Positions 1 to 64,000 of a DNA stretch of 64,000 nt are shown piece by piece. Each line of letters opens with the position of its first letter. The stretch's first letter is position 1. Source of the stretch: Sphingomonas panacis. GTDB lineage: Bacteria; Pseudomonadota; Alphaproteobacteria; Sphingomonadales; Sphingomonadaceae. The notes under the pieces are model-generated. The model saw only the letters and a list, made by a program, of their open reading frames with translations, had not been told where the DNA came from and made no database searches. The stretch covers positions 3,133,501 to 3,197,500 of the forward strand of contig NZ_CP014168.1 of NCBI RefSeq assembly GCF_001717955.1, read 5' to 3'. Made by a program: the position numbers and the translations under genes.

Positions 1-299
1 CACAGGCTGTCGAGCCGGAGCTTGCGCCCGCCGAGATCGAACGCGCAGCCTTCCGCGAAGGCGGCGACGTGTTTGGCGAGCTTCTTGGCGAGATCGCTGA
101 AGGCGGGGTCGCGCTGCGGCAGGTCGCCCAGCGAGGCATAGCTGGTGTAGCCGCGGTAATTGTGTTGCTTCGACCACGCGCGCCCGGCGCGGTCCTCCTG
201 CGCGAACATCAGGCAGGATTGCTCCAGTTCCTCGAGCATGCGCGGATCGGCGAGGCTGCCCTCATACACCGGAGTCGCGAACAGGGTGCGGATGGTCAT
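1..299 (-). CDS. 2OG-Fe(II) oxygenase-like protein (TIGR02466-type), 3' end outside window
   Basis: Only the first ~99 codons lie in the window; the gene runs off the left edge. The N-terminus reads MTIRTLFATPVYEGSL and then an acidic helix with YRGYTSYASLGDLPQRDP, which resembles the uncharacterised TIGR02466/PF13759 family of putative 2-oxoglutarate/Fe(II) oxygenases. The iron-binding H-x-D...H residues would lie outside the window, so activity cannot be judged. The ATG at 299-297 overlaps the pth stop (ATGA), so the gene is translationally coupled to pth and probably co-transcribed from rplY-pth. The family call rests on recollection of the N-terminal pattern and is moderate. Confidence 0.6.
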   Translation of the reverse strand, partial: MTIRTLFATPVYEGSLADPRMLEELEQSCLMFAQEDRAGRAWSKQHNYRGYTSYASLGDLPQRDPAFSDLAKKLAKHVAAFAEGCAFDLGGRKLRLDSL

Positions 300-871
300 T
301 TGCCGTCTCCAAGGCGTAGCGCGACATCGTTCATGAAGCGCACGTCGTCGCCCTTGGCGAGCCACGGCGCTTCGGCTGCGACCGCGCCGAGCATGTCGGA
401 GAGCGGGTCCATCTCGGCCTTGGCGTAATTGCCGAGCACGTAGGGCGAAACCTTGTCCTTGTGCCCGGGATGGCCGATGCCGAGCCGGATGCGGCGGAAC
501 GCGTTGCCGATATGCGCCTCGGTCGAGCGCAGGCCGTTATGCCCGGCGGTGCCGCCGCCGACCTTCACCTTGACGCGGAACGGCGCGATATCGAGTTCAT
601 CGTGGAAGACGGTGACGTCGCCGGTGTCGAGCTTGTAGAAGCGCATCGCCTCGCCGACGCTGCGGCCGCTTTCGTTCATGAAGGTGGCCGGCTTGAGCAG
701 CAGGATTTTGTCAGGGCCGATGCGGCCTTCCTGAGTCCAGCCCTGGAACGCCTTCTTGACGGGCGAAAAGCCGTGGAGATCGGCGATCGTGTCGATCGCC
801 ATGAAGCCGACATTGTGGCGGTTGAGCGCATATTGCGCGCCCGGATTGCCGAGACCGACCCAGATTTGCAC
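296..871 (-). CDS. pth: peptidyl-tRNA hydrolase
   Basis: Hydrolyses peptidyl-tRNA released from stalled ribosomes, recycling tRNA in the cytoplasm. The 191-residue product opens with VQIWVGLGNPGAQYALNRHN, giving the family's conserved Asn9 and catalytic His19 (E. coli Asn10/His20), followed by LLKPATFMNESG, FHDELD and GGGTAGHNGLRS signatures. I chose the GTG at 871 because the conserved N-terminus begins there and a GGGAGA ribosome site sits six bases upstream. An in-frame ATG at 1015 would add 48 residues translated from repeat DNA and is unlikely. It follows rplY on the same strand, a common bacterial pairing, and its stop overlaps the next start. Confidence 0.97.
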   Translation of the reverse strand: MQIWVGLGNPGAQYALNRHNVGFMAIDTIADLHGFSPVKKAFQGWTQEGRIGPDKILLLKPATFMNESGRSVGEAMRFYKLDTGDVTVFHDELDIAPFRVKVKVGGGTAGHNGLRSTEAHIGNAFRRIRLGIGHPGHKDKVSPYVLGNYAKAEMDPLSDMLGAVAAEAPWLAKGDDVRFMNDVALRLGDGK

Positions 872-1141
872 TAAAGTCTCCCTCTCCCCTCTGGGGCAGG
901 GCAATCGCATATGGAAATCCAATCGCCGGAAACCGAGTATTCGGAAAGTCCAAATCCCGAAAATCGGCACTTTTCCGCGCAACGCGAAAATTGCGAAAAG
1001 CCCGGTTTGCGACACAAAATTTCATATGCGATTGCCCTGCCTCTGGGGAGAGGGCTGGGGAGAGGGGCAGTGCTAGAGCGCAGCGCCCGTTACTGCCCCT
1101 CTCCCAACCCTCTCCCCGGAGGGGAGAGGGCTTTCGTTCGA
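872..1141. repeat. composite palindromic repeat between rplY and pth
   Basis: This 270-base gap holds three nested inverted repeats. One is an 18-base perfect pair (896-913 with 1023-1040, GCAGGGCAATCGCATATG and its complement) enclosing about 110 A-rich bases. The second is a GGGGAGAGGG-type arm (1045-1071) against its complement (1092-1117), differing by one mismatch and one indel. The third is the tight hairpin 1108-1130. It encodes nothing convincing. The CTCTCCCC/GGGGAGAG ends recall the element inside glyS at 6175-6311. This looks like a dispersed intergenic palindrome of REP/MITE type; no transposase is visible. Confidence 0.8.
1108..1130. terminator. hairpin just downstream of rplY
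   Basis: Perfect 10-base stem CCCTCTCCCC / GGGGAGAGGG with a GGA loop, 11 bases beyond the rplY stop in the direction of transcription. It lacks a clear U-run, so termination or mRNA 3'-end protection is inferred from position only; it is also part of the composite palindrome. Confidence 0.45.
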
Positions 1142-1789
1142 TTACTCGGCTTCCGGTGCTGCCTCGGCGGCCTGCGCCTCGGCGACGGCGGCATCAGCCT
1201 CCTCGTCGGCGACGGTCGGCACGGTCGGCGGGACGATCGTCGCGATGGTGAAGTCGCGGTCGGTGATCGCCGGCGTCACGCCCTTGGGCAGCGTCACGTT
1301 CGAGATGTGGATCGAATCGCCGATCTCGCGGCCAGCCAGCGAGATGGTGATGTCGTCGGGGATCGCGGCCGCGTCGCAGACCAGCTCGATCTCGTGCTGG
1401 ACGATGTTGAGCACGCCCTTGCCGGTCTTGATGCCGGGGGCCTCGTCCTCATCGGTGAACACGACCGGCACGCTGACGTGAACGGTGGTGTGCGCGCCGA
1501 TGCGCAGGAAATCGACGTGAACCGGACGATCGGTGACGGCATCGAACGCAACGTCCTTGGGGAGCGTGCGGACGGTCTTGCCGCCGGTTTCGATCATCAC
1601 CTGGGAATTCATGAAGTGACCCGTCATGAGGAGACGCATCAGCGCCTTTTCCTCGACGTGGATCGCCAGGGGTTCCTGGTTGTTGCCATAGACGACGGCG
1701 GGTACGCGGCCTTCACGACGAAGCAAACGGGAGGCTCCCTTGCCAACCTGTTCGCGCGTCTCGGCTGCGAGCGTCAGTTGTTCGCTCAT
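1142..1789 (-). CDS. rplY: 50S ribosomal protein L25/general stress protein Ctc
   Basis: Binds 5S rRNA in the large ribosomal subunit. The 215-residue protein is the long CTC-type L25: an N-terminal 5S-binding domain (about residues 1-95, with [20 protein letters not shown]) and a C-terminal beta domain (about 100-185), then an Ala/Glu-rich acidic tail typical of alphaproteobacterial copies. The ATG at 1789 has GGAGA upstream. It heads a minus-strand group with pth and the downstream oxygenase-like gene, though a large palindromic repeat separates rplY from pth. The neighbouring small gene at 1970 is divergent, so the 180 bases between them should carry both promoters. Confidence 0.96.
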
Positions 1790-1969
1790 TGCAGATCTCC
1801 GAAATACGTTGGTTCAAATCCGCTCAGGCCTCCAGGGATGACCCTGACCGGAAGGCGGCGCGCATAGCGGAAGCGCGTGCGAAGGGCAAGGCGAGATGCG
1901 CGCGCGGCCCGGCTGGACACCGCCGCAAGGCTCCCCATATCGGCGGGAGAGCATAAAAGGAGAGTGCCA

Positions 1970-2125
1970 ATGTCCGAGAACAACCAGGCCGAGTGGAAGA
2001 AGGAACTCGCCATCCTTCTCGACAAGATCCAGACCTATCCGTCGCAGGATTCGACCGAGACGCGCGAACGTATCCGCGTGCTCAACGCGCTGATCGCCTC
2101 GCACGAGCAGAAGGTCGAGGCGTAG
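1970..2125 (+). CDS. small conserved-looking protein, 51 aa
   Basis: Function not recognised. The product starts MSENNQAEWKKELAILLDK and is a short, hydrophilic, mostly helical protein with no signal peptide, cysteine or membrane segment. It is accepted as a gene because it has a strong AAGGAG ribosome site eight bases before the ATG, fills the only coding-like frame between rplY and ppdK, and its amino-acid composition is that of a real protein. It lies divergent to rplY and converges on ppdK, whose stop is 24 bases away. No functional inference is made. Confidence 0.75.
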   Translation: MSENNQAEWKKELAILLDKIQTYPSQDSTETRERIRVLNALIASHEQKVEA

Positions 2126-2149
2126 CGCCCCGACCTTCGCGCGGAGCGA

Positions 2150-4852
<2,703 letters not shown>

Positions 4853-4912
4853 GTCTTTCTCCAGAATTTCGTTTCGCGCGTTGTGCATCGCAGCACGAAA
4901 GAATTCAAGTCA

Positions 4913-4934
4913 GGTGCGCTAAATTGATCGCACC
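4913..4934. other. hairpin upstream of ppdK
   Basis: GGTGCG and CGCACC form a six-base perfect stem with a ten-base loop about 60 bases upstream of the ppdK start. It may be a protein site or a leader hairpin; nothing more can be said. Confidence 0.3.
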
Positions 4935-4939
4935 ATGTC

Positions 4940-4953
4940 TGTTAGCGCTATCC
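4940..4953. promoter_or_regulatory. LacI-family-like operator upstream of ppdK
   Basis: TGTTAGCGCTATCC is a palindrome centred on AGCGCT (10 of 14 positions symmetric) about 90 bases before the ppdK start. Read on the ppdK strand, GGATAGCGCTAACA resembles sugar-responsive LacI-family sites such as the TGGTAGCGCTAACA box known from xanthomonads. A similar site occurs at 51780-51793. No LacI-family gene is in this window, so the regulator would be elsewhere; functional assignment is inference. Confidence 0.4.
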
Positions 4954-4988
4954 GTCAATTGTCAGAGTTATCCAAGTTACCGCTAAGA

Positions 4989-7436
4989 TCAGCCTTCGAT
5001 CTTCGAGAAGTCGGCAACGCTGTGGACCGCCGTGCGGACTCGCGCGAGCAGCTTGAGGCGTGCGTCGCGCTTGGCGGGATCGGCATCATTGACGATGACG
5101 GTCTCGAAAAACGCGTCGATCGGCGCGCGCAGCGTGGCGAGCGCCGCCATCGCTGCCTCGAAATCCTCATGCGCGACGGCATCGGCGGCGGCCGGCTCGG
5201 CCGCGTCGAGCGCGGCGAGGAGGGCGGCCTCGGCGGGTTCGGGCGCATATCTCGCTTCGTCTCCCCTCCCTGGAAGGGAGGGGGCGGGGGTGGGTTCGCC
5301 TTGGGAACGCGCGTCGGTCGCCTCGGGGCGACCCACCCCCAGCCCCTCCCTTCCAGGGAGGGGAGCAGGTTGCGCGAACCCCTCCTTCTTCAGAATATTC
5401 GCCGCCCGCTTGTACCCGGCGAGCAGATTTGCCCCATCCTCGGTGTCGACGAACGCCTGCAACGCATGGACGCGTGCAAGCAGCCGGACGAGATCGTCCT
5501 CCCCGCCGAGCGCGAACACCGCGTCGATCAGGTCGTGACGGACGCCGGCTTCGCGTTGCTGGACTTTGAGGCGGTCGGCGAAGAAGGTAACTGCCTCAAA
5601 CCCAATATCTCGTGAGCGTTTGAATCTAATTTCAAACGCCTCAGAATATTTAGCGTCAGCCTGCGTCCGAAGTTGGCCGAACATATCAATCGCGACGTCA
5701 GAACCTGTGCGGACGAATCTGATTAATTGTGTAAATGCGTCAGCAGCCGCAGTGTTCGGCTCTGGTAGACTGTCGAAGGGCGAGCGCCAGGCAGCGTGAG
5801 CAATGATCGGCATCAGCTCCATCCGCAGGTTATTGGCTTGCAAGAGCCGGATAGCTGCCAAAGCAGCACGGCGTAGCGCGAAGGGATCTTTAGAACCGGT
5901 CGGTTTCTCATCGATCGCGAAAAAGCAGGCAATCGTATCCAGCTTATCCGCCAGCGATACCGCCACCGTCACCGGATCGGTCGGCACGTCGTCGCCCTGG
6001 CCGACCGGCTTGTAGTGATCGCGGATCGCCGCCGCGACGCGCGGATCTTCGCCTTGCGCGGCGGCGTAATAGCCGCCCATCAGGCCCTGCAATTCGGGGA
6101 ACTCGCCGACCATGCCGGTGACGAGATCGGCCTTCGCCAGCCGTGCGGCGCGCTCGGCGAGATCGGCCAGATTTCCCTCTCCCCTTGTGGGAGAGGGAGG
6201 GAGCGACGCAGTCGCGGAAGGGTGAGGGGGCGTGAGGCTCGGAACGTCCCCCTCACCCTTCCCACTCGCTGAAGCGAGCGGGCCCCTTCCCTCTCCCACA
6301 GGGGGAGAGGGAGATTTGACGATGCCCTCTTCCACCAGCCAGCGCGCCAATTTCGCGACGCGCTCGACCTTGTCGGCGACGGTGCCGAGCTTTTCGTGGA
6401 ACACGATCCGGTCGAGCTTCGCCGCCTGTTCGGCGAGCGGCACCTTCAAATCGGTCTCGTAGAAGAACTTCGCGTCGCTGAGCCGCGCCGCGAGCACCTT
6501 CTGGTTGCCCTCGACGATCTTCGCGCCGCCGTCGACCGCGTCGATATTGGCGGTGCAGACGAATGCGTTGGCGAGGCTCCCGCTGGCGTCGCGGCACACG
6601 AAATATTTCTGGTTCACCCGCGCGGTGAGCTGGATCACCTCGGGCGGAACGCTGAGGAACGCTTCGTCGAAGCGCCCGAGCAGCGGCACCGGCCATTCGG
6701 TGAGCCCGGCGTTCTCGGCCAGCAGGCCCTCGTCGCGGACCAGCTCAAGGTTGGCCTTGCGCGCCGCCATCGTCGCGCCGAGCGCGATGATCTGGCGGCG
6801 CTCGTCCTGATCGACGACGACGTGGCAGGCGCGCAGTTTCTCGACATAGTCGCTCGCCGAGCCGATCGTGATGACGCCGGGATGGTGGGAGCGATGCCCG
6901 ACCGTCGCCGCGCCCGCGACGACGCCGGCGATCTCGCATGGCACGACATCCTCGCCGAACAAGGCGACGATGCCTTGCAGCGGGCGCACCCAGCGCAGCG
7001 ATTCCATCGTCAACGACGCCTCGCCCCAGCGCATCGACTTGGGCCAGGGGAAGGCGCGGATCACGGCGGGGATCGCTTCGGCGAGCACGTCGGCGGTGGC
7101 GCGGCCGGGTTTGTCGATCACCGCGAAGAACACGCCGTCCCGCTCGACGAGCTGCTCGCGCGTCAGCCCGGTCTTGCGCAGGAAGCCGTCGAGCGCCTGC
7201 GGCGGCGCGCTGTTCTTCGGCCCCTTGGTTTCTTCCGAAACCGCGGCGGTCGCCTGCGGCAGATCGCGCGCGATCAGCGCGAGCCGGCGCGGCGTCGCGA
7301 AGGTGACGATCACGTCGGTGTGGAGGCCGGATTTCGCCAGCTCGGCCGCGAACAGCCGCGCGAGATCGTCGCGCGCCTTGTCCTGCATGCGCGCGGGGAT
7401 TTCCTCCGAGCGGAGTTCGAGGAGGAAGTCGGTCAT
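4989..7436 (-). CDS. glyS: glycyl-tRNA synthetase beta subunit carrying two palindromic insertions
   Basis: Beta subunit of the alpha2beta2 glycyl-tRNA synthetase; contributes tRNA binding while GlyQ carries the catalytic core. The frame is open for 815 residues, well above the roughly 690 of E. coli. The start MTDFLLELRSEEIPARMQ and blocks such as FVQL-free ARVNQKYFVCRD, EFPELQGLMGGYYA and DPFALRRAALAAIRLL are typical. Two stretches do not belong to the family. Residues ~376-421 (DNA 6175-6311) and ~691-725 (DNA 5261-5365) are Pro/Gly/Ser/Glu-rich peptides translated from long inverted repeats, yet the frame continues through both. The ATG at 7436 has GGAGAG upstream. A low-GC patch lies at 5581-5940. 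It follows glyQ, separated by two more palindromes. Confidence 0.95.
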   Translation of the reverse strand: MTDFLLELRSEEIPARMQDKARDDLARLFAAELAKSGLHTDVIVTFATPRRLALIARDLPQATAAVSEETKGPKNSAPPQALDGFLRKTGLTREQLVERDGVFFAVIDKPGRATADVLAEAIPAVIRAFPWPKSMRWGEASLTMESLRWVRPLQGIVALFGEDVVPCEIAGVVAGAATVGHRSHHPGVITIGSASDYVEKLRACHVVVDQDERRQIIALGATMAARKANLELVRDEGLLAENAGLTEWPVPLLGRFDEAFLSVPPEVIQLTARVNQKYFVCRDASGSLANAFVCTANIDAVDGGAKIVEGNQKVLAARLSDAKFFYETDLKVPLAEQAAKLDRIVFHEKLGTVADKVERVAKLARWLVEEGIVKSPSPPVGEGRGPLASASGKGEGDVPSLTPPHPSATASLPPSPTRGEGNLADLAERAARLAKADLVTGMVGEFPELQGLMGGYYAAAQGEDPRVAAAIRDHYKPVGQGDDVPTDPVTVAVSLADKLDTIACFFAIDEKPTGSKDPFALRRAALAAIRLLQANNLRMELMPIIAHAAWRSPFDSLPEPNTAAADAFTQLIRFVRTGSDVAIDMFGQLRTQADAKYSEAFEIRFKRSRDIGFEAVTFFADRLKVQQREAGVRHDLIDAVFALGGEDDLVRLLARVHALQAFVDTEDGANLLAGYKRAANILKKEGFAQPAPLPGREGLGVGRPEATDARSQGEPTPAPSLPGRGDEARYAPEPAEAALLAALDAAEPAAADAVAHEDFEAAMAALATLRAPIDAFFETVIVNDADPAKRDARLKLLARVRTAVHSVADFSKIEG
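5261..5365. repeat. palindromic element A inside glyS
   Basis: A 105-base (35-codon) element whose arms 5261-5300 and 5325-5365 begin CTCCCCTCCCTGGAAGGG and its complement and match at nearly all of the first 38 positions. On the glyS strand it encodes a low-complexity peptide containing LPGREGLGVG and APSLPGRG without a stop codon. Its length is a multiple of three, so it is frame-neutral. No transposase or clear target duplication is visible. Confidence 0.85.
6175..6311. repeat. palindromic element B inside glyS
   Basis: About 137 bases bounded by CCCTCTCCCC and its complement, with a second internal pairing (GAAGGGTGAGGGGG against CCCCCTCACCCTTC). AGATTT occurs directly on both sides (6169-6174 and 6312-6317), which could be a target-site duplication. 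It adds roughly 46 residues, including SPSPPVGEGRGPL and PPSPTRGEG, to GlyS between the conserved segments ending EEGIVK and starting NLADLAERAARLAKADL. Exact boundaries are uncertain by a few bases. Confidence 0.82.
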
Positions 7437-7446
7437 GATGCTCTCC

Positions 7447-7548
7447 GTTCCCCCGCGAAGGCGGGGGTCCAGCCTCGGCGCGCAGCGCCGATCGCGCTGG
7501 CGCACGAGATGTTGGTTGGGGTCTGGACCCCCGCCTTCGCGGGGGAAC
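7447..7548. repeat. palindromic element C between glyS and glyQ
   Basis: Perfect 26-base arms (7447-7472 and 7523-7548, built on CCCCCGCGAAGGCGGGGG) separated by 50 bases. It begins only 11 bases upstream of the glyS start codon, so it would lie in the glyQ-glyS mRNA just before the glyS ribosome site. It is of a different sequence family from elements A, B and D. Confidence 0.85.
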
Positions 7549-7578
7549 AGCGGTTTACGTAAACGGGGTGGCTCGAAA

Positions 7579-7668
7579 CCGTCTCCCCGGCGCAGGCCGG
7601 GGCCGCTGCGTTACTGAACGAACCGGGTGCCCCATACACAGCGGCCCCGGCCTGCGCCGGAGCGACGG
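7579..7668. repeat. palindromic element D between glyS and glyQ
   Basis: Arms 7579-7608 and 7639-7668, built on CCGGCGCAGGCCGGGG, agree at 28 of 30 positions and enclose 30 bases. It starts 13 bases downstream of the glyQ stop. Each arm is itself partly self-complementary, so strong RNA structure is expected at the end of glyQ; it could act as a terminator, attenuator or processing signal. Confidence 0.83.
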
Positions 7669-7680
7669 TTTTGAGGGTCA

Positions 7681-8601
7681 TCACGCGGCCCACCCGTTCT
7701 TCTCCATCCACGACGCACACGCGCCCTTCGCGAGATCGCGCACGCGGCCCATATACGCCTGCCGTTCCGCCACCGAGATCACCCCGCGCGCTTGCAGCAG
7801 GTTGAAGACGTGGCTCGCCTTGATCGCCTGTTCGTAGGCGGGGATCGGCAGCTTCGCCTCCAGACAGCTTTCGCATTCGGCGGTGGCCTTGCGGAACAGG
7901 TCGAACAGCCGCTCGGTATCGGCGACCTCGAAGTTCCACGTGCTCATCTGGCGCTCGTTCTCCAGGAACACGTCGCCATAGGTCATCTGCGGTTGGTTGC
8001 CCTCGGCATCGTTGAAGGCGAGATCGTACACGCTGTCCTTGTTCTGGAGGTACAGCGCGAGCCGCTCCAGCCCATAGGTCAGTTCGCCCGCGACGGGCTT
8101 GCAGTCATAGCCGCCCATCTGCTGGAAATAGGTGAACTGCGTGACCTCCATGCCATCGCACCACACTTCCCAGCCAAGCCCCCATGCGCCGAGCGTCGGG
8201 CTTTCCCAATCGTCCTCGACGAAGCGGATGTCGTGGCGGGTGAAATCGATGCCGATCGCGGCGAGGCTGCCGAGGTACAGCTCCTGCAAGTCGGGCGGGC
8301 TCGGCTTCAGGATCACCTGATATTGGTAATAATGCTGGAGCCGGTTGGGGTTCTCGCCATAGCGGCCGTCGGTGGGGCGGCGGCACGGCTGGACGAACGC
8401 GGCGTTCCACGGGTTCGGGCCGAGCGCGCGCAGCGTCGTCGCCGGGTGGAAGGTGCCGGCGCCCATCTCCATGTCATACGGTTGCAGGATCAGGCAGCCA
8501 TGCGCGCTCCAGTAATCGTGAAGCGTCAGGATCATGCGCTGGAAGCTCAGCGGCCCGCCGGGAGCGGGGCGGGCGGGAGCGGAGAGGTGGCTTGCGGCCA
8601 A
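7681..8601 (-). CDS. glyQ: glycyl-tRNA synthetase alpha subunit
   Basis: Catalytic subunit charging tRNA-Gly with glycine. The 306-residue product carries the class II core with [74 protein letters not shown] and [10 protein letters not shown], matching E. coli GlyQ nearly end to end (303 residues). No ATG fits the N-terminus: the internal Met at residue 23 sits inside the conserved first helix. The TTG at 8601 with GAGGA eight bases upstream is therefore the likely start. It is followed by glyS after two palindromic repeats, so the pair may be co-transcribed. It is divergent from the TraB/GumN gene at 8722. Confidence 0.96.
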
Positions 8602-8721
8602 GAACTGTATCCTCGCGGGTGTCTAATGGCACCGGGCTTTGGCGTATGGCCGAAACAGGGTCAACCGTCCGCGCCGCGCCCGATTGACGGCGCGGCGGGT
8701 TTGCGCTTCATCGGCGCCATC

Positions 8722-9846
8722 ATGGCGCGCATTGGTCTCGCTTTGCCGCGAGCGGGCGGGTCTGGGGTACGTGGTGCCCTGACGGCCGTGCTGTCGCTGT
8801 GCTGGGCGACCGCCCCGGCGTCGGCGCAACGCATCGCCTATGCCGGCGTTCCGGCCAGCCAGACGCTTACGCTTTCCGGCCAGCCGGTCGTGGCCGGCCC
8901 ACGGATCGTCTACGCGGCACTTCCGCTCGACGATCAGACCGCGCCGCCGGCAGCGCCGCTCGACGACGACGCGATCTCGCCCGAGGAAGCGGCGCGCAGT
9001 GCGGACGCGCTGCTGCTGTCGCAGCTTTCCCAGAATTATCGTCCGCATCCGGCGATCTGGCGGATCGGCGACCGCGACACGGCGATCTATCTGTTCGGCA
9101 CGGTGCATGTGCTGCCTCCCGGCTTCGCGTGGCGCGACGCCGCGATCGACGCGATCGTCGCCAGGGCCGACACGCTGATCGTCGAGGCGATTGATGCTGA
9201 TGCCGTGCCAGACTTTGCCACCGCGCATGATGGCGACACGCCGCTGCCGCCGCTCGCCGCGCGCGTCTCGCCCGATCACCGCGCCGCGCTGGGGCGTTTC
9301 ACCGACACGCTGCCGCCCGAAGCGGCTGGCATCATGGATGAAATGCCGACCTGGATCGCCGCGATCGCGGTCGGCTTCGTGCGCGACACGCAGGCGGGCG
9401 AACTGCCCGGTCCCGGCGCCGACGACTGGATCGAGGCGCAATTCCGCAGCCGCCACAAACCGGTCATCGCGATCGAGGATGCCGCAAAGGTGATGGCGCA
9501 GGTGAGCGCGGTGCCCGAGGCCGAGCAGCGCCGGTCGCTCGACAAGGCGCTCGATACGCCAGCGCCGACTCGTGCCGAACGCCGCGGGCCGACTCACGCC
9601 TGGGCACAGGGCGACCTCGGCGCCGGCTCGGCGCTGACACGCGAGATGATGGCGACGAGCGGTGGCGATGCGCTGGGTGGCGCGCTGCTCGCGCACCGCA
9701 ACCGGGCCTGGGCGGACGCGCTGGTGCGACGGCTGAAAATGCCCGGCACCGCCTTGTTCGCGGCCGGGGCAGGGCATTTCATCGGCCCCGATTCGGTGCT
9801 GGCGCTGCTGCGCAAGCGCGGCGTGCGGGTGACGCGCGTGCAATAG
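8722..9846 (+). CDS. TraB/GumN family protein (first of two)
   Basis: Function in bacteria is poorly defined; the TraB/GumN (PF01963) family is related to eukaryotic TRABD proteins and Tiki proteases. From the ATG at 8722 it is 374 residues with a signal peptide ending near TAPASA-Q, a variable linker, then the family core: AIWRIGDRDTAIYLFGTVHVLPPGF, an acidic strand TLIVEAID, and the C-terminal GTALFAAGAGHFIGPDSV with its conserved Gly-His. The upstream ATG at 8626 is possible but has no better ribosome site and would mask the signal peptide. A second, more compact paralogue follows 70 bases later. Confidence 0.85.
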   Translation: MARIGLALPRAGGSGVRGALTAVLSLCWATAPASAQRIAYAGVPASQTLTLSGQPVVAGPRIVYAALPLDDQTAPPAAPLDDDAISPEEAARSADALLLSQLSQNYRPHPAIWRIGDRDTAIYLFGTVHVLPPGFAWRDAAIDAIVARADTLIVEAIDADAVPDFATAHDGDTPLPPLAARVSPDHRAALGRFTDTLPPEAAGIMDEMPTWIAAIAVGFVRDTQAGELPGPGADDWIEAQFRSRHKPVIAIEDAAKVMAQVSAVPEAEQRRSLDKALDTPAPTRAERRGPTHAWAQGDLGAGSALTREMMATSGGDALGGALLAHRNRAWADALVRRLKMPGTALFAAGAGHFIGPDSVLALLRKRGVRVTRVQ

Positions 9847-9879
9847 CCAGACTTTGGGCTGGCGGGACGCTGCGGATTC

Positions 9880-9885
9880 TATAAT
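9880..9885 (+). promoter_or_regulatory. possible -10 element before the second TraB/GumN gene
   Basis: Perfect TATAAT in the 70-base gap, 31 bases before the ATG at 9917. The matching -35 region is poor (GGCTGG at 17-base spacing), so this is only suggestive. Confidence 0.35.
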
Positions 9886-9916
9886 CGGCGCCGTTCGGCT
9901 TTGTGGGATGTGAACG

Positions 9917-10807
9917 ATGCGCTTCTTGAAGACCTTGCTGGCGGCAAGCCTGATCGTGGCCACGCCCGCCTGCGCGCAGCCCGCGCCGGGCGCGGTCAAG
10001 GATGTCGATCCCGCGCTGTGGGTGGCCAAGGACAAGGACACCACGATCTACCTGTTCGGGACGATCCATGCGCTCAAGCCCGGTCTCGGCTGGTTCGACG
10101 AGGCCGTGCGGAAGGCGTTCGACGCGAGCGACAGCCTCGTCCTCGAAATCCCGATGCCCTCGCGCGAGGAGGCGCAGAAGGTGATTCTGCCGCTCGCGAT
10201 CGATCCTACCGGGCCGACGCTGACCGAGAAAATTCCCGCCGCCAAGCGGCCTGCCTATCTCGCCGGTCTCGCCAAGCTCGGCGTACAGCCGAGCGCCTTC
10301 GACCGGTTCGAGCCGTGGTTCGCCGGCGCGACGGTCGGCCAGATCGAATTGCAGAAGAGCGGCTTCGGCCGCGAAGACGGTGTCGAGAAGCAGCTCGACG
10401 CGGCGGCCAAGGCGGCGGGCAAGCCGGTTACCGGGCTGGAGACGCTCGGCCAGCAACTCGGCTATTTTCACGATCTGCCGCAGGACGCGCAGGTCTCGTT
10501 CCTGCTCTCCGGCATCGAGGATATCGATACGTTCCCGGCCGAGATCAACAAGATGGTTGATCTGTGGGGCAAGGGCGATGCCGACGGGCTCGGCAGGATG
10601 ATGAACGAGGATCTCACCAAGCAGCCGGTGCTGCGCCAGGTGCTGCTGTATGATCGCAACGCGCGCTGGGCGGACTGGATCGCCAAGCGGATGGATCAAC
10701 CCGGCACGGTGTTCATCGCGGTCGGGGCGGGGCACCTCGCCGGCGCGGGCAGCGTCCAGGCGCTGCTCGCCAAGAAGCACATCACCGTGACGCGAATCCG
10801 CTACTGA
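9917..10807 (+). CDS. TraB/GumN family protein (second of two)
   Basis: A 296-residue paralogue of the preceding gene, close to the usual family length. It has a signal peptide (MRFLKTLLAASLIVATPACAQ; the TPACA-Q context could also be read as a lipobox), then ALWVAKDKDTTIYLFGTIHALKPG, LVLEIPMP, and the C-terminal GTVFIAVGAGHLAGAGSV. The conserved GT-H and GAGH signatures of the TraB fold are both intact. An exported or periplasmic location is inferred from the signal. It converges on the coiled-coil gene at 10814 with only six bases between the stops, so no separate terminator is present. Confidence 0.87.
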   Translation: MRFLKTLLAASLIVATPACAQPAPGAVKDVDPALWVAKDKDTTIYLFGTIHALKPGLGWFDEAVRKAFDASDSLVLEIPMPSREEAQKVILPLAIDPTGPTLTEKIPAAKRPAYLAGLAKLGVQPSAFDRFEPWFAGATVGQIELQKSGFGREDGVEKQLDAAAKAAGKPVTGLETLGQQLGYFHDLPQDAQVSFLLSGIEDIDTFPAEINKMVDLWGKGDADGLGRMMNEDLTKQPVLRQVLLYDRNARWADWIAKRMDQPGTVFIAVGAGHLAGAGSVQALLAKKHITVTRIRY

Positions 10808-10813
10808 ACGGGA

Positions 10814-11344
10814 TCACGCCTCGCCGGCGGCGCGCAAAGCCGCCGCCTGTTGTCGCCACTGCCGGCCGGTGATGTATCCCGCCGGCAGCGCGAGGCGCAG
10901 TTCCAGCGCCATCTCGTCCTGATCGGACAGTTTCTCGATGTCCTCGAAGCGGGTGATGCCGAGCGCCGACAGCCGCTGGTCGATCGAGCCGTCGATGCCG
11001 TCGATCCGGGTCAGCACGTCGGGCGGACCAGGGCGCGCGCGATCGCCCGGCTCTTCCGGGTCGGGCGGCGGCGCGGCCTCGGCCTTGAAGGCGGCGATCC
11101 GCGCTTCGGCTTCGCCCAGCCGCTCGGCGATCGTCTGGTGAGACGCCTCCAGCGCGGCGGCATGGCGCGTCAGCGTGTTGAGCCGGTTCTGCGCTTGCGT
11201 GCGGAACGCCGCGAACTCGCGGTTGAGGCGGCGCATCACCTTGTCGTGATGGACCGTCGTCGGATTGGTGGCAAACCCAAGCAACCAGCCGCCGATCGCC
11301 AACGCACACAGCACCAGCAGTTGCAGCGGGGAATCGAACAGCAT
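10814..11344 (-). CDS. membrane-anchored coiled-coil protein with helix-hairpin-helix-like C-terminus
   Basis: Not recognised at family level. The 176-residue product has one N-terminal transmembrane helix (LLVLCALAIGGWLLGFA), then a long charged segment predicted to be coiled coil (about 35-95), an acidic/proline linker, and a C-terminal region with LTRIDGIDGSIDQRLSALGI that looks like a helix-hairpin-helix of the kind seen in predicted flap-endonuclease-like domains. The ATG at 11344 is preferred over 11377 because GGAGGG lies upstream and the hydrophobic segment then starts near the N-terminus. It lies downstream of tadC on the same strand with 90 bases between them and may be a passenger of the Tad operon; a direct role is not implied. 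Confidence 0.7.
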   Translation of the reverse strand: MLFDSPLQLLVLCALAIGGWLLGFATNPTTVHHDKVMRRLNREFAAFRTQAQNRLNTLTRHAAALEASHQTIAERLGEAEARIAAFKAEAAPPPDPEEPGDRARPGPPDVLTRIDGIDGSIDQRLSALGITRFEDIEKLSDQDEMALELRLALPAGYITGRQWRQQAAALRAAGEA

Positions 11345-11434
11345 CGCGGCACCGGCCCTCCATCGACGAGTCCGCATTCCTGACGCGCACGCCTGCGGCC
11401 AGCAAGCCCAGGTTGTGCGCCGATTCGGGACAGG

Positions 11435-12433
11435 TCAGTGGTTTCCGTGGATGAACGAGTCCGAAATGGAACAGGCCGCCGGCCCGAGAATCACGATGAA
11501 CAGGGTCGGCAAAATGAACAAGATCAACGGGATCGTCATGATCGCGGGGAGGCGCGCGGCCTTCTCCTCGGCGCGCATCATGCGTTCGTTGCGAAACTCC
11601 GCCGACAACACGCGCAGCGCCGACGCCAGCGGCGTGCCGTATTTTTCGGTCTGAATCATCGTGGTGACCACGCCTTTGAGCGCATCGAGCTTCACCCGCG
11701 CCGCGAGATTCTCGAACGCCTGCCGGCGTTCCGCCAGAAAGCTCAGTTCGATCGCGGCGAGCGTGAATTCGTCGCCCAGTTCGGGATAGGCCTTGCCGAG
11801 TTCACGCGCGACGCGGCCGAACGCCGCGTCAACGGTCAGTCCCGCTTCGGCACAGATCACCAACAGGTCGAGCGCGTCGGGCAAGCCCTTGCGGATCGCG
11901 TCCGAACGTTTCGTCACCTTGTTGTCGAGGTAAAGGTCGGGCGCCTTGTACGACAGGATGAAGCTGGCGGCGACGATGCCATACGCCTTGAGCGGCGACC
12001 ATGTTGCGAACATGTCCGTGCCATAGACGAAGTACAGGCTCAGGCCGCCAAACACGATCGGCAGCACCAGCCGCCCGAAGATGACCGCGACGGCATATTC
12101 CTTGGATCGGATGCCGGCCTGAAGCAGCTTGGTCTGCGCCGCCCTGACCTGGCTGTCCTGAAGCATCTTGAACGCGGAGAGGAACGCCTTGATGCGGTCG
12201 GTCGTCTCGTTCCGGGTGACGAGCTTGGCGCGGCGCTTGGTCGAGGCGGTGATCCCCGCCTTCAACTGTTCGCGGCGATCGTTGAGCGCCCTGACTCGCT
12301 TGGTCATCGGGTCGCGAACGGTCATGGCCGCATAGACAGCGAGCAGGACGGCACACGCCGCCACGCCCGCGAGCAAGGTCGCGACCGCGAAGACGTCGAT
12401 CCCGAGGATCTTTGGTCCGGCTGCTGGTGCCAT
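11435..12433 (-). CDS. tadC: Tad pilus inner-membrane platform protein TadC
   Basis: Type II secretion F-domain protein that with TadB forms the inner-membrane platform of the Tad (tight adherence) pilus. It is 332 residues from the ATG at 12433, with an N-terminal membrane segment (VATLLAGVAACAVLLAVYAAM), a central pair near residues 130-180, the cytoplasmic GlspF-type helical domain (GLPDALDLLVICAEAGLTVDAAF... IQTEKYGTPLASALRVLS), and a C-terminal hydrophobic helix (IPLILFILPTLFIVILGPA). It follows tadB by 22 bases. TadB and TadC need the ATPase CpaF/TadA, which is not in this cluster. Confidence 0.93.
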   Translation of the reverse strand: MAPAAGPKILGIDVFAVATLLAGVAACAVLLAVYAAMTVRDPMTKRVRALNDRREQLKAGITASTKRRAKLVTRNETTDRIKAFLSAFKMLQDSQVRAAQTKLLQAGIRSKEYAVAVIFGRLVLPIVFGGLSLYFVYGTDMFATWSPLKAYGIVAASFILSYKAPDLYLDNKVTKRSDAIRKGLPDALDLLVICAEAGLTVDAAFGRVARELGKAYPELGDEFTLAAIELSFLAERRQAFENLAARVKLDALKGVVTTMIQTEKYGTPLASALRVLSAEFRNERMMRAEEKAARLPAIMTIPLILFILPTLFIVILGPAACSISDSFIHGNH

Positions 12434-12455
12434 GATATGCCGCTCGTACCTCTGG

Positions 12456-13430
12456 TTAGATTTCGAAACTGACCATCTTGGCCATGATGAACACGCCGAT
12501 CCCCATCCACACCAGCCCGCCAACCCCGGCGATGATCAGCCGCGGATCGACAAAGAAGTTCTGCATGTAGCTGGGGTTGATCATCCAGATCATACTGAAC
12601 ACGATGAACGGCAATGCCCCGACGATGTACGCCGATGCCTTGGATTCGGACGACATCGCCTTGATCTTGAGCTTCATCTGGAAGCGCGTGCGCAGCACCG
12701 TGGCGAGGTTGGCGAGCGTTTCGGCGAGGTTGCCTCCGGTCTCGCGCTGGATCGCGATGCTGATGACGAAGAACTGGAATTCGGGCGTGCCGAGCCGGTC
12801 GGCGGTCTCCTGCAACGCTGCGTCGAGCGTGCGGCCGATCCGCATCCTGTCGGTGATCGCGCGGAACTCGACCCCGATCGGTCCGTCGATCTCTTGCCCC
12901 ACGACGCCGATCGTCTCGGTGATCGGCAGGCCGGAGCGCAGGCCGCGCACGAGCAGTTCAATGGCGTCGGGGAATTTGGCGGTGAATTTGGCGACGCGCC
13001 GCTTGATGTGAAAGCCCACCGTCATGTGCGGAATGCCAGCGCCAACCGCGACGCCGAGCAGCAGCGACAAGGCGACCGGCAGGTTGAGGAGGATCAGCAT
13101 CGCCGCCACGACCGCCGCGCAGCCGACCGTGGCCGCGCCGTATTGGCCCATCGTCCAGCTCTTGCCGGTCATCGCCAGCCGTTTCTTGAGCGCATCGGGG
13201 CGCGGCAGATAGCGCATCGCCGCCGCGTCCATCCTGGTGCCGCGCGTGGCGGCGATGCGGCGCGCCTGCACGGCGGAGAACGGGTCTGCGCTCTCGCCAT
13301 GCCGTTCGCGCACCGATGCGAGCCGGCGCGTGCGCGCGCGTTCGGGCGAGGGGCCGGTGAACGCGAACGCCAGCAGCACCAGCACGCCGAGCGCACCGAC
13401 GCCAACGGCAAGGATCGGCATCATGTCCAT
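12456..13430 (-). CDS. tadB: Tad pilus inner-membrane platform protein TadB
   Basis: Partner of TadC in the pilus assembly platform. The 324-residue protein has an N-terminal helix (ILAVGVGALGVLVLLAFAF), a basic cytoplasmic stretch, two membrane helices around residues 100-145, the F-domain signature FPDAIELLVRGLRSGLPITE and IAIQRETGGNLAETLANLA, and two C-terminal membrane helices. It starts at ATG 13430, 35 bases after the cpaE stop. In most alphaproteobacterial Tad loci cpaF (tadA) sits exactly in this position; here the gap is too short to hold even a remnant. Confidence 0.93.
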   Translation of the reverse strand: MDMMPILAVGVGALGVLVLLAFAFTGPSPERARTRRLASVRERHGESADPFSAVQARRIAATRGTRMDAAAMRYLPRPDALKKRLAMTGKSWTMGQYGAATVGCAAVVAAMLILLNLPVALSLLLGVAVGAGIPHMTVGFHIKRRVAKFTAKFPDAIELLVRGLRSGLPITETIGVVGQEIDGPIGVEFRAITDRMRIGRTLDAALQETADRLGTPEFQFFVISIAIQRETGGNLAETLANLATVLRTRFQMKLKIKAMSSESKASAYIVGALPFIVFSMIWMINPSYMQNFFVDPRLIIAGVGGLVWMGIGVFIMAKMVSFEI

Positions 13431-13465
13431 CGCGGCTTCAATCGCTCCCGTCGCTCAGGCCAAGC

Positions 13466-14752
13466 TTATTTCGTCTTCGCGGCGCGTTTCGGCATCATCG
13501 CCTTGAGATCGCCGATCTTCCCGAGCAGCGACGCCGCGCCGGCCCTCTTCTTGCGGCCCGGCCCGCCGCTTTCGGTGTCGCCGATCGCGAGGATCTGAGT
13601 CGCGACGTCGACCAGCGGCGCGGTCGTCTTCGAAGTCTTGCCGACCTCGGCCAGCGTCTTGCCGAGCTTGGCGGCCTGCGCGGCGAGCTTCTGGTCGAAC
13701 GGCACGAAATAGTCGATCTTGCGCTCGATCGAGCCTTCGAAATCCTTGCGGCTGATCTCGAGCTGCGCTGCCGGCAGAACGCGGTTGGCGACCACGATCA
13801 CCTGCGTCAGCGGCGCGTTCGATTTGAGCCAGGAGAGGATGCGGATCGTATCGCGCGCTGCCGCCAGCGTCAGCTCGGTGACGATCACCGCGACCTGGAC
13901 TTCGGCGACGAGGTGCGGGTGCTGGACCAGCATCGCGCGCGGCAGATCGATGATCGTGCATTCGAAGGCGTGCCGCATCTCCTCCTGCAATTGGTGGAAG
14001 GCGGCGCCATCGCTCATGATCGGCGCGTTGATCGGTGCTTCGGCCGACAGCACCGAAAGCGTGTCGCTGGCCCTGACCATCGCGCGTTCGATGAACAACC
14101 CGTCGATGCGGCTGGGGTTTTCGATCGCGTCGGTAAGTCCCCGGCCGGGTTCGAGATCGAGCGCGAGCGCACCGGTGCCGAAATGCACGTCGAGATCGAG
14201 GATCGCGGTGTTGCGCGGCCCGCGCTCGCTGATCAGCCACGCGATCGAGGTCGCCAGCGTGGACGCGCCGACCCCGCCACGCGCGCCGATGAAGGCGGTC
14301 GCGCAATGCGGGCGGGTGCCGGTGTCCTCGATCACCTTGGGCGCGTTGAAGATCGCCTGCGCGTGCGTGAGCGCATCGCGCAACGACGCGGGGTTAAGCG
14401 GTTTGAGCAGATAATCCTGGATGCCGCTGACGACGAGATCGCGGTACAGCCGCACGTCGTTGACTTGGCCGGTCGCGATGACGACGGTGCCGGGTTCGCA
14501 CACTTCGGCGAGCGCATTGATATCGTTGAGCGGATCGCCGCTCTCCGACAGATCGATCAGCAAGATCTGCGGGCTGGCCGCGACCGACAGCGACTGGACC
14601 GCATTGCGCAAGCCCCCCGTGGAGACCTTCTCCTGCGCCCAGCCCATGTCGGAGGCGACGCCCCGGATCGTCTCGGCCGTGGCATCGTCGCAGACATAGG
14701 CGACGAACGGTTCGCGAAGCCCGATCTTGCCGGGATTGAAGGGCGCGTTCAT
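13466..14752 (-). CDS. cpaE: Tad pilus assembly/localisation ATPase CpaE (TadZ)
   Basis: MinD/ParA-like protein that positions the Tad pilus machine, usually at a cell pole. The 428-residue product has an N-terminal receiver-like domain (about 15-140: FVAYVCDDATAETIRG, QDYLLKPLNPASLRDAL) fused to a P-loop domain with the deviant Walker A GARGGVGASTLATS, LDLDVHFGTGALAL and IIDLPRAML. As in many CpaE/TadZ proteins, the signature lysine at the usual ParA position is absent, so ATP hydrolysis may be weak. The C-terminus is basic (KKRAGAAS...PKRAAKTK). Its ATG overlaps the cpaD stop (ATGA). Confidence 0.93.
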   Translation of the reverse strand: MNAPFNPGKIGLREPFVAYVCDDATAETIRGVASDMGWAQEKVSTGGLRNAVQSLSVAASPQILLIDLSESGDPLNDINALAEVCEPGTVVIATGQVNDVRLYRDLVVSGIQDYLLKPLNPASLRDALTHAQAIFNAPKVIEDTGTRPHCATAFIGARGGVGASTLATSIAWLISERGPRNTAILDLDVHFGTGALALDLEPGRGLTDAIENPSRIDGLFIERAMVRASDTLSVLSAEAPINAPIMSDGAAFHQLQEEMRHAFECTIIDLPRAMLVQHPHLVAEVQVAVIVTELTLAAARDTIRILSWLKSNAPLTQVIVVANRVLPAAQLEISRKDFEGSIERKIDYFVPFDQKLAAQAAKLGKTLAEVGKTSKTTAPLVDVATQILAIGDTESGGPGRKKRAGAASLLGKIGDLKAMMPKRAAKTK

Positions 14753-15360
14753 TTCTTCACCTCCTTCAGCCCACCCGCGCCGGTGGGCACGGCCTTGCGG
14801 AAGCTGTCGATCGCCTTGGTCGCGGAGGCGGTGTCGGTCGCCGCGCCGGCGCTCTGCCCGTGCACAAGGTCCATCGGATTGGCGACCATCGCGGCGAGAT
14901 TGCTGTTGATCGCGCAGCCCTGGTTTGATCCGGTATGGTTCTCGAAATCGGGCTGGCTCACGCGGCTGAAATCAGGGCAGCCCGGCACGGTCGCCTTCGT
15001 CCGGCTGATGACGACGCGGACCATGCCCGGAGTCACCGGCGCATCGGTGACGGGCGCATCGTCCGCGACGAGCAGCCCATAGCGCGCGACCTGCGCGGCG
15101 ATCTGCTCGTGCGCGCGGGTCGCGTAGCTGCCGGGATCATCGACCGCGACGTGATCGCCATAGCCGAGCCGCATCGACGTCATCCACCCGGCGAGCCGCT
15201 GCGCCTCCCCGGGGGCGAGCGCGGTGCCGCTGGTGGCAACGTCGAACACATAATCGGTGCGCGCCACGACCGGCTGATGCACCGATTCGAGGCTTCGGTT
15301 CTGTGTGCCGGTGCAGCCGCCGATGGCGAGCGCCGCGATCAGGATCAGATGTTTCCGCAT
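14749..15360 (-). CDS. cpaD: Tad pilus outer-membrane lipoprotein CpaD
   Basis: CpaD assists secretin CpaC in the outer membrane. From the ATG at 15360 the protein has 203 residues and a lipoprotein signal MRKHLILIAALAIGGC with lipidation at the Cys. It then has a domain containing PGEAQRLAGWMTSMRLGYGDHVAVDD and a C-terminal segment with PGCPDFSRVSQPDFENHTGSNQGCA, the typical CpaD ending that leads into SNLAAMVANPMDLV. The longer in-frame reading from 15456 would bury the signal peptide and overlap cpaC, so I reject it. The stop overlaps cpaE (ATGA). Confidence 0.9.
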   Translation of the reverse strand: MRKHLILIAALAIGGCTGTQNRSLESVHQPVVARTDYVFDVATSGTALAPGEAQRLAGWMTSMRLGYGDHVAVDDPGSYATRAHEQIAAQVARYGLLVADDAPVTDAPVTPGMVRVVISRTKATVPGCPDFSRVSQPDFENHTGSNQGCAINSNLAAMVANPMDLVHGQSAGAATDTASATKAIDSFRKAVPTGAGGLKEVKK

Positions 15361-15382
15361 GGATTTTGCCCCTTGCACAGCG

Positions 15383-16966
15383 TCAATTGTCGAAGCCGGG
15401 CGCAGCGGCACCGGGCTTCTGGAATTTCGGAGCGGTCGCGGCCACCGCCCGTTCACCCGGCGGTGGCGCGGCAGGCGTGGTAGGTGCGCCCGGCGATGGC
15501 ACGGGCGTCGCGGCGCCGAGCACCGGCTGCGCGGTGACGGGTGCCGCCAGCCGCGGCTTGGGCCGCTGCGCGCCGGTGGTGCCGCCGCCGAGCTGCCCGA
15601 ACAGGATCTGGTCGAGATCGGTCGGCGCCTTGTAGCCGTCGGTCGGCAGAACGATCTGGTTCGCGTCGACCGGCTTCACCAGATACGGCGTGATGACGAT
15701 CACCAGTTCGGATTCATTACGCTTGAACGCGTTCGAGCGGAACAATGCGCCGAGCACCGGCATGTCACCGACGCCCGGAGCCTTGCTGATCGCATTGTTG
15801 TGATCGTTGCGAAGCAGCCCTGCGATCATGAAGCTCTGGCCCGAGCCGAGTTCGACCGTCGTCTCGGCGCGCCGCGTGCTCAGCGCCGGGATCGTCGTGC
15901 CGCTGATCGTCACCGCGCCGTCGGAGGTCAATTGCGACACCTCGGGGCGCACGCGCAGCGAAATCCGGCCATCGGCGAGCACGGTCGGCGTATAGGCGAG
16001 GCTGACGCCATATTGCTTGTACTCGACCGATACCGCGCCAAGCCCCTGGCTCACCGGGATCGGGATCTCGCCGCCGGCCAGGAACGTGCCGGTCTCGCCG
16101 GACAAGGCGGTGAGGTTCGGATTGGCGAGCGTCGTCACCTGGCCGTCCTGCTCGCCGAGATCGAGCGAGGAGAGCAAATTCACCCCGAACAGCTTGCCGG
16201 CCGCGCCGATCGTCGTGCCATTGGCAATGGTATTGAGCAGGCTGGTTCCGGTGCTTGCGCTCGTGCCGCCGGTGAAGAGCCCGCCGTAGGGCGCATATTG
16301 AGTCGCCTGCCGGCCTTGGCCGACGCCGAACTGAAAACCGCCGGCCTTGTCGTAGCTGCTGAGATTGACGCCGATATTCTTGACGAAGCTGCGGCTCACC
16401 TCGGCGAAGCGCACCTGCAGGTTCACCTGAAGCGGCGTCGCGCTCTTCAGCCGCGACAGCACCTTGGTGGAATCGCCGACGAACGACTGGACCAGCCGCT
16501 CGGCTTCCGCGCCGTCGCCGGGACTGGCGATGGTGCCGGTGAGCAGCACGAGTCCGTTCATCGTCGTCGCGGTGATGTGCGATTCCGGCATCGCCATGTT
16601 GAGCATCTGCTGGACCGTGTCGAAATTGTTGCCGACGCGGACGGTCGCCGAATAGACTACCGCGCCCCCGGCCGCCGTCGCCGACACCGTCGTCTCGCCC
16701 TGGCCCTTGCCGAACACGTAGAGCTGCGTCGGCGAGCGGACCTGCACATCGGCGATGGCGTCGCTGGCGACGAACACGTCCGTGATCGGACGGGAGAGGT
16801 TGATGAGACGACCGCGCCCGGTGCTCACCTGCAAGAGCGTGCTGGCGGGCGCGACGGCGGGCGCGCCGCGCCGGGGCGTCGGGTGTTTGAGCGGAGCGGC
16901 GTTCGCCCCCCCTGCGACAAGCGCGACGGCCAGCGGCCAGCCGATCGACTTTGAGACAGCGCGCAT
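15383..16966 (-). CDS. cpaC: Tad pilus secretin CpaC (RcpA)
   Basis: Outer-membrane secretin ring through which the Tad pilus leaves the cell. It is 527 residues from ATG 16966, with a signal peptide (WPLAVALVAGGANA), the pilus N-terminal domain (INLSRPITDVFVASDAIADV, LYVFGKGQGETTV), a BON-like region (AMPESHITATTMNGLVLLTG), then the secretin core with QVNLQVRFAEVSR, ALSGETGTFLAGGEIPIPV and the closing PGVGDMPVLGALFRS and ESELVIVITPYLV. The last ~70 residues are a Pro/Ala-rich tail. The start lies immediately after the cpaB stop, with its ribosome site inside cpaB. Confidence 0.95.
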   Translation of the reverse strand: MRAVSKSIGWPLAVALVAGGANAAPLKHPTPRRGAPAVAPASTLLQVSTGRGRLINLSRPITDVFVASDAIADVQVRSPTQLYVFGKGQGETTVSATAAGGAVVYSATVRVGNNFDTVQQMLNMAMPESHITATTMNGLVLLTGTIASPGDGAEAERLVQSFVGDSTKVLSRLKSATPLQVNLQVRFAEVSRSFVKNIGVNLSSYDKAGGFQFGVGQGRQATQYAPYGGLFTGGTSASTGTSLLNTIANGTTIGAAGKLFGVNLLSSLDLGEQDGQVTTLANPNLTALSGETGTFLAGGEIPIPVSQGLGAVSVEYKQYGVSLAYTPTVLADGRISLRVRPEVSQLTSDGAVTISGTTIPALSTRRAETTVELGSGQSFMIAGLLRNDHNNAISKAPGVGDMPVLGALFRSNAFKRNESELVIVITPYLVKPVDANQIVLPTDGYKAPTDLDQILFGQLGGGTTGAQRPKPRLAAPVTAQPVLGAATPVPSPGAPTTPAAPPPGERAVAATAPKFQKPGAAAPGFDN

Positions 16967-16967
16967 C

Positions 16968-17969
16968 CTACTTCTTCCCCCCAACCGCGACATCGGTCAC
17001 GGCATTGCCACGCGCGACCCGCACGACCGGCCCCTTGGGGACAGGCGTTGCGCCGCCCGGCGTATTCGTTTCGACCGGCTTGCCCGGCACGGTGCGGCGC
17101 TGGAAGCGCGACACGTCGGCGCCGGTTTCGTACGAGATGCTACCGGCGCTCGGCTGCGCGGCGACCTTGACCATCATCGCCTTTTCGGCCTTCGGATCAC
17201 TGCCGTCGGGCACGTTCACCGCGCCGCTGGCGATCGCCTGTTCGAGTTCGGACTGGTTATCGGCGAGGCTGCGCAGCGACAGCGACAATTGCCCGAGCGT
17301 CTGCACGACGGCGATCTGTTCGGCGAGCTTGGGTGTCGCCTCGAGCGTCACCATCGAGAAGGTGCGGACCTGAGTCTTGCCGTTCTCGTCGAGCGTATTG
17401 TCGGTGCGCTGATCGGTGGCGAGGACGCGCAGGTTGCGCATCACCGTCTCGGCGACCTTGAGCGGCGGGCCGTCGCCGCCGCCGACGACGTTCTGCGTCA
17501 GCACCAGATCGATCCGGTCGCCGGGAAACACGAAACCGGCGACGCTGCTCTGCTGCGAGACGGGGACCGTCACCGCGCGCATGCCCGGCCCGAGCGCGGC
17601 GGCGAGAAAACCCCGATCGCCCGGCTTGACCAGCGCGCCCTGCGTGATCGGCTGCCCGGCGGTGATCGGATTGCGCACGACGGTGCCTTGCAGCGTCTTG
17701 ATGTCGAAATTGCCCTGGTGGATGAAATAGGCGTTCTCCACCAGTTCCTTGGGCCACGGCTGGTACTTCACCGCCGTCGCGTCGAGGATCGTGCCGATCG
17801 GCAACGCACGCGTCGCCACCAGCACTTCGGGGCCGTTGACCGGCGCCGCAGCCGCAATTGCCGCCGCCTGGGGCGCGGGCGTGCCCACGATCAGGCTGCG
17901 CGCCAGGAACGCGGTGATGGCGGCAACCATCAGCGCGCTCACCAGCAATATGATTTTGCGACTGTCCAT
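16968..17969 (-). CDS. cpaB: Tad pilus assembly protein CpaB (RcpC)
   Basis: Periplasmic SAF-domain protein associated with the Tad secretin. The 333 residues comprise an N-terminal membrane anchor (IILLVSALMVAAITAFLA), a SAF/antifreeze-like domain (VLVATRALPIGTILDATAVKYQPWP... GQPITQGALVKPGDRGFLAAAL) and the RcpC domain (FVFPGDRIDLVLTQNV, VRTFSMVTLEATPKLAEQIAV). It is the second gene of the cluster, 32 bases after the cpaA stop, and runs directly into cpaC. Confidence 0.94.
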   Translation of the reverse strand: MDSRKIILLVSALMVAAITAFLARSLIVGTPAPQAAAIAAAAPVNGPEVLVATRALPIGTILDATAVKYQPWPKELVENAYFIHQGNFDIKTLQGTVVRNPITAGQPITQGALVKPGDRGFLAAALGPGMRAVTVPVSQQSSVAGFVFPGDRIDLVLTQNVVGGGDGPPLKVAETVMRNLRVLATDQRTDNTLDENGKTQVRTFSMVTLEATPKLAEQIAVVQTLGQLSLSLRSLADNQSELEQAIASGAVNVPDGSDPKAEKAMMVKVAAQPSAGSISYETGADVSRFQRRTVPGKPVETNTPGGATPVPKGPVVRVARGNAVTDVAVGGKK

Positions 17970-18001
17970 CTCAGGCCTTTCGACGCCCGGCTAATTCCGG
18001 C

Positions 18002-18481
18002 TCAAGCAAATATGCTTGGGTGGTTAAAATGCAGTTCACGCATTGCGAGCAGGGCGGCGAAGGCGATCGCGACGCCGTAAGGCACCTCGATCGGCTTGGC
18101 CGGATCGCGCGCGCGATCGAACAGCATGACGATGGTGAGCACGCCGCCGGCGATCGACATCACCAGCAGCATCCACACCAGCAGTTGCAGCGGAAACCAC
18201 AATGCGAGCGCGCCGATTATCTTGACGTCGCCGCCGCCCATCCAGCCGCGCGCGAACACGAAGCAGAACACGCCGAACACGATCGCGGCGACGCCGATCT
18301 GGAGTGCCATGTCGGGCCAGGGCGTCATCCCGCTCGCCCACCACCACAGCGGCGCGAGCAGCGCGATGGCGATGTTCTTCCAGTCGGCGATCTCGCGGCG
18401 GCGCGCGTCCTCGATTCCGGCCCACACCAGAAGCAGCGCCAGCGCGCTCGACAACAATGTCACGAATACCGTCCCACCCAT
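18002..18481 (-). CDS. cpaA: prepilin peptidase CpaA (A24 family)
   Basis: Aspartic membrane protease that cleaves the Flp prepilin leader. The 159-residue protein is the short TadV/CpaA form without the N-methyltransferase domain: six hydrophobic segments, the first catalytic Asp25 in GIEDARRREI and the second, Asp85, in the canonical GGGDVK motif. It is the first gene of the Tad cluster. No flp pilin gene is next to it, so the substrate must be encoded elsewhere. The divergent hydrolase gene starts 49 bases away, so the two promoters must lie in or near that short gap. Confidence 0.93.
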   Translation of the reverse strand: MGGTVFVTLLSSALALLLVWAGIEDARRREIADWKNIAIALLAPLWWWASGMTPWPDMALQIGVAAIVFGVFCFVFARGWMGGGDVKIIGALALWFPLQLLVWMLLVMSIAGGVLTIVMLFDRARDPAKPIEVPYGVAIAFAALLAMRELHFNHPSIFA

Positions 18482-18529
18482 GGGAAAAGCGCCTAGACGG
18501 AATGGCTTTCAAAAAAGTAACCAGAGCGG

Positions 18530-19477
18530 ATGCTGTCGCCGCACCCCTATCGCCGCGCCATTCCCGCTGGCGCGCGGATCGGCTTCTGGCGTGCGCGCGA
18601 CGGGTGGATGCTCCGCCGCTTCGACTGGCCGGCGGACGTGACCCCGCGCGGCAGCATCCTGTTCCAGGCCGGGCGCGGCGACGTGTTCGAGAAATATCTG
18701 GAGACGCTGGCGCACTGGCACGATCAAGGCTGGTCGATCACCGCGTTCGACTGGCGCGGGCAGGGCGGCTCGGGACGGCTTTCGGGTGATCCCCGCGTCG
18801 GCCATGTCGAGGATTTCTCGCTCTATATCGAGGACTTCGAGGAATTTTGGCGGGCGTGGCGCGCTGAGGCGGCCGGGCCGACGGTCGCGATCGGACATTC
18901 GATGGGCGGGCATCTCGTGCTGCGCGCGATCACCGAAGGGTGCATCGCGCCGGACGTGGCGGTACTGGTCGCGCCGATGCTGGGGCTGAAGAGCCCGGTC
19001 GGCGCGGAGGTCGGCGAATGGGCGGCGCGGCGGATCGGCGGGCGCGGCGACGGTGCGCGGCGCGCGTGGCGCGGCAATGAAATCCCGGCAACGACTGAGA
19101 CCCGACAGGCGCTGCTCACCCACGACGATGCGCGCTATCAGGACGAAATTTTCTGGCAGACGGCGCAGCCCGACCTGCGGCTCGGCCCGCCGAGCTGGCG
19201 CTGGCTGATCGAAGCCTTCGCCTCGACTCGCCTGCTGCGCACCGATTCGCGGCTCGCCGACGTGCGTGTGCCGGTGCTGATGCTGGTCGCCGATTACGAC
19301 AAACTCGTCTCCGCGCGTGCAGCGCTGCGCGTCGCGTCGCGGCTGCCCGACGTGCGCGTAGTGCGCTTCGGCCGCGAGTGCGCGCATGAGATATTGCGCG
19401 AGGTCGACGCGGTGCGTGACCGTGCGCTCGGCGAGATCGACGCTTTCCTCGCGGCGCGGCTGGGGGCCGGCGCATGA
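18530..19477 (+). CDS. alpha/beta hydrolase, lysophospholipase/monoacylglycerol-lipase-like
   Basis: Serine hydrolase of 315 residues resembling PldB-type lysophospholipases. It shows the oxyanion/cap-entry region GSILFQAGRGDVFEKYLETL, FDWRGQGGSGR, the nucleophile elbow AIGHSMGGHLVLRA (Ser124), a late acidic strand VLMLVADYDKLVSA and a His in ECAHEILRE, which together supply a plausible triad. There is no signal peptide, so it is probably cytoplasmic. Its stop overlaps the start of the FAD oxidoreductase (ATGA), indicating a two-gene operon. Substrate unknown. Confidence 0.88.
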   Translation: MLSPHPYRRAIPAGARIGFWRARDGWMLRRFDWPADVTPRGSILFQAGRGDVFEKYLETLAHWHDQGWSITAFDWRGQGGSGRLSGDPRVGHVEDFSLYIEDFEEFWRAWRAEAAGPTVAIGHSMGGHLVLRAITEGCIAPDVAVLVAPMLGLKSPVGAEVGEWAARRIGGRGDGARRAWRGNEIPATTETRQALLTHDDARYQDEIFWQTAQPDLRLGPPSWRWLIEAFASTRLLRTDSRLADVRVPVLMLVADYDKLVSARAALRVASRLPDVRVVRFGRECAHEILREVDAVRDRALGEIDAFLAARLGAGA

Positions 19478-20568
19478 CACGGTTCGACATCGTCATCGTC
19501 GGTGCGGGTATGGCCGGGGCGAGCCTTGCCGCCGCGATCGGTGACCGCGCGCGCGTGCTGCTGATCGAGGCAGAGAGCGCGCCCGGGTATCACGCGACCG
19601 GCCGCTCCGCCGCGTTCTGGTCGGAGACGTATGGCGGGCCGGGCGTGGCGCCGCTCACCACCGCGTCGGGTCCGGTGCTGCAAGCGGGCGGGTTCCTCCA
19701 GCCGCTCGGCTCGCTGCACATCGGCCGGGCGGGCGATGCCGCGGCGATCGACGCGTTCCTCGCGGAATTCGAGGGCAGCGGCATCGCGCTCGAACCGGTC
19801 GATCCCGGCGATCACATCGCCGGGCTGCGCCCCGAATGGACGCTTGGCGTGTTCGAGCCGAGCTGCGCCTATATCGACGTGGCGGGGCTGCATGCGGCGT
19901 ATCTCGCCGCCGCCCGGCGCGCGGGCGCGGTGCTGGCGGTCGATTCACCGTTGCGCGCGGCGACGCGGGACGGCGGCGGGTGGACGATCGCGGCGGGCGC
20001 GGAGACGTATCGCGCGAACATTCTGGTCAACGCCGGTGGCGCATGGGCGGACGCTATCGCGGGACTCGCGGGCGCGGCGCCGATCGGCATCGCCGCCTAT
20101 CGCCGCACCGTCGTCCAGTTGCTGACCGACCCGCCGGCCCCCGCCGGCCTGCCGCATGTCGCCGACATCGGCGGGCGTTTCTATTTCAAGCCCGAGGCGG
20201 GCGGGCGGCTGTGGCTCAGCCCGCATGACGAGACGCCGGCACTGCCCGGCGACGTGCAGCCCGAAGAGATCGACGTCGCGCTGGCGATCGATCGGTTCGA
20301 GCATGTTGTCGACTGGCGTGTCGCCAGGCTGGAGCGGCGCTGGGCGGGGCTGCGCAGCTTCGCGCCCGATCGGCTGCCGGTCTATGGCTTCGATGCGCGC
20401 GTGCCCGGCTTCTTCTGGTGCGCGGGGCAGGGCGGGTTCGGCATCCAGACCGCCCCCGCCGCCGCCGCGCTCGCCGCCGCCGTGTTGCTGGGGGCAACGC
20501 CCGACCCGATCGCCGCCGCGATCGACCCCGCGCGCTATGCGCCCGGACGCTTCGCCACCCCGGCGTGA
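19474..20568 (+). CDS. FAD-dependent oxidoreductase (DAO/glycine-oxidase-like)
   Basis: A 364-residue DAO-superfamily flavoprotein. The N-terminal Rossmann fold reads [20 protein letters not shown], followed by ATGRSAAFWSETYGG, a substrate-domain region (GGRFYFKPEAGGRLWLSPHDETP) and the C-terminal FAD motif FFWCAGQGGFGIQTAPAAA. Family members oxidise amino acids, sarcosine or 2-hydroxy acids; the sequence does not tell which. It overlaps the preceding hydrolase by four bases. Confidence 0.88.
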   Translation: MTRFDIVIVGAGMAGASLAAAIGDRARVLLIEAESAPGYHATGRSAAFWSETYGGPGVAPLTTASGPVLQAGGFLQPLGSLHIGRAGDAAAIDAFLAEFEGSGIALEPVDPGDHIAGLRPEWTLGVFEPSCAYIDVAGLHAAYLAAARRAGAVLAVDSPLRAATRDGGGWTIAAGAETYRANILVNAGGAWADAIAGLAGAAPIGIAAYRRTVVQLLTDPPAPAGLPHVADIGGRFYFKPEAGGRLWLSPHDETPALPGDVQPEEIDVALAIDRFEHVVDWRVARLERRWAGLRSFAPDRLPVYGFDARVPGFFWCAGQGGFGIQTAPAAAALAAAVLLGATPDPIAAAIDPARYAPGRFATPA

Positions 20569-20602
20569 CGCCGAGCCCCGGCGCAAGCCTGGGCGACGGA
20601 GA

Positions 20603-21181
20603 TTACCGCCTGCCCGGCTCGGGCATCACGATCGTCGGGCCGAGGTTCTTGATGACATCCCGCGCATCGAACGCCCGCACGTTGCGTTCGGGCTTCGGGC
20701 CACGCCCGAGGACGATCTCGGCATGCGCCTCGAACTTCTCGACGGTCTGGATGTCGATGCCGCGATCCCAAAACGGGCTGCCGCCATACGGGCTCCACGA
20801 TCGCCAGCCGAACCCGCGCCCGTAATAGCTCCACGCCGGACCCCAATAGCCATAAGGCCCGCCGACGAACGGCTCTGGCGTCGCATAGGTGCGCGTGCTC
20901 TTGTCGGTCTGTCGGTCGGCCAGCACGAAATAGTCATAGCCCTGCTGCACGGTCAGTTGCGCGGCGCGGAACAGCAGATACCGCTCGACGGTCTCGCGCG
21001 GGGTGTAGCCGTTGCCGGCGAAGCTCACCATGAAGCGGTTCGCCTCGATCTGGCGGTCGCTATAGCCGGTGCGCGCGAAGCCCGATCCGGTGGCGGGGCG
21101 ATACGGGGTCTGCGTAGCGCAGCCAGCGGCGAGCAGGGTGGTGGCGAGTAGCACGCCGGTCAGCATTCGGGATTTGGACAT
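20603..21181 (-). CDS. exported lipoprotein of unknown function
   Basis: The 192-residue product begins with a lipoprotein signal (MLTGVLLATTLLAAGCATQ), then a conserved-looking domain with GYSDRQIEANRFMVSFAGNGYTP and YLLFRAAQLTVQQGYDYFVL, similar to a family of small alphaproteobacterial lipoproteins (CC0125/CC1285-type, known only as a conserved family). The middle is rich in Tyr, Gly and Trp. The ATG at 21181 is preferred because GGAGG precedes it; an in-frame start at 21274 would hide the signal. It converges on the FAD oxidoreductase. Confidence 0.8.
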   Translation of the reverse strand: MSKSRMLTGVLLATTLLAAGCATQTPYRPATGSGFARTGYSDRQIEANRFMVSFAGNGYTPRETVERYLLFRAAQLTVQQGYDYFVLADRQTDKSTRTYATPEPFVGGPYGYWGPAWSYYGRGFGWRSWSPYGGSPFWDRGIDIQTVEKFEAHAEIVLGRGPKPERNVRAFDARDVIKNLGPTIVMPEPGRR

Positions 21182-21309
21182 CAGGGCCTCCAAAGGATCG
21201 GTGACTGCGACAAACCGTGTCGTGAACACCGCCAAACGAAAACGTCCAGCCGACGATAAAGTCGCCATCGCCAATGTCCCGTGACAAATTTGATACCTGA
21301 AACTGCCGA

Positions 21310-22425
21310 TCAGCCACTGAGGCGCGCGCGATAATGGTCGAGCACCGGCGCCGCGCCCTTGCGGGACAACACGGCCGCCAGCCCGTGCGCGGCGTCTTCC
21401 GCAGCGGGCGTGGCACGCGCGACCATCGCCGCTTCATAGCGCTCGACAGCCGGCCAGCCCGCGCCCGAGGTCAGCGCCTCGGCAAGATCGACCGCGTCGG
21501 CAAGCGCGAGATTGACGCCTTCACCCGCGAACGGCGACATCAGATGCGCCGCGTCACCCAGCAAGGTCACGCCCGGAACGCTCGGCCAGCGATACCCGAT
21601 CGGCAGCGCATAGAGCGGCCGCACCCCGAGCAGATCGCCGCCGCCGATCAGATCGCGCAGCGCGGACGACCAACCTTCGAACACCGCCAGCGTCGCCGCA
21701 CGCGCCGCCTCGCGCGGCATGGCGCCGAGCGCCCACGCGTCCGCCTCGTCGATCCGCCAGCCGGCATAGCCGCGAATATGGTCGTGACCGTTCCGCTGCC
21801 CGATCAGCACGCGGTTCTCGCCGACCGCGAACATCTTGCCCGCCCCGACCAGAGCATCGACCTGCGGATGCCGCCGCCGATCGAACCCGAGTTCGACGAA
21901 CACCGCGCCTTCATAGCGCGGCTGGACATCGCTCAGCAGCGCGCGCAGCCGCGACCAGCCACCATCCGCGCCGATCACGATGTCGAACGCCTGTGTACCG
22001 CCTGCGGTGACGACAGTGTGGCCGCTCTCGTCCGAGGTAATCGCCTCGACCCGGCTGGCCCAGCGGACCATCCCCTCGGGCAGCGATTCCAGCAGGATGC
22101 GGCGCAGCGCGCTGCGGTCGATCTCGGGACGGTCGTCGCCGTGACCGTCGCGGTCGAACAGCAAGGTGCCGTCCGCGTCATATAGCCGGTCGCCCTGATC
22201 CTCCGGCCGCGCTTCGGCCAGAAAGGCATCCTCCAGCCCCGCCGCGCGTATCGCGTGCTGCCCGGTCTCCGCATGCAGATCGAGCGAGCCGCCCTGCGGG
22301 CGCTCGTCGGCATGCGCGTCGCGCTCGAACACAATCGGGGCGAGACCGTGCAGGTGCAGCAGTCGCGCCAGCATCAGCCCGCCGGGGCCGCCGCCGATGA
22401 TCGCGATACGTGGGTCGATTGTCAT
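21310..22425 (-). CDS. FAD-dependent monooxygenase (PHBH fold, TetX-like)
   Basis: Single-component flavin hydroxylase, 371 residues. FAD-binding motifs are RIAIIGGGPGGLMLARLLHLHG, VIGADGGWSRLR (DG motif) and VTLLGDAAHLMSPFAGEGVNLALADA (GD motif). The overall pattern resembles TetX-type enzymes, which hydroxylate small aromatic or polyketide substrates including tetracyclines; substrate cannot be read from sequence. The start at 22425 follows GAGGAGG. It is divergent from a MarR regulator, with two identical-arm palindromes in the 54-base gap, so it is very likely repressed by that regulator and induced by an aromatic ligand. Confidence 0.88.
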   Translation of the reverse strand: MTIDPRIAIIGGGPGGLMLARLLHLHGLAPIVFERDAHADERPQGGSLDLHAETGQHAIRAAGLEDAFLAEARPEDQGDRLYDADGTLLFDRDGHGDDRPEIDRSALRRILLESLPEGMVRWASRVEAITSDESGHTVVTAGGTQAFDIVIGADGGWSRLRALLSDVQPRYEGAVFVELGFDRRRHPQVDALVGAGKMFAVGENRVLIGQRNGHDHIRGYAGWRIDEADAWALGAMPREAARAATLAVFEGWSSALRDLIGGGDLLGVRPLYALPIGYRWPSVPGVTLLGDAAHLMSPFAGEGVNLALADAVDLAEALTSGAGWPAVERYEAAMVARATPAAEDAAHGLAAVLSRKGAAPVLDHYRARLSG

Positions 22426-22444
22426 GGTCGCCTCCTCGATGTAC

Positions 22445-22476
22445 ATAGGAGCCTATATATAAACATAGGAACCTAT
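22445..22476. promoter_or_regulatory. tandem MarR operators in divergent promoter
   Basis: Two palindromes, ATAGGAGCCTAT (22445-22456) and ATAGGAACCTAT (22465-22476), have identical five-base arms and centres exactly 20 bases apart, so two dimers would bind on the same DNA face. They fill the gap between the monooxygenase start (22425) and the MarR start (22480) and overlap an A/T-rich TATATAA that could be a -10. Position and symmetry strongly suggest autoregulated divergent control. Confidence 0.8.
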
Positions 22477-22479
22477 GCA

Positions 22480-22926
22480 ATGGTCGATCCCGCCTGGACG
22501 CCGATGGTTACGCCCGGCCATTATTTCACCCGGATTGCGCGCGCGCTGGGGCGGATCGGCGACAGGCGGCTCGGGCCGCTAGGGTTCGCGACCGCGCAGC
22601 TCCCGGTGCTGTCGGCGCTGCGCGACGGCGAGAGGAAGTCGCAAACCGAGCTGGCGCGCTGGGCCAAGGTCGAGCAGCCAACGATGGCGCAACTGCTCAC
22701 GCGGATGGAACGCGACGGTCTGGTCCAGCGCGAACCCGATCCCGCCGACCGCCGCAGCAGCCTGATATCGCTCACCGAAAGCGCGCGCGCGAAACTGCCC
22801 GCCGGCCGCGAGATCCTGCGTCAGGGCAATGTGGATGCGATGCGCGGGCTGTCCGACGCGGAGGTCGAGACGCTGATCGGGTTGCTGAAACGCGTGCTCG
22901 CGAACGTGGAGGCGATGGAGGGGTAA
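22480..22926 (+). CDS. MarR family transcriptional regulator
   Basis: A 148-residue winged-helix regulator. The N-terminal helix (GHYFTRIARALGRIGDRRLGPLGFATAQLPVLSAL) forms the dimer arm, the recognition region is SQTELARWAKVEQPTMAQLLTRMERDGLV, and the wing is REPDPADRRSSLISLT. MarR proteins usually repress a neighbouring gene and release DNA on binding small aromatic compounds. It is divergent to the flavin monooxygenase and starts four bases after the second operator, which implies autorepression. It ends at a GC-rich hairpin. Confidence 0.92.
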   Translation: MVDPAWTPMVTPGHYFTRIARALGRIGDRRLGPLGFATAQLPVLSALRDGERKSQTELARWAKVEQPTMAQLLTRMERDGLVQREPDPADRRSSLISLTESARAKLPAGREILRQGNVDAMRGLSDAEVETLIGLLKRVLANVEAMEG

Positions 22927-22935
22927 GCTGCTCAA

Positions 22936-22957
22936 TCCTCCCCCTGGCGGGGGAGGA
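22936..22957. terminator. bidirectional hairpin between marR and HPr genes
   Basis: Perfect nine-base stem TCCTCCCCC / GGGGGAGGA with TGGC loop, placed between two convergent stops (22926 and 22964). No strong U-run on either side, so it is a probable but not classic terminator. Confidence 0.55.
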
Positions 22958-22963
22958 CTCCGT

Positions 22964-23239
22964 TCAATCCTCGCCGAAGCGCGCCTCGACCAGCTCCGCC
23001 AGCGTGCTCACCGCATGTTCGGCGCCGTCGCCCTCGGCGCGAATGACGATCGAATCGCCCATTGCCGCGCCCAGCATCATCAGCCCCATGATCGAGGTTC
23101 CCGTCACCGATCCGGCGCCATCCTTCTCGACCGCGACTTCGCAGGGCAGGGTGGAGGCGAGCGTCACGAATTTTGCGCTCGCGCGCGCGTGCAGGCCACG
23201 CTTGTTGGTGATGAGGACCGTCCGTTCAATCTGGCTCAC
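22964..23239 (-). CDS. ptsH: phosphocarrier protein HPr (regulatory PTS)
   Basis: Small phosphoryl carrier of 91 residues. The active-site His17 is in RGLHARASAKF, and Ser49 in GTSIMGLMML matches the serine that HPr kinase phosphorylates. In alphaproteobacteria this HPr serves the regulatory PTS and not sugar import. The ATG at 23239 overlaps the stop of the EIIA gene (ATGA). It is the last gene of the chvI-chvG-hprK-rapZ-EIIA-HPr series. No enzyme I or sugar permease is encoded in the window. Confidence 0.95.
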   Translation of the reverse strand: MSQIERTVLITNKRGLHARASAKFVTLASTLPCEVAVEKDGAGSVTGTSIMGLMMLGAAMGDSIVIRAEGDGAEHAVSTLAELVEARFGED

Positions 23240-23643
23240 GCCGCCGCTTCTCCCAGCACTTCGGAGGCTACCGAGATGTATTTGCGGCCAGCTTCGCGGG
23301 CTGCGGCGACCGCGTCCACCACTTTCATCGCCTTGCGCGCCGATTCGAGCCGGATCAGCATCGGCAGGTTGATGCCGGCGATCACCTCGATCCGTCCGCG
23401 CTCCATCAGCGAAATCGCGAGGTTGGAGGGGGTGCCGCCGAACAGATCGGTCAGCACGATCACTCCGCGCCCGGCATCGACCAGCTTGATCGCTTCGGCG
23501 ATGTCGTTGCGGCGCGCTTCCATGTCGTCTTCGGGGCCGATCGCGACCGTGGCGATCCGCTCCTGCTTGCCGACGACATGCTCCATCGCGGTCACGAATT
23601 CATCGGCGAGCCGACCGTGAGTCACCAATACGAGCCCGATCAT
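23236..23643 (-). CDS. PTS EIIA component, mannose family (EIIA-Man-like)
   Basis: A 135-residue stand-alone IIA domain with phospho-accepting His9 in VLVTHGRLADEF and the family signature VLTDLFGGTPSNLA. Stand-alone EIIA-Man proteins in alphaproteobacteria have no cognate permease and act as regulatory acceptors from HPr. It follows rapZ by 16 bases and overlaps the HPr gene by four. Confidence 0.94.
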   Translation of the reverse strand: MIGLVLVTHGRLADEFVTAMEHVVGKQERIATVAIGPEDDMEARRNDIAEAIKLVDAGRGVIVLTDLFGGTPSNLAISLMERGRIEVIAGINLPMLIRLESARKAMKVVDAVAAAREAGRKYISVASEVLGEAAA

Positions 23644-23659
23644 CGCGCAATCCTGCTCA

Positions 23660-24610
23660 TCAAACCTGCGTCCCGTCCCCGTCGGCTACCCCCCGGGCGC
23701 CCTCCAGCGAGTCTTGCGGCGATGCAGCAAGATCGCGATGCGCGACCGTGGGCGAAAAACCCGCGCCGCGCAACCGCGCCGCCACCCGCTCGGTGACATG
23801 AACCGAGCGGTGTCTCCCTCCGGTACAGCCGAAGGCGATGGTGACATAGGATTTTCCCTCCGCCCTGTAGCGTGGCAGCAACAGCAGCAGCAGCGATTCG
23901 ATCTGCCCGACGGCAGTCTCGTAAGCCGGGTCTTCGGCGATATAGGCGCCGACGTCAGCATCGAGTCCCGTACCGGGACGAAGCTCGGGCACCCAATGCG
24001 GATTGCGCAGGAAGCGCATGTCGAAGACGAGATCCGCGCTGCGCGGCAACCCGCGCGCGAAGCCGAACGACATCACCTGCAACGTCGGCTCGCCGAGCCG
24101 TTCGCCCGAGAAGGTCGCGCGGACTTGCTGCGCGAGTTCGTTCGCGGTCATGTCGGTGGTGTCGATCAGCCGGTTGGCCCAACTGCGCAGCGGCGCCAGC
24201 AGTTCGCGTTCGCGCGCGATCCCGTCCACCGCCGGCCGGTCGAGCGCGAGCGGGTGCCGCCGCCGCGTCTCGGAATAGCGCCGCGCCAGCTCGCCCCCGG
24301 CGCAATCGAGGAACAACGTGCCGATGTCGAGGCGATGCCCCTCGCGCAGCGACTCGATCCGGCTGACGATCCGCGCCGGATCGAAATCGCGCGTGCGCGC
24401 ATCGATGCCGATCGCGAGCGGCTGCGACGATCCGTCCGCGCCCTCGGGCAACGGCGCGCTCAGCAGCCGGTCGAGCAGCGCCAGCGGCAGATTGTCGACG
24501 ATCTCCCAGCCGAGATCCTCCAGCGTGCGCAGCACGGTGGACTTGCCTGCGCCAGACATGCCGGTGACGAGAAGGATATCCTTACGATCGCCAATACCCA
24601 TCGCCGTCAT
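23660..24610 (-). CDS. rapZ: RNase adapter/nucleotide-binding protein RapZ
   Basis: P-loop protein of 316 residues; in E. coli RapZ steers small-RNA decay and amino-sugar metabolism, while the alphaproteobacterial role is less clear. Walker A is GMSGAGKST (residues 17-25), with LALLDRLLSAPLPEG and FLDC motifs in the N-terminal kinase-like half. The C-terminal half has SFGFARGLPRSADLVFDMRFLRNPHW and the hallmark FGCTGGRHRSVHVTERVA. The tail is slightly longer than usual. Its ATG overlaps the hprK stop (ATGA). Confidence 0.95.
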   Translation of the reverse strand: MTAMGIGDRKDILLVTGMSGAGKSTVLRTLEDLGWEIVDNLPLALLDRLLSAPLPEGADGSSQPLAIGIDARTRDFDPARIVSRIESLREGHRLDIGTLFLDCAGGELARRYSETRRRHPLALDRPAVDGIARERELLAPLRSWANRLIDTTDMTANELAQQVRATFSGERLGEPTLQVMSFGFARGLPRSADLVFDMRFLRNPHWVPELRPGTGLDADVGAYIAEDPAYETAVGQIESLLLLLLPRYRAEGKSYVTIAFGCTGGRHRSVHVTERVAARLRGAGFSPTVAHRDLAASPQDSLEGARGVADGDGTQV

Positions 24611-25035
24611 GTCGCCTCGCCAGTCACACGCCGCAACGCCAGTTCCACCTTGAGCGGCGCCGAAGCCTCATGAGAATCGGCCCGAATGAGCGGAATTGCA
24701 ATGCCGTAGATTACCTCAGTCAGCCCCGCTTCGGGCATCCGCACCACCGGCTCGCCGAGCCGCACCACCAGCGCGACGGGCGCCATAGCGCGATGGGGGA
24801 GGGGCACGATGCCGATCCCGCGCACCTCGATCAGCCCGGCGATCGTCGCGGGCGGTGCGGCAACCAGCGTGCCGTCCACCACCGTCAGCATCGTCTGGTC
24901 GTCGCTCACCAGCATGGCACCGCGATCGATCAGCCGAAGCGCCAGATCGGACTTGCCGCTGCCCGACGCGCCGATCAGCAGCACCGCATGCGCGCGAATC
25001 GCGACGCACGTCGCATGGAGCCGCGCGGCCGTCAC
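24607..25035 (-). CDS. hprK: HPr kinase/phosphorylase, short alphaproteobacterial form
   Basis: Phosphorylates HPr on serine. The 142-residue protein is the alphaproteobacterial short form lacking the N-terminal domain of Gram-positive HprK. It keeps Walker A GASGSGKSDLALRLI (residues 22-29 the P-loop), LVSDDQTML and the IEVRGIGIVPLP signature. The cognate Ser49 is present in the HPr encoded downstream. Start and stop both overlap neighbours by four bases (ATGA), so chvG-hprK-rapZ form one tightly coupled operon. Confidence 0.94.
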   Translation of the reverse strand: MTAARLHATCVAIRAHAVLLIGASGSGKSDLALRLIDRGAMLVSDDQTMLTVVDGTLVAAPPATIAGLIEVRGIGIVPLPHRAMAPVALVVRLGEPVVRMPEAGLTEVIYGIAIPLIRADSHEASAPLKVELALRRVTGEAT

Positions 25036-26600
25036 GCGCGTGGTCCAAGTGGGAGGCGCACCACGAAGCGCGCGCCGTGAAGTCGGTCCTCGCGCGATTC
25101 GACGTGGATCGTGCCGTGATGCGCCTCGACGATCGTCCGTGCGATCGCGAGGCCAAGCCCAGAATGCTTGCCGAACGATTCGCTATCGGGCCGGAACGAA
25201 TGGAAGCGGTTGAAGATCGTCTCGCGCGATTCCTCCGGCACGCCCGGGCCTTCGTCCTCGACGCGGATCACCAGATCGTCGCCATCCTCGGCGGCGGAGA
25301 TCACGATCACGCCGTGTTCGGGCGAAAAGGAGATCGCGTTGTCGATCAAATTCTCGAACACCCGCTCCAGCCGCGCGCCTTCGCCCAATACGGTGAGCGC
25401 GCCGCCGGTCGGCCGGTCGAAGCGCAGCACCACCTCATGCTCGATCCCGCGCGCAGTGTGCTGTGCGATCAGCCCGGTGATCAGCGCGCCCAGATCCACG
25501 GACTCGAACTTGGCGCGGCCGAGCTGCGCGTCGAGCCGTGACGCCTCGGAAATGTCGGTGATGAGCCGGTCGAGCCGGTGGACGTCATCGCGCACGATCG
25601 CGAGCAATTGCCGCTGAAGCTCGGGATCGCGAACGTTCGCCAGCCCCTCGACTGCCGACCGCAACGACGCGAGCGGGTTCTTCATCTCGTGAGTCACGTC
25701 GGCGGCGAAGGCTTCGATCGCGTCGATCCGCGCGCGGAGCGCGAGGCTCATGTCGGACAGCGCGCGCGCGAGCATGCCGATCTCATCACGCCGCGAGGGC
25801 AACCGCGGCACCACCACCTCACGCGCGCGCCCCATCCGAACGCGCACCGCCGACCAGGCCAGCCGGCGCAGCGGCCGCACGATCGTGCGGGCGAGGAACA
25901 GCGACAGCAGCACCGATACCAGCGATACGATCGCCAGCACCACGCTCAGCCGGAACCGTTCGAGCCGCACCGTCTGGGTGATGTCGCGCGCGTTGACCGT
26001 CGTCATCACCACGCCGCCGTTCGGCACGGCGGCGGCGGCGGTGATGACCGGCGTGCGATCGGGCGCGCGCCACACCGTCGCCGGCGCGCGCAGGCTGTTG
26101 CGGGCCAGCCGCACGTCGGGCCAATCCGAACCGGACCGGCGCTCGCGGTACAGCGGCGCGCGTGGCGCACCGACCACGGTGTCGATCATCGCATCGAGGA
26201 ACCGCGCCGCCGCCATGCCCCAATCCTGCTTGTCGGGGTCGAGCAGAACGAAGTTGCGCTTGCCCAGCGCGCGCGTGTCGAGCACTGGCCGCGCCGCGCG
26301 ATCGTAGAGGCGGATGCGCGTGCCGGTATCGCGCGCCAGCCTGAGCGCAACCGCTGGCCGCGCGTCCGGCGCGACCGCGCCGAGCGCCTCGGCGATCAGC
26401 CGTGCTTCCCGGCTCGCCTGCGCGACGCGGCTGTCGACGATGCGGCTGCGATACGAATCGAGATAGAAGAACCCGCCCGCCAGCATCGCCAGCGCGAACA
26501 CATTGACGAACAGGATGCGCGGGGTCAGCGAGACCCGCGCGGACCAGCGCAGCGTCAGCTCGCGGTCGTCACTCCTCGGAGAAGCGATAGCCGGCTCCAT
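25032..26600 (-). CDS. chvG: ChvG-type sensor histidine kinase
   Basis: Membrane sensor of the ChvG/ChvI (ExoS/BvgS-like) two-component system of alphaproteobacteria, which responds to acid or envelope stress and central carbon status. About 522 residues: first membrane helix [19 protein letters not shown], a periplasmic loop of ~200 residues, second helix [22 protein letters not shown], then DHp with [18 protein letters not shown] (His-box) and HATPase motifs [31 protein letters not shown]. The start is uncertain: the ATG at 26600 overlaps chvI by 32 bases and no better in-frame start was seen. The stop overlaps hprK. Confidence 0.88.
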
Positions 26601-27276
26601 ACAGCGTCTCGATCGCGTCGAAATCGGCGTCGGTCTGGCGGAACTTGCGCCGCACGCGCTTGATGTGGCTGTCGATCGTGCGGTCGTCGACATAGATGTC
26701 GTCGTGATAGGCGGCATCCATCAACTGGTTGCGCGTCTTCACCACGCCAGGGCGCTGTGCGAGCGCCTCGAGGATCAGGAACTCGGTGACGGTTAGCGTC
26801 ACGTCGGCGCCGTTCCACGTCACGCGGTGGCGCGCCGTATCCATCGACAGCCGCCCGCGAACCAGCACCGTCTCGGTCGGCTCACCGCCTTCGGCCGCGC
26901 CCGGCGACGACACTTCGGTGCGGCGCAGGATGGCGCGGATGCGCGCGATCAGCAGCCGCTGCGAGAAGGGCTTGGCGATATAATCGTCCGCGCCCATCGC
27001 CAGCCCGAGCGCCTCGTCGAGCTCGTCGTCTTTCGAGGTGAGGAAGATCACGGGGATCATGCTCTTCTCGCGCATCCGCCGCAGCAGCTCGAGCCCGTCC
27101 ATGCGCGGCATCTTGATGTCGAAGATCGCGAGATCGGGCGGATTGTCGATCAGCGCCTTGAGCGCGGTTTCGCCATCCGAATAGACGCGGGTGAGGAATC
27201 CCTCCGCCTGGAGCGCGATCGACACCGAGGTGAGGATGTTGCGGTCATCATCGACGAGCGCGATCGTAGCCGTCAT
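26569..27276 (-). CDS. chvI: ChvI-type response regulator
   Basis: OmpR-family regulator, 235 residues. The receiver has the acidic pocket VDDD, phospho-acceptor Asp53 in [13 protein letters not shown], and the switch residues FLTSKDD and IAKPF. The C-terminal winged helix carries [29 protein letters not shown] and [12 protein letters not shown]. The ATG at 27276 has AAGGTG nine bases upstream; a GTG three codons earlier is the alternative. It leads the six-gene minus-strand operon and is divergent from pckA, matching the usual alphaproteobacterial arrangement in which ChvI and pckA are neighbours. Confidence 0.93.
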
Positions 27277-27353
27277 CGCAAGCACACCTTCGTTACTGGG
27301 AGACCGCGTTAGTGCAAAGCACGTGATCGCTCAACAGCGTGGAGGCGCGGAGT

Positions 27354-27500
27354 TGGTTCGCGCAGAGGCGCAAAGGGCGCTGAGGGGGTGCGCGCAGGGC
27401 GCCGGGCGGGTTCCGGTCATCCGGCTATCAGGGCGCTTCGCGCCTTCAGGTCATTCTGCTCTCTCATCTTCTTCTTCTCTTTGCGCCTCCGCGTGAACCA
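27354..27500. repeat. inverted repeat between chvI and pckA
   Basis: Arms 27354-27375 and 27479-27500 (TGGTTCGCGCAGAGGCGCAAAG against its complement) agree at 20 of 22 positions, with 103 bases between. The A/C-rich GAGGCGCAAAG motif suggests another dispersed palindrome family, different from A-D. The rest of the 397-base gap (27277-27673) holds no gene that I can support. Confidence 0.75.
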
Positions 27501-27582
27501 AAATCCGACAGATCCCACCAGCGCGCCGATCCGCGATTTTCCCCGCCCTGTCTCGCTGGCGTTCACGCCGGATCGGACGCGT

Positions 27583-27611
27583 TTGACCGGCGGGGGTGCG
27601 AGCGATATGCC
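27583..27611 (+). promoter_or_regulatory. candidate pckA promoter
   Basis: TTGACC (27583-27588), 17-base spacer, TATGCC (27606-27611), 63 bases before the pckA start. The -35 is good, the -10 weak. Confidence 0.4.
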
Positions 27612-27673
27612 AATCAGGTCATTGAGACACGCGCACGATCGATACGACCGGCCGTACTGGGGAGACTGAACTG

Positions 27674-29281
<1,608 letters not shown>

Positions 29282-29392
29282 CCGGCCGATCGCACCCGGG
29301 CGGTGGGCCGTATCAGGCCGACCGTCCGGCACGACTCGCCGTCATGCTGCACCTGCGAGGAACGCTTGCCCGCGTGAGCGGTTATCGGTGGC

Positions 29393-30493
29393 ATGTCGAC
29401 CGTAGCAATCGCCGGATGGGCCGTTCCCGCATCGCTCGTAAACCTCGCGACGATCGCGGTCACCGTGCTGCTCGCGCTCGCGTTGCACTGGCTGGTGATG
29501 AACGCGCTTCGCCGAATCGCCGAGCGAACGCCCGGTTCTGCCGACGACATCTTTGTCAACTACGCCAAGCGCCCGCTGCAATTCATCCTCATCACGCTTG
29601 GGCTGGCGATGGTTCGCGAGTCGCTCGATCTCGGTAAGACCGGAACGATCCTGTGGGCGCGCACCGCCGGCATGCTGGTGCCTGCGCTGATCGGCTGGCT
29701 GGCGATCAACATGATCCGCGCGAGCGACAAGGCGATCTCGCTGTTCGCCGACATCTCGGTCGCCGACAACCTGCGCGCGCGCCGCAGGCGGACGCGCAGC
29801 GCGATCCTCACCCAGATCGCGCTGCTCGGCGTCGGCTTCGTGACGATCTGTCTTATGCTGCTGAGTATCCCGAGCGTGCGCAGCGTCGGCGTCACGCTTA
29901 TGGCCTCGGCCGGTCTCGCAGCGCTCGCGGTCGGCGCCGCCGCGCAGCCGCTCCTCAAGAACGTCATCGCCGGCATCCAGATGGCCTTCACCGAGCCGAT
30001 CCGGCTCGATGATGTCGTCATCATCGAAGGCGAATGGGGCAAGATCGAGGAGATCCGTCTCACCTATGTCGTGGTAAAGATCTGGGACGAGCGCAGGCTG
30101 GTCGTTCCCGTCTCGAAGTTTCTCGAGGACAGTTTCCAGAACTGGACCCGGACCGGCTCGCAACTGCTCGGCTCGGCGTTCTTCTATCTCGATCCGACCG
30201 CCAACATCGCCCGCCTGCGCGAAAAATACACCGAGATCGTCAGCAGCAACCCGCGCTGGGACGGGCGCGCGCAGGTACTGCAAGTCACCGACATGAAGCC
30301 CGACGCGATCGAAGTCCGCATCCTCGCCACCGCCCGCGACGCGCCCACCGCGTTCGATCTGCGCTGCGACCTGCGCGAAGCGATGCTCGCCTATATCCGC
30401 GACGAAATGCCCGAGGCGCTCCCACGGCACCGCGCGGAACTGGGGCGGGATGCATGGAAGCCGGAACGGGACGGGGCAGGCGGAATGCCCTAA
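29393..30493 (+). CDS. MscS-family mechanosensitive ion channel
   Basis: Inner-membrane channel that opens under membrane tension. The 366-residue protein has four hydrophobic segments (about 10-35, 60-80, 95-112 and 142-165), then the pore-lining helix SAGLAALAVGAAAQPLLKNVIAGIQMAFTEP, a Gly/Ala-rich TM3 typical of MscS, and the beta domain (IRLDDVVIIEGEWGKIEEIRLTYVVVKIWDERRLVVPVSKF) and alpha/beta vestibule to the end. It has one or two more N-terminal helices than E. coli MscS. The ribosome site is weak (GGTGGC). It precedes guaB with a 95-base gap. Confidence 0.92.
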   Translation: MSTVAIAGWAVPASLVNLATIAVTVLLALALHWLVMNALRRIAERTPGSADDIFVNYAKRPLQFILITLGLAMVRESLDLGKTGTILWARTAGMLVPALIGWLAINMIRASDKAISLFADISVADNLRARRRRTRSAILTQIALLGVGFVTICLMLLSIPSVRSVGVTLMASAGLAALAVGAAAQPLLKNVIAGIQMAFTEPIRLDDVVIIEGEWGKIEEIRLTYVVVKIWDERRLVVPVSKFLEDSFQNWTRTGSQLLGSAFFYLDPTANIARLREKYTEIVSSNPRWDGRAQVLQVTDMKPDAIEVRILATARDAPTAFDLRCDLREAMLAYIRDEMPEALPRHRAELGRDAWKPERDGAGGMP

Positions 30494-30519
30494 CCGCAAT
30501 CGTCACCCCGCACCCCTAG

Positions 30520-32046
<1,527 letters not shown>

Positions 32047-32252
32047 GCGGTGCGGTGGGGGCGGTGATCTCTCGGTCAGCGCCGCCGCATCCCGCGCCGG
32101 ACTCGTCGCCGCAATAGCGCGCTCGCGCCAAGCCCAACCCGCGGCTCGATCGACTGACGGTCGCGGGGTATGCGCGCTTGCCGGCCCCGCGCCGTGGCCC
32201 TAAGCCTCTCGGATCGCGCGCAGACGACGAGATGAGGATAGGATCTGGAGCA

Positions 32253-33188
32253 ATGGCGCTCACCACCCGGCTATCGACCAGCAGCCAGCCAGCGGACGGA
32301 CGACTCGATTACTGGAACGAGCGCGTGTCGGGCATCTTTCCCGGGATCGTGATCGACGGCGAACGCGATCTTGCCGCCGAATGGGAGACGTGCCGGCTCG
32401 GTGACATCGTCGTGTCGGTCGCGCGGTCCGATCGTGCCACGATCCGCCGCTGGAGTGGCCCCCGGCCGCCGGCCGCCACCGATCGCGGCAAGATCCATCT
32501 CCAGCATTCGGGGTTCAGCACCACCGTGCAGCGCGGCCGCTCTGCCGCGCTGGTGGCGGGTGACCTCACCTATTGCGCGGTCGACGAGCCGTACGAGCTT
32601 CAGGTTTCCGAGCGCAATGAGATGTTCGTCATCGACTTTCCGCTGTCCGCGTTTCGCGAGCGGGCGGCCGCGCCAGCGCTGGTCGTCGATCATCGCGCGC
32701 CCTCCGCCGGGTTGTTGCGGGATTTTCTCGGTTCGATCTTCCGCCAGCATTGGCCGGAGACGATCGATCCCGAGGAGACCGACGCGCTCGGCATGACCGT
32801 CGGCCATCTCATCGGCCGCTGCTTCGGGCAAGTCGGGGCGCCCGAGGCCGCCGAGTGGAGCAACGCGCGACGCCGTGTCCTGGCCTATGTCGACGCGAAC
32901 CTCGCCGACAGTTCGATGCGAACCGGGCAGATCGCACGGGCATTGTCGCTGCCGCCCCGGGCGGTTCAGGGGGTGTTCGCCGATCTGGCGACGACGCCCA
33001 CCGCCTACATCATCGACCGGCGGTTGAGCATCGCCGCGCAGCGATTGAAGGAGTCGCCGTCGACCCAGTCGATGACCGATCTCGCCTATGAACTCGGCTT
33101 TGCCGATGCGGCGCATTTCAGTCGTCGTTTCAAGGCGCGGTTCGGCGTTCCCCCCGGCACGTTCTCACGCCGCCGCGCCGACGGCTGA
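32253..33188 (+). CDS. AraC family transcriptional regulator (FeaR-like)
   Basis: About 311 residues. The N-terminal half resembles the AraC_binding_2 ligand domain found in FeaR and related activators of aromatic amine/alcohol pathways (DYWNERVSGIFPGIVIDGERDL, FVIDFPLSAFRERAA). The C-terminal half has two helix-turn-helices: SMRTGQIARALSLPPRAVQGVF, and MTDLAYELGFADAAHFSRRFKARFGVPPG, the AraC signature. I chose the ATG at 32253; 32178 and 32232 are alternatives. The TonB receptor, alcohol dehydrogenase and aldehyde dehydrogenase downstream on the same strand are its probable targets. The 206 bases before it hold nothing I recognise. Confidence 0.86.
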   Translation: MALTTRLSTSSQPADGRLDYWNERVSGIFPGIVIDGERDLAAEWETCRLGDIVVSVARSDRATIRRWSGPRPPAATDRGKIHLQHSGFSTTVQRGRSAALVAGDLTYCAVDEPYELQVSERNEMFVIDFPLSAFRERAAAPALVVDHRAPSAGLLRDFLGSIFRQHWPETIDPEETDALGMTVGHLIGRCFGQVGAPEAAEWSNARRRVLAYVDANLADSSMRTGQIARALSLPPRAVQGVFADLATTPTAYIIDRRLSIAAQRLKESPSTQSMTDLAYELGFADAAHFSRRFKARFGVPPGTFSRRRADG

Positions 33189-33307
33189 CCGGCAGGCGCA
33201 CAGGCGTTCAATCGCAGCCCGCTGTCCGTTCAAGACGGACACCGCGCCTTGCCCCATACATCCGCTCAAGCCGAACACGGCTGTCACGGACTCCTGGGGA
33301 GGAAAGA

Positions 33308-35938
33308 ATGCGTCACGTCACTCGCGCGGCGGTCAGCATAATCGCGCTTTGCACCGCTACCACTGTACACGCCAGAATTCAGCCGCAAGCCCAACCGGGC
33401 GGCGACCCGGCGAACCCGCCGGCGGCGGCTCAGCCGGCCGAGACCGGCGGCGTCCCCGACATCGTCGTCACTGCGCAGAAGCGATCGGAGAACGTCCAGT
33501 CGGTGCCGATCGCGATCAGCGCCTTCACCGCGAACGCCCTGCAGGAACGGGGCGTCGGCAGCATCGCCCAATTGTCCGGCCTGGCACCCAACGTCAATCT
33601 CGATGCGGGAACACCGTTCTCGGGATCGCCCTCGGTGCTGTCGGCCTATATCCGCGGCATCGGATCGGACGATTTCGCGTTCAACATCGATCCGGGTGTC
33701 GGCATCTATGTCGACGGCGTCTATCTCGCCCGCTCGGTCGGGGCGAACCAGGATCTGCTCGATGTCGAACGGGTCGAGGTGCTCAAGGGGCCGCAGGGCA
33801 CGCTGTTCGGGCGCAACACGATCGGCGGCGCGATCTCCGTGGTGACGCGCGATCCCGGCGACACGTTTCGCTTCAAGGCAGACGTGACGACCGGTAGCTA
33901 CGGCCTGCTCCAGGCGCGTGGCACCGCCGATCTGCCGATTACCGACGATCTCGCCGGCGCGCTGACCTTCGGCGTGAAGACGCGCACCGGGTATATGAAA
34001 CGGATTCCCTATCCCGATCCGCTTGCGGCGAACAGCGCGAGCTACACCGGCTTTCCATCATCGGGCTATTCGTCGCCGAGCGACGAGGGCGGCGACAACA
34101 ACTGGAACCTGCGCGGCAAACTGAAATGGAAGGGCGAACACGTCACGGTGACGCTGACGGGCGACTACACGCGCGAAAATTCCACCGGACTCGCCAACAC
34201 ACTGCTCGGCACGGCGGGCAATGTTCCCGGCAATTTCGGGGGCACGGCCAACCTGCCGGGCACCGCGTTCGACCCGACCGGCACGACCGGCTTCCTGTTC
34301 GCCGGCCTGTACAATTTCTGCATCGGCGCGAACACCGCGCAGATCGCGGCGCGAAACGCCCAGGCGCTGTGCGGCGTTCGCGGCACCCAGTACAACACGG
34401 CGCTGCACCAGCAACCGATCGCGGGCGTCAACGTCGACGGTAATCCGAACAACAACCTGCTGCCGTACGACAACCGCTTCCTGACCGGCAACAAGGACAC
34501 CAGCTACGCCACCGGCAATGACTTCTCGCGGATGACGAGCTACGGCTTCGCTGGAACGGTGGAATGGAACCCGGCGCCGAACACGACGCTGAAGTCGATC
34601 ACCGCGTATCGCCAGCTCGACTGGCGCTCGGGCGTCGATGGCGACGGCTCGCCGCTCAACTTCCTTCAGCTCAGTTTCGCGATGCACCAGTGGCAGTTCA
34701 GCCAGGAGGTGCAACTGCTCGGCACGTTGCTCGATGACAAGCTGCACTATGTGCTGGGCGGCTATTACTTCAAGGAAAAGGGCGGCCTGCACGACTATGT
34801 CACGTTCGCGGAAGGTCTGCTCCAGGTCGATGGCCCCAACGCCCTGGAGACGCAGAATTATGCCGGATTCGGGCAGATCGACTATCGCCCGATCCCGCTG
34901 CTCGGCGTGACGCTGGGGGGCCGGTACACTCGCGAGGACAAACAGTTCGAGGGTGGCCAGCAGGATTTGAACGGGTTCAACTACAAGCTGTTCGGGTGCA
35001 GCGACCCGCAGGGTAACATTACGCCGAACGGCCCGTTTCCGCTCGCTCCGGTGACGTGTCAGCAGGGCACCGGATACCCCGATCCCGCCAACCCGATCCG
35101 CGTCTATGCGCCGGGCGTCAACACGCAGAGTTTCCAGAACTTCTCGCCCAAGGTCGGCGTCCAGCTTTACCCGATCGATCGGGTCATGGCGTATGCGAGT
35201 TGGTCGAAGGGCTACAAGACCGGCGGCTGGACGACGCGCCTCACCAACCCCCAACCCACCGCGCAGCCGTTCGGACCCGAAAAGGCGACGACGTGGGAAA
35301 TCGGCATCAAGTCGCAGTTCCTCGATCGCAAGCTGCAACTGAACGCCGCCGCCTTCACCACCGAGTATCAGGGTATCCAGCTCAACTTCCAGCAAGGCAC
35401 CTCGCCGACGATCCGCAACGCCGGCGACGCCCGTATTCGCGGTGTCGAGCTGGAGGCGGTGGTGGCGCCGGCGCGCGGTCTGGTCGTCAATGCCTCGGTC
35501 GGCTTCATCGACGCGCGCTATACCTCGGTGTTGCCGGGCGTCCTCGCGGTCAGCGCGCCCAATGCGTTCCAGGCGGGCACCTTCGTCGGTGCGGATCTGC
35601 CCAAGACTCCCAAATGGAAGATCAACGTCAGCCCGCGCTACGAAGCGCATCTGGGCAACGGCGCCACCATGATCCTGCTCGCGGACTGGACCCATGCGAC
35701 CAGCGTATGGAACGATGCGCAGCGCACGTACCTGCTGCGCCGCCCCACCATCGACGTCTTCAACGCCAGCGTGGCTTATCGCGAACCGGGCGGGAAGTGG
35801 ACGCTGACCGCCGGCGGCACCAACATCACCGGCAACCGCTATCTGACGACGGGCAATGAGAACATCAGCGACGGGGTGTTCTTCGGCACCTATAGCCGGC
35901 CCGCCGAATGGTATGTCCGTCTCGGCGTGAGTTTCTGA
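33308..35938 (+). CDS. TonB-dependent outer-membrane receptor (876 aa)
   Basis: Energy-dependent uptake porin of the outer membrane. It has a signal peptide (AAVSIIALCTATTVHA), a linker, the TonB box region DIVVTAQKR, a plug domain (VPIAISAFTANALQERGVGSIAQLSGLAPNV... RVEVLKGPQGTLFGRNTIGGAISVVTR), and a 22-strand barrel ending in Phe (EWYVRLGVSF). The style is that of sphingomonad receptors for small organic compounds and not the long carbohydrate type. GGGGAGGAAAGA precedes the ATG. It is followed after one base by the alcohol dehydrogenase, so receptor and enzymes form one operon, probably under the AraC regulator upstream. Confidence 0.95.
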   Translation: MRHVTRAAVSIIALCTATTVHARIQPQAQPGGDPANPPAAAQPAETGGVPDIVVTAQKRSENVQSVPIAISAFTANALQERGVGSIAQLSGLAPNVNLDAGTPFSGSPSVLSAYIRGIGSDDFAFNIDPGVGIYVDGVYLARSVGANQDLLDVERVEVLKGPQGTLFGRNTIGGAISVVTRDPGDTFRFKADVTTGSYGLLQARGTADLPITDDLAGALTFGVKTRTGYMKRIPYPDPLAANSASYTGFPSSGYSSPSDEGGDNNWNLRGKLKWKGEHVTVTLTGDYTRENSTGLANTLLGTAGNVPGNFGGTANLPGTAFDPTGTTGFLFAGLYNFCIGANTAQIAARNAQALCGVRGTQYNTALHQQPIAGVNVDGNPNNNLLPYDNRFLTGNKDTSYATGNDFSRMTSYGFAGTVEWNPAPNTTLKSITAYRQLDWRSGVDGDGSPLNFLQLSFAMHQWQFSQEVQLLGTLLDDKLHYVLGGYYFKEKGGLHDYVTFAEGLLQVDGPNALETQNYAGFGQIDYRPIPLLGVTLGGRYTREDKQFEGGQQDLNGFNYKLFGCSDPQGNITPNGPFPLAPVTCQQGTGYPDPANPIRVYAPGVNTQSFQNFSPKVGVQLYPIDRVMAYASWSKGYKTGGWTTRLTNPQPTAQPFGPEKATTWEIGIKSQFLDRKLQLNAAAFTTEYQGIQLNFQQGTSPTIRNAGDARIRGVELEAVVAPARGLVVNASVGFIDARYTSVLPGVLAVSAPNAFQAGTFVGADLPKTPKWKINVSPRYEAHLGNGATMILLADWTHATSVWNDAQRTYLLRRPTIDVFNASVAYREPGGKWTLTAGGTNITGNRYLTTGNENISDGVFFGTYSRPAEWYVRLGVSF

Positions 35939-35939
35939 C

Positions 35940-37034
35940 ATGCCACACGCGATCCGGGCAGCCGTCACACGCGACGGCGGGCGAACCGCAATCGAGGCGC
36001 TGACGATCGACGATCCGCGCATCGATGAGGTCTTGGTGAAAATCGTCGCGACCGGCGTCTGCCATACCGACATGGTGATGCGCGACGGATTGCTGCCGGT
36101 GCCCCGGCCGGTGGTGCTGGGGCATGAGGGCGCCGGCCATGTCGTCGCGGTGGGCAGCGCGGTCGAGGGGTTGGCCCCCGGCGACGCGGTGGTGCTGAGC
36201 TTCGCGAGTTGCGGTGCGTGCCGCTGCTGCGTCGATCATCAGCCGGCCTATTGCCATCAGTTCGTGCCGCTCAACTTCCTGGCGACGCGCGCCGACGGCT
36301 CGACCGCGTTGCACGGGCCGGGCGGCGGCGATGTCCACAGCCATGTCTTCGGCCAGTCTTCGTTCGCGACTCATGCGATCGTCTCGGCGCGCAATGTCGT
36401 GAAGGTGGATGCCGACCTGCCGATCGAGATGATGGGGCCACTCGGATGCGGCTTCCTGACCGGCGCGGGCGCGGTGTGGAACGCGCTCGGCGTGCGGGCG
36501 GGCGATTCGATCGCGATCCTGGGCACCGGCGCGGTCGGGCTGGCGGCGGTGATGGCGGCGCGGATCGCCGGCGCGACGCGGATCGTCGCGGTCGACCGTT
36601 CGCCCGAACGGATCGCGCTGGCGCGAGACCTCGGCGCGACCGAGGGGCACGTCGCCGACGGCCGGACGCTCGATCAGTTCGGCATCGCCGGTGTCGACCA
36701 TGTCCTCGACACCACCGGTCACGCGCCCCTCGTCGAGCAGGGCATCGGCGTGCTCGGGCCGCGTGGCCGGATCGGCCTGCTCGCCGCGTTCGCGCCCGAC
36801 ACGATGATCCGGTTCGACGCCGCGCATGTGATGAGCGCCGGCCGCCTCATCATCGGCATCGTCGAAGGATCGTCCGATCCCCAGACGACGATCCCGGCGA
36901 TGATTGAGCATTGGCGCTCGGGCCGCTTCCCGATCGAGAAGCTGATCGAATTTTTCCCCCTGGACGCGATCGAGGACGCGATCGCCGCCGGCGAGAGCGG
37001 TCGCGTCGTCAAACCCGTCGTGAGGATGATCTGA
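35940..37034 (+). CDS. zinc-dependent alcohol dehydrogenase (aryl-alcohol type)
   Basis: Medium-chain NAD(P)-dependent dehydrogenase, 364 residues. Catalytic zinc ligands Cys41 (GVCHTD) and His62-Glu63 (LGHEGAGH) are present, as is the structural zinc cluster CGACRCCVDHQPAYC and the Rossmann motif ILGTGAVGLAAV. The nucleotide-site acidic residue (VAVDRSPERIALARDLGA) favours NAD+. The pattern resembles aryl-alcohol/benzyl-alcohol dehydrogenases. It sits between a TonB receptor and an aldehyde dehydrogenase, suggesting stepwise oxidation of an imported alcohol to an acid. Confidence 0.93.
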   Translation: MPHAIRAAVTRDGGRTAIEALTIDDPRIDEVLVKIVATGVCHTDMVMRDGLLPVPRPVVLGHEGAGHVVAVGSAVEGLAPGDAVVLSFASCGACRCCVDHQPAYCHQFVPLNFLATRADGSTALHGPGGGDVHSHVFGQSSFATHAIVSARNVVKVDADLPIEMMGPLGCGFLTGAGAVWNALGVRAGDSIAILGTGAVGLAAVMAARIAGATRIVAVDRSPERIALARDLGATEGHVADGRTLDQFGIAGVDHVLDTTGHAPLVEQGIGVLGPRGRIGLLAAFAPDTMIRFDAAHVMSAGRLIIGIVEGSSDPQTTIPAMIEHWRSGRFPIEKLIEFFPLDAIEDAIAAGESGRVVKPVVRMI

Positions 37035-37035
37035 C

Positions 37036-38439
37036 ATGACCGAATATCACCTGCTGATCGACGGTGCGCTGGAAGCGGGCGCCGCGACGATCGACGTGGT
37101 CAACCCGGCGACCGCGCGCGCCTTCGCCACCGCACCGCGCGCCGACCGGGCGCAGCTCGACCGGGCCGTCGCCGCGGCCCGCCGCGCATTCCCCGCCTGG
37201 GCGGCGCTCGGCTATCCGGCGCGGCGCGAGCGGCTGGAGGCGTTCGCGGATGCGGTGGCGGCGCGGTTCGACGATTTCGTGGCGCTGCTGACGCTCGAAC
37301 AGGGCAAGCCGTTGGCGCAGGCCGCACACGAGATCGGCGGGACGATCGCGGCGTTGCGCTATTTCGCCGCGCAGACGCTTGAACCCCACGTGATCCGCGC
37401 GACCGATCTCGAGCGGATCACCGAACACCGTGCGCCGCTTGGCGTCGTCGCCGCGATCACGCCGTGGAACTTCCCGATGATCCTGCTGATGCTGAAGGTG
37501 GCACCGGCGCTCGTTACCGGCAACACCGTCATCGCCAAGCCCGCGGCGACGACCCCGCTGACGACGCTGCTGCTCGGCGAGGTGGCGGCTCCGATCCTGC
37601 CCGCAGGCGTGTTCCAGACGATCGCCGACGCGAACGATCTCGGCGCGGCACTCGCCGCGCACACCGGCGTCGCGCACGTCAGCTTCACCGGCTCGACCGC
37701 GACCGGCAAGAAGGTGTTGGTCGCCACCGCCGACCGGCTCGCGCGCTCGACGCTCGAACTGGGCGGCAACGACGCGGCGCTTGTGCTCGACGATGCCGAT
37801 GTCGCCACCGTCGCACCGGGAATTTTCGCCGCGGCGATGCTCAACGCGGGACAGGTCTGCCTGGCGGCGAAGCGGGTCTATGCGCCGGCATCGCTCTACG
37901 AGGCGCTGTGCGCGGCGCTGGCGGCGCTGGCCGACGCGGCGGTGGTCGGCGACGGGCTGGAGCCGGGGACGCAGATCGGCCCGGTGCAGAACCGCGTGCA
38001 ATATGAAAAGGTGCTCGGCTATCTCGCCGACGCGCGCAACTCAGGCCGGATCATCGCCGGCGGCGAGGCGATCGCGCGCGACGGCTATTTCATCGCGCCG
38101 ACCATCGTGCGGGATATCGGCGACTCGGCGTCGCTGGTGCGCGAGGAGCAGTTCGGCCCGGTGCTTCCGATCCTCTCCTACGACACGCTCGACGAAGCGA
38201 TCGAGCGGATCAATGCGAGCGACTATGGGTTGGGCGGCACAGTATGGACCGCCGATCCGGCGCGCGGCGAGGACGTGGCACGCCGCATCGACAGCGGCAC
38301 GATCTGGGTCAACCGCCATCTGGATCTGCCCTTCGACGTGGCGTTCGGCGGCGCCAAGCAGTCGGGGATCGGCCGCCAGCAGGGGCTCGCGGGACTGGAG
38401 GAATTCACCCAGGCGCGAGTGGTCAACGTCGCGCTTTGA
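37036..38439 (+). CDS. NAD(P)-dependent aldehyde dehydrogenase
   Basis: A 467-residue ALDH-superfamily enzyme. It shows TPWNFPMILLMLKVAPALVTGNT, SFTGSTATGKK, general-base Glu241 in LELGGND and nucleophile Cys275 in NAGQVCLAAKRVY, then EEQFGPVLPI. All catalytic positions are intact and the length is close to the usual ~480. It begins one base after the alcohol dehydrogenase stop and should oxidise that enzyme's aldehyde product. It is the last gene of the AraC-TBDR-ADH-ALDH group. Confidence 0.94.
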   Translation: MTEYHLLIDGALEAGAATIDVVNPATARAFATAPRADRAQLDRAVAAARRAFPAWAALGYPARRERLEAFADAVAARFDDFVALLTLEQGKPLAQAAHEIGGTIAALRYFAAQTLEPHVIRATDLERITEHRAPLGVVAAITPWNFPMILLMLKVAPALVTGNTVIAKPAATTPLTTLLLGEVAAPILPAGVFQTIADANDLGAALAAHTGVAHVSFTGSTATGKKVLVATADRLARSTLELGGNDAALVLDDADVATVAPGIFAAAMLNAGQVCLAAKRVYAPASLYEALCAALAALADAAVVGDGLEPGTQIGPVQNRVQYEKVLGYLADARNSGRIIAGGEAIARDGYFIAPTIVRDIGDSASLVREEQFGPVLPILSYDTLDEAIERINASDYGLGGTVWTADPARGEDVARRIDSGTIWVNRHLDLPFDVAFGGAKQSGIGRQQGLAGLEEFTQARVVNVAL

Positions 38440-38490
38440 GCATCGCATCCGCCGGTCTGCGGGGCTGACACGTCGTTGCTCGACACATTC

Positions 38491-38500
38491 GTTGCGCAAC
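38491..38500. promoter_or_regulatory. palindrome upstream of GH115 gene
   Basis: GTTGCGCAAC is a perfect 10-base palindrome 31 bases before the GH115 start, flanked by CGTCG/CGACG. It is the right size for a LacI- or GntR-type half-site pair, but its role is a guess. Confidence 0.3.
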
Positions 38501-38530
38501 CGTACGACCGACGACGAGGAGCCTCGTGCG

Positions 38531-41413
38531 ATGGAAAGACGGAACAATGCTCGAAACCGGCGGTGTGGCGATCCAGAGTCCGCGCCGTTCCGGAGCATCA
38601 TACGTGCGCCGCTGAATCGAGGCGGCTCTCGACCGACCATCTTGCGGAGCCTGCTCCGGTCGGTCGCGGGCGTCGGCGGGGTGGCGAGCGCCATCGTCGC
38701 GACCCCGGCCTTCGCTCAGGACGTCACGCTCTCCGACAGCGGCACCATCCCAACGGTCGTGCATGGCGATGGCCAGCCCCTGTCGCTCGCCGCCGCCATG
38801 CTGGCCGGCGACCTGGAGCATGTCACCGGCGCCAAGCCCCGTCTTTCCGCCAAACTGGACGATTGCGCGGCGACCTGCGTCGTCATCGCCCGAAGGGGGA
38901 GCGGGTTGCTCGATGCCGTCGTGAAGGACACTGGCATCGACGCCTCGGCCCTCGCTGGTCAGTGGGAACGCTATCTCCGCGTGGCGCTCCCCTCCCGCAG
39001 CCATGCCGGGCGCCGCTATCTCGTTATCGCCGGGTCGGACACCCGTGGCGCGATCTGGGGAACCGTCGACCTTACCCGCGAGATGGGTGTCTCCGCATGG
39101 GAGTGGTGGGCCGACGTTACGCCGCGCAGGCGGAGCAAGGTCGTTGTCGATGGTGGATTGCGCCTGTCGGATACGCCGTCGGTTCAGTATCGCGGCATCT
39201 TCCTGAACGACGAGGATTGGGGCCTCCAGCCTTGGGCGGCGAAGACGTTCGAGCCCGAGGTTGGCGATATCGGTCCCAAGACGTACGGCCGCATCTACGA
39301 ACTCATGTGGCGCCTGAAGGCGAACCTCATCTGGCCGGCGATGCACGAGAGCACGAAGCCCTTCTATCAGGTCGCGGGCAATGCGGAAGCGGCGCGCGAC
39401 CATGCCATCGTGGTCGGCACCTCCCATGCCGAGCCGCTCATGCGCAACAATGTGCGCGAGTGGGACGAGGCGAAGCAGGGGCCGTTCAACTTCTTCACCA
39501 ACCGCGACGCGATGGTGCGATACTGGCGCGATCGCGCGCAGGCGGTGAAGGGCTTCGACAACGTCTATAGCGTCGGTCTGCGGGGAAAGCACGATTCCGA
39601 GATGGAAGGCGCCTCATCGCCCACCGTCGCGCGCGACGCGCTGGCTGAGGCGATCGGCGTCCAGCGCGACCTGCTTTCGCAGGCCCAGACCCGGCCGGCG
39701 ACCGCCATTCCGCAGGCGCTGACTCTCTACAAGGAGGTGCTCGACCTCTACGCGCTGGGGCTGAAAGTGCCGGACGACGTCACATTGGTCTGGCCGGAGG
39801 ACAATTACGGATATATCAACCAACTCCCAACGCCGCAGGAGCAGGCGCGCGGCGGTGGTTCCGGCCTATATTATCACATCTCCTATTGGGGGCGGCCCCA
39901 CGATTATCTGTGGCTCGCGACCACCCATCCGGCGCTTATCCGCGAGCAACTCGATCGTGCGTGGACGATGGGCGCCCACAAAATCTGGATGGTGAACGTT
40001 GGGGACATCAAACCCGGCGAATATCTCACCCAATATTTCCTCGATGCCGCTTTCGATCACGAAACGCTCAACCGCCCGGCGAAGGCGCATCTCGCCGACT
40101 GGGCCAGCGCGCAGTTCGGGGAGGCGCTGGGGCGCCCGATCGCCGACATCCTGACCGACTATTACGATCTCGCATTCGAGCGGCGGCCGGAATTCATAGG
40201 GTTCAGCCAGGTCGAGCCGATCACGCCGATCCGTATCGGCGACTACGTCCGGTCGGGCGGGGGCGAGGCCCAGCAGCGTATCGATCGCTATGCGGAATTG
40301 GCGTCGCGCGCGGACGCGCTGGCCTCCCGCATCCCAGCCGACCGCCGCGACGCCTATTTCGAACTGGTGCTGTATCCGGTGCGCGGCGCGGCCAATCTCA
40401 ACACGCGCAACCTCAAGCTCGATCTCGCCGCACTCTACGCCCGTCAGGGTCGGCCGGTGGCGAACCTCTTGTCTGATGAGGCGCGCGCCGCACATGCGCG
40501 CATCGTCGCCGATACCGAGACGTACAACCGCCAGGCTGGCGGCAAATGGCGCAACATCATGGACATGGCGCCGCGCCGGCTTCCCGTGTTCGCCGAACCC
40601 GCGTACCCCAAGGTGGATTTTCCAGAAAAGCCCGGCTGCGCGATCGACGACGGCGCGTTGCAGTTCGTGAGCGGGCGTCCGGCAAGCCACGCGCTGACGA
40701 TCTACTCTTGGGGCAAGCCGCTCGAATGGTCGCTTGACGGCGCGACCGGGCTCCAGCCCGGGGCGTCGCGCGGGAGACTGCAACCGGCCAACGGCTATCA
40801 GCAGCGGATCGCTCTTTCCTATGACGGGAACGGAGCCATCAAAGGCGGCTCGATCCGTTGCGGTGACCAGACATTCCCGGTCTCAGCCATACTCGCGACG
40901 CCGGGCGCGGGCCTGAGCGCGGTCGAAGTTGACCGCATCGTGTCGCTTCCCGCGACCGAGGCGTCCACCGCCAGCGGCGATTGGGAGCGGATCGCCGGCC
41001 TCGGCTCGCACGGCGCGCTTTTGCGCTCCCGGCTGAACCTCCCGTCACGCAAGGACGAGCATGACGGCGCGCCGCTCGTCTACACGTTCGAAGCGACGAC
41101 CGGCGGAGACGCCAATCTGGTCGTCGAGGCTCTTCCGGTTCACGCGCTGACCTCCGCGAACCGCCTGCGTGTTGCGGTCCGGGTCGATGACGGCCCCGCG
41201 CGGACGCTCGATTTTGATACGCATGGCCGTAGCGACGAATGGAAGCAAAACGTCCTGTCGAACTCGGCGAAGCGGACTTTGTTTCTCTCGCAGCTTGCCA
41301 AGGGAAGTCACAGCATTCGCATCGTCGCCCTCGACCCCGGCTTCCTCCTCGATCGCATCGACGTCAGGTTCGATGGCGCACCCGATCTTTATGGTGCGCC
41401 GGCCACGCGGTGA
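38531..41413 (+). CDS. exported glycoside hydrolase family 115 (xylan alpha-glucuronidase)
   Basis: GH115 enzymes remove 4-O-methyl-glucuronic acid from glucuronoxylan. The 960-residue protein has a long basic N-terminus and a signal ending IVATPAFA-QD, an N-terminal mixed domain (about 65-200: YLVIAGSDTRGAIWGTVDL), the catalytic barrel with YRGIFLNDEDWGLQPWAA, LKANLIWPAMHES, NVYSVGLRGKHDSEM and VWPEDNYGYI, and a C-terminal beta domain. ATG 38531 follows GAGGAG. It stands alone between the dehydrogenase operon and the fructan locus. No xylanase or other hemicellulase is near, so its partners must be elsewhere. Confidence 0.9.
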   Translation: MERRNNARNRRCGDPESAPFRSIIRAPLNRGGSRPTILRSLLRSVAGVGGVASAIVATPAFAQDVTLSDSGTIPTVVHGDGQPLSLAAAMLAGDLEHVTGAKPRLSAKLDDCAATCVVIARRGSGLLDAVVKDTGIDASALAGQWERYLRVALPSRSHAGRRYLVIAGSDTRGAIWGTVDLTREMGVSAWEWWADVTPRRRSKVVVDGGLRLSDTPSVQYRGIFLNDEDWGLQPWAAKTFEPEVGDIGPKTYGRIYELMWRLKANLIWPAMHESTKPFYQVAGNAEAARDHAIVVGTSHAEPLMRNNVREWDEAKQGPFNFFTNRDAMVRYWRDRAQAVKGFDNVYSVGLRGKHDSEMEGASSPTVARDALAEAIGVQRDLLSQAQTRPATAIPQALTLYKEVLDLYALGLKVPDDVTLVWPEDNYGYINQLPTPQEQARGGGSGLYYHISYWGRPHDYLWLATTHPALIREQLDRAWTMGAHKIWMVNVGDIKPGEYLTQYFLDAAFDHETLNRPAKAHLADWASAQFGEALGRPIADILTDYYDLAFERRPEFIGFSQVEPITPIRIGDYVRSGGGEAQQRIDRYAELASRADALASRIPADRRDAYFELVLYPVRGAANLNTRNLKLDLAALYARQGRPVANLLSDEARAAHARIVADTETYNRQAGGKWRNIMDMAPRRLPVFAEPAYPKVDFPEKPGCAIDDGALQFVSGRPASHALTIYSWGKPLEWSLDGATGLQPGASRGRLQPANGYQQRIALSYDGNGAIKGGSIRCGDQTFPVSAILATPGAGLSAVEVDRIVSLPATEASTASGDWERIAGLGSHGALLRSRLNLPSRKDEHDGAPLVYTFEATTGGDANLVVEALPVHALTSANRLRVAVRVDDGPARTLDFDTHGRSDEWKQNVLSNSAKRTLFLSQLAKGSHSIRIVALDPGFLLDRIDVRFDGAPDLYGAPATR

Positions 41414-41479
41414 AGCGCACACGATCCCGGTTGAGAGCTTATGGTCGCAGCGCTTAACCGCCCACGGAAAATGTGGATC

Positions 41480-41514
41480 GGCCGGAAAACGTCGCACGCC
41501 CTCGCTTTCCGGCC
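41480..41514. terminator. hairpin downstream of GH115 gene
   Basis: GGCCGGAAA (41480-41488) and TTTCCGGCC (41506-41514) form a perfect nine-base stem with a 17-base loop, 67 bases after the GH115 stop. A possible factor-dependent or weak terminator; the remaining gap to 41606 holds nothing else that I can name. Confidence 0.4.
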
Positions 41515-41606
41515 CGGTCCGTGCGAGCCCGAAACCGATCCGATGCGGGTTGGACGATGCAGCGCGCCAGCATAGCGCACCAGGCTTGAACGAATAAGGA
41601 TACGCT

Positions 41607-42731
41607 ATGGATAGGATGCGTAGGGGAACGAACGCCGGCGGGATGCGACGCTACAACGAGCGTCTGATCCTGTCGGCCGTGCGACGCATGAATGGCGCTT
41701 CCAAGGCGGAACTCGCGCGCGTGACGGCTTTGTCTCCTCAGGCGGTCGTGCGTATCGTCGATGAACTGGATGAGGGCGGCCTTTTGTTTCAGGCCGGCAA
41801 GCGCACCGGCGGCATGGGGCAGCCCGCGACGATCTATCGGATCAACGGTAAGCGCGGATATACCGTCGGCGTCGAAGTGGGACGTGGCGACACCACGCTC
41901 GTCCTGCTGGACTTCGATGGTGAACGGAAAGCGGTTTGCCGTCACGCCGGCAGCTTCCCGTCGATCGACACAGTGCTGCGGCACGTCAACGCGTTTATCG
42001 ACGAGCATCTTGGATCTACCACCTTGCTCAGTGCCGAAGCCTTCATGGGCATTGGTGTGGCAATGCCGTGGTTCCTCGGAGAATGGCGGAACGAGATCGG
42101 GATATCGATCGATCAGGCCGATGAATGGCGCCGCGCCGACGTGGCCGATCGGTTGCAGGCCGGACTCGCATGGCCGGCCTATTTCGAGAATGACGGCAAC
42201 GCGGCGGCACTTGCGCAATTGCTGTGCGGCGCCGGCGTTGATCTTCAGGATTTTCTCGCGATCAATATTGGTACGTTCATTGGCGGTGGCCTCGTGCTGG
42301 GCGGCCGCGTGCATCAAGGCCGGCATGGCAACGCCGGGGCGCTCGCGTCGATACCGGTCTGCGCTGGGGGCAAGAGCGACTATTTGGTTCATCACGCCTC
42401 GCTGTATGCGCTCGATCAGAACGCTGGCGCCGAGGAGCGTTCGGCCTGGACGCGGCGATGCGTCGCAGCGCTCGCATCGGCGGTTACCAGCGCCAACAGC
42501 CTGCTCGACCTTGAAGCGGTTATCATCGACGGCGCGCTTCCGCCCGCGGGACTGGAAGAGATCGCCAGCGGTCTGCGACGCCACTTCTCCACGGATGCAC
42601 CACCCGACTTCTTCGCGCCAGAAATTCGAAATGGCACGCTTGGCAACGTCGCCGCAGCCGTGGGCGCTGGTCTGCTCCCGCTCCATGCCAGCTTCGCGCC
42701 GGACCTCGCCAGCCTGTTCAAGAAGGACTGA
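41607..42731 (+). CDS. ROK-family transcriptional repressor of the fructan locus
   Basis: A 374-residue ROK protein with an N-terminal winged helix (YNERLILSAVRRMNGASKAELARVTALSPQAVVRIVDELDEGGLL) and a sugar-kinase-like domain (GVEVGRGDTTLVLLDFDG, IGVAMPWFLGEW, ENDGNAAALAQLL, NIGTFIGGGLVLGG). The kinase-like domain senses ligand in XylR/NagC/Mlc-type repressors. The usual CxCG zinc motif appears weak here (PVCAGGKSD). A 10-base-arm inverted repeat lies just downstream in the promoter of the fructokinase operon and is its probable operator, with fructose or a phosphate ester the likely inducer. Confidence 0.9.
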   Translation: MDRMRRGTNAGGMRRYNERLILSAVRRMNGASKAELARVTALSPQAVVRIVDELDEGGLLFQAGKRTGGMGQPATIYRINGKRGYTVGVEVGRGDTTLVLLDFDGERKAVCRHAGSFPSIDTVLRHVNAFIDEHLGSTTLLSAEAFMGIGVAMPWFLGEWRNEIGISIDQADEWRRADVADRLQAGLAWPAYFENDGNAAALAQLLCGAGVDLQDFLAINIGTFIGGGLVLGGRVHQGRHGNAGALASIPVCAGGKSDYLVHHASLYALDQNAGAEERSAWTRRCVAALASAVTSANSLLDLEAVIIDGALPPAGLEEIASGLRRHFSTDAPPDFFAPEIRNGTLGNVAAAVGAGLLPLHASFAPDLASLFKKD

Positions 42732-42771
42732 CCCCAGGAGCCCTCCAACGTCGCGCGGTTCCCGAGCGTGC

Positions 42772-42805
42772 TTGACAGACTAAATCTCATCAGTAGATTT
42801 AGTCT
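42772..42805 (+). promoter_or_regulatory. fructokinase operon promoter with ROK operator
   Basis: TTGACA (42772-42777) is followed by a perfect inverted repeat: AGACTAAATC (42777-42786), nine-base spacer, GATTTAGTCT (42796-42805). TAGATT at 42794-42799 (16-base spacing) is the likely -10. The operator occupies the whole spacer, so a bound repressor would exclude RNA polymerase. A+T-rich arms about 19 bases centre to centre fit ROK regulators, and a ROK gene ends 40 bases upstream. Confidence 0.75.
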
Positions 42806-42847
42806 GGTGACCGCGAATCCGGCGGCAGCTATCGGGAGGGGGATTCG

Positions 42848-42907
42848 GTGTTTGTTCGTTCTAAAACCATCATCGGCACGCATCGAAACGCGGGTGCGCT
42901 GCGATGA
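42848..42907 (+). CDS. 19-codon leader ORF coupled to fructokinase
   Basis: A GTG at 42848, six bases after an unusually strong GGGAGGGGG ribosome site, opens a 19-residue frame (MFVRSKTIIGTHRNAGALR) whose TGA overlaps the fructokinase ATG in an ATGA. Fructokinase has no good ribosome site of its own (only GGGTG). The arrangement suggests that translation of the leader delivers ribosomes to fructokinase. Alternatively the strong site is chance and fructokinase is translated from a weak site. The peptide has no evident codon run for attenuation. Confidence 0.5.
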   Translation: MFVRSKTIIGTHRNAGALR

Positions 42908-43866
42908 CGGATGCGCTGCTGCTCGGCGGCATCGAAGCTGGCGGAACCAAGTTTCTCTGCGCCATCGCCGATCGCGACGGCTCGACGCTCATGCAGACCC
43001 GTATTCCCACCACGACGCCCGCGCAGACGCTGGGCGCGGCGAGCGCCTTTTTCTCGGAGGCTGCGCGGCAGCACGGACCACTCTCGGCCTTTTCGATCGG
43101 CAGCTTCGGGCCGCTGTCGCTGAACACGGTCGCATCCGACTACGGCTGCATCACGTCCACGCCGAAGGCCGGCTGGCAAAACGTCGATCTGCTCGCGCAT
43201 TTCCGCCGCACCATCAGCGCACCGATGGCGCTCGACACCGACGTGAACTGTGCGGCGGTCGGTGAACGGCTTTTCGGCAGCGGGCAGGGGCTGGACACCT
43301 TCTGCTACGTGACGGTCGGGACCGGCATCGGCGTGGGCTTGCTGATCAACGGCGCCCCGCACGGCGGAGCGAACCACCCGGAGGTGGGCCACATCAAGCT
43401 GCCGCGCGCGCCGGGCGACGATCGGTTTGCCGGAATCTGCCCCTATCATGGTGACTGTCTGGAAGGTCTTGCCTGCGGTCCGGCCATGCAGGCCCGTTGG
43501 GGCGTGCCGGCGGAGACGCTGCCGAGCGATCACCCGGCATGGGCTATCGAAGCCGATTACCTCGCCGGTCTGTGTGCGACGCTCACCTATACCGTGCGTC
43601 CTGATCGCATCATCATCGGCGGCGGCGTGATGCAGCCGCAGATGTATGGCCGGGTACGTCGGGCGCTCTCCGAGAAGCTCGCCGGCTACGACGCAAGCAT
43701 GCGCTCGATCGACATGGACGATTATGTCGCCGCGCCGACCGCCGGATCGTCCGCCGGTCTGACCGGCGCCCTCGCACTCGCATATCGCACCGCGACGCGT
43801 CAGTGGCCGATGCACTGGGCGATTACCGAAACCCCCTCCAGCAGAGCGGAAACCGTCAATGCATAA
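42904..43866 (+). CDS. fructokinase (ROK family)
   Basis: Phosphorylates fructose at C6. The 320-residue protein begins LLLGGIEAGGTKFLCAIA (ATP phosphate loop), has DTDVNCAAVGERLFGSG and the second phosphate loop VTVGTGIGVGLLINGAPHGG. A zinc-binding ROK motif follows (HIKLPRAPGDDRFAGICPYHGDCLEGLACGP), the arrangement typical of bacterial fructokinases such as B. subtilis GmuE/YdhR types. It is first in an operon with the sugar porter and GH32 enzyme, and overlaps the porter by eight bases. Confidence 0.93.
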   Translation: MTDALLLGGIEAGGTKFLCAIADRDGSTLMQTRIPTTTPAQTLGAASAFFSEAARQHGPLSAFSIGSFGPLSLNTVASDYGCITSTPKAGWQNVDLLAHFRRTISAPMALDTDVNCAAVGERLFGSGQGLDTFCYVTVGTGIGVGLLINGAPHGGANHPEVGHIKLPRAPGDDRFAGICPYHGDCLEGLACGPAMQARWGVPAETLPSDHPAWAIEADYLAGLCATLTYTVRPDRIIIGGGVMQPQMYGRVRRALSEKLAGYDASMRSIDMDDYVAAPTAGSSAGLTGALALAYRTATRQWPMHWAITETPSSRAETVNA

Positions 43867-45235
43867 CGTTGTAAGCTCCGACGATGTCGGTGCCGTCGAT
43901 GACGCCCGGGCGACGCCTGCGATCGTGATGAGCGCGGCGGGCGCCGCGCTCGGCGGTCTTCTCTTCGGCTTCGATACCGCTGTGATTTCCGGCGCGACCG
44001 GCGCGCTGCAGACCCAGTTCGCGCTGACCGAAGCGTCCCTGGGCTTTACCGTCGCCTCGGCCCTGATCGGCACCGTCCTTGGGTCGCTCGTCGCGGGTGC
44101 GCCGGCCGATCGTTATGGGCGCAAAGCGATCATGCTGTCTGTCGCCATCGCTTACGTGCTTTCGTCGCTCGGCACCGGGCTGGCGCACAATTGGTACATC
44201 CTGATCGCGTTCCGCTTCCTCGGCGGCGTGGCGATCGGCGCGGCCTCCGTCGTGACGCCGATCTATATCGCGGAAGTGTCACCGGCGCGGTTCCGTGGGC
44301 GCTTGGTGGCGATGAACCAGCTCAACATCGTCCTCGGCATCCTCATCGCCTTCCTGTCCAACTATATCATCGCGCAAACGCTGCCGCCCGAAACGGCCTG
44401 GCGCTGGATGTTCGGCATCGTCGCGGTGCCCTCCGTCCTGTTCCTGGTGGTGATCCTTGTCCTTCCCGAAAGCCCGCGCTGGCTGGCGATACGCGGGCGC
44501 CGCGATCCGGCGGTCGCCGTGATGACGCGCCTCGGCTTCAGCGATCCGCATGCCGAACTGCTCCGTATCGAGGCCGCGGACCGGCGCGAAGCCGCCAAGG
44601 GCGTTCCGCGTCTTTTCCAGGCATCGCATCAGCTGCCAGTCGCCTGCGCGATCGCGATCGCGATGTTCAACCAGCTCTCCGGCATCAACGCCTTGCTCTA
44701 TTACGCACCGCGCATTTTCGAACTGGCCGGCGCAGGCGCGGACAGTGCGCTGCTCCAGTCGGTCGCGGTGGGCGGCACCAACCTGCTGTTCACCGCGCTG
44801 GCGCTTTTCCTCATCGACCGGTTCGGCCGCAAGCCGCTGCTTCTGGTCGGCTCGATCATCTGCGCCGGCGCGCTCCTTCTGGTCGGCTGGCAGCTCGAAC
44901 GCGCGGCGCCCGACGGCACGCTGATCCTGGCGGGGCTGCTCGCGTTCATCGCCGCCTTCGCGGTCAGCCAGGGCGCGGTCATCTGGGTGTTCATTTCCGA
45001 GGTCTTCCCAAGCTCGGTGCGCGGCAAGGGGCAGGCGCTGGGCTCGACGACGCACTGGGTGATGGCCGCGATCATCACCTGGCTGTTCCCGGTCGTCGCG
45101 AGTGCCGTTGGCGGCTGGGTGTTCGCCTTCTTCGGCGGGATGATGCTGCTCCAGTTTGTCTGGGCGTGGAAGATGATGCCCGAAACCAATGGCGTCGCCC
45201 TGGAAGACATGAATTTGCGTGGAGCCGCGGCATGA
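43859..45235 (+). CDS. MFS sugar porter, probable fructose/sucrose importer
   Basis: Twelve-helix inner-membrane symporter of 458 residues in the sugar porter family. Signatures: GGLLFGFDTAVISGA in helix 1, DRYGRKAIMLS (loop 2-3), PESPRWLAIRGR after helix 6, QLSGINALLYYAP in helix 7, and DRFGRKPLLL (loop 8-9). It is XylE/GlcP-like; fructose or a short fructoside is the inferred substrate from its place between fructokinase and an exported fructosidase. The stop overlaps the GH32 start (ATGA). Confidence 0.93.
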   Translation: MHNVVSSDDVGAVDDARATPAIVMSAAGAALGGLLFGFDTAVISGATGALQTQFALTEASLGFTVASALIGTVLGSLVAGAPADRYGRKAIMLSVAIAYVLSSLGTGLAHNWYILIAFRFLGGVAIGAASVVTPIYIAEVSPARFRGRLVAMNQLNIVLGILIAFLSNYIIAQTLPPETAWRWMFGIVAVPSVLFLVVILVLPESPRWLAIRGRRDPAVAVMTRLGFSDPHAELLRIEAADRREAAKGVPRLFQASHQLPVACAIAIAMFNQLSGINALLYYAPRIFELAGAGADSALLQSVAVGGTNLLFTALALFLIDRFGRKPLLLVGSIICAGALLLVGWQLERAAPDGTLILAGLLAFIAAFAVSQGAVIWVFISEVFPSSVRGKGQALGSTTHWVMAAIITWLFPVVASAVGGWVFAFFGGMMLLQFVWAWKMMPETNGVALEDMNLRGAAA

Positions 45236-46752
45236 AGACGATCGCGATCTTGCTGGCCGCCGGCATGGCGCTCACGGCTTCGGTTTCGGCATCAGCCCAG
45301 CGCCCGGACCCGCGTCCGAGCTATCATTTCGCGCCAGCGAAGAACTGGATGAACGACCCCAACGGGCTGGTCTATTACGATGGTGAATACCATCTTTTCT
45401 ACCAGTACAATCCCCACGGTGACCGCTGGGGCCATATGAACTGGGGGCATGCGGTAAGCCGCGATCTGGTGCATTGGCAGGAACTGCCCATCGCCATTCC
45501 CGAAACCCGCGATGTCATGGCCTTCTCCGGCAGTGCCGTGGTCGACTGGAACAACACCAGCGGCTTCGGTCGCAACGGCAAGCCGCCGCTGATCGCGGTT
45601 TACACGGGCCACAATCCCAAGGCGAAGCTGCAATCGCAGTACGTCGCCTACAGCAATGATCGCGGGCGGACCTGGACCGTACATGGCGAGGTGCTGAGTG
45701 TGGGATCGCCCGAGTTCCGCGATCCGAAGGTCTTCTGGCACGCTGCCACGAAGCGCTGGGTCATGGTCGCGGTGATGGCGCTGGAGAACCGTGCCGTCAT
45801 CTTCACCTCGCCCAATCTCAAGCAATGGACCTTCGCCAGCAGCTTCGGGCCGGCTGGTGGGCGGGGCAAGAACTGGGAATGCCCGGATCTCTTCGAGCTG
45901 CCCGTGGAGGGTGGCGCGCCGGGTGAGAAACGCTGGGTGCTCGGCATCAACCTTGGCGACAACGCCATTGGTGGCGGTTCGGGCGGGCAGTATTTCGTCG
46001 GCGATTTCGACGGCACGCGCTTCACCCCCGCGCCCGGCTGGTCGGGCGATACGCAGTGGATGGACTATGGGGCGGACTTCTATGCCGCCGTATCCTGGAA
46101 CGATCTCCCCAAGGACGATCCACGCCGCATCTGGATCGGATGGGCGAACGACTGGCGGTACGCCGAGGCGATCCCGACGTGGCCCTCGCGCGGATTGATG
46201 ACCGTGCCGCGGCAAGTCACGCTCAGGAAGTCGGCAGAGGGCTATCGCATCGCGCAGACGCCCGTGCGGGAGGTGGCGTCTCTGCACGGCAGCCGGCAGA
46301 CCTTTGCCGCGACGCTGAACGAAACCGCGACCGCGCTGCCGGTCCAGGGCGGATCGGTCGATCTGGAGTTCGAGCTTGATACCGGCGCGTCCGAGCAGGT
46401 GGCGATCGCCCTCACCGACGGCGAAGGCTATCAGACGGTCATCGGCGTCAACCCGAGCGTGGATGAGGTTTTCATCGACCGGACCCGCTCGGGGCCGCAC
46501 TTCCACGATGGCTTCGCCAACCGCCACGTCGCTCCGGTCGATCTGAAATCGCGCCGGGTGAAGCTGCGCGTGCTGGCCGACGAATCCATCCTCGAAGTCT
46601 TCATCAACGACGGTGAGCGCACGATCACCGACCGGTTCTTCCGTGGCGGTGGCCCGCTGCAATGGAGCGCGTCCTCGCGAAACGGCGTCGCGCAAATGAA
46701 GCTCACCGCATGGACGATGAACGGAGGCGCGGTGAACACCGCGTCCAAATGA
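45232..46752 (+). CDS. exported GH32 beta-fructosidase (invertase/levanase/inulinase type)
   Basis: Splits beta-fructosidic bonds, releasing fructose from sucrose, levan or inulin. The 506-residue protein has a signal peptide ending SVSASA-Q, so acts in the periplasm. All three GH32 catalytic motifs are intact: WMNDPNG with nucleophile Asp42, the transition-state-stabilising FRDPKVFWH, and WECPDLF with acid/base Glu. A five-bladed propeller is followed by the C-terminal beta-sandwich (DLEFELDTGASEQVAIAL... LEVFINDGERTITDRFF). It overlaps the porter by four bases, so hydrolysis, import and phosphorylation of fructose are encoded in one operon. Confidence 0.95.
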   Translation: MKTIAILLAAGMALTASVSASAQRPDPRPSYHFAPAKNWMNDPNGLVYYDGEYHLFYQYNPHGDRWGHMNWGHAVSRDLVHWQELPIAIPETRDVMAFSGSAVVDWNNTSGFGRNGKPPLIAVYTGHNPKAKLQSQYVAYSNDRGRTWTVHGEVLSVGSPEFRDPKVFWHAATKRWVMVAVMALENRAVIFTSPNLKQWTFASSFGPAGGRGKNWECPDLFELPVEGGAPGEKRWVLGINLGDNAIGGGSGGQYFVGDFDGTRFTPAPGWSGDTQWMDYGADFYAAVSWNDLPKDDPRRIWIGWANDWRYAEAIPTWPSRGLMTVPRQVTLRKSAEGYRIAQTPVREVASLHGSRQTFAATLNETATALPVQGGSVDLEFELDTGASEQVAIALTDGEGYQTVIGVNPSVDEVFIDRTRSGPHFHDGFANRHVAPVDLKSRRVKLRVLADESILEVFINDGERTITDRFFRGGGPLQWSASSRNGVAQMKLTAWTMNGGAVNTASK

Positions 46753-46807
46753 CCATGACGTTTCTCGTGCCGAAGGCAGCCGCCATGTCGGCTCCAAGCT
46801 GACCGTC

Positions 46808-46825
46808 CGGGGCTTAAAGGCCCCG
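46808..46825. terminator. weak hairpin between GH32 and TonB receptor
   Basis: CGGGGC / GCCCCG six-base perfect stem with TTAAAG loop in the 119-base gap. It may reduce read-through or stabilise the upstream message; no U-run follows. Confidence 0.35.
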
Positions 46826-46871
46826 ATCACCAACATCTGACAAACCAAACGTGATAAAAGAGGGGATCTTT

Positions 46872-49730
46872 ATGACGAGGACTTTCCACGCTCTGTTGAC
46901 GTCTACGGCCGTGATTCCATTGATCGTAGCGGGTTCCGCATCGGCGCAGACGAATTCGTCTCCCGCAGCCAATCAAACCGCAGCCGCCCAGACGCCGGTC
47001 GGAGATCCGCTGCCCGCCAGCGCTCCGGCCAGCGATCCGCAGGCAGACGCCGCCAGCGATATCGTCGTCACCGGCTATCGCGCAGCCCTCGGCTCCGCGC
47101 AGGAGGTCAAGCGCAACTCGGATTCGATCGTCGACGCGATCGTCTCCAATGACATTGGCAAGTTGCCGGACAACAACGCGGCCGAGGCGATCTCGCGTAT
47201 CGTCGGCGTCACCGTCCTACGCTACAACGACGAGGCCGGTGTCATTCTGGTCCGTGGTCTGACGGATGTCGCCACGACCTTCAACGGGCGCGAGTTCTTC
47301 TCGGCCGAAGACCGCGTGCTGCATCTTCAGGATTTCCCGGCCGGGGTCGCGGCGGGCATAGAGGTCTACAAATCGGGAACGCCGGACCTGATCGAACCCG
47401 GCCTGGCGGGTCTCGTCAACCTGCGGTCGCGCCGACCATTCGACGTGAAGGACACGGAGATCGCGGGCGAAATCCGTGGATCGTACAACGACCAGTCGAA
47501 GGCGTTCGATCCCTCGGGCAACCTGTTGCTGACGAAGCGCTGGGATACGCCGATCGGCGAGATCGGCGCTCTGGTGAACGTCAGCTATGTGCGCACCACC
47601 TATCGCAATGCCGATCGCTACGCCGATTCCGCCGTGATCACGCCGCGCGGCTTCGGCCTCGATGATCCTGCCGATGACATCCACGTGACCACGCCCGGCG
47701 TCGGCAATTTCAACTTTCCGGCGAACGCCGGCAACTTCTACGAGAAGGGCATCCGGCATCGTCCCGCCGTCAACGGCACGATCCAGTGGCGTCCGTCCGC
47801 CAACCTGGAAATCTACGCCGAGGGGCTGTGGCAGGCCTATCGCGGCAACGTGATGCGCGACTCCTTCAACGTCAATTTCGAACGGCGTGACGCGAACGGT
47901 GTCGCCCCCACGCTCAGCAACGTCGTCCTGGTGCCTGGTGAGGCGGACAAGGCGGCGAGCTTCACCAAGACCGGCGGCTACGTGCCCGAATTCTCGCGCG
48001 TGGCGCAGGACGATCGCACCGACACCTATCAGGGCGCATTGGGCTTCAAGTGGAAGACCGGCCGCGCCACGCTGTCGGGCGACTTCGCCTATACCAACAG
48101 CCGCTACCAGGCGACGGAGATCGCGGTAGACTCCCAACTCGCCACCGCCCCAACCATCAACGTCGACTGGGACGCGCGCGGGTCCGCGGTGTTCGATCTG
48201 GGCGGGTACGATATTACTAACCCGAACACCGCGCGCTGGCGTGGCTACAACCAGAGGGAGTTCGTCGCGAAGGGTGACGGCATTCAGGGGCGCGTCGATC
48301 TCGATCTCGAAACCGACTGGGGCTTCCTGCCGCACCTTCAGTTCGGCGTCCGCGCGAGTGACCGCAACGCATCGTCCCAGAACAACAGCCGTTACGCGTA
48401 CGTCGCTGGCCTCGACATCCCCCTCGCCAGTCTCCCGACCGGGGCGCTCGGGATGATCACGGATGGCTTCCGCGACGATCCCCAGCGCTTCCAGAACTGG
48501 CTGGCACCCGATCGTAACGCGATCATCGCCAACAGTGAGGCATTGCGTCAGCTTGCCTATCAATCGGTTCAGCGGGCAACGATCCTGTTCCCCAACGATG
48601 CCGGCATCCGTGATGCCGTAACGAAATACGCCACGGCGGCGATCCCGGTAGACCCGCTGGGCGGCTTTACCGCCAGCGAGGCGACCTACGCATTCTACGG
48701 ACAGGGCAAGTTCGCGTTCGATCTTGGTGGCATCCAGGTCGACGGTACTGCCGGCGCGCGCGTCGTGAACACCGATGGTAGCTATCGCGGGTTCAGCCGC
48801 GTGCCGGCCAGCAACGGCACCACGGCCATCGTGCCGACGACGACCAGGCAAAACTATGTAGACGTCCTGCCATCCGCCATCGCCCGCATTCGGTTTTCCC
48901 GTCAGTGGCAGGTGCGTCTGGGCTACACGCAGACGCGGACGCGCCCGGGATTCGGCCAGCTTAATCCTTCGCTCAACATAACCGCGAACAGCCCGGGGCC
49001 GGATGGCTCCCCGCCACAGTTCGATGCAAGCGGCTCCGGCGGCAACCCGAACCTGCGCCCGCTGACATCCAAGAACTATGATGCCACTCTGGAATGGTAC
49101 TTCTCCAGGAACGGCTCGGCATCGGTCGCGGCTTTTTACCGCGATCTCGACGGCTTCATCGCCAACTATACCCAGGTCGTGAACGATCCGATCTACGGCC
49201 GCGTTCAGCTCGATCGCCCCGAGAACGCGGGCAAGGGGCGCATCAAGGGCCTGGAGGTTTCGATGCAGACCTTCTTCGACTTCCTGCCGGGCCTGCTTTC
49301 GGGCTTCGGCGTACAGGCGAACGGCACGTATCTGGACGGCACCAACGCACTGCCGCAGGTGCTCGGTGGGGATGACCGGCAGGTGCAGATCACTGGCCTT
49401 TCCAAATGGGCGTACAATCTTACCGGCTTCTACGAAAAGGGTAAGGTATCGACGCGCCTCTCGTACAACTGGCGTTCCGGCTATACGACCAGCTACAACC
49501 GCACCATCAACGAAGATCAATACGCCGGTGAACTGGTCCGGCCTGTGTCGCGGCTCGATTTCTCCGCGAGCTATGAGCCCATCAAAGGCATCTCCATCGT
49601 CGCCAACGTCAGCAACATCCTGGCGCAACCGTTTAAGAACTATCGATATTATAACGAGACGCAATATTTCGGCCGCGATCTCCGGGTCGAAGGCCGCTAC
49701 ATGAGCCTCGGCGTGCGGTTCAAGATGTAG
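46872..49730 (+). CDS. TonB-dependent receptor, carbohydrate type (952 aa)
   Basis: Large outer-membrane receptor of the Xanthomonas/Caulobacter carbohydrate group (TIGR01782-like). Signal peptide to SASAQT, a low-complexity Ala/Ser/Pro linker, TonB box DIVVTGYRAAL, the plug hallmark DAIVSNDIGKLPDNNAAEAISRI followed by GVTVLRYNDEAG, then a long barrel ending YMSLGVRFKM. The ATG at 46872 has AGAGGGG upstream. Position between two GH32 genes and directly after the fructokinase operon makes a fructan or fructo-oligosaccharide its likely cargo. A classic terminator follows its stop. Confidence 0.94.
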   Translation: MTRTFHALLTSTAVIPLIVAGSASAQTNSSPAANQTAAAQTPVGDPLPASAPASDPQADAASDIVVTGYRAALGSAQEVKRNSDSIVDAIVSNDIGKLPDNNAAEAISRIVGVTVLRYNDEAGVILVRGLTDVATTFNGREFFSAEDRVLHLQDFPAGVAAGIEVYKSGTPDLIEPGLAGLVNLRSRRPFDVKDTEIAGEIRGSYNDQSKAFDPSGNLLLTKRWDTPIGEIGALVNVSYVRTTYRNADRYADSAVITPRGFGLDDPADDIHVTTPGVGNFNFPANAGNFYEKGIRHRPAVNGTIQWRPSANLEIYAEGLWQAYRGNVMRDSFNVNFERRDANGVAPTLSNVVLVPGEADKAASFTKTGGYVPEFSRVAQDDRTDTYQGALGFKWKTGRATLSGDFAYTNSRYQATEIAVDSQLATAPTINVDWDARGSAVFDLGGYDITNPNTARWRGYNQREFVAKGDGIQGRVDLDLETDWGFLPHLQFGVRASDRNASSQNNSRYAYVAGLDIPLASLPTGALGMITDGFRDDPQRFQNWLAPDRNAIIANSEALRQLAYQSVQRATILFPNDAGIRDAVTKYATAAIPVDPLGGFTASEATYAFYGQGKFAFDLGGIQVDGTAGARVVNTDGSYRGFSRVPASNGTTAIVPTTTRQNYVDVLPSAIARIRFSRQWQVRLGYTQTRTRPGFGQLNPSLNITANSPGPDGSPPQFDASGSGGNPNLRPLTSKNYDATLEWYFSRNGSASVAAFYRDLDGFIANYTQVVNDPIYGRVQLDRPENAGKGRIKGLEVSMQTFFDFLPGLLSGFGVQANGTYLDGTNALPQVLGGDDRQVQITGLSKWAYNLTGFYEKGKVSTRLSYNWRSGYTTSYNRTINEDQYAGELVRPVSRLDFSASYEPIKGISIVANVSNILAQPFKNYRYYNETQYFGRDLRVEGRYMSLGVRFKM

Positions 49731-49736
49731 TGTCCG

Positions 49737-49777
49737 GCCCCGTGCAGCGCGCCAAGCCCGTGCTGCACGGGGCTTTT
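49737..49777 (+). terminator. intrinsic terminator after the fructan TonB receptor
   Basis: Perfect 12-base stem GCCCCGTGCAGC / GCTGCACGGGGC (49737-49748, 49762-49773) with a 13-base loop, then TTTT. It lies six bases after the receptor stop and is the clearest intrinsic terminator in the window, marking the end of the fructokinase-to-receptor transcript. Confidence 0.85.
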
Positions 49778-49865
49778 CGATCTTCGTCCGCGCCCGCCAG
49801 GATGCTGTCGCGGCACGGGCCGGACGCGATGGCGCGCCGAGCAAATGCGGATAGGAGCCAGGACA

Positions 49866-51479
49866 TTGACGAGCGGAACATCGTACACGCGACGCACGAC
49901 GCTGGGCATGATCACCACCCTTCCTGCGCTGGCGTCGTGTGGACGGGCGTTGGCTGGCAGCGGCACGGCGCCGCGCGCATCGACCCCGCCCGGCGTTGCT
50001 GTCAGCGGCACACCCGCTGCGCCGAATGTGCGCCCGCGCTACCATATCGCCGCGCCGGCCGGTGGCTGGATCAACGATCCCCAGCGCCCGCTCAAGGTCG
50101 GCGACAGCTGGGTGCTGTGGGCGCTCTACAACCCCACCTATCCTGTTGGCGGCACCAACTGGCGGCGCTGGACCTCCAAGGATCTTGTCACCTGGCAGGA
50201 TCAAGGCATCGCGATCCATCGCAACACGACTCCGTTCGGAGATGTCTGGAGCGGCAGCACCGTTATCGATAGCGATAACACCGCCGGGTTCGGCATGGGC
50301 GCGTTGGTCACTCTCGTCACCATGCCGGCGCCAAATGCCGGCGGGCAGAACCAATCCTGCGCCTTGTGGTACTCGCTGGACGGCGGCGCCAGCTTCACCT
50401 TTCACGGTATCGTCCTGCCGAATTATCCGGGCCATAAGGATTTCCGCGATCCCACAGTGTTCTGGCACGCGCCGACGCGCCGCTGGGTGATGACGCTTTC
50501 GGAAGAGGGCAAGATCGGACTCTACACGTCACCGGACTTGCGGCAGTGGACATATGCCAGCGGCTTCGCTTCCGATGCCGTTGGCCGCATCATGGAATGT
50601 TCGCACCTGTTCAAGCTGCATCTGTACGATGCGGATGGAAAGACATCGGAAGACAAATGGATATTGCTGGTGGGCGGAAACGGCACCAAGCGCGGGTTCA
50701 CCGTCGGAACATGGTATTGGGTGGGGGATTTCGACGGGGTCACGTTCACGCCCACCGCTCCGGACGGTCAGTGGCTTGACGGCGGCGCCGATTTCTATGC
50801 CGCCGTTGTCTGGACGGACCCGGCGGCAGCCGATCCGCTCGCTTCGGCCTATTCGATAGCGTGGATGAGCAACTGGGATTATGTGAACAAGATCCCGGTG
50901 ACTCACGACTATCGCGGGCAACTCAGCCTTGTCCGCCGGCTGCGGCTGCAGCGTGTCGGGACAGTCCCGCGGCTGTTGAGCACGCCGCTGGCGGCGCAGA
51001 ACTCCGTCTTCGATCTGACTCTCCTCGGGCAGGATCAAACGATCACGCAAGGTTCGGACTATGCGTGGCCGGCAGGGGCCGGCGCGGCCGCTTGCCGTAT
51101 CGATGTCACGCTGACCCGCATCGGGGAAAACTGGCCTGCCAGAGTGTGCTTGTCGGTTCGGAAAGGCGAGGGGGTCTCTACGCAGATCGCTTTCGTGCCG
51201 CAGGACAATATGGTTTCGCTGAAGCGCGACGCCGACGGACCGAACGCACCGGATGTCAGCGCATGGCGGCAGGATCGCAGCGTATCCTGCGATTTTTCCA
51301 CTGGTACCGCGACCATCAGTCTGTTCATCGATTCCGGCTCGGTGGAAGTGTTTTTGAACGATGGGGCGGCATCGATGTCGGAACTGATCACCGCCCCCGT
51401 GACCGCGACCGGGCTTCAGCTAAGTGCCATCGGCGGGCGCGTGAAAGTCTCGAATGTTGCGGTCAGGCGAATGTCCTAA
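49866..51479 (+). CDS. divergent GH32 lipoprotein with Tat-type signal
   Basis: A second GH32-family protein, about 537 residues. The N-terminus TSYTRRTTLGMITTLPALASC combines a twin-arginine motif with a lipobox, so it is probably exported folded and lipid-anchored. Propeller motifs are altered: GWINDPQRP for WMNDPNG (nucleophile Asp kept, last Asn/Gly changed), FRDPTVFWH intact, and MECSHLF for ECPD (Glu kept). The C-terminal sandwich has SGSVEVFLNDG. I favour the TTG at 49866, which has GGAG eight bases upstream, over the ATG at 49845, which has no ribosome site. It lies beyond the terminator, so it needs its own promoter or read-through. Confidence 0.85.
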   Translation: MTSGTSYTRRTTLGMITTLPALASCGRALAGSGTAPRASTPPGVAVSGTPAAPNVRPRYHIAAPAGGWINDPQRPLKVGDSWVLWALYNPTYPVGGTNWRRWTSKDLVTWQDQGIAIHRNTTPFGDVWSGSTVIDSDNTAGFGMGALVTLVTMPAPNAGGQNQSCALWYSLDGGASFTFHGIVLPNYPGHKDFRDPTVFWHAPTRRWVMTLSEEGKIGLYTSPDLRQWTYASGFASDAVGRIMECSHLFKLHLYDADGKTSEDKWILLVGGNGTKRGFTVGTWYWVGDFDGVTFTPTAPDGQWLDGGADFYAAVVWTDPAAADPLASAYSIAWMSNWDYVNKIPVTHDYRGQLSLVRRLRLQRVGTVPRLLSTPLAAQNSVFDLTLLGQDQTITQGSDYAWPAGAGAAACRIDVTLTRIGENWPARVCLSVRKGEGVSTQIAFVPQDNMVSLKRDADGPNAPDVSAWRQDRSVSCDFSTGTATISLFIDSGSVEVFLNDGAASMSELITAPVTATGLQLSAIGGRVKVSNVAVRRMS

Positions 51480-51754
51480 AGTCTGATCCTGTAACCTCCC
51501 GGGCGAAATCGCCGGCCGGTGGCTCACGATGATCGGAGAATAGAGGGGCTCAACTGGCCCACAACGTCGCCGCGCGCCCGTCGCGCCGGGTATAGCAGCC
51601 ACCCCCATTCCGCCGCCGAGACGCCAATTATGGACGATTGCGGCAACGCGTCGGACCGCTGCCAGCCCGGCGGAAGGTCGGTAGCTCAGAATGGGCAAGG
51701 CGATTGTTCGGCATCCGGCACAACCAGTTTTTTTAGACGACCAGACCAATCGGG
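51480..51754. other. intergenic stretch without a supportable gene
   Basis: The 561 bases between the second GH32 gene and the next TonB receptor start with this ~275-base part. Both strands have short open frames (for example 51519-51758 plus and 51420-51794 minus), but neither has a ribosome site or a recognisable sequence. It becomes A/T-rich toward the promoter at 51755. It may be degraded gene remnants or long upstream control DNA. Confidence 0.5.
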
Positions 51755-51793
51755 TTGACACCCGCGAACGCACGCTAGTAGATAGCGCTACCA
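51755..51793 (+). promoter_or_regulatory. promoter with overlapping LacI-type operator for the 1,043-aa receptor
   Basis: TTGACA (51755-51760), 18-base spacer, TAGATA (51779-51784). The palindrome AGATAGCGCTACCA (51780-51793) overlaps the -10; its complement TGGTAGCGCTATCT differs at two of 14 positions from the TGGTAGCGCTAACA sugar-regulator box reported in xanthomonads. Repression by a LacI-family protein encoded elsewhere is inferred. Confidence 0.6.
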
Positions 51794-51859
51794 TGTACCG
51801 ATGTCTTTGCTCTTGGTGGAGTGACAGGTTTTTTTAAACAAGTTGGCGTGCCTGATCGA

Positions 51860-51945
51860 CAGAGGAAGATACCTCTGCCGGGAAAGTTTTATGTATGATT
51901 GATGTAATCGGCATTCGATCATCAATTATCAGGCAAGCTATGCCG
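51860..51945 (+). other. structured 5' leader upstream of the TonB receptor
   Basis: If transcription starts near 51791, the mRNA leader is about 250 bases. It contains a CAGAGG-AAGATA-CCTCTG hairpin (51860-51877), ATTGATG/CATCAAT arms (51898-51904 with 51920-51926), and CGGCAT/ATGCCG arms (51909-51914 with 51940-51945) that would compete with the former. It matches no riboswitch consensus I know, including cobalamin. Confidence 0.4.
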
Positions 51946-52040
51946 GATTAGCGCCGTCAATCCTTGGTTATGAACCCAATTTCCAACAGTAAAGTCACAT
52001 TGATCGACAAATGTCGGCACACCTAAGAGGGGATGCAGAA

Positions 52041-55000
52041 ATGAAATCGCAAAAGCTACGCCTTTACAAGACTCGTTCGGCACTGCTGTGCGCCACGGCG
52101 TGCGCAAGCCTGTATAGCTCTGCCGCGCTCGCGCAGGCGACGCCTCCGCAGTCCACGCCTGCCGAAGCGCAGGATACCGCCTCGTCGATCTCGGCGCAGC
52201 CGGAGGATTCGGCGGCTCAAGATATCGTCGTGACCGGATATCGGTCCAGCCTTGCCAAGTCGACCAACGCGAAGCGCGATTCGACTGGCTTTACCGATTC
52301 GATCTTCGCGGAAGACATTGGCAAGTTCCCCGATACGAACATCGCGGAATCGTTCAACCGCATCCCGGGCATCACCATCACGCGTGACATCACCGGTGAA
52401 GGCGTGAACGTCGCGATCCGTGGTTTGGGGTCGAACTTCACCAACGTGACGCTGAACGGCGCGCCGATCGCGGTCGCGTCGTCGGGCGCGACCGACGCTC
52501 AGGGCACCGATCGTTCGGTCGATCTCAGCTTCTTCCCGACCGATCTCTTCACCAAGCTGACCGTGAACAAGAGCTACACGGCTGACCTGCTGGAAGGCGG
52601 CGCCGCTGGTAACGTCGATCTTCGCTCGGCGCGCCCGTTCGATAACGCCAAGCCGTTCCTCGCCTATAACATCCAGGGCTCCAACCAGAGCCCCGACGAT
52701 CGCATCGGCGTGCGCGGCTCGATGATCGGAAGCTGGCACAACGACACGGTCGGCATTCTGGCCGGTGTTTCCGGGCAACGCCTGTTCACCGATACGCGCG
52801 GCTTCGAGACGATTGGATATACCAATCCGCAGCTCAGTGCCGCGCAATGTGGCGCCACCAGCGGCTGTAACAGCACTGGCGGCGGTAATTGGACGATTCC
52901 GTCGGTCGTTCCAGTCGGTGCGGGTGCCGGGCTGGTCGCGGGCACGCCAATCGATCAGGCCTTCCTGCTCGCGCACAATCCGGGTGCGACGATCCAGCAG
53001 ATCGACAACGCTTTGCTTCCCCGCCTCGGCCGCACCTCCGACGCGCGCGGTTCGCGCGACCGTATCAACGCGATCGTCAGCGCCGAGTGGCGCCCGACCG
53101 ATACGCTGCGGTTCTACGTGGACGGTTTGTACGGCTACAAGCACAACAATCTGATCCGCGAAGACATGGCATGGATCGTCCGCAACAGCGCGATCATCCC
53201 GACCAACCTGACCTTCGACAAGTCGGATTGCACCACCGGTTGCGCGGTTGCGGGCGGCACGTTCGCCAACGCGCAGTTCTTCGACGAATTCCGACCGTAT
53301 ATCGAAACCACCAAGCTGGTCAGCGTCAATCCGGGCGGCTCTTGGGAAATTTCCGATACGCTCAAGCTGAACCTGCAGGGCAATTACTCGCGCTCGACCT
53401 TCCATCGCGAGAGCCCGACGGTCGGTGCCACCACCCCGCTCGGCGTCGGCAACACCGTGACCTATGCCAACGATGGGTCCGGCGTTCCGAGCATCACCAG
53501 CAACCTCGATCTGAACGATCCGAAGAATTTCGGCTGGTATACCGGCAGCCGTCTCAACCTTCAGGACGAGCGCCGCACCAACAAGACCAAGGGCTTTCGC
53601 GGCGATCTGACCTGGGGCGGCACCAAGCTGAACCTCAAGGTTGGCGGTGCCTATGATGACGTTTCGCGCGTGATCCAGGGCTATGACAACAGCCAGGCCT
53701 GGCAGAACGCCGCATGCGGAAACAATCCCAGCGTCTTCCTGGCATCGCCGAACACGCAGCCGCCGTGCGAAGGGCTGAACGCGCCCGGCGCGGCGCCGGC
53801 GGGGTATCCGAGCTATCCGGGTTACGGGACCGGCTCGACCGCAGGCATGACCGGTCCGGTGAGCTACGGCGGGTCGCTGGTGCCGAATTCTGCCTTCCCG
53901 AGCTATTTGATGCCCGGCCCGGCTGGTTTCGTGACCGTCAACTTCCCGGCGTTCGCCAACGCGACCAACTATCAGTCGTTCCACGACAATGCCCCGGCCA
54001 ACGGCGCGTCGAACACCAGCGCGATGAGCGGTCAGATCCGCGAAATCGTCAAGTCGGCGTTCGCCACGTTGAACGGCGCGCAGGAACTCGGCGGCAACAC
54101 GCTGCGGTTCAATGTCGGCCTGCGCTACGTCGACACGATCCAGCTCATCACCGGCACCACGTCGTTGCCCGATCCGCGCAACACCAATGCCGCCGGTGCC
54201 AGCCTGCCGGACGGCAGCCGCTATCCCAACCTCACCGGATCGGTGACGACGCGCAATCACTACACCAACTGGCTGCCGGCGGCGACGTTCGCCTACGACA
54301 TCGGTGAGCATGCCGTGGCACGTGTCGCCGGATCGCGCACGATGACTCGCCCCGATCCCTCGGCGCAGTTGCCGGGCGTATCGTTCCCCGCGCCGTCTGC
54401 CGATCAGGCGTCGATCGGCAACCCGGCCCTCAAGCCCTATCTCTCGACCAACCTCGATCTCGGCTTCGAATATTATACCGGCCGCGAGGGTGTGATCAGC
54501 GTCAACGCGTTCCGCAAGTCGATCACCGGGTTCACCACCACCAACATCACGACGGTGCCGTTCACCAACCTGGCGCAATACGGCATCACCTATGACACGC
54601 TGAACCCGACCCAGCAGATCGCGCTGAACTCGCGTGGCGGTCCGACCGCGGCGCAGGTCCAGATCACCTCACAGCTCAACGTGCCCGACAAGCTGACGAT
54701 CAACGGCCTCGAGTTCCAGTGGGTCCAGCCGCTTGACTTCCTGACCAGCCACATCGGCGTCACTGGCTTCGGCTTCAACGCCAACGCCACGATCGTCGAT
54801 CAGACCAGCAAGGGCGCGGCGGTCGCGTTCGGGGTCGCGCCGTTCACCTACAACATCACGGGCTATTACGAGAAGCACGGTGTCATGCTGCGCGTGTCGA
54901 CGACTTCGCGTCGCGGTTCGCAGAACAGCGGCACGGCACAGAACGGTATCCCAGCGGCGGCGCTCTATGGCTTCGACTATACGAGCTACGACTTCTCGTC

Positions 55001-55172
55001 GGCGTTCGACCTCGACAAGATCTTCAACCTGCCGCACGCGCCGCAGTTGACGATCAACGTCTCGAACTTCACCGATGCGACGTTGAAGTCGTACTTCCAG
55101 TTCGAGAATCTCGCCTTCACCCAGTACAAGCCCGGCCGACAGGTTCTGGTCGGTCTGCGCGGCACGTTCTAG
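52041..55172 (+). CDS. TonB-dependent receptor, carbohydrate type (1,043 aa)
   Basis: The largest receptor here. Signal peptide ACASLYSSAALAQ, a Thr/Ala/Glu linker, TonB box DIVVTGYRSSL, plug hallmark DSIFAEDIGKFPDTNIAESFNRIPG and TITRDITGEGVNVAIRGLGS, then a barrel with long Gly/Ala/Pro-rich loops and a final Phe (GLRGTF). This is the Xanthomonas/Caulobacter carbohydrate-receptor pattern (TIGR01782-like). ATG 52041 follows GAGGGG. It is monocistronic, with its own regulated promoter and a strong 3' hairpin. It may serve the fructan locus just upstream or another sugar; the LacI-type operator, unlike the ROK operator at 42777, suggests separate control. Confidence 0.94.
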   Translation: MKSQKLRLYKTRSALLCATACASLYSSAALAQATPPQSTPAEAQDTASSISAQPEDSAAQDIVVTGYRSSLAKSTNAKRDSTGFTDSIFAEDIGKFPDTNIAESFNRIPGITITRDITGEGVNVAIRGLGSNFTNVTLNGAPIAVASSGATDAQGTDRSVDLSFFPTDLFTKLTVNKSYTADLLEGGAAGNVDLRSARPFDNAKPFLAYNIQGSNQSPDDRIGVRGSMIGSWHNDTVGILAGVSGQRLFTDTRGFETIGYTNPQLSAAQCGATSGCNSTGGGNWTIPSVVPVGAGAGLVAGTPIDQAFLLAHNPGATIQQIDNALLPRLGRTSDARGSRDRINAIVSAEWRPTDTLRFYVDGLYGYKHNNLIREDMAWIVRNSAIIPTNLTFDKSDCTTGCAVAGGTFANAQFFDEFRPYIETTKLVSVNPGGSWEISDTLKLNLQGNYSRSTFHRESPTVGATTPLGVGNTVTYANDGSGVPSITSNLDLNDPKNFGWYTGSRLNLQDERRTNKTKGFRGDLTWGGTKLNLKVGGAYDDVSRVIQGYDNSQAWQNAACGNNPSVFLASPNTQPPCEGLNAPGAAPAGYPSYPGYGTGSTAGMTGPVSYGGSLVPNSAFPSYLMPGPAGFVTVNFPAFANATNYQSFHDNAPANGASNTSAMSGQIREIVKSAFATLNGAQELGGNTLRFNVGLRYVDTIQLITGTTSLPDPRNTNAAGASLPDGSRYPNLTGSVTTRNHYTNWLPAATFAYDIGEHAVARVAGSRTMTRPDPSAQLPGVSFPAPSADQASIGNPALKPYLSTNLDLGFEYYTGREGVISVNAFRKSITGFTTTNITTVPFTNLAQYGITYDTLNPTQQIALNSRGGPTAAQVQITSQLNVPDKLTINGLEFQWVQPLDFLTSHIGVTGFGFNANATIVDQTSKGAAVAFGVAPFTYNITGYYEKHGVMLRVSTTSRRGSQNSGTAQNGIPAAALYGFDYTSYDFSSAFDLDKIFNLPHAPQLTINVSNFTDATLKSYFQFENLAFTQYKPGRQVLVGLRGTF

Positions 55173-55187
55173 GCCGTAGTGAAGGAT

Positions 55188-55246
55188 GGCGTTCAGGCAG
55201 GCGTTCAGCCTAGTCTGCCTGAACGCCGACATGCCCAAAGACTAGG
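55188..55246 (+). terminator. strong 3' hairpin with possible pseudoknot
   Basis: A perfect 13-base stem GGCGTTCAGGCAG / CTGCCTGAACGCC (55188-55200 with 55215-55227) lies 16 bases after the receptor stop. Its loop contains CCTAGTC (55209-55215), complementary to GACTAGG at 55240-55246, which would make an H-type pseudoknot. GGCGTTCAG is also directly repeated (55188, 55200). There is no U-run. Termination or RNA protection is inferred. Confidence 0.6.
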
Positions 55247-55296
55247 TGCCCGGACGCCGGGGATTCGGCCCGGTTTCGCGACGCGCCGGGCACGAA

Positions 55297-55325
55297 AGCC
55301 CCGCCGCCACGGAGGCGGCGGGGCT
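55297..55325. terminator. hairpin between convergent receptor and FAH genes
   Basis: Perfect 12-base stem AGCCCCGCCGCC / GGCGGCGGGGCT with loop ACGGA, 23 bases beyond the FAH gene stop (55349). An additional GTGCCCGG/CCGGGCAC pair (55246-55253, 55286-55293) precedes it. Probably ends the minus-strand catabolic transcript. Confidence 0.65.
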
Positions 55326-55348
55326 GCCGGTCAGCCTGGTCGGATCAC

Positions 55349-56308
55349 TTAGCGCTCGGCGACGCAGCGGTTTCGCTGGGTGCCGAGGCCGGTAATCGTC
55401 CCCTCCATGATGTCGCCGTCCCTGAGGAAGACACCGAACGCCGACCCATTGCCATAAGGCGATCCGGTGCAAATCACGTCGCCGGGCTGCAAAGCCACGC
55501 GATCCGACAGATAGGCGATCTGGCGCTCGATCGACGTCATCATGTCGGCGGTGCTTTCGTTCTGATAGACCTTGCCGTTCACCGAGAGCGTGATGGTGAG
55601 ATCGTAGGGATCGGCGACATACTGGCGCGGCACGAGGGTCGGGCCGAACGGCAGGAAGGTCGGAAAGCATTTGCCCGACAGCCAGTCGGCGCCGATCGCC
55701 GATCCGTCGCGCCGGAAGATATGCTCCCGCGCGGTGACGTCGTTGACGATCACGAAACCGGCGACATACGCCATTGCGTTTTCCGCCGCCACATGTCGCG
55801 CGCGGCGACCGATCACGACGCCGAGTTCGAGCTCCCAGTCGGGCTTCTCGACGTTGTTCGGCAGGATCACCGCGTCCTGCGGGCCGACGACACACGACGG
55901 CAGTTTGATGAAGCAATAGGGCAGCGCATTCTTGCGCTCGTCCATGATTTTTTCAACATGGCGCCGGCGGTCTTCCTCGCTCAGCGCATCATGCTCGGCG
56001 GTGCGCATCGAGGGATCGCCCATGATGATGCCGACGACATGCTTTTTGTAATTGGCGCCGGTGCAGAAAATCTGGCGCGGCAGATACGGCGCGTGGACGG
56101 TAAGCGTGTCGATCGGCCGCGCGCTGGCGAGCAAGGCTGGGTCGGTCGCGGCGCGTTCGAGCGCGGGCAGCACCGCGTCCCAGTCGTCGAGCAGCGCAAG
56201 CAGGTCGCGCGTTTCGCCGCTCGCTGCCAGCGGCATGGCACGATCGTCGACGACGAGTGCGACCTCCGGGTGCCGGTCAAAGGTGATCGTGGCAAGGCCA
56301 AAGGTCAT
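55349..56308 (-). CDS. fumarylacetoacetate hydrolase family protein
   Basis: FAH-fold enzymes cleave or hydrate acylpyruvates and 2-oxo acids formed by ring cleavage. The 319-residue protein has an N-terminal cap domain (about 1-75) and the C-terminal catalytic domain with IFCTGANYKKHV, FIKLPSCVVGPQDAVILP, DWELELGVVIGRRARHV, VAGFVIVNDVTARE and GDVICTGSPYGNGSAFG, retaining the acidic metal ligands. ATG 56308 is the only sensible start; the long upstream extension is a shadow. It is the last of three minus-strand enzyme genes and follows the flavin hydroxylase by 14 bases, fitting cleavage of a ring-fission product. Confidence 0.9.
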   Translation of the reverse strand: MTFGLATITFDRHPEVALVVDDRAMPLAASGETRDLLALLDDWDAVLPALERAATDPALLASARPIDTLTVHAPYLPRQIFCTGANYKKHVVGIIMGDPSMRTAEHDALSEEDRRRHVEKIMDERKNALPYCFIKLPSCVVGPQDAVILPNNVEKPDWELELGVVIGRRARHVAAENAMAYVAGFVIVNDVTAREHIFRRDGSAIGADWLSGKCFPTFLPFGPTLVPRQYVADPYDLTITLSVNGKVYQNESTADMMTSIERQIAYLSDRVALQPGDVICTGSPYGNGSAFGVFLRDGDIMEGTITGLGTQRNRCVAER

Positions 56309-56322
56309 TGCGGGATTCCTGA

Positions 56323-57438
56323 TCAATAGGGCTGTTGAAGCAGGTGCATCGTCTCGCCCATGATCGTCGTCGCCGGCACCTGATCGCCCGCCGCCATCTC
56401 GATCTCGCCGATACGCACGGAATTCTCGACGACGAGCCGCGCCCGCTCGAAGCGCCGCGCCATAAAGCGCGCCAGCGCTTCGTCCACGGACGTGCCGCTG
56501 GTCAGTTCCTCGCCCAGCACCAGCCCGTCCTCGACCGCGATGCCGGCGCCCGATGCCATGTGCGGCGTCGTCGCATGCGCGGAATCGCCGATCAGCACGA
56601 CGCGCCCCTTGTACCAGGGCGATGGCAGCAACAGCCATTCGAGCGGCCGGTAATTGATCTGCGAGGCCTCGCCGAGGCCCGCGCGTATCGCCGGGATGTC
56701 GCCGCCGAACGGTGCCAACAGGGCGTCGAGATGGGGAAGCTGCTCCTCGGGCGCGAACCAGGGATTGTCCGGCACATGTTCGAGCACGAACATGTAGATC
56801 TCATCGCGCGAGACCGGGTTGATGCCGAGCTTGACCGCGCCGCCGACGTACAACTCGGTACGATCGAGATGGGCAGGGCGGGGCGCGAGGATGCGCCAGC
56901 AGCCCTGGCCGGTGAAGCGTGGCGCCGGGGCTTGCGGGAACAGCATCCCGCGCGTGGCGGAGAAGATGCCCTCTGCCGCCGCCACCACGTCGAACCGGCC
57001 GCTGCTGCCGTCCGAGAACGCAACATCCACGCCGTCGCCGTCATCGTGCAGCGCTTCGGCCTTGATTCCCAGCCGCACCTCGACCCCGGCCGCGCGCACC
57101 GCCCGCGACAGAATGTCGTGCAGCACCGGCCGCAGGATTCCGCCGCCCGACTGGATCGGCAGCGGGTTTTCGGGAACCGGTGATTCCATGATGACATGTC
57201 CGGTCACGCTGCGCAGGCGGATGCCCGCGCCCACGAAACCCCGTTCGCGTACCTCGTCCAGAATGCCCAGATCGTCGAACGCCCGCAGCGAGATACCGGT
57301 CACGCTTATGCCGGCGCCGTATACGCGCCATTGTGGATCGGCGTCGATCAACGTCACCGCCACACCGCGTCTGGCGAGCGATATTGCCGCCGTCATACCG
57401 CCGACACCGCCGCCGACGACGAGAACCCGATCCCCCAT
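56323..57438 (-). CDS. FAD-dependent aromatic hydroxylase (salicylate-hydroxylase-like)
   Basis: Single-component flavin monooxygenase of 371 residues. FAD sites: RVLVVGGGVGGMTAAISLARRG at the N-terminus, a VVAAAEGIFSATR stretch where the DG motif would be (Asp-Gly replaced by Ala-Glu-Gly), and VVLIGDSAHATTPHMASGAGIAVEDG. The pattern resembles salicylate 1-hydroxylase and 3-hydroxybenzoate 6-hydroxylase groups. Between a dioxygenase and an FAH enzyme it most likely prepares an aromatic ring for cleavage. ATG 57438 is 21 bases after the dioxygenase stop. Confidence 0.9.
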   Translation of the reverse strand: MGDRVLVVGGGVGGMTAAISLARRGVAVTLIDADPQWRVYGAGISVTGISLRAFDDLGILDEVRERGFVGAGIRLRSVTGHVIMESPVPENPLPIQSGGGILRPVLHDILSRAVRAAGVEVRLGIKAEALHDDGDGVDVAFSDGSSGRFDVVAAAEGIFSATRGMLFPQAPAPRFTGQGCWRILAPRPAHLDRTELYVGGAVKLGINPVSRDEIYMFVLEHVPDNPWFAPEEQLPHLDALLAPFGGDIPAIRAGLGEASQINYRPLEWLLLPSPWYKGRVVLIGDSAHATTPHMASGAGIAVEDGLVLGEELTSGTSVDEALARFMARRFERARLVVENSVRIGEIEMAAGDQVPATTIMGETMHLLQQPY

Positions 57439-57459
57439 GATGTTTCCTTTCGCCGGCGA

Positions 57460-58365
57460 TCAGGCCGGGATGTGCCACAAGCCCTTGTCGGGGCTCAGTT
57501 CGGCGTGTGGGACATTGCCGGGAATGATCCGGCCGGTGCCCCATTGGTCGGTGATCGACGGTGTCGGCGCATAGGTCTGTGGAACCCAGGTCGCGTCATC
57601 GACCTCCTCGAGATCCGACGTATATTCCACCGCGTTGCCGTTGGGCGTGACGAAGTAGCTGAATGTGTTGTTGCCGGCGGTGTGGCGGCCCGGACCCCAG
57701 CTCAGCTTGACATTGTTCTCGTGCATCCGCGCCAGCCCGCGCATCATTTCGTCGACCGAACTCACGTCGAAGGCGATGTGGTTGAGCGTGGGCGGTCCCG
57801 GCAGGATGGCGAGACGGTGATGCGCGGTGTTGCAGCGCAGGAACACCATGAACTCGCCGATCCAGTCGGTCAGGCGGAATCCGAGGACGTCTTCGTAGAA
57901 GTGCTCCAGCGCCTTGATGTCGGGCGAATGCAGCACGACGTGGCTGATGCCGATCGGTATCGCCTCGCCCTTGGCGAGCGTGCGGTGCTGGCGCGGCGTG
58001 CCTTCGCACACCACCTCGATCGCACGGCCTTCTGGATCGAAAAAGCGGCAGGCATAGCCGCCGGCCGGCCCGTCGGCGGGGCCGGGCGCGGCGATGATCT
58101 TCGCGCCGGCCGCCTGTGCCTTGGCGAAGATCGTATCGACCGCGGCGCGCCCCGCCGCCGAGAAGCCGATCAGATCGGTCTTGCGTTCGACATCCTCGCG
58201 CAGCCGGATGACAAAGGCGTGCGGAGAGCCTTCGGCCGCGAAATAGACCTTGCCGTCATGCTCGCCGACTTCGACCAGTCCCCAGGTTTTGCCGAAGAAG
58301 TCCCGCTCGGCGGCCAGATCGGGAACTGCGAGCCCGACATATTGCAGATCGTTTACGCTTGCCAT
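57460..58365 (-). CDS. VOC-family extradiol-type ring-cleavage dioxygenase
   Basis: Two-module vicinal oxygen chelate protein of 301 residues, the usual size for type I extradiol dioxygenases. The C-terminal module has the 2-His-1-Glu iron site: His142 (GISHVVLHSPD), His196 (LNHIAFDV) and Glu248 (GNAVEYTSD). Supporting positions around HHRLAILPGPP also fit. The N-terminal module is non-catalytic, as in the family. The ATG at 58365 follows GGAGGG. It leads the minus-strand trio dioxygenase-hydroxylase-FAH, transcribed in the same direction as the TonB receptor 67 bases upstream. Expected substrate is a catechol or related diol. Confidence 0.9.
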   Translation of the reverse strand: MASVNDLQYVGLAVPDLAAERDFFGKTWGLVEVGEHDGKVYFAAEGSPHAFVIRLREDVERKTDLIGFSAAGRAAVDTIFAKAQAAGAKIIAAPGPADGPAGGYACRFFDPEGRAIEVVCEGTPRQHRTLAKGEAIPIGISHVVLHSPDIKALEHFYEDVLGFRLTDWIGEFMVFLRCNTAHHRLAILPGPPTLNHIAFDVSSVDEMMRGLARMHENNVKLSWGPGRHTAGNNTFSYFVTPNGNAVEYTSDLEEVDDATWVPQTYAPTPSITDQWGTGRIIPGNVPHAELSPDKGLWHIPA

Positions 58366-58431
58366 CAACGTCGGCCCTCCGCTTCGCTGATCCGCATATT
58401 CCTGCCTATAGGAAATAGCAAGTTGGATCTG

Positions 58432-60963
58432 TCAGCGGAACCGTGCACCGACGCGAACGCCATAGGTGCGCGGCGCTTCGTAAGACCCGATGTAGATGCC
58501 GCTCGCGGCGACCTGTGACACCCCGAACACACGGCGGAAGTCTTCGAGATTGTTGACGAATCCCGTCACGAACCAGCGCTCGTCGGTCGGCCCGAACGTG
58601 ATCGACGCGTTGGAGGTCGTGCCGGCCTTGGCGTAGATATAGGACGAATAGCTCGGGTCTTCCTGCGCGCGCCCGCGGTAGCGCGTGCCAGCCTGAAGCA
58701 CGATCTTATAGTCGCCCAGCGGTATCGTCTGTTGCCCGTTGACGTTGAACGACCATTCCGGCGTGTTGACCGCCGGCTGGCCCGAACAGTCGATATGATA
58801 CACTGCTTCGGTCACGCCGTTGATGACGCTGTTGCCGGCCTGCGCGCCGCACGTCGTCGGGGGCGGCGCGCCCTGATTGGGCACGTCATATTGGAAGCTG
58901 TCGTAATTGGTGTGGACATATTGCACGCTGCCCGACAGCAGCGTGTTGCGGGTGACGAGGAATTGCGCGTCGGCATCGACGCCATAGATCGTGCTCTTGC
59001 CGACATTGCGGGTCAGGAACACCGTGGTCGGCGGGTTGCCGAGATCATATCCGAACGTGCTGAACTGCTGGTTGCGGTATTTCCAGTAGAAGCCCTCGAT
59101 GTTGAACTGCACCGTGTTGTTGAAGAAGCGGTTCTTGCTGCCGATCGTCCAGGCGGCGATCGTCTCCGGCTTGTAGCTTTCCAGCCCCTGCGCGAACGCG
59201 AAGCCGCCGGCGTGATAGCCGGTCTCGTAGCTGACATAGGCCATCGACGTGTTCGAAAACGCATATTCCGCACCAAGCCGGTAGGTGAACTTCGAATTGG
59301 TGAGACCGGAATTGATCGCGGTCTTCGCGTTCAGCACGAAGGGCGCGGTCTGCGATCCGCCGAAGGCGGGCGGCAAAGCGAAGAGCGGCACGTTCGTCAC
59401 CGGAACGCCGCGCGCCGCATAGAAGGCGCGCAGCGATGCGGCGTCGGGAACGAGCGGGATGAACGGCACGGTCGGGCACTGGTTTGGCGGGAAGGACGCC
59501 GGGTTGCCGCAGAACAGGATGTAGGTGTCGCTGGTTCCGTCGAAGCGCTTCTTGTCCTGCGTGTATCGGCCGGCGGCGGTCAGGCTGAGCTTGCTGGTCG
59601 CATGCCACGTCAGCTTGCCGAAGCCCGCGTAGGAATCGGTCGTGGTGGTGAAATTCTGGTACGGCACCAGCACGAACTGCGAGAAATAGGTGTTCGACCG
59701 GATGTGCTCGCCGAAATAATAGCCGCCGACCACGAAATCGAGCGGGCCGGTCTTGCCGGCATAGCGGACCTCGCCGCTGAACTGCCGGTCCTTCTCGTGG
59801 GTGCCAGCGCCGTTCATGCCAGGGGTGATGAGATTGTCGAGCCGGGATTCACGGTACGCCGGCACCACGGTCAGCGTGCCCGGTCCGACCTGCCAGTTGG
59901 TTTCGCTGAGAATGCCCCAGAAATCGTTGTTGTTGTACGGCTGCCCCTGCACCACCTCGCCGGCACGGCCCGCCTGCGCGATGTAATGCGACGCGAGATA
60001 GGCTTGCGATTTCGGGCTGAAGATGCCCTCGCCGGGGGCGTAATTGGTCGGGCTGTAGCTGTAGCCGCTGAAACCGGTCCGGCCGAAGATCGGCGTCGCG
60101 GTGCCGACGTAGGTGGCGAACAGCTTGGCGCCGCCCTGATGCGCATAGTCCGCCGATATGCGCGTGTTCAGCGTCGGGGTGAGTTCGGCATAAACCTGAG
60201 CGCGGGCGCCATATTCGTGCTGGTCGTTGGTGCCGTCGTTGTAGAACGGATCGTGCGAGGCATAATTCCCGGCGAGGCGGAATGCGCCGGAGGTGCTGAT
60301 CGGCAGGTTCACCGCGGCCTGCGCGTTGACCGTGTTGTAATTGCCGTAACTCACCGTGCCATCGGCCGAAAGCGTGTCGAGTTGCGGGCGATTGGGGATC
60401 ACGTTGATCGCGCCGCCCGTGGCGTTGCGCCCGTACAGCGTGCCCTGCGGCCCTTTCAGAACCTCGACCCGCTGGAGATCGTAGAAGCTGCCGCTCGTCG
60501 AGGAGGGGCGGCCGATGTAGACGCCGTCGTAGTTGAACGCGACCGCGGGGTCCGAATAGGCGTTTACCGTGGTGTTGCCGACGCCGCGCACCACGAAAGT
60601 GGTGTAGGAGCCGCCAGTGCTGGCGGCGACCAGCGCAGGCACCACCCGCGAGAGATCCTCAGGACGGGTGACCGCCTGCTGCACCAGATCCTCGGGCTTG
60701 ATGACGCTGATCGCGATCGGCGCGCGCTGCGCGCTTTCCGAGACGCGCTGCGCGGTGACGACGATATCCTCGAGCCCTTCGGCGCTGGTATCGATGTGGG
60801 TGCTGTTGGGCGCGCCGCCTTGCGGTGAATTGGCGGCGGGAAGCGATTGCGGCACCGGCGCCGCGTCTCCGCTTGCGGACGTGGGCGGCGGCGTTTGGGC
60901 ATGAGCGGGCGTGGCCATCGCCAGGACGCTGGCCGAGGCAAGCAGCAGGATTGCGCGATTCAT
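58432..60963 (-). CDS. TonB-dependent receptor of the catabolic cluster (843 aa)
   Basis: Outer-membrane receptor with signal peptide ending ATPAHA-Q, a Pro/Ala/Ser linker, TonB box DIVVTAQRVSE, plug (RAPIAISVIKPEDLVQQAVTRPEDLSRVVPAL... RVEVLKGPQGTLYGRNATGGAINVI) and a barrel closing with GVRVGARFR. It belongs to the same small-molecule receptor style as the gene at 33308. The ATG at 60963 sits six bases after GGAGGGG. It is upstream of and co-directional with the ring-cleavage genes, and divergent from the MetE-like gene, so it probably imports the substrate of the whole cluster. Confidence 0.95.
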   Translation of the reverse strand: MNRAILLLASASVLAMATPAHAQTPPPTSASGDAAPVPQSLPAANSPQGGAPNSTHIDTSAEGLEDIVVTAQRVSESAQRAPIAISVIKPEDLVQQAVTRPEDLSRVVPALVAASTGGSYTTFVVRGVGNTTVNAYSDPAVAFNYDGVYIGRPSSTSGSFYDLQRVEVLKGPQGTLYGRNATGGAINVIPNRPQLDTLSADGTVSYGNYNTVNAQAAVNLPISTSGAFRLAGNYASHDPFYNDGTNDQHEYGARAQVYAELTPTLNTRISADYAHQGGAKLFATYVGTATPIFGRTGFSGYSYSPTNYAPGEGIFSPKSQAYLASHYIAQAGRAGEVVQGQPYNNNDFWGILSETNWQVGPGTLTVVPAYRESRLDNLITPGMNGAGTHEKDRQFSGEVRYAGKTGPLDFVVGGYYFGEHIRSNTYFSQFVLVPYQNFTTTTDSYAGFGKLTWHATSKLSLTAAGRYTQDKKRFDGTSDTYILFCGNPASFPPNQCPTVPFIPLVPDAASLRAFYAARGVPVTNVPLFALPPAFGGSQTAPFVLNAKTAINSGLTNSKFTYRLGAEYAFSNTSMAYVSYETGYHAGGFAFAQGLESYKPETIAAWTIGSKNRFFNNTVQFNIEGFYWKYRNQQFSTFGYDLGNPPTTVFLTRNVGKSTIYGVDADAQFLVTRNTLLSGSVQYVHTNYDSFQYDVPNQGAPPPTTCGAQAGNSVINGVTEAVYHIDCSGQPAVNTPEWSFNVNGQQTIPLGDYKIVLQAGTRYRGRAQEDPSYSSYIYAKAGTTSNASITFGPTDERWFVTGFVNNLEDFRRVFGVSQVAASGIYIGSYEAPRTYGVRVGARFR

Positions 60964-61124
60964 CGTCATCCCCTCCAGTTCGGCTGCGGCTTATTTCCCG
61001 CATGCCGGATTATTAATTCTGGCTATCATGAATTATAGCAGGGCTCAAGCCCGCATGTGGCACCGGCTTTCCGAATTCGATCTTTGCTGTAGAAGTGAAT
61101 AATCATGACCCTGGGAAATCTCGC

Positions 61125-62255
61125 ATGACGCATATCGCGACCACCCACGTCGGCAGCCTGCCGCGCGGACGCGAACTCACCCCGCTGCTGCTCGCGCGCG
61201 ATCAGGGCCAGCCCTATGATGCCGCAACGTTCGACAGCGTCGTGCAGACCGCCGTCGATGCGGCGGTCGCCGCGCAGGTCGAAGCCGGTGTGACGGTGGT
61301 CAGCGACGGCGAACTCGGCAAGGTCGGCTATTCGACCTATATGATCGAGCGATTGTCCGGCTTCGGCGGTCACGTGGATCGCAAACCGGCGCTTGATCTC
61401 GCGCCGCTGCCCGAATTGCGCGCCAAGCTCGCGCATATCATGGGCGCGCAGGAGTTCGTGCGCGCGTCCTGCATCGGCGACGTGAAGCTGGTCAGCCTGG
61501 CGCCGCTGCACGACGACATCCGCCGCTTCCGCACCGCGCTCGATCGGCAGGGCAGGGCGGTCCGCGCCTTCATGAACGCCGCGTCGCCCGGCCTCATCAC
61601 CGCGTTCCAGAAGAACCTCCATTACCCGAGCCACGAGGCCTATCTGGCTGATCTGGTGACTGCGATGCGGCCCGAATACGAAGCGATCGTCGCAGCCGGC
61701 TTCGAGCTGCAACTCGATTGCCCAGATCTCGCGATGTCGCGCCACACCGGCTATCAGGAGATGGGCGAGGGGGAGTTCCTCGCCACGATCGAAGCCAATG
61801 TCGAGGCGCTCAACGCCGCCACCGCCGGCATCGCGCCGGAGCGGATGCGGATGCACGTGTGCTGGGGCAATTACGAAGGCCCGCACGATCACGATATCGC
61901 GCTCGAGAAGATCATCGGTATCGTTCTCAAGGCGCGCCCTGCGACGATCCTGTTCGAAGCGGCGAACCCGCGTCACGAGCATGAATGGACGGTCTGGCGC
62001 GATGCGCGCGTGCCGGAGGACAAGATCCTCGCGCCCGGGCTGATCGACACCTGTTCGAATTACCTCGAACACCCCGAACTGGTCGCGCAGCGGATCGAGC
62101 GGTTCGCGGCGATCGTCGGCAAGGACCGCGTGGTCGCCAGCACCGACTGCGGCTTCGGCACCTTCGCCGGCTATGGCAAGATCGACCCGGCGGTGACATG
62201 GGCCAAGCTGCGCGCGCTGCGCGAAGGCGCGGATATCGCCGGCGCGCGGCTGTGA
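61125..62255 (+). CDS. MetE-like (cobalamin-independent methionine synthase II family) zinc protein
   Basis: A 376-residue single-barrel homologue of the C-terminal domain of MetE and of epoxyalkane:coenzyme M transferase. The full zinc set is present: His244 and Cys246 (MHVCWGNYEG), Glu278 (ILFEAANPRHEHE) and Cys342 (STDCGFGTF). It starts HIATTHVGSLPR, the usual barrel entry. It lacks the MetE N-terminal domain, so a general methionine-synthase role is unlikely. Stand-alone members activate a thiol for alkyl transfer or are of unknown function. Here, among aromatic-ring genes, demethylation or thiol adduct chemistry is conceivable but unproven. Its stop overlaps the SnoaL-like gene (GTGA). 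Confidence 0.88.
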   Translation: MTHIATTHVGSLPRGRELTPLLLARDQGQPYDAATFDSVVQTAVDAAVAAQVEAGVTVVSDGELGKVGYSTYMIERLSGFGGHVDRKPALDLAPLPELRAKLAHIMGAQEFVRASCIGDVKLVSLAPLHDDIRRFRTALDRQGRAVRAFMNAASPGLITAFQKNLHYPSHEAYLADLVTAMRPEYEAIVAAGFELQLDCPDLAMSRHTGYQEMGEGEFLATIEANVEALNAATAGIAPERMRMHVCWGNYEGPHDHDIALEKIIGIVLKARPATILFEAANPRHEHEWTVWRDARVPEDKILAPGLIDTCSNYLEHPELVAQRIERFAAIVGKDRVVASTDCGFGTFAGYGKIDPAVTWAKLRALREGADIAGARL

Positions 62256-62644
62256 CCCCGGAAGCGCGCCGCGCCGCCGAGTGGGACTGTACCCGGCTCG
62301 TGCATCTGTACGCCAATCTCAACGATCAGGCGCGCTGGGCCGAGGTGGCCGCGCTCTACGCCGCCGATGGCTGCATGACTCGCCCCACCGCGCCGGATTC
62401 GCCGGTGATTGGCCGGCCCGCGATCCTCGCCGCCTTCGAAAGCCGGCCACCCCGCACGACACGCCACGTCTGCGCCAATGTCGTCATCCAGGTCCAGAGC
62501 GAGACGACCGCGCACGGCAGCAGCGCGATGCTGTTGTTCACCGCTGCCGGCACGCCGCCGCTGGTCGGCGGGTTCGAGGATCGGTTCGTCCACACGGAAC
62601 AGGGCTGGCGCTTCGCCGAACGGCGCGGCACCCTGACGTTCTGA
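62252..62644 (+). CDS. SnoaL/NTF2-like small protein
   Basis: A 130-residue cone-fold protein starting with GTG at 62252, inside the preceding stop. It shows the SnoaL_4-type opening WDCTRLVHLYANLNDQARWAEVAALYAADGCMTRP and the later VGGFEDRFVHTEQGWRFAERR. Such proteins include ring-hydroxylating dioxygenase small subunits, dehydratases, isomerases and many unknowns. The GTGA overlap with the MetE-like gene implies coupled translation and perhaps a shared pathway. No active-site assignment is safe. Confidence 0.82.
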   Translation: MTPEARRAAEWDCTRLVHLYANLNDQARWAEVAALYAADGCMTRPTAPDSPVIGRPAILAAFESRPPRTTRHVCANVVIQVQSETTAHGSSAMLLFTAAGTPPLVGGFEDRFVHTEQGWRFAERRGTLTF

Positions 62645-62734
62645 TCGCGCCGCCCGACCCACCGCGCAGAGGCACGGGCGGAGCCTGCCATTTTCCCTCA
62701 GCGCCGATAGGTGTGCTCGCACAGGAGACCGTTC

Positions 62735-63487
62735 ATGCATGAGAATCCCGCCGCCGGAGAAAGTACGCCGCTTCTGCTACTGCCCGGTCTGATGTGCGAC
62801 GCACGCATTTTCGCGGGCCAGCTCGCCGGCCTCGCCTCAGCGCGTATGGCGGCCGATTATGGCGATCTCGATGATCTCGGCGCGATGGCCGAGCGGCTGC
62901 TCGCCGCCGCACCGCCGCGCTTCGCGCTGCTCGGCCATTCGATGGGCGGCCGCGTCGCGCTTGAAGTGGTGCGGCGGGCACCCGAACGCGTCGCGCGCTT
63001 CGTTCTGGCCAGCACCGGCGTCCACCCGCGCCGCGACGGCGAGCAGGAGAAACGCCACGCGCTTCGCGATATCGGGCGCGCACAGGGGATTTCCGCGCTG
63101 GTCGATGTCTGGTTGCCGCCGATGCTCGGTGCCGCCGCCGCGCGCGACACCGCGCTGGTGGAAACGCTCGCCGCGATGTGCCGCGACGCCGGCATGGCGC
63201 GCTACGAGGCGCAGGAGGCGGCCTTGCTCAACCGGCCCGACGTCACCGCATTGCTGCCGAGCATCGACTGCCCGGTGCTGGTGATCGTTGGAAGCGAGGA
63301 CCGCTGGAGTCCGCCTGAACAACATCGCGCGATTACGGCGGCCATCCCCGGTGCCGAACTCGTGGTGATCGACGGCTGCGGGCACATGCTGCCTGTCGAA
63401 GCGCCCGGTGCCGTCAATGCCGCGCTATCCCGCTGGCTCGCGGAGCCGCCGGCTACGCCCTGCCAAAACGGCTACGCGCCTCAGTGA
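62735..63487 (+). CDS. alpha/beta hydrolase
   Basis: A 250-residue serine hydrolase without signal peptide. The oxyanion region is LLLLPGLMCDARIFAGQ, the nucleophile Ser69 is in ALLGHSMGGRVAL, and the later acid and base are suggested by VIVGSEDRWSP and GCGHMLPVEAP. It resembles small hydrolases (for example carboxylesterase or meta-cleavage hydrolase relatives) that follow ring cleavage. The ATG at 62735 has AGGAGA seven bases upstream. It lies 90 bases after the SnoaL-like gene and its tail overlaps the convergent MFS gene by seven bases. Confidence 0.87.
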   Translation: MHENPAAGESTPLLLLPGLMCDARIFAGQLAGLASARMAADYGDLDDLGAMAERLLAAAPPRFALLGHSMGGRVALEVVRRAPERVARFVLASTGVHPRRDGEQEKRHALRDIGRAQGISALVDVWLPPMLGAAAARDTALVETLAAMCRDAGMARYEAQEAALLNRPDVTALLPSIDCPVLVIVGSEDRWSPPEQHRAITAAIPGAELVVIDGCGHMLPVEAPGAVNAALSRWLAEPPATPCQNGYAPQ

Positions 63488-64000
63488 AACACCGCGGCCG
63501 TGGCCGGATCACGCAGGCGCGGCGCCAGATCCGTCAGCCGCCGGTACGCGAACAACAGCAGCAGCGTCGCCACCGCCGGCGTGACGATCATCGTCGCCAA
63601 TCCGTAGCGCAGCGATTCGGTGCCATAGCCCGGCGCCAGCACGTCGCTGACGAGCCCCACGACGAACGGCGCCATCGCGCTGCCGATCAGGCCGAACGCG
63701 AACAGCATCAGCGTCGAGGCGAGCGCGCGGACGCGGTGGCTGACCATATCGCTGCCGAGCGCGAAGCAGGGCGCGACGCCGAGCGAGATCAGGAACGTCA
63801 TCATCGCGGTCGCCGTCATCGCGCCGGTGAGAGTCGGCGCGAACACGAACAGCGCGAGGAACGGCGTCGCGAGCGGCGTCGCGATCAGCGGCACGAGCAA
63901 CCCGGCACGCGCGCTGCCGCGACGCCGGACCAGCAGCGTCGCGAGCACGCCGCCGATAACGGTGCCGGCGATGCCGCTGATCCCGACCGCCGGCCCGATC
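63481..64000 (-). CDS. MFS transporter, 5' part outside window
   Basis: The C-terminal ~172 residues of a major facilitator family transporter; the start lies beyond the right edge. Visible are about five to six hydrophobic helices, including VIGGVLATLLVRRRGSAR (a GG...RR loop of the MFS type), FLISLGVAPCFALGSDMV, and HRVRALASTLMLFAFGLIGSAMAPFVVGLVSD, a pattern seen in aromatic-acid and spinster-like porters. It converges on the alpha/beta hydrolase with a seven-base overlap of the ends. An inner-membrane importer for the same pathway is plausible by position only. Confidence 0.85.
   Translation of the reverse strand, partial: IGPAVGISGIAGTVIGGVLATLLVRRRGSARAGLLVPLIATPLATPFLALFVFAPTLTGAMTATAMMTFLISLGVAPCFALGSDMVSHRVRALASTLMLFAFGLIGSAMAPFVVGLVSDVLAPGYGTESLRYGLATMIVTPAVATLLLLFAYRRLTDLAPRLRDPATAAVFH

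Follow-up and report, generated by a model that had tools for sequence, protein, structure and literature searches.

The glyS gene of Sphingomonas panacis raises the question of how the gene for an essential synthetase subunit comes to carry a long inverted repeat and still encode a complete product. The repeat, here called element A, lies in a 64,000-nucleotide stretch of DNA (the window) that is part of a 5.0-Mb contig, and the features discussed are listed in Table 1. The preliminary description held that a 105-base inverted repeat sits inside glyS and preserves its reading frame, and both points are borne out. Element A (5261-5365) consists of two 35 nt arms, 94% complementary, around a 35 nt spacer, for a total of 105 nt. 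The minus-strand GlyS frame crosses it without a stop, starting at an ATG at 7436 and giving a product of 815 aa, with a Pfam domain on each side of the element (PF02092 before it and DALR_1 after). Coordinates place the element at GlyS residues ~691-726, and alignment delimits a variable segment at 689-724. The nearest named GlyS is that of S. populi (85%). RNA folding of element A gives a predicted -94.3 kcal/mol (z -9.2), a value equalled by 0 of 200 shuffles. Element B, the second palindrome of glyS, belongs to a family different from that of A, and the fold of 6162-6324, which contains it, is predicted at -118.1 kcal/mol (z -11.3). None of 30 Rfam matches with E<=1 reached the gathering score of its own family, and those on the elements, mostly to miRNA families, were rejected as chance hairpin similarity. 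Another palindrome (7572-7675) separates glyS from glyQ, and one more is found at 884-1052, near an ORF (296-1015) that, judged by eye, we take to resemble peptidyl-tRNA hydrolase. Elsewhere in the window, two distant inverted similarities (82 nt at 84% and 70 nt at 74%) occur at 33458-33841 and 60400-60768 and might reflect related genes that face opposite ways.

Table 1. Features of the glyS region, in window coordinates.
Feature	Coordinates	Strand	Description or basis
Palindromic element A inside glyS	5261..5365	-	105 nt, in-frame peptide ...PAPLPGREGLGVGRPEATDARSQGEPTPAPSLPGRG...
Arm 1 of element A	5261..5295	.	internal short hairpin CCCTCCCTGGAAGGGAGGG
Arm 2 of element A	5331..5365	.	inverted-repeat search
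glyS, glycyl-tRNA synthetase beta subunit, 815 aa	4989..7436	-	ORF and Pfam
glyQ, glycyl-tRNA synthetase alpha subunit	7681..8601	-	ORF as listed
Palindromic element B, other family, at GlyS site B	6168..6318	-	PSPPVGEGRGPLASASGKGEG...PPHPSATASLPPSPTRGEG
GlyS site C, residues ~552-605	5622..5783	-	non-palindromic AT-rich hypervariable block

Element A is dispersed. A search of the S. panacis genome for further copies, which the preliminary description had proposed, located the element at no fewer than 17 distinct places, all on the main contig, each a match over at least 91 of the 117 query bases; this count is a lower bound because 40 of 73 candidates were scored. The element is present in 23 of 61 Sphingomonas genomes, that of S. 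panacis included (E<=1e-12). Three of the 17 copies lie in frame between recognised domains, in GlyS, in the E2 of a 2-oxoacid dehydrogenase and in HrpB. The 16 places outside glyS overlap 36 ORFs of 200 aa or longer; Pfam was scanned on 30 of these (and separately on glyS), and a recognised domain on both sides was found for none of the other 14 copies, some of which directly precede a recognised domain (e.g., the accA and gcvP copies). Element A copies are mostly outside recognised genes, and the intragenic ones are a minority (3/17). A codon-based frame caller, correct in 198 of 265 test windows and missing the HrpB copy, called eight of 85 places in frame (six glyS copies from six genomes, the E2 copy and locus L170), in a sample biased to the glyS copy because it comes mostly from the top of the match listing. 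BLAST against plasmid and phage collections, with low-complexity masking, returned no match to element A, a weak null because the masking affects sequence of this kind.

Known marks of mobile repeats were sought at the ends of the element. Among 64 copies with both arm motifs, candidate target-site duplications of 3-8 nt occurred in at most two copies at any boundary tried, much as in the mismatched control. A CGTC tag was present at 6 of 128 outer 14-nt ends, with about 11 expected by chance, GTAG or CTAC likewise at 6 of 128, and GANTC, the mark of the Caulobacter CIR repeats, in 1 of the 17 S. panacis copies. No RAYT gene flanked by element A was found in the genome, which holds one Y1_Tnp match. 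A RAYT-driven REPIN was rejected as the class of the element, since this sole Y1_Tnp gene has IS200-like ends and stands apart from the A copies; one short partial motif occurs in its vicinity. Mobility is therefore argued entirely from the dispersal of the copies and from the swaps described below, because neither a convincing target-site duplication nor a tie to a RAYT was seen.

GlyS has three loops that host palindromes: S1 (near residue 284), B (374-420) and A (689-724). An alignment was made of 172 GlyS proteins, 119 of them from the database and 53 from genus loci, leaving out L059, missed by the pattern, and L067, truncated by its contig. Lengths in it are 7-147 residues at site A and 1-59 at site B, and both sites occur empty, with fewer than 20 residues at A in 40 of the 172 GlyS and at B in 26. 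Relatives have at site A either a linker of 7-19 residues or an unrelated palindrome. The short alleles at site A and the mixture of families in the remainder exclude the possibility, named in the preliminary description, that these residues are a conserved domain carried by all relatives. Its proposal of insertion at a loop fits the position of both sites in the Escherichia coli enzyme, in which site B maps between GlyRS-beta residues 378 and 384-385, and site A right after the NILAKS stretch that ends at 593. Outside the family, 40 alphaproteobacterial genomes have both flanking blocks among the matches listed. By hand count, the B linker measures 12-51 nt in 39 of them; in the remaining one (G239) it is 189 nt, and the second block there begins 18 residues late.

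Different families replace one another at the same site. Empty linkers alternate with A-type, B-type and CGTC-REP-type occupants and with five or more other kinds of peptide, and no fewer than eight peptide types occupy A and B, differing even among relatives that are 97-99% identical in the core. Family labels were assigned by regular expressions on peptide patterns, a few of them wrongly; the labels rest on peptide patterns because clustering by DNA score at a loose threshold merged most families. On the core tree of the 172 GlyS, at least 55 label changes are required at A and at least 72 at B, with 17 and 13 changes, respectively, between filled and empty. The core used for the tree, for pair identities and for pN/pS includes a shoulder of site C, which raises core divergence. 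The closest pairs with differing occupants share 96.8% (A) and 98.9% (B) core protein identity with the variable sites omitted, and P0010 and P0054, 98.4% identical in the core, have unlike occupants at site B. In six close named pairs, glyS DNA is mostly 90-100% identical per 30 codons, and identity drops at sites B and C and, in pairs with unlike families, at site A; a few further 30-codon segments are at 77-89%. Site A of L040 looks chimeric on comparison of its two halves, the left similar to another family and the right to the A-type, which suggests recombination. The site B inserts of L033 and L035 (99% identical) were considered as a case of recent homogenisation and dropped, their flanks being nearly as close.

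Additional modules are also present at these sites. A repeat-like module (GRSGSQPDLNR, QPDLNRPGDG) seems to be nested in palindromic GlyS inserts (L045, P0026 and P0073), and other extra stretches lie within the elements of L069 and of P0241, the S. panacis HrpB. Some lineages (L048, L065, L066, L080, L082, P0056 and P0060) repeatedly show at GlyS site A a non-palindromic module with a motif resembling IPQTGEEDPL (HIPETGEEDPL in P0056), either by itself or behind a palindrome.

We conclude, with a probability of about 0.86, that non-autonomous palindromes repeatedly colonise a few tolerant linkers, in the manner of Rickettsia palindromic elements (RPE). Element A would be one copy of a dispersed non-autonomous hairpin of ~105 nt, inserted in a GlyS linker with a length and frame that leave GlyS intact. 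The GlyS of Sphingomonadaceae would offer three tolerant loops (S1, B and A), each of which unrelated families enter, vacate and enter again, so that the occupant differs between close relatives. The ribosome would read straight through the RNA, and the peptide would form a disordered loop rich in Pro, Gly, Ala, Glu and Ser that the enzyme tolerates but does not need. Purging would remove copies that bear a stop, disrupt the frame, or add Cys and aromatic residues, and new occupants would arrive by insertion of a fresh copy or by recombination between copies.

Linkers of three further enzymes are filled in the same way. In the S. panacis E2, the element A copy occupies residues 120-157, between the lipoyl (8-80) and E3-binding (162-194) domains, and in HrpB it occupies residues 500-530, flanked by Helicase_C and CON_HrpB. 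A B-type element lies in frame in IleRS from two other genomes, and the S. panacis IleRS has a CGTC-bounded inverted pair at that position. E2, HrpB and IleRS each have one linker filled by similar peptides read in the same frame, with the E2 and HrpB sets consisting of proteins only and DNA palindromy known for the S. panacis copies alone. Such peptides might have been domesticated, with the host selecting them as useful flexible linkers from selfish raw material. The E2 linker segment is 33-71 residues long in 120 of 120 homologues (the best 120 of 8000 scored), 83 of which have a recognisable element motif, and filled segments consist of 64-69% P/G/A/E/S compared with 40% in the GlyS core, both in favour of this reading. 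Against it, E2 linkers are expected to be long and flexible in any case. Empty alleles are frequent in HrpB (segment of 11-61 residues in 120 HrpB; >=22 in 76 and <22 in 44, with the motif in 33) as they are in GlyS, and occupants are freely exchanged. The median pN/pS of GlyS inserts is 0.76, compared with 0.30 in the core, in 24 pairs that share a label and have 72% or more identity in insert DNA; these values point to weak constraint on the inserts. We therefore regard selection of the peptides by the host as doubtful.

Frame use is non-random, and an identical frame is used in unrelated hosts. The A-type frame PLPxREGxGVG was found in 22 of 120 database GlyS, 17 of 120 E2 and 5 of 120 HrpB, and the SLxGRGxGW frame in no member of the GlyS, E2 and HrpB sets. 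A strict PPWKGG/PPFQGG pattern matched 0 of 414 proteins; a looser one gave 10, 5, 5 and 0 matches in four protein sets, and these are attributed to a separate PFRGG family. Locus L170 has PPWKGG, the avoided frame, in an ORF whose sole domain match (NAD_binding_7) is upstream, and by its sequence may be an in-frame copy counter to the frame bias. The 62 copies not called genic have lengths distributed 22/18/22 modulo 3, with the three frames open in 97, 67 and 97 of 124 orientations, and the measurable glyS copies are all multiples of three (4/4). Across 55 palindromic GlyS inserts, the used frame encodes 0 Cys and 1.31 aromatic residues per 100 aa, compared with 2.55 and 4.15 in the alternative frames, 59 of 110 of which are open and 51 of 110 of which hold a stop. 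Cys is not strictly absent, because filled sites of the 172 GlyS contain 0.03-0.05 Cys per 100 aa and those of HrpB 0.21. No stop inside GlyS was present among the rows listed, though CDS extraction itself favours open frames.

The palindrome could instead be retained for a role of the nucleic acid itself, in mRNA stability, translational pausing, the GlyQ:GlyS ratio or DNA structure. The strong predicted folds of the message would suit such a role, as would the further palindrome between glyS and glyQ, but we consider it improbable, given that empty alleles are common, that families are interchangeable at the same loops, and that E2, HrpB and IleRS show the same phenomenon. It is slightly less probable still that the hairpin is skipped, by ribosomal bypass or removal from the RNA, so that the protein never includes it. 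Hairpins with predicted energies of -94 and -118 kcal/mol are highly stable, and passages of PMC6649704 describe untranslated palindromes in coding genes of the mitochondria of the yeast Magnusiomyces capitatus. Against skipping, the GlyS ORFs are open across the inserts despite the stops in alternative frames, and neither the non-random frame nor the composition would be needed in a sequence that is skipped.

Palindromy was assessed across glyS genes by comparing each insert of at least 22 aa with six control segments of the same gene and length. Inserts exceeded all six controls in 25 of 30 cases at A and 35 of 37 at B, compared with 1 of 31 at site C and 0 of 2 at S1. An unbiased inverted-repeat scan of the 53 genus glyS CDSs returned 45 peaks, 32 at B and 13 at A with none elsewhere, and codon-shuffled versions of these CDSs returned none. 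In other Sphingomonadaceae genera (27 CDSs from 28 loci, L194 yielding no CDS), 19 peaks were found in 17 CDSs, and residue numbers place every one of them at B or A. The named set, which overlaps the unnamed sets (79 CDSs from 80 loci, L262 yielding no CDS), gave 61 peaks, of which 41 are at B, 18 at A and 2 at S1; the peaks fall in 47 of the 79 CDSs, the other 32 having none, and none appeared after shuffling; by inspection, a peak listed as other@387 was assigned to B and two near 300 to S1. The S1 peaks (near residue 284) are those of S. koreensis and N. naphthalenivorans. A tendency toward Pro, Gly and Ala in the linkers of GC-rich genomes would suit a low-complexity Pro/Gly linker that has simply drifted and is palindromic by accident, but this reading, to which we assign almost no probability, is refuted by the palindromy at A and B relative to the equally variable site C and by the homologous copies dispersed in the genome.

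Site C was rejected as a site of palindromic elements on the basis of its single insert above controls. It comprises ~50 residues with a median GC of 0.545 (31 genus loci), compared with 0.692 for the core (53 loci). The block has at least 35 residues in 134 of the 172 GlyS, forming 79 similarity clusters, and of 150 pairs of these proteins with 97% or more identity over selected core columns, 130 have unrelated site C blocks, while some distant species have a block in common. The block common to L039 and L047 has pN 0.016 and pS 0.415, and where two relatives have a block in common it looks, from such substitution counts, to be under purifying selection. A second copy of site C was not found in the S. 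panacis genome, nor was a plasmid match. Site C thus has the look of a hypervariable cassette that is exchanged within the gene of an essential enzyme.

The closest described counterparts of the proposed colonisation are RPE. Reportedly, work by Ogata et al. in 2002 and 2005 presented protein-coding palindromes first as a peculiarity of Rickettsia and then in Wolbachia. RPE and element A are both palindromes of 105-150 nt in several families, dispersed, and in some cases in frame in conserved genes: element A falls in the ~100-150-nt range and occurs at intergenic and intragenic places, with in-frame members of the A family in GlyS, E2 and HrpB and of other families in IleRS. The parallel with RPE drawn in the preliminary description holds up, as an analogy, in how the element appears to work (in frame, dispersed, several families, conserved hosts). 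We liken element A to RPE by description and do not claim it as an RPE member. The elements described here differ from RPE in lineage (Sphingomonadaceae), in their GC-rich arms, in the re-use of the same few loops by many families, and in the swaps between close relatives. An RPE-bearing gmk is described as translated and active in passages of PMC2229807 and PMC10969869.

That the lineage is a different one, as also proposed, stands for the Sphingomonas host and is tempered by earlier observations in the order. The species concerned are E. litoralis and S. alaskensis, which we take to be Sphingomonadales. Passages of Di Nocera et al. (2013; PMC3733652) describe CGTC/GTAG REPs within ORFs, including tRNA synthetases of these two species, so that REPs in sphingomonadalean tRNA synthetases were known in 2013, and also report REPs that X. 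campestris and X. oryzae carry at nearly the same position in recB. The part of its main text on intragenic REPs does not mention glyS by name. CGTC REPs and their dimers are known in sphingomonads, some of them inside ORFs, from the same passages (PMC3733652), and by inspection the PAKAG...PAFAG occupants of GlyS and the S. panacis IleRS insert have the CGTC-bounded form. Unlike these tagged REPs, element A has neither a CGTC nor a GTAG tag. REPIN/RAYT systems and MITEs resemble element A as non-autonomous inverted repeats in many copies, but element A lacks their tie to a RAYT and a convincing target-site duplication. Caulobacter CIRs, alphaproteobacterial repeats of ~110 bp, are likewise similar; in the relevant passages of PMC2229807 they carry GANTC, rare in element A, and are tabulated as lacking an open reading frame. 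Measured against the literature searched, what is apparently new is an A family that bears no tag, the sharing of three GlyS loops, the exchange of families among close relatives, and the parallel filling of linkers in E2, HrpB and IleRS.

A broader reading, which we offer tentatively and as something short of an even chance, is that selfish palindromes may provide Sphingomonadaceae with a standing supply of interchangeable disordered linkers for at least four enzymes (GlyS, IleRS, HrpB and E2), continually refilled and filtered by frame, with filling obligatory in E2. If so, part of the core proteome would be written by mobile DNA. The process known from Rickettsia and Wolbachia is displayed here on a large scale in a group with many named, cultured species. 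Because empty, filled and swapped alleles of an essential enzyme exist among its close relatives, movement of the elements, choice of frame, and whether the peptides are neutral or useful would be testable by ordinary sphingomonad genetics.
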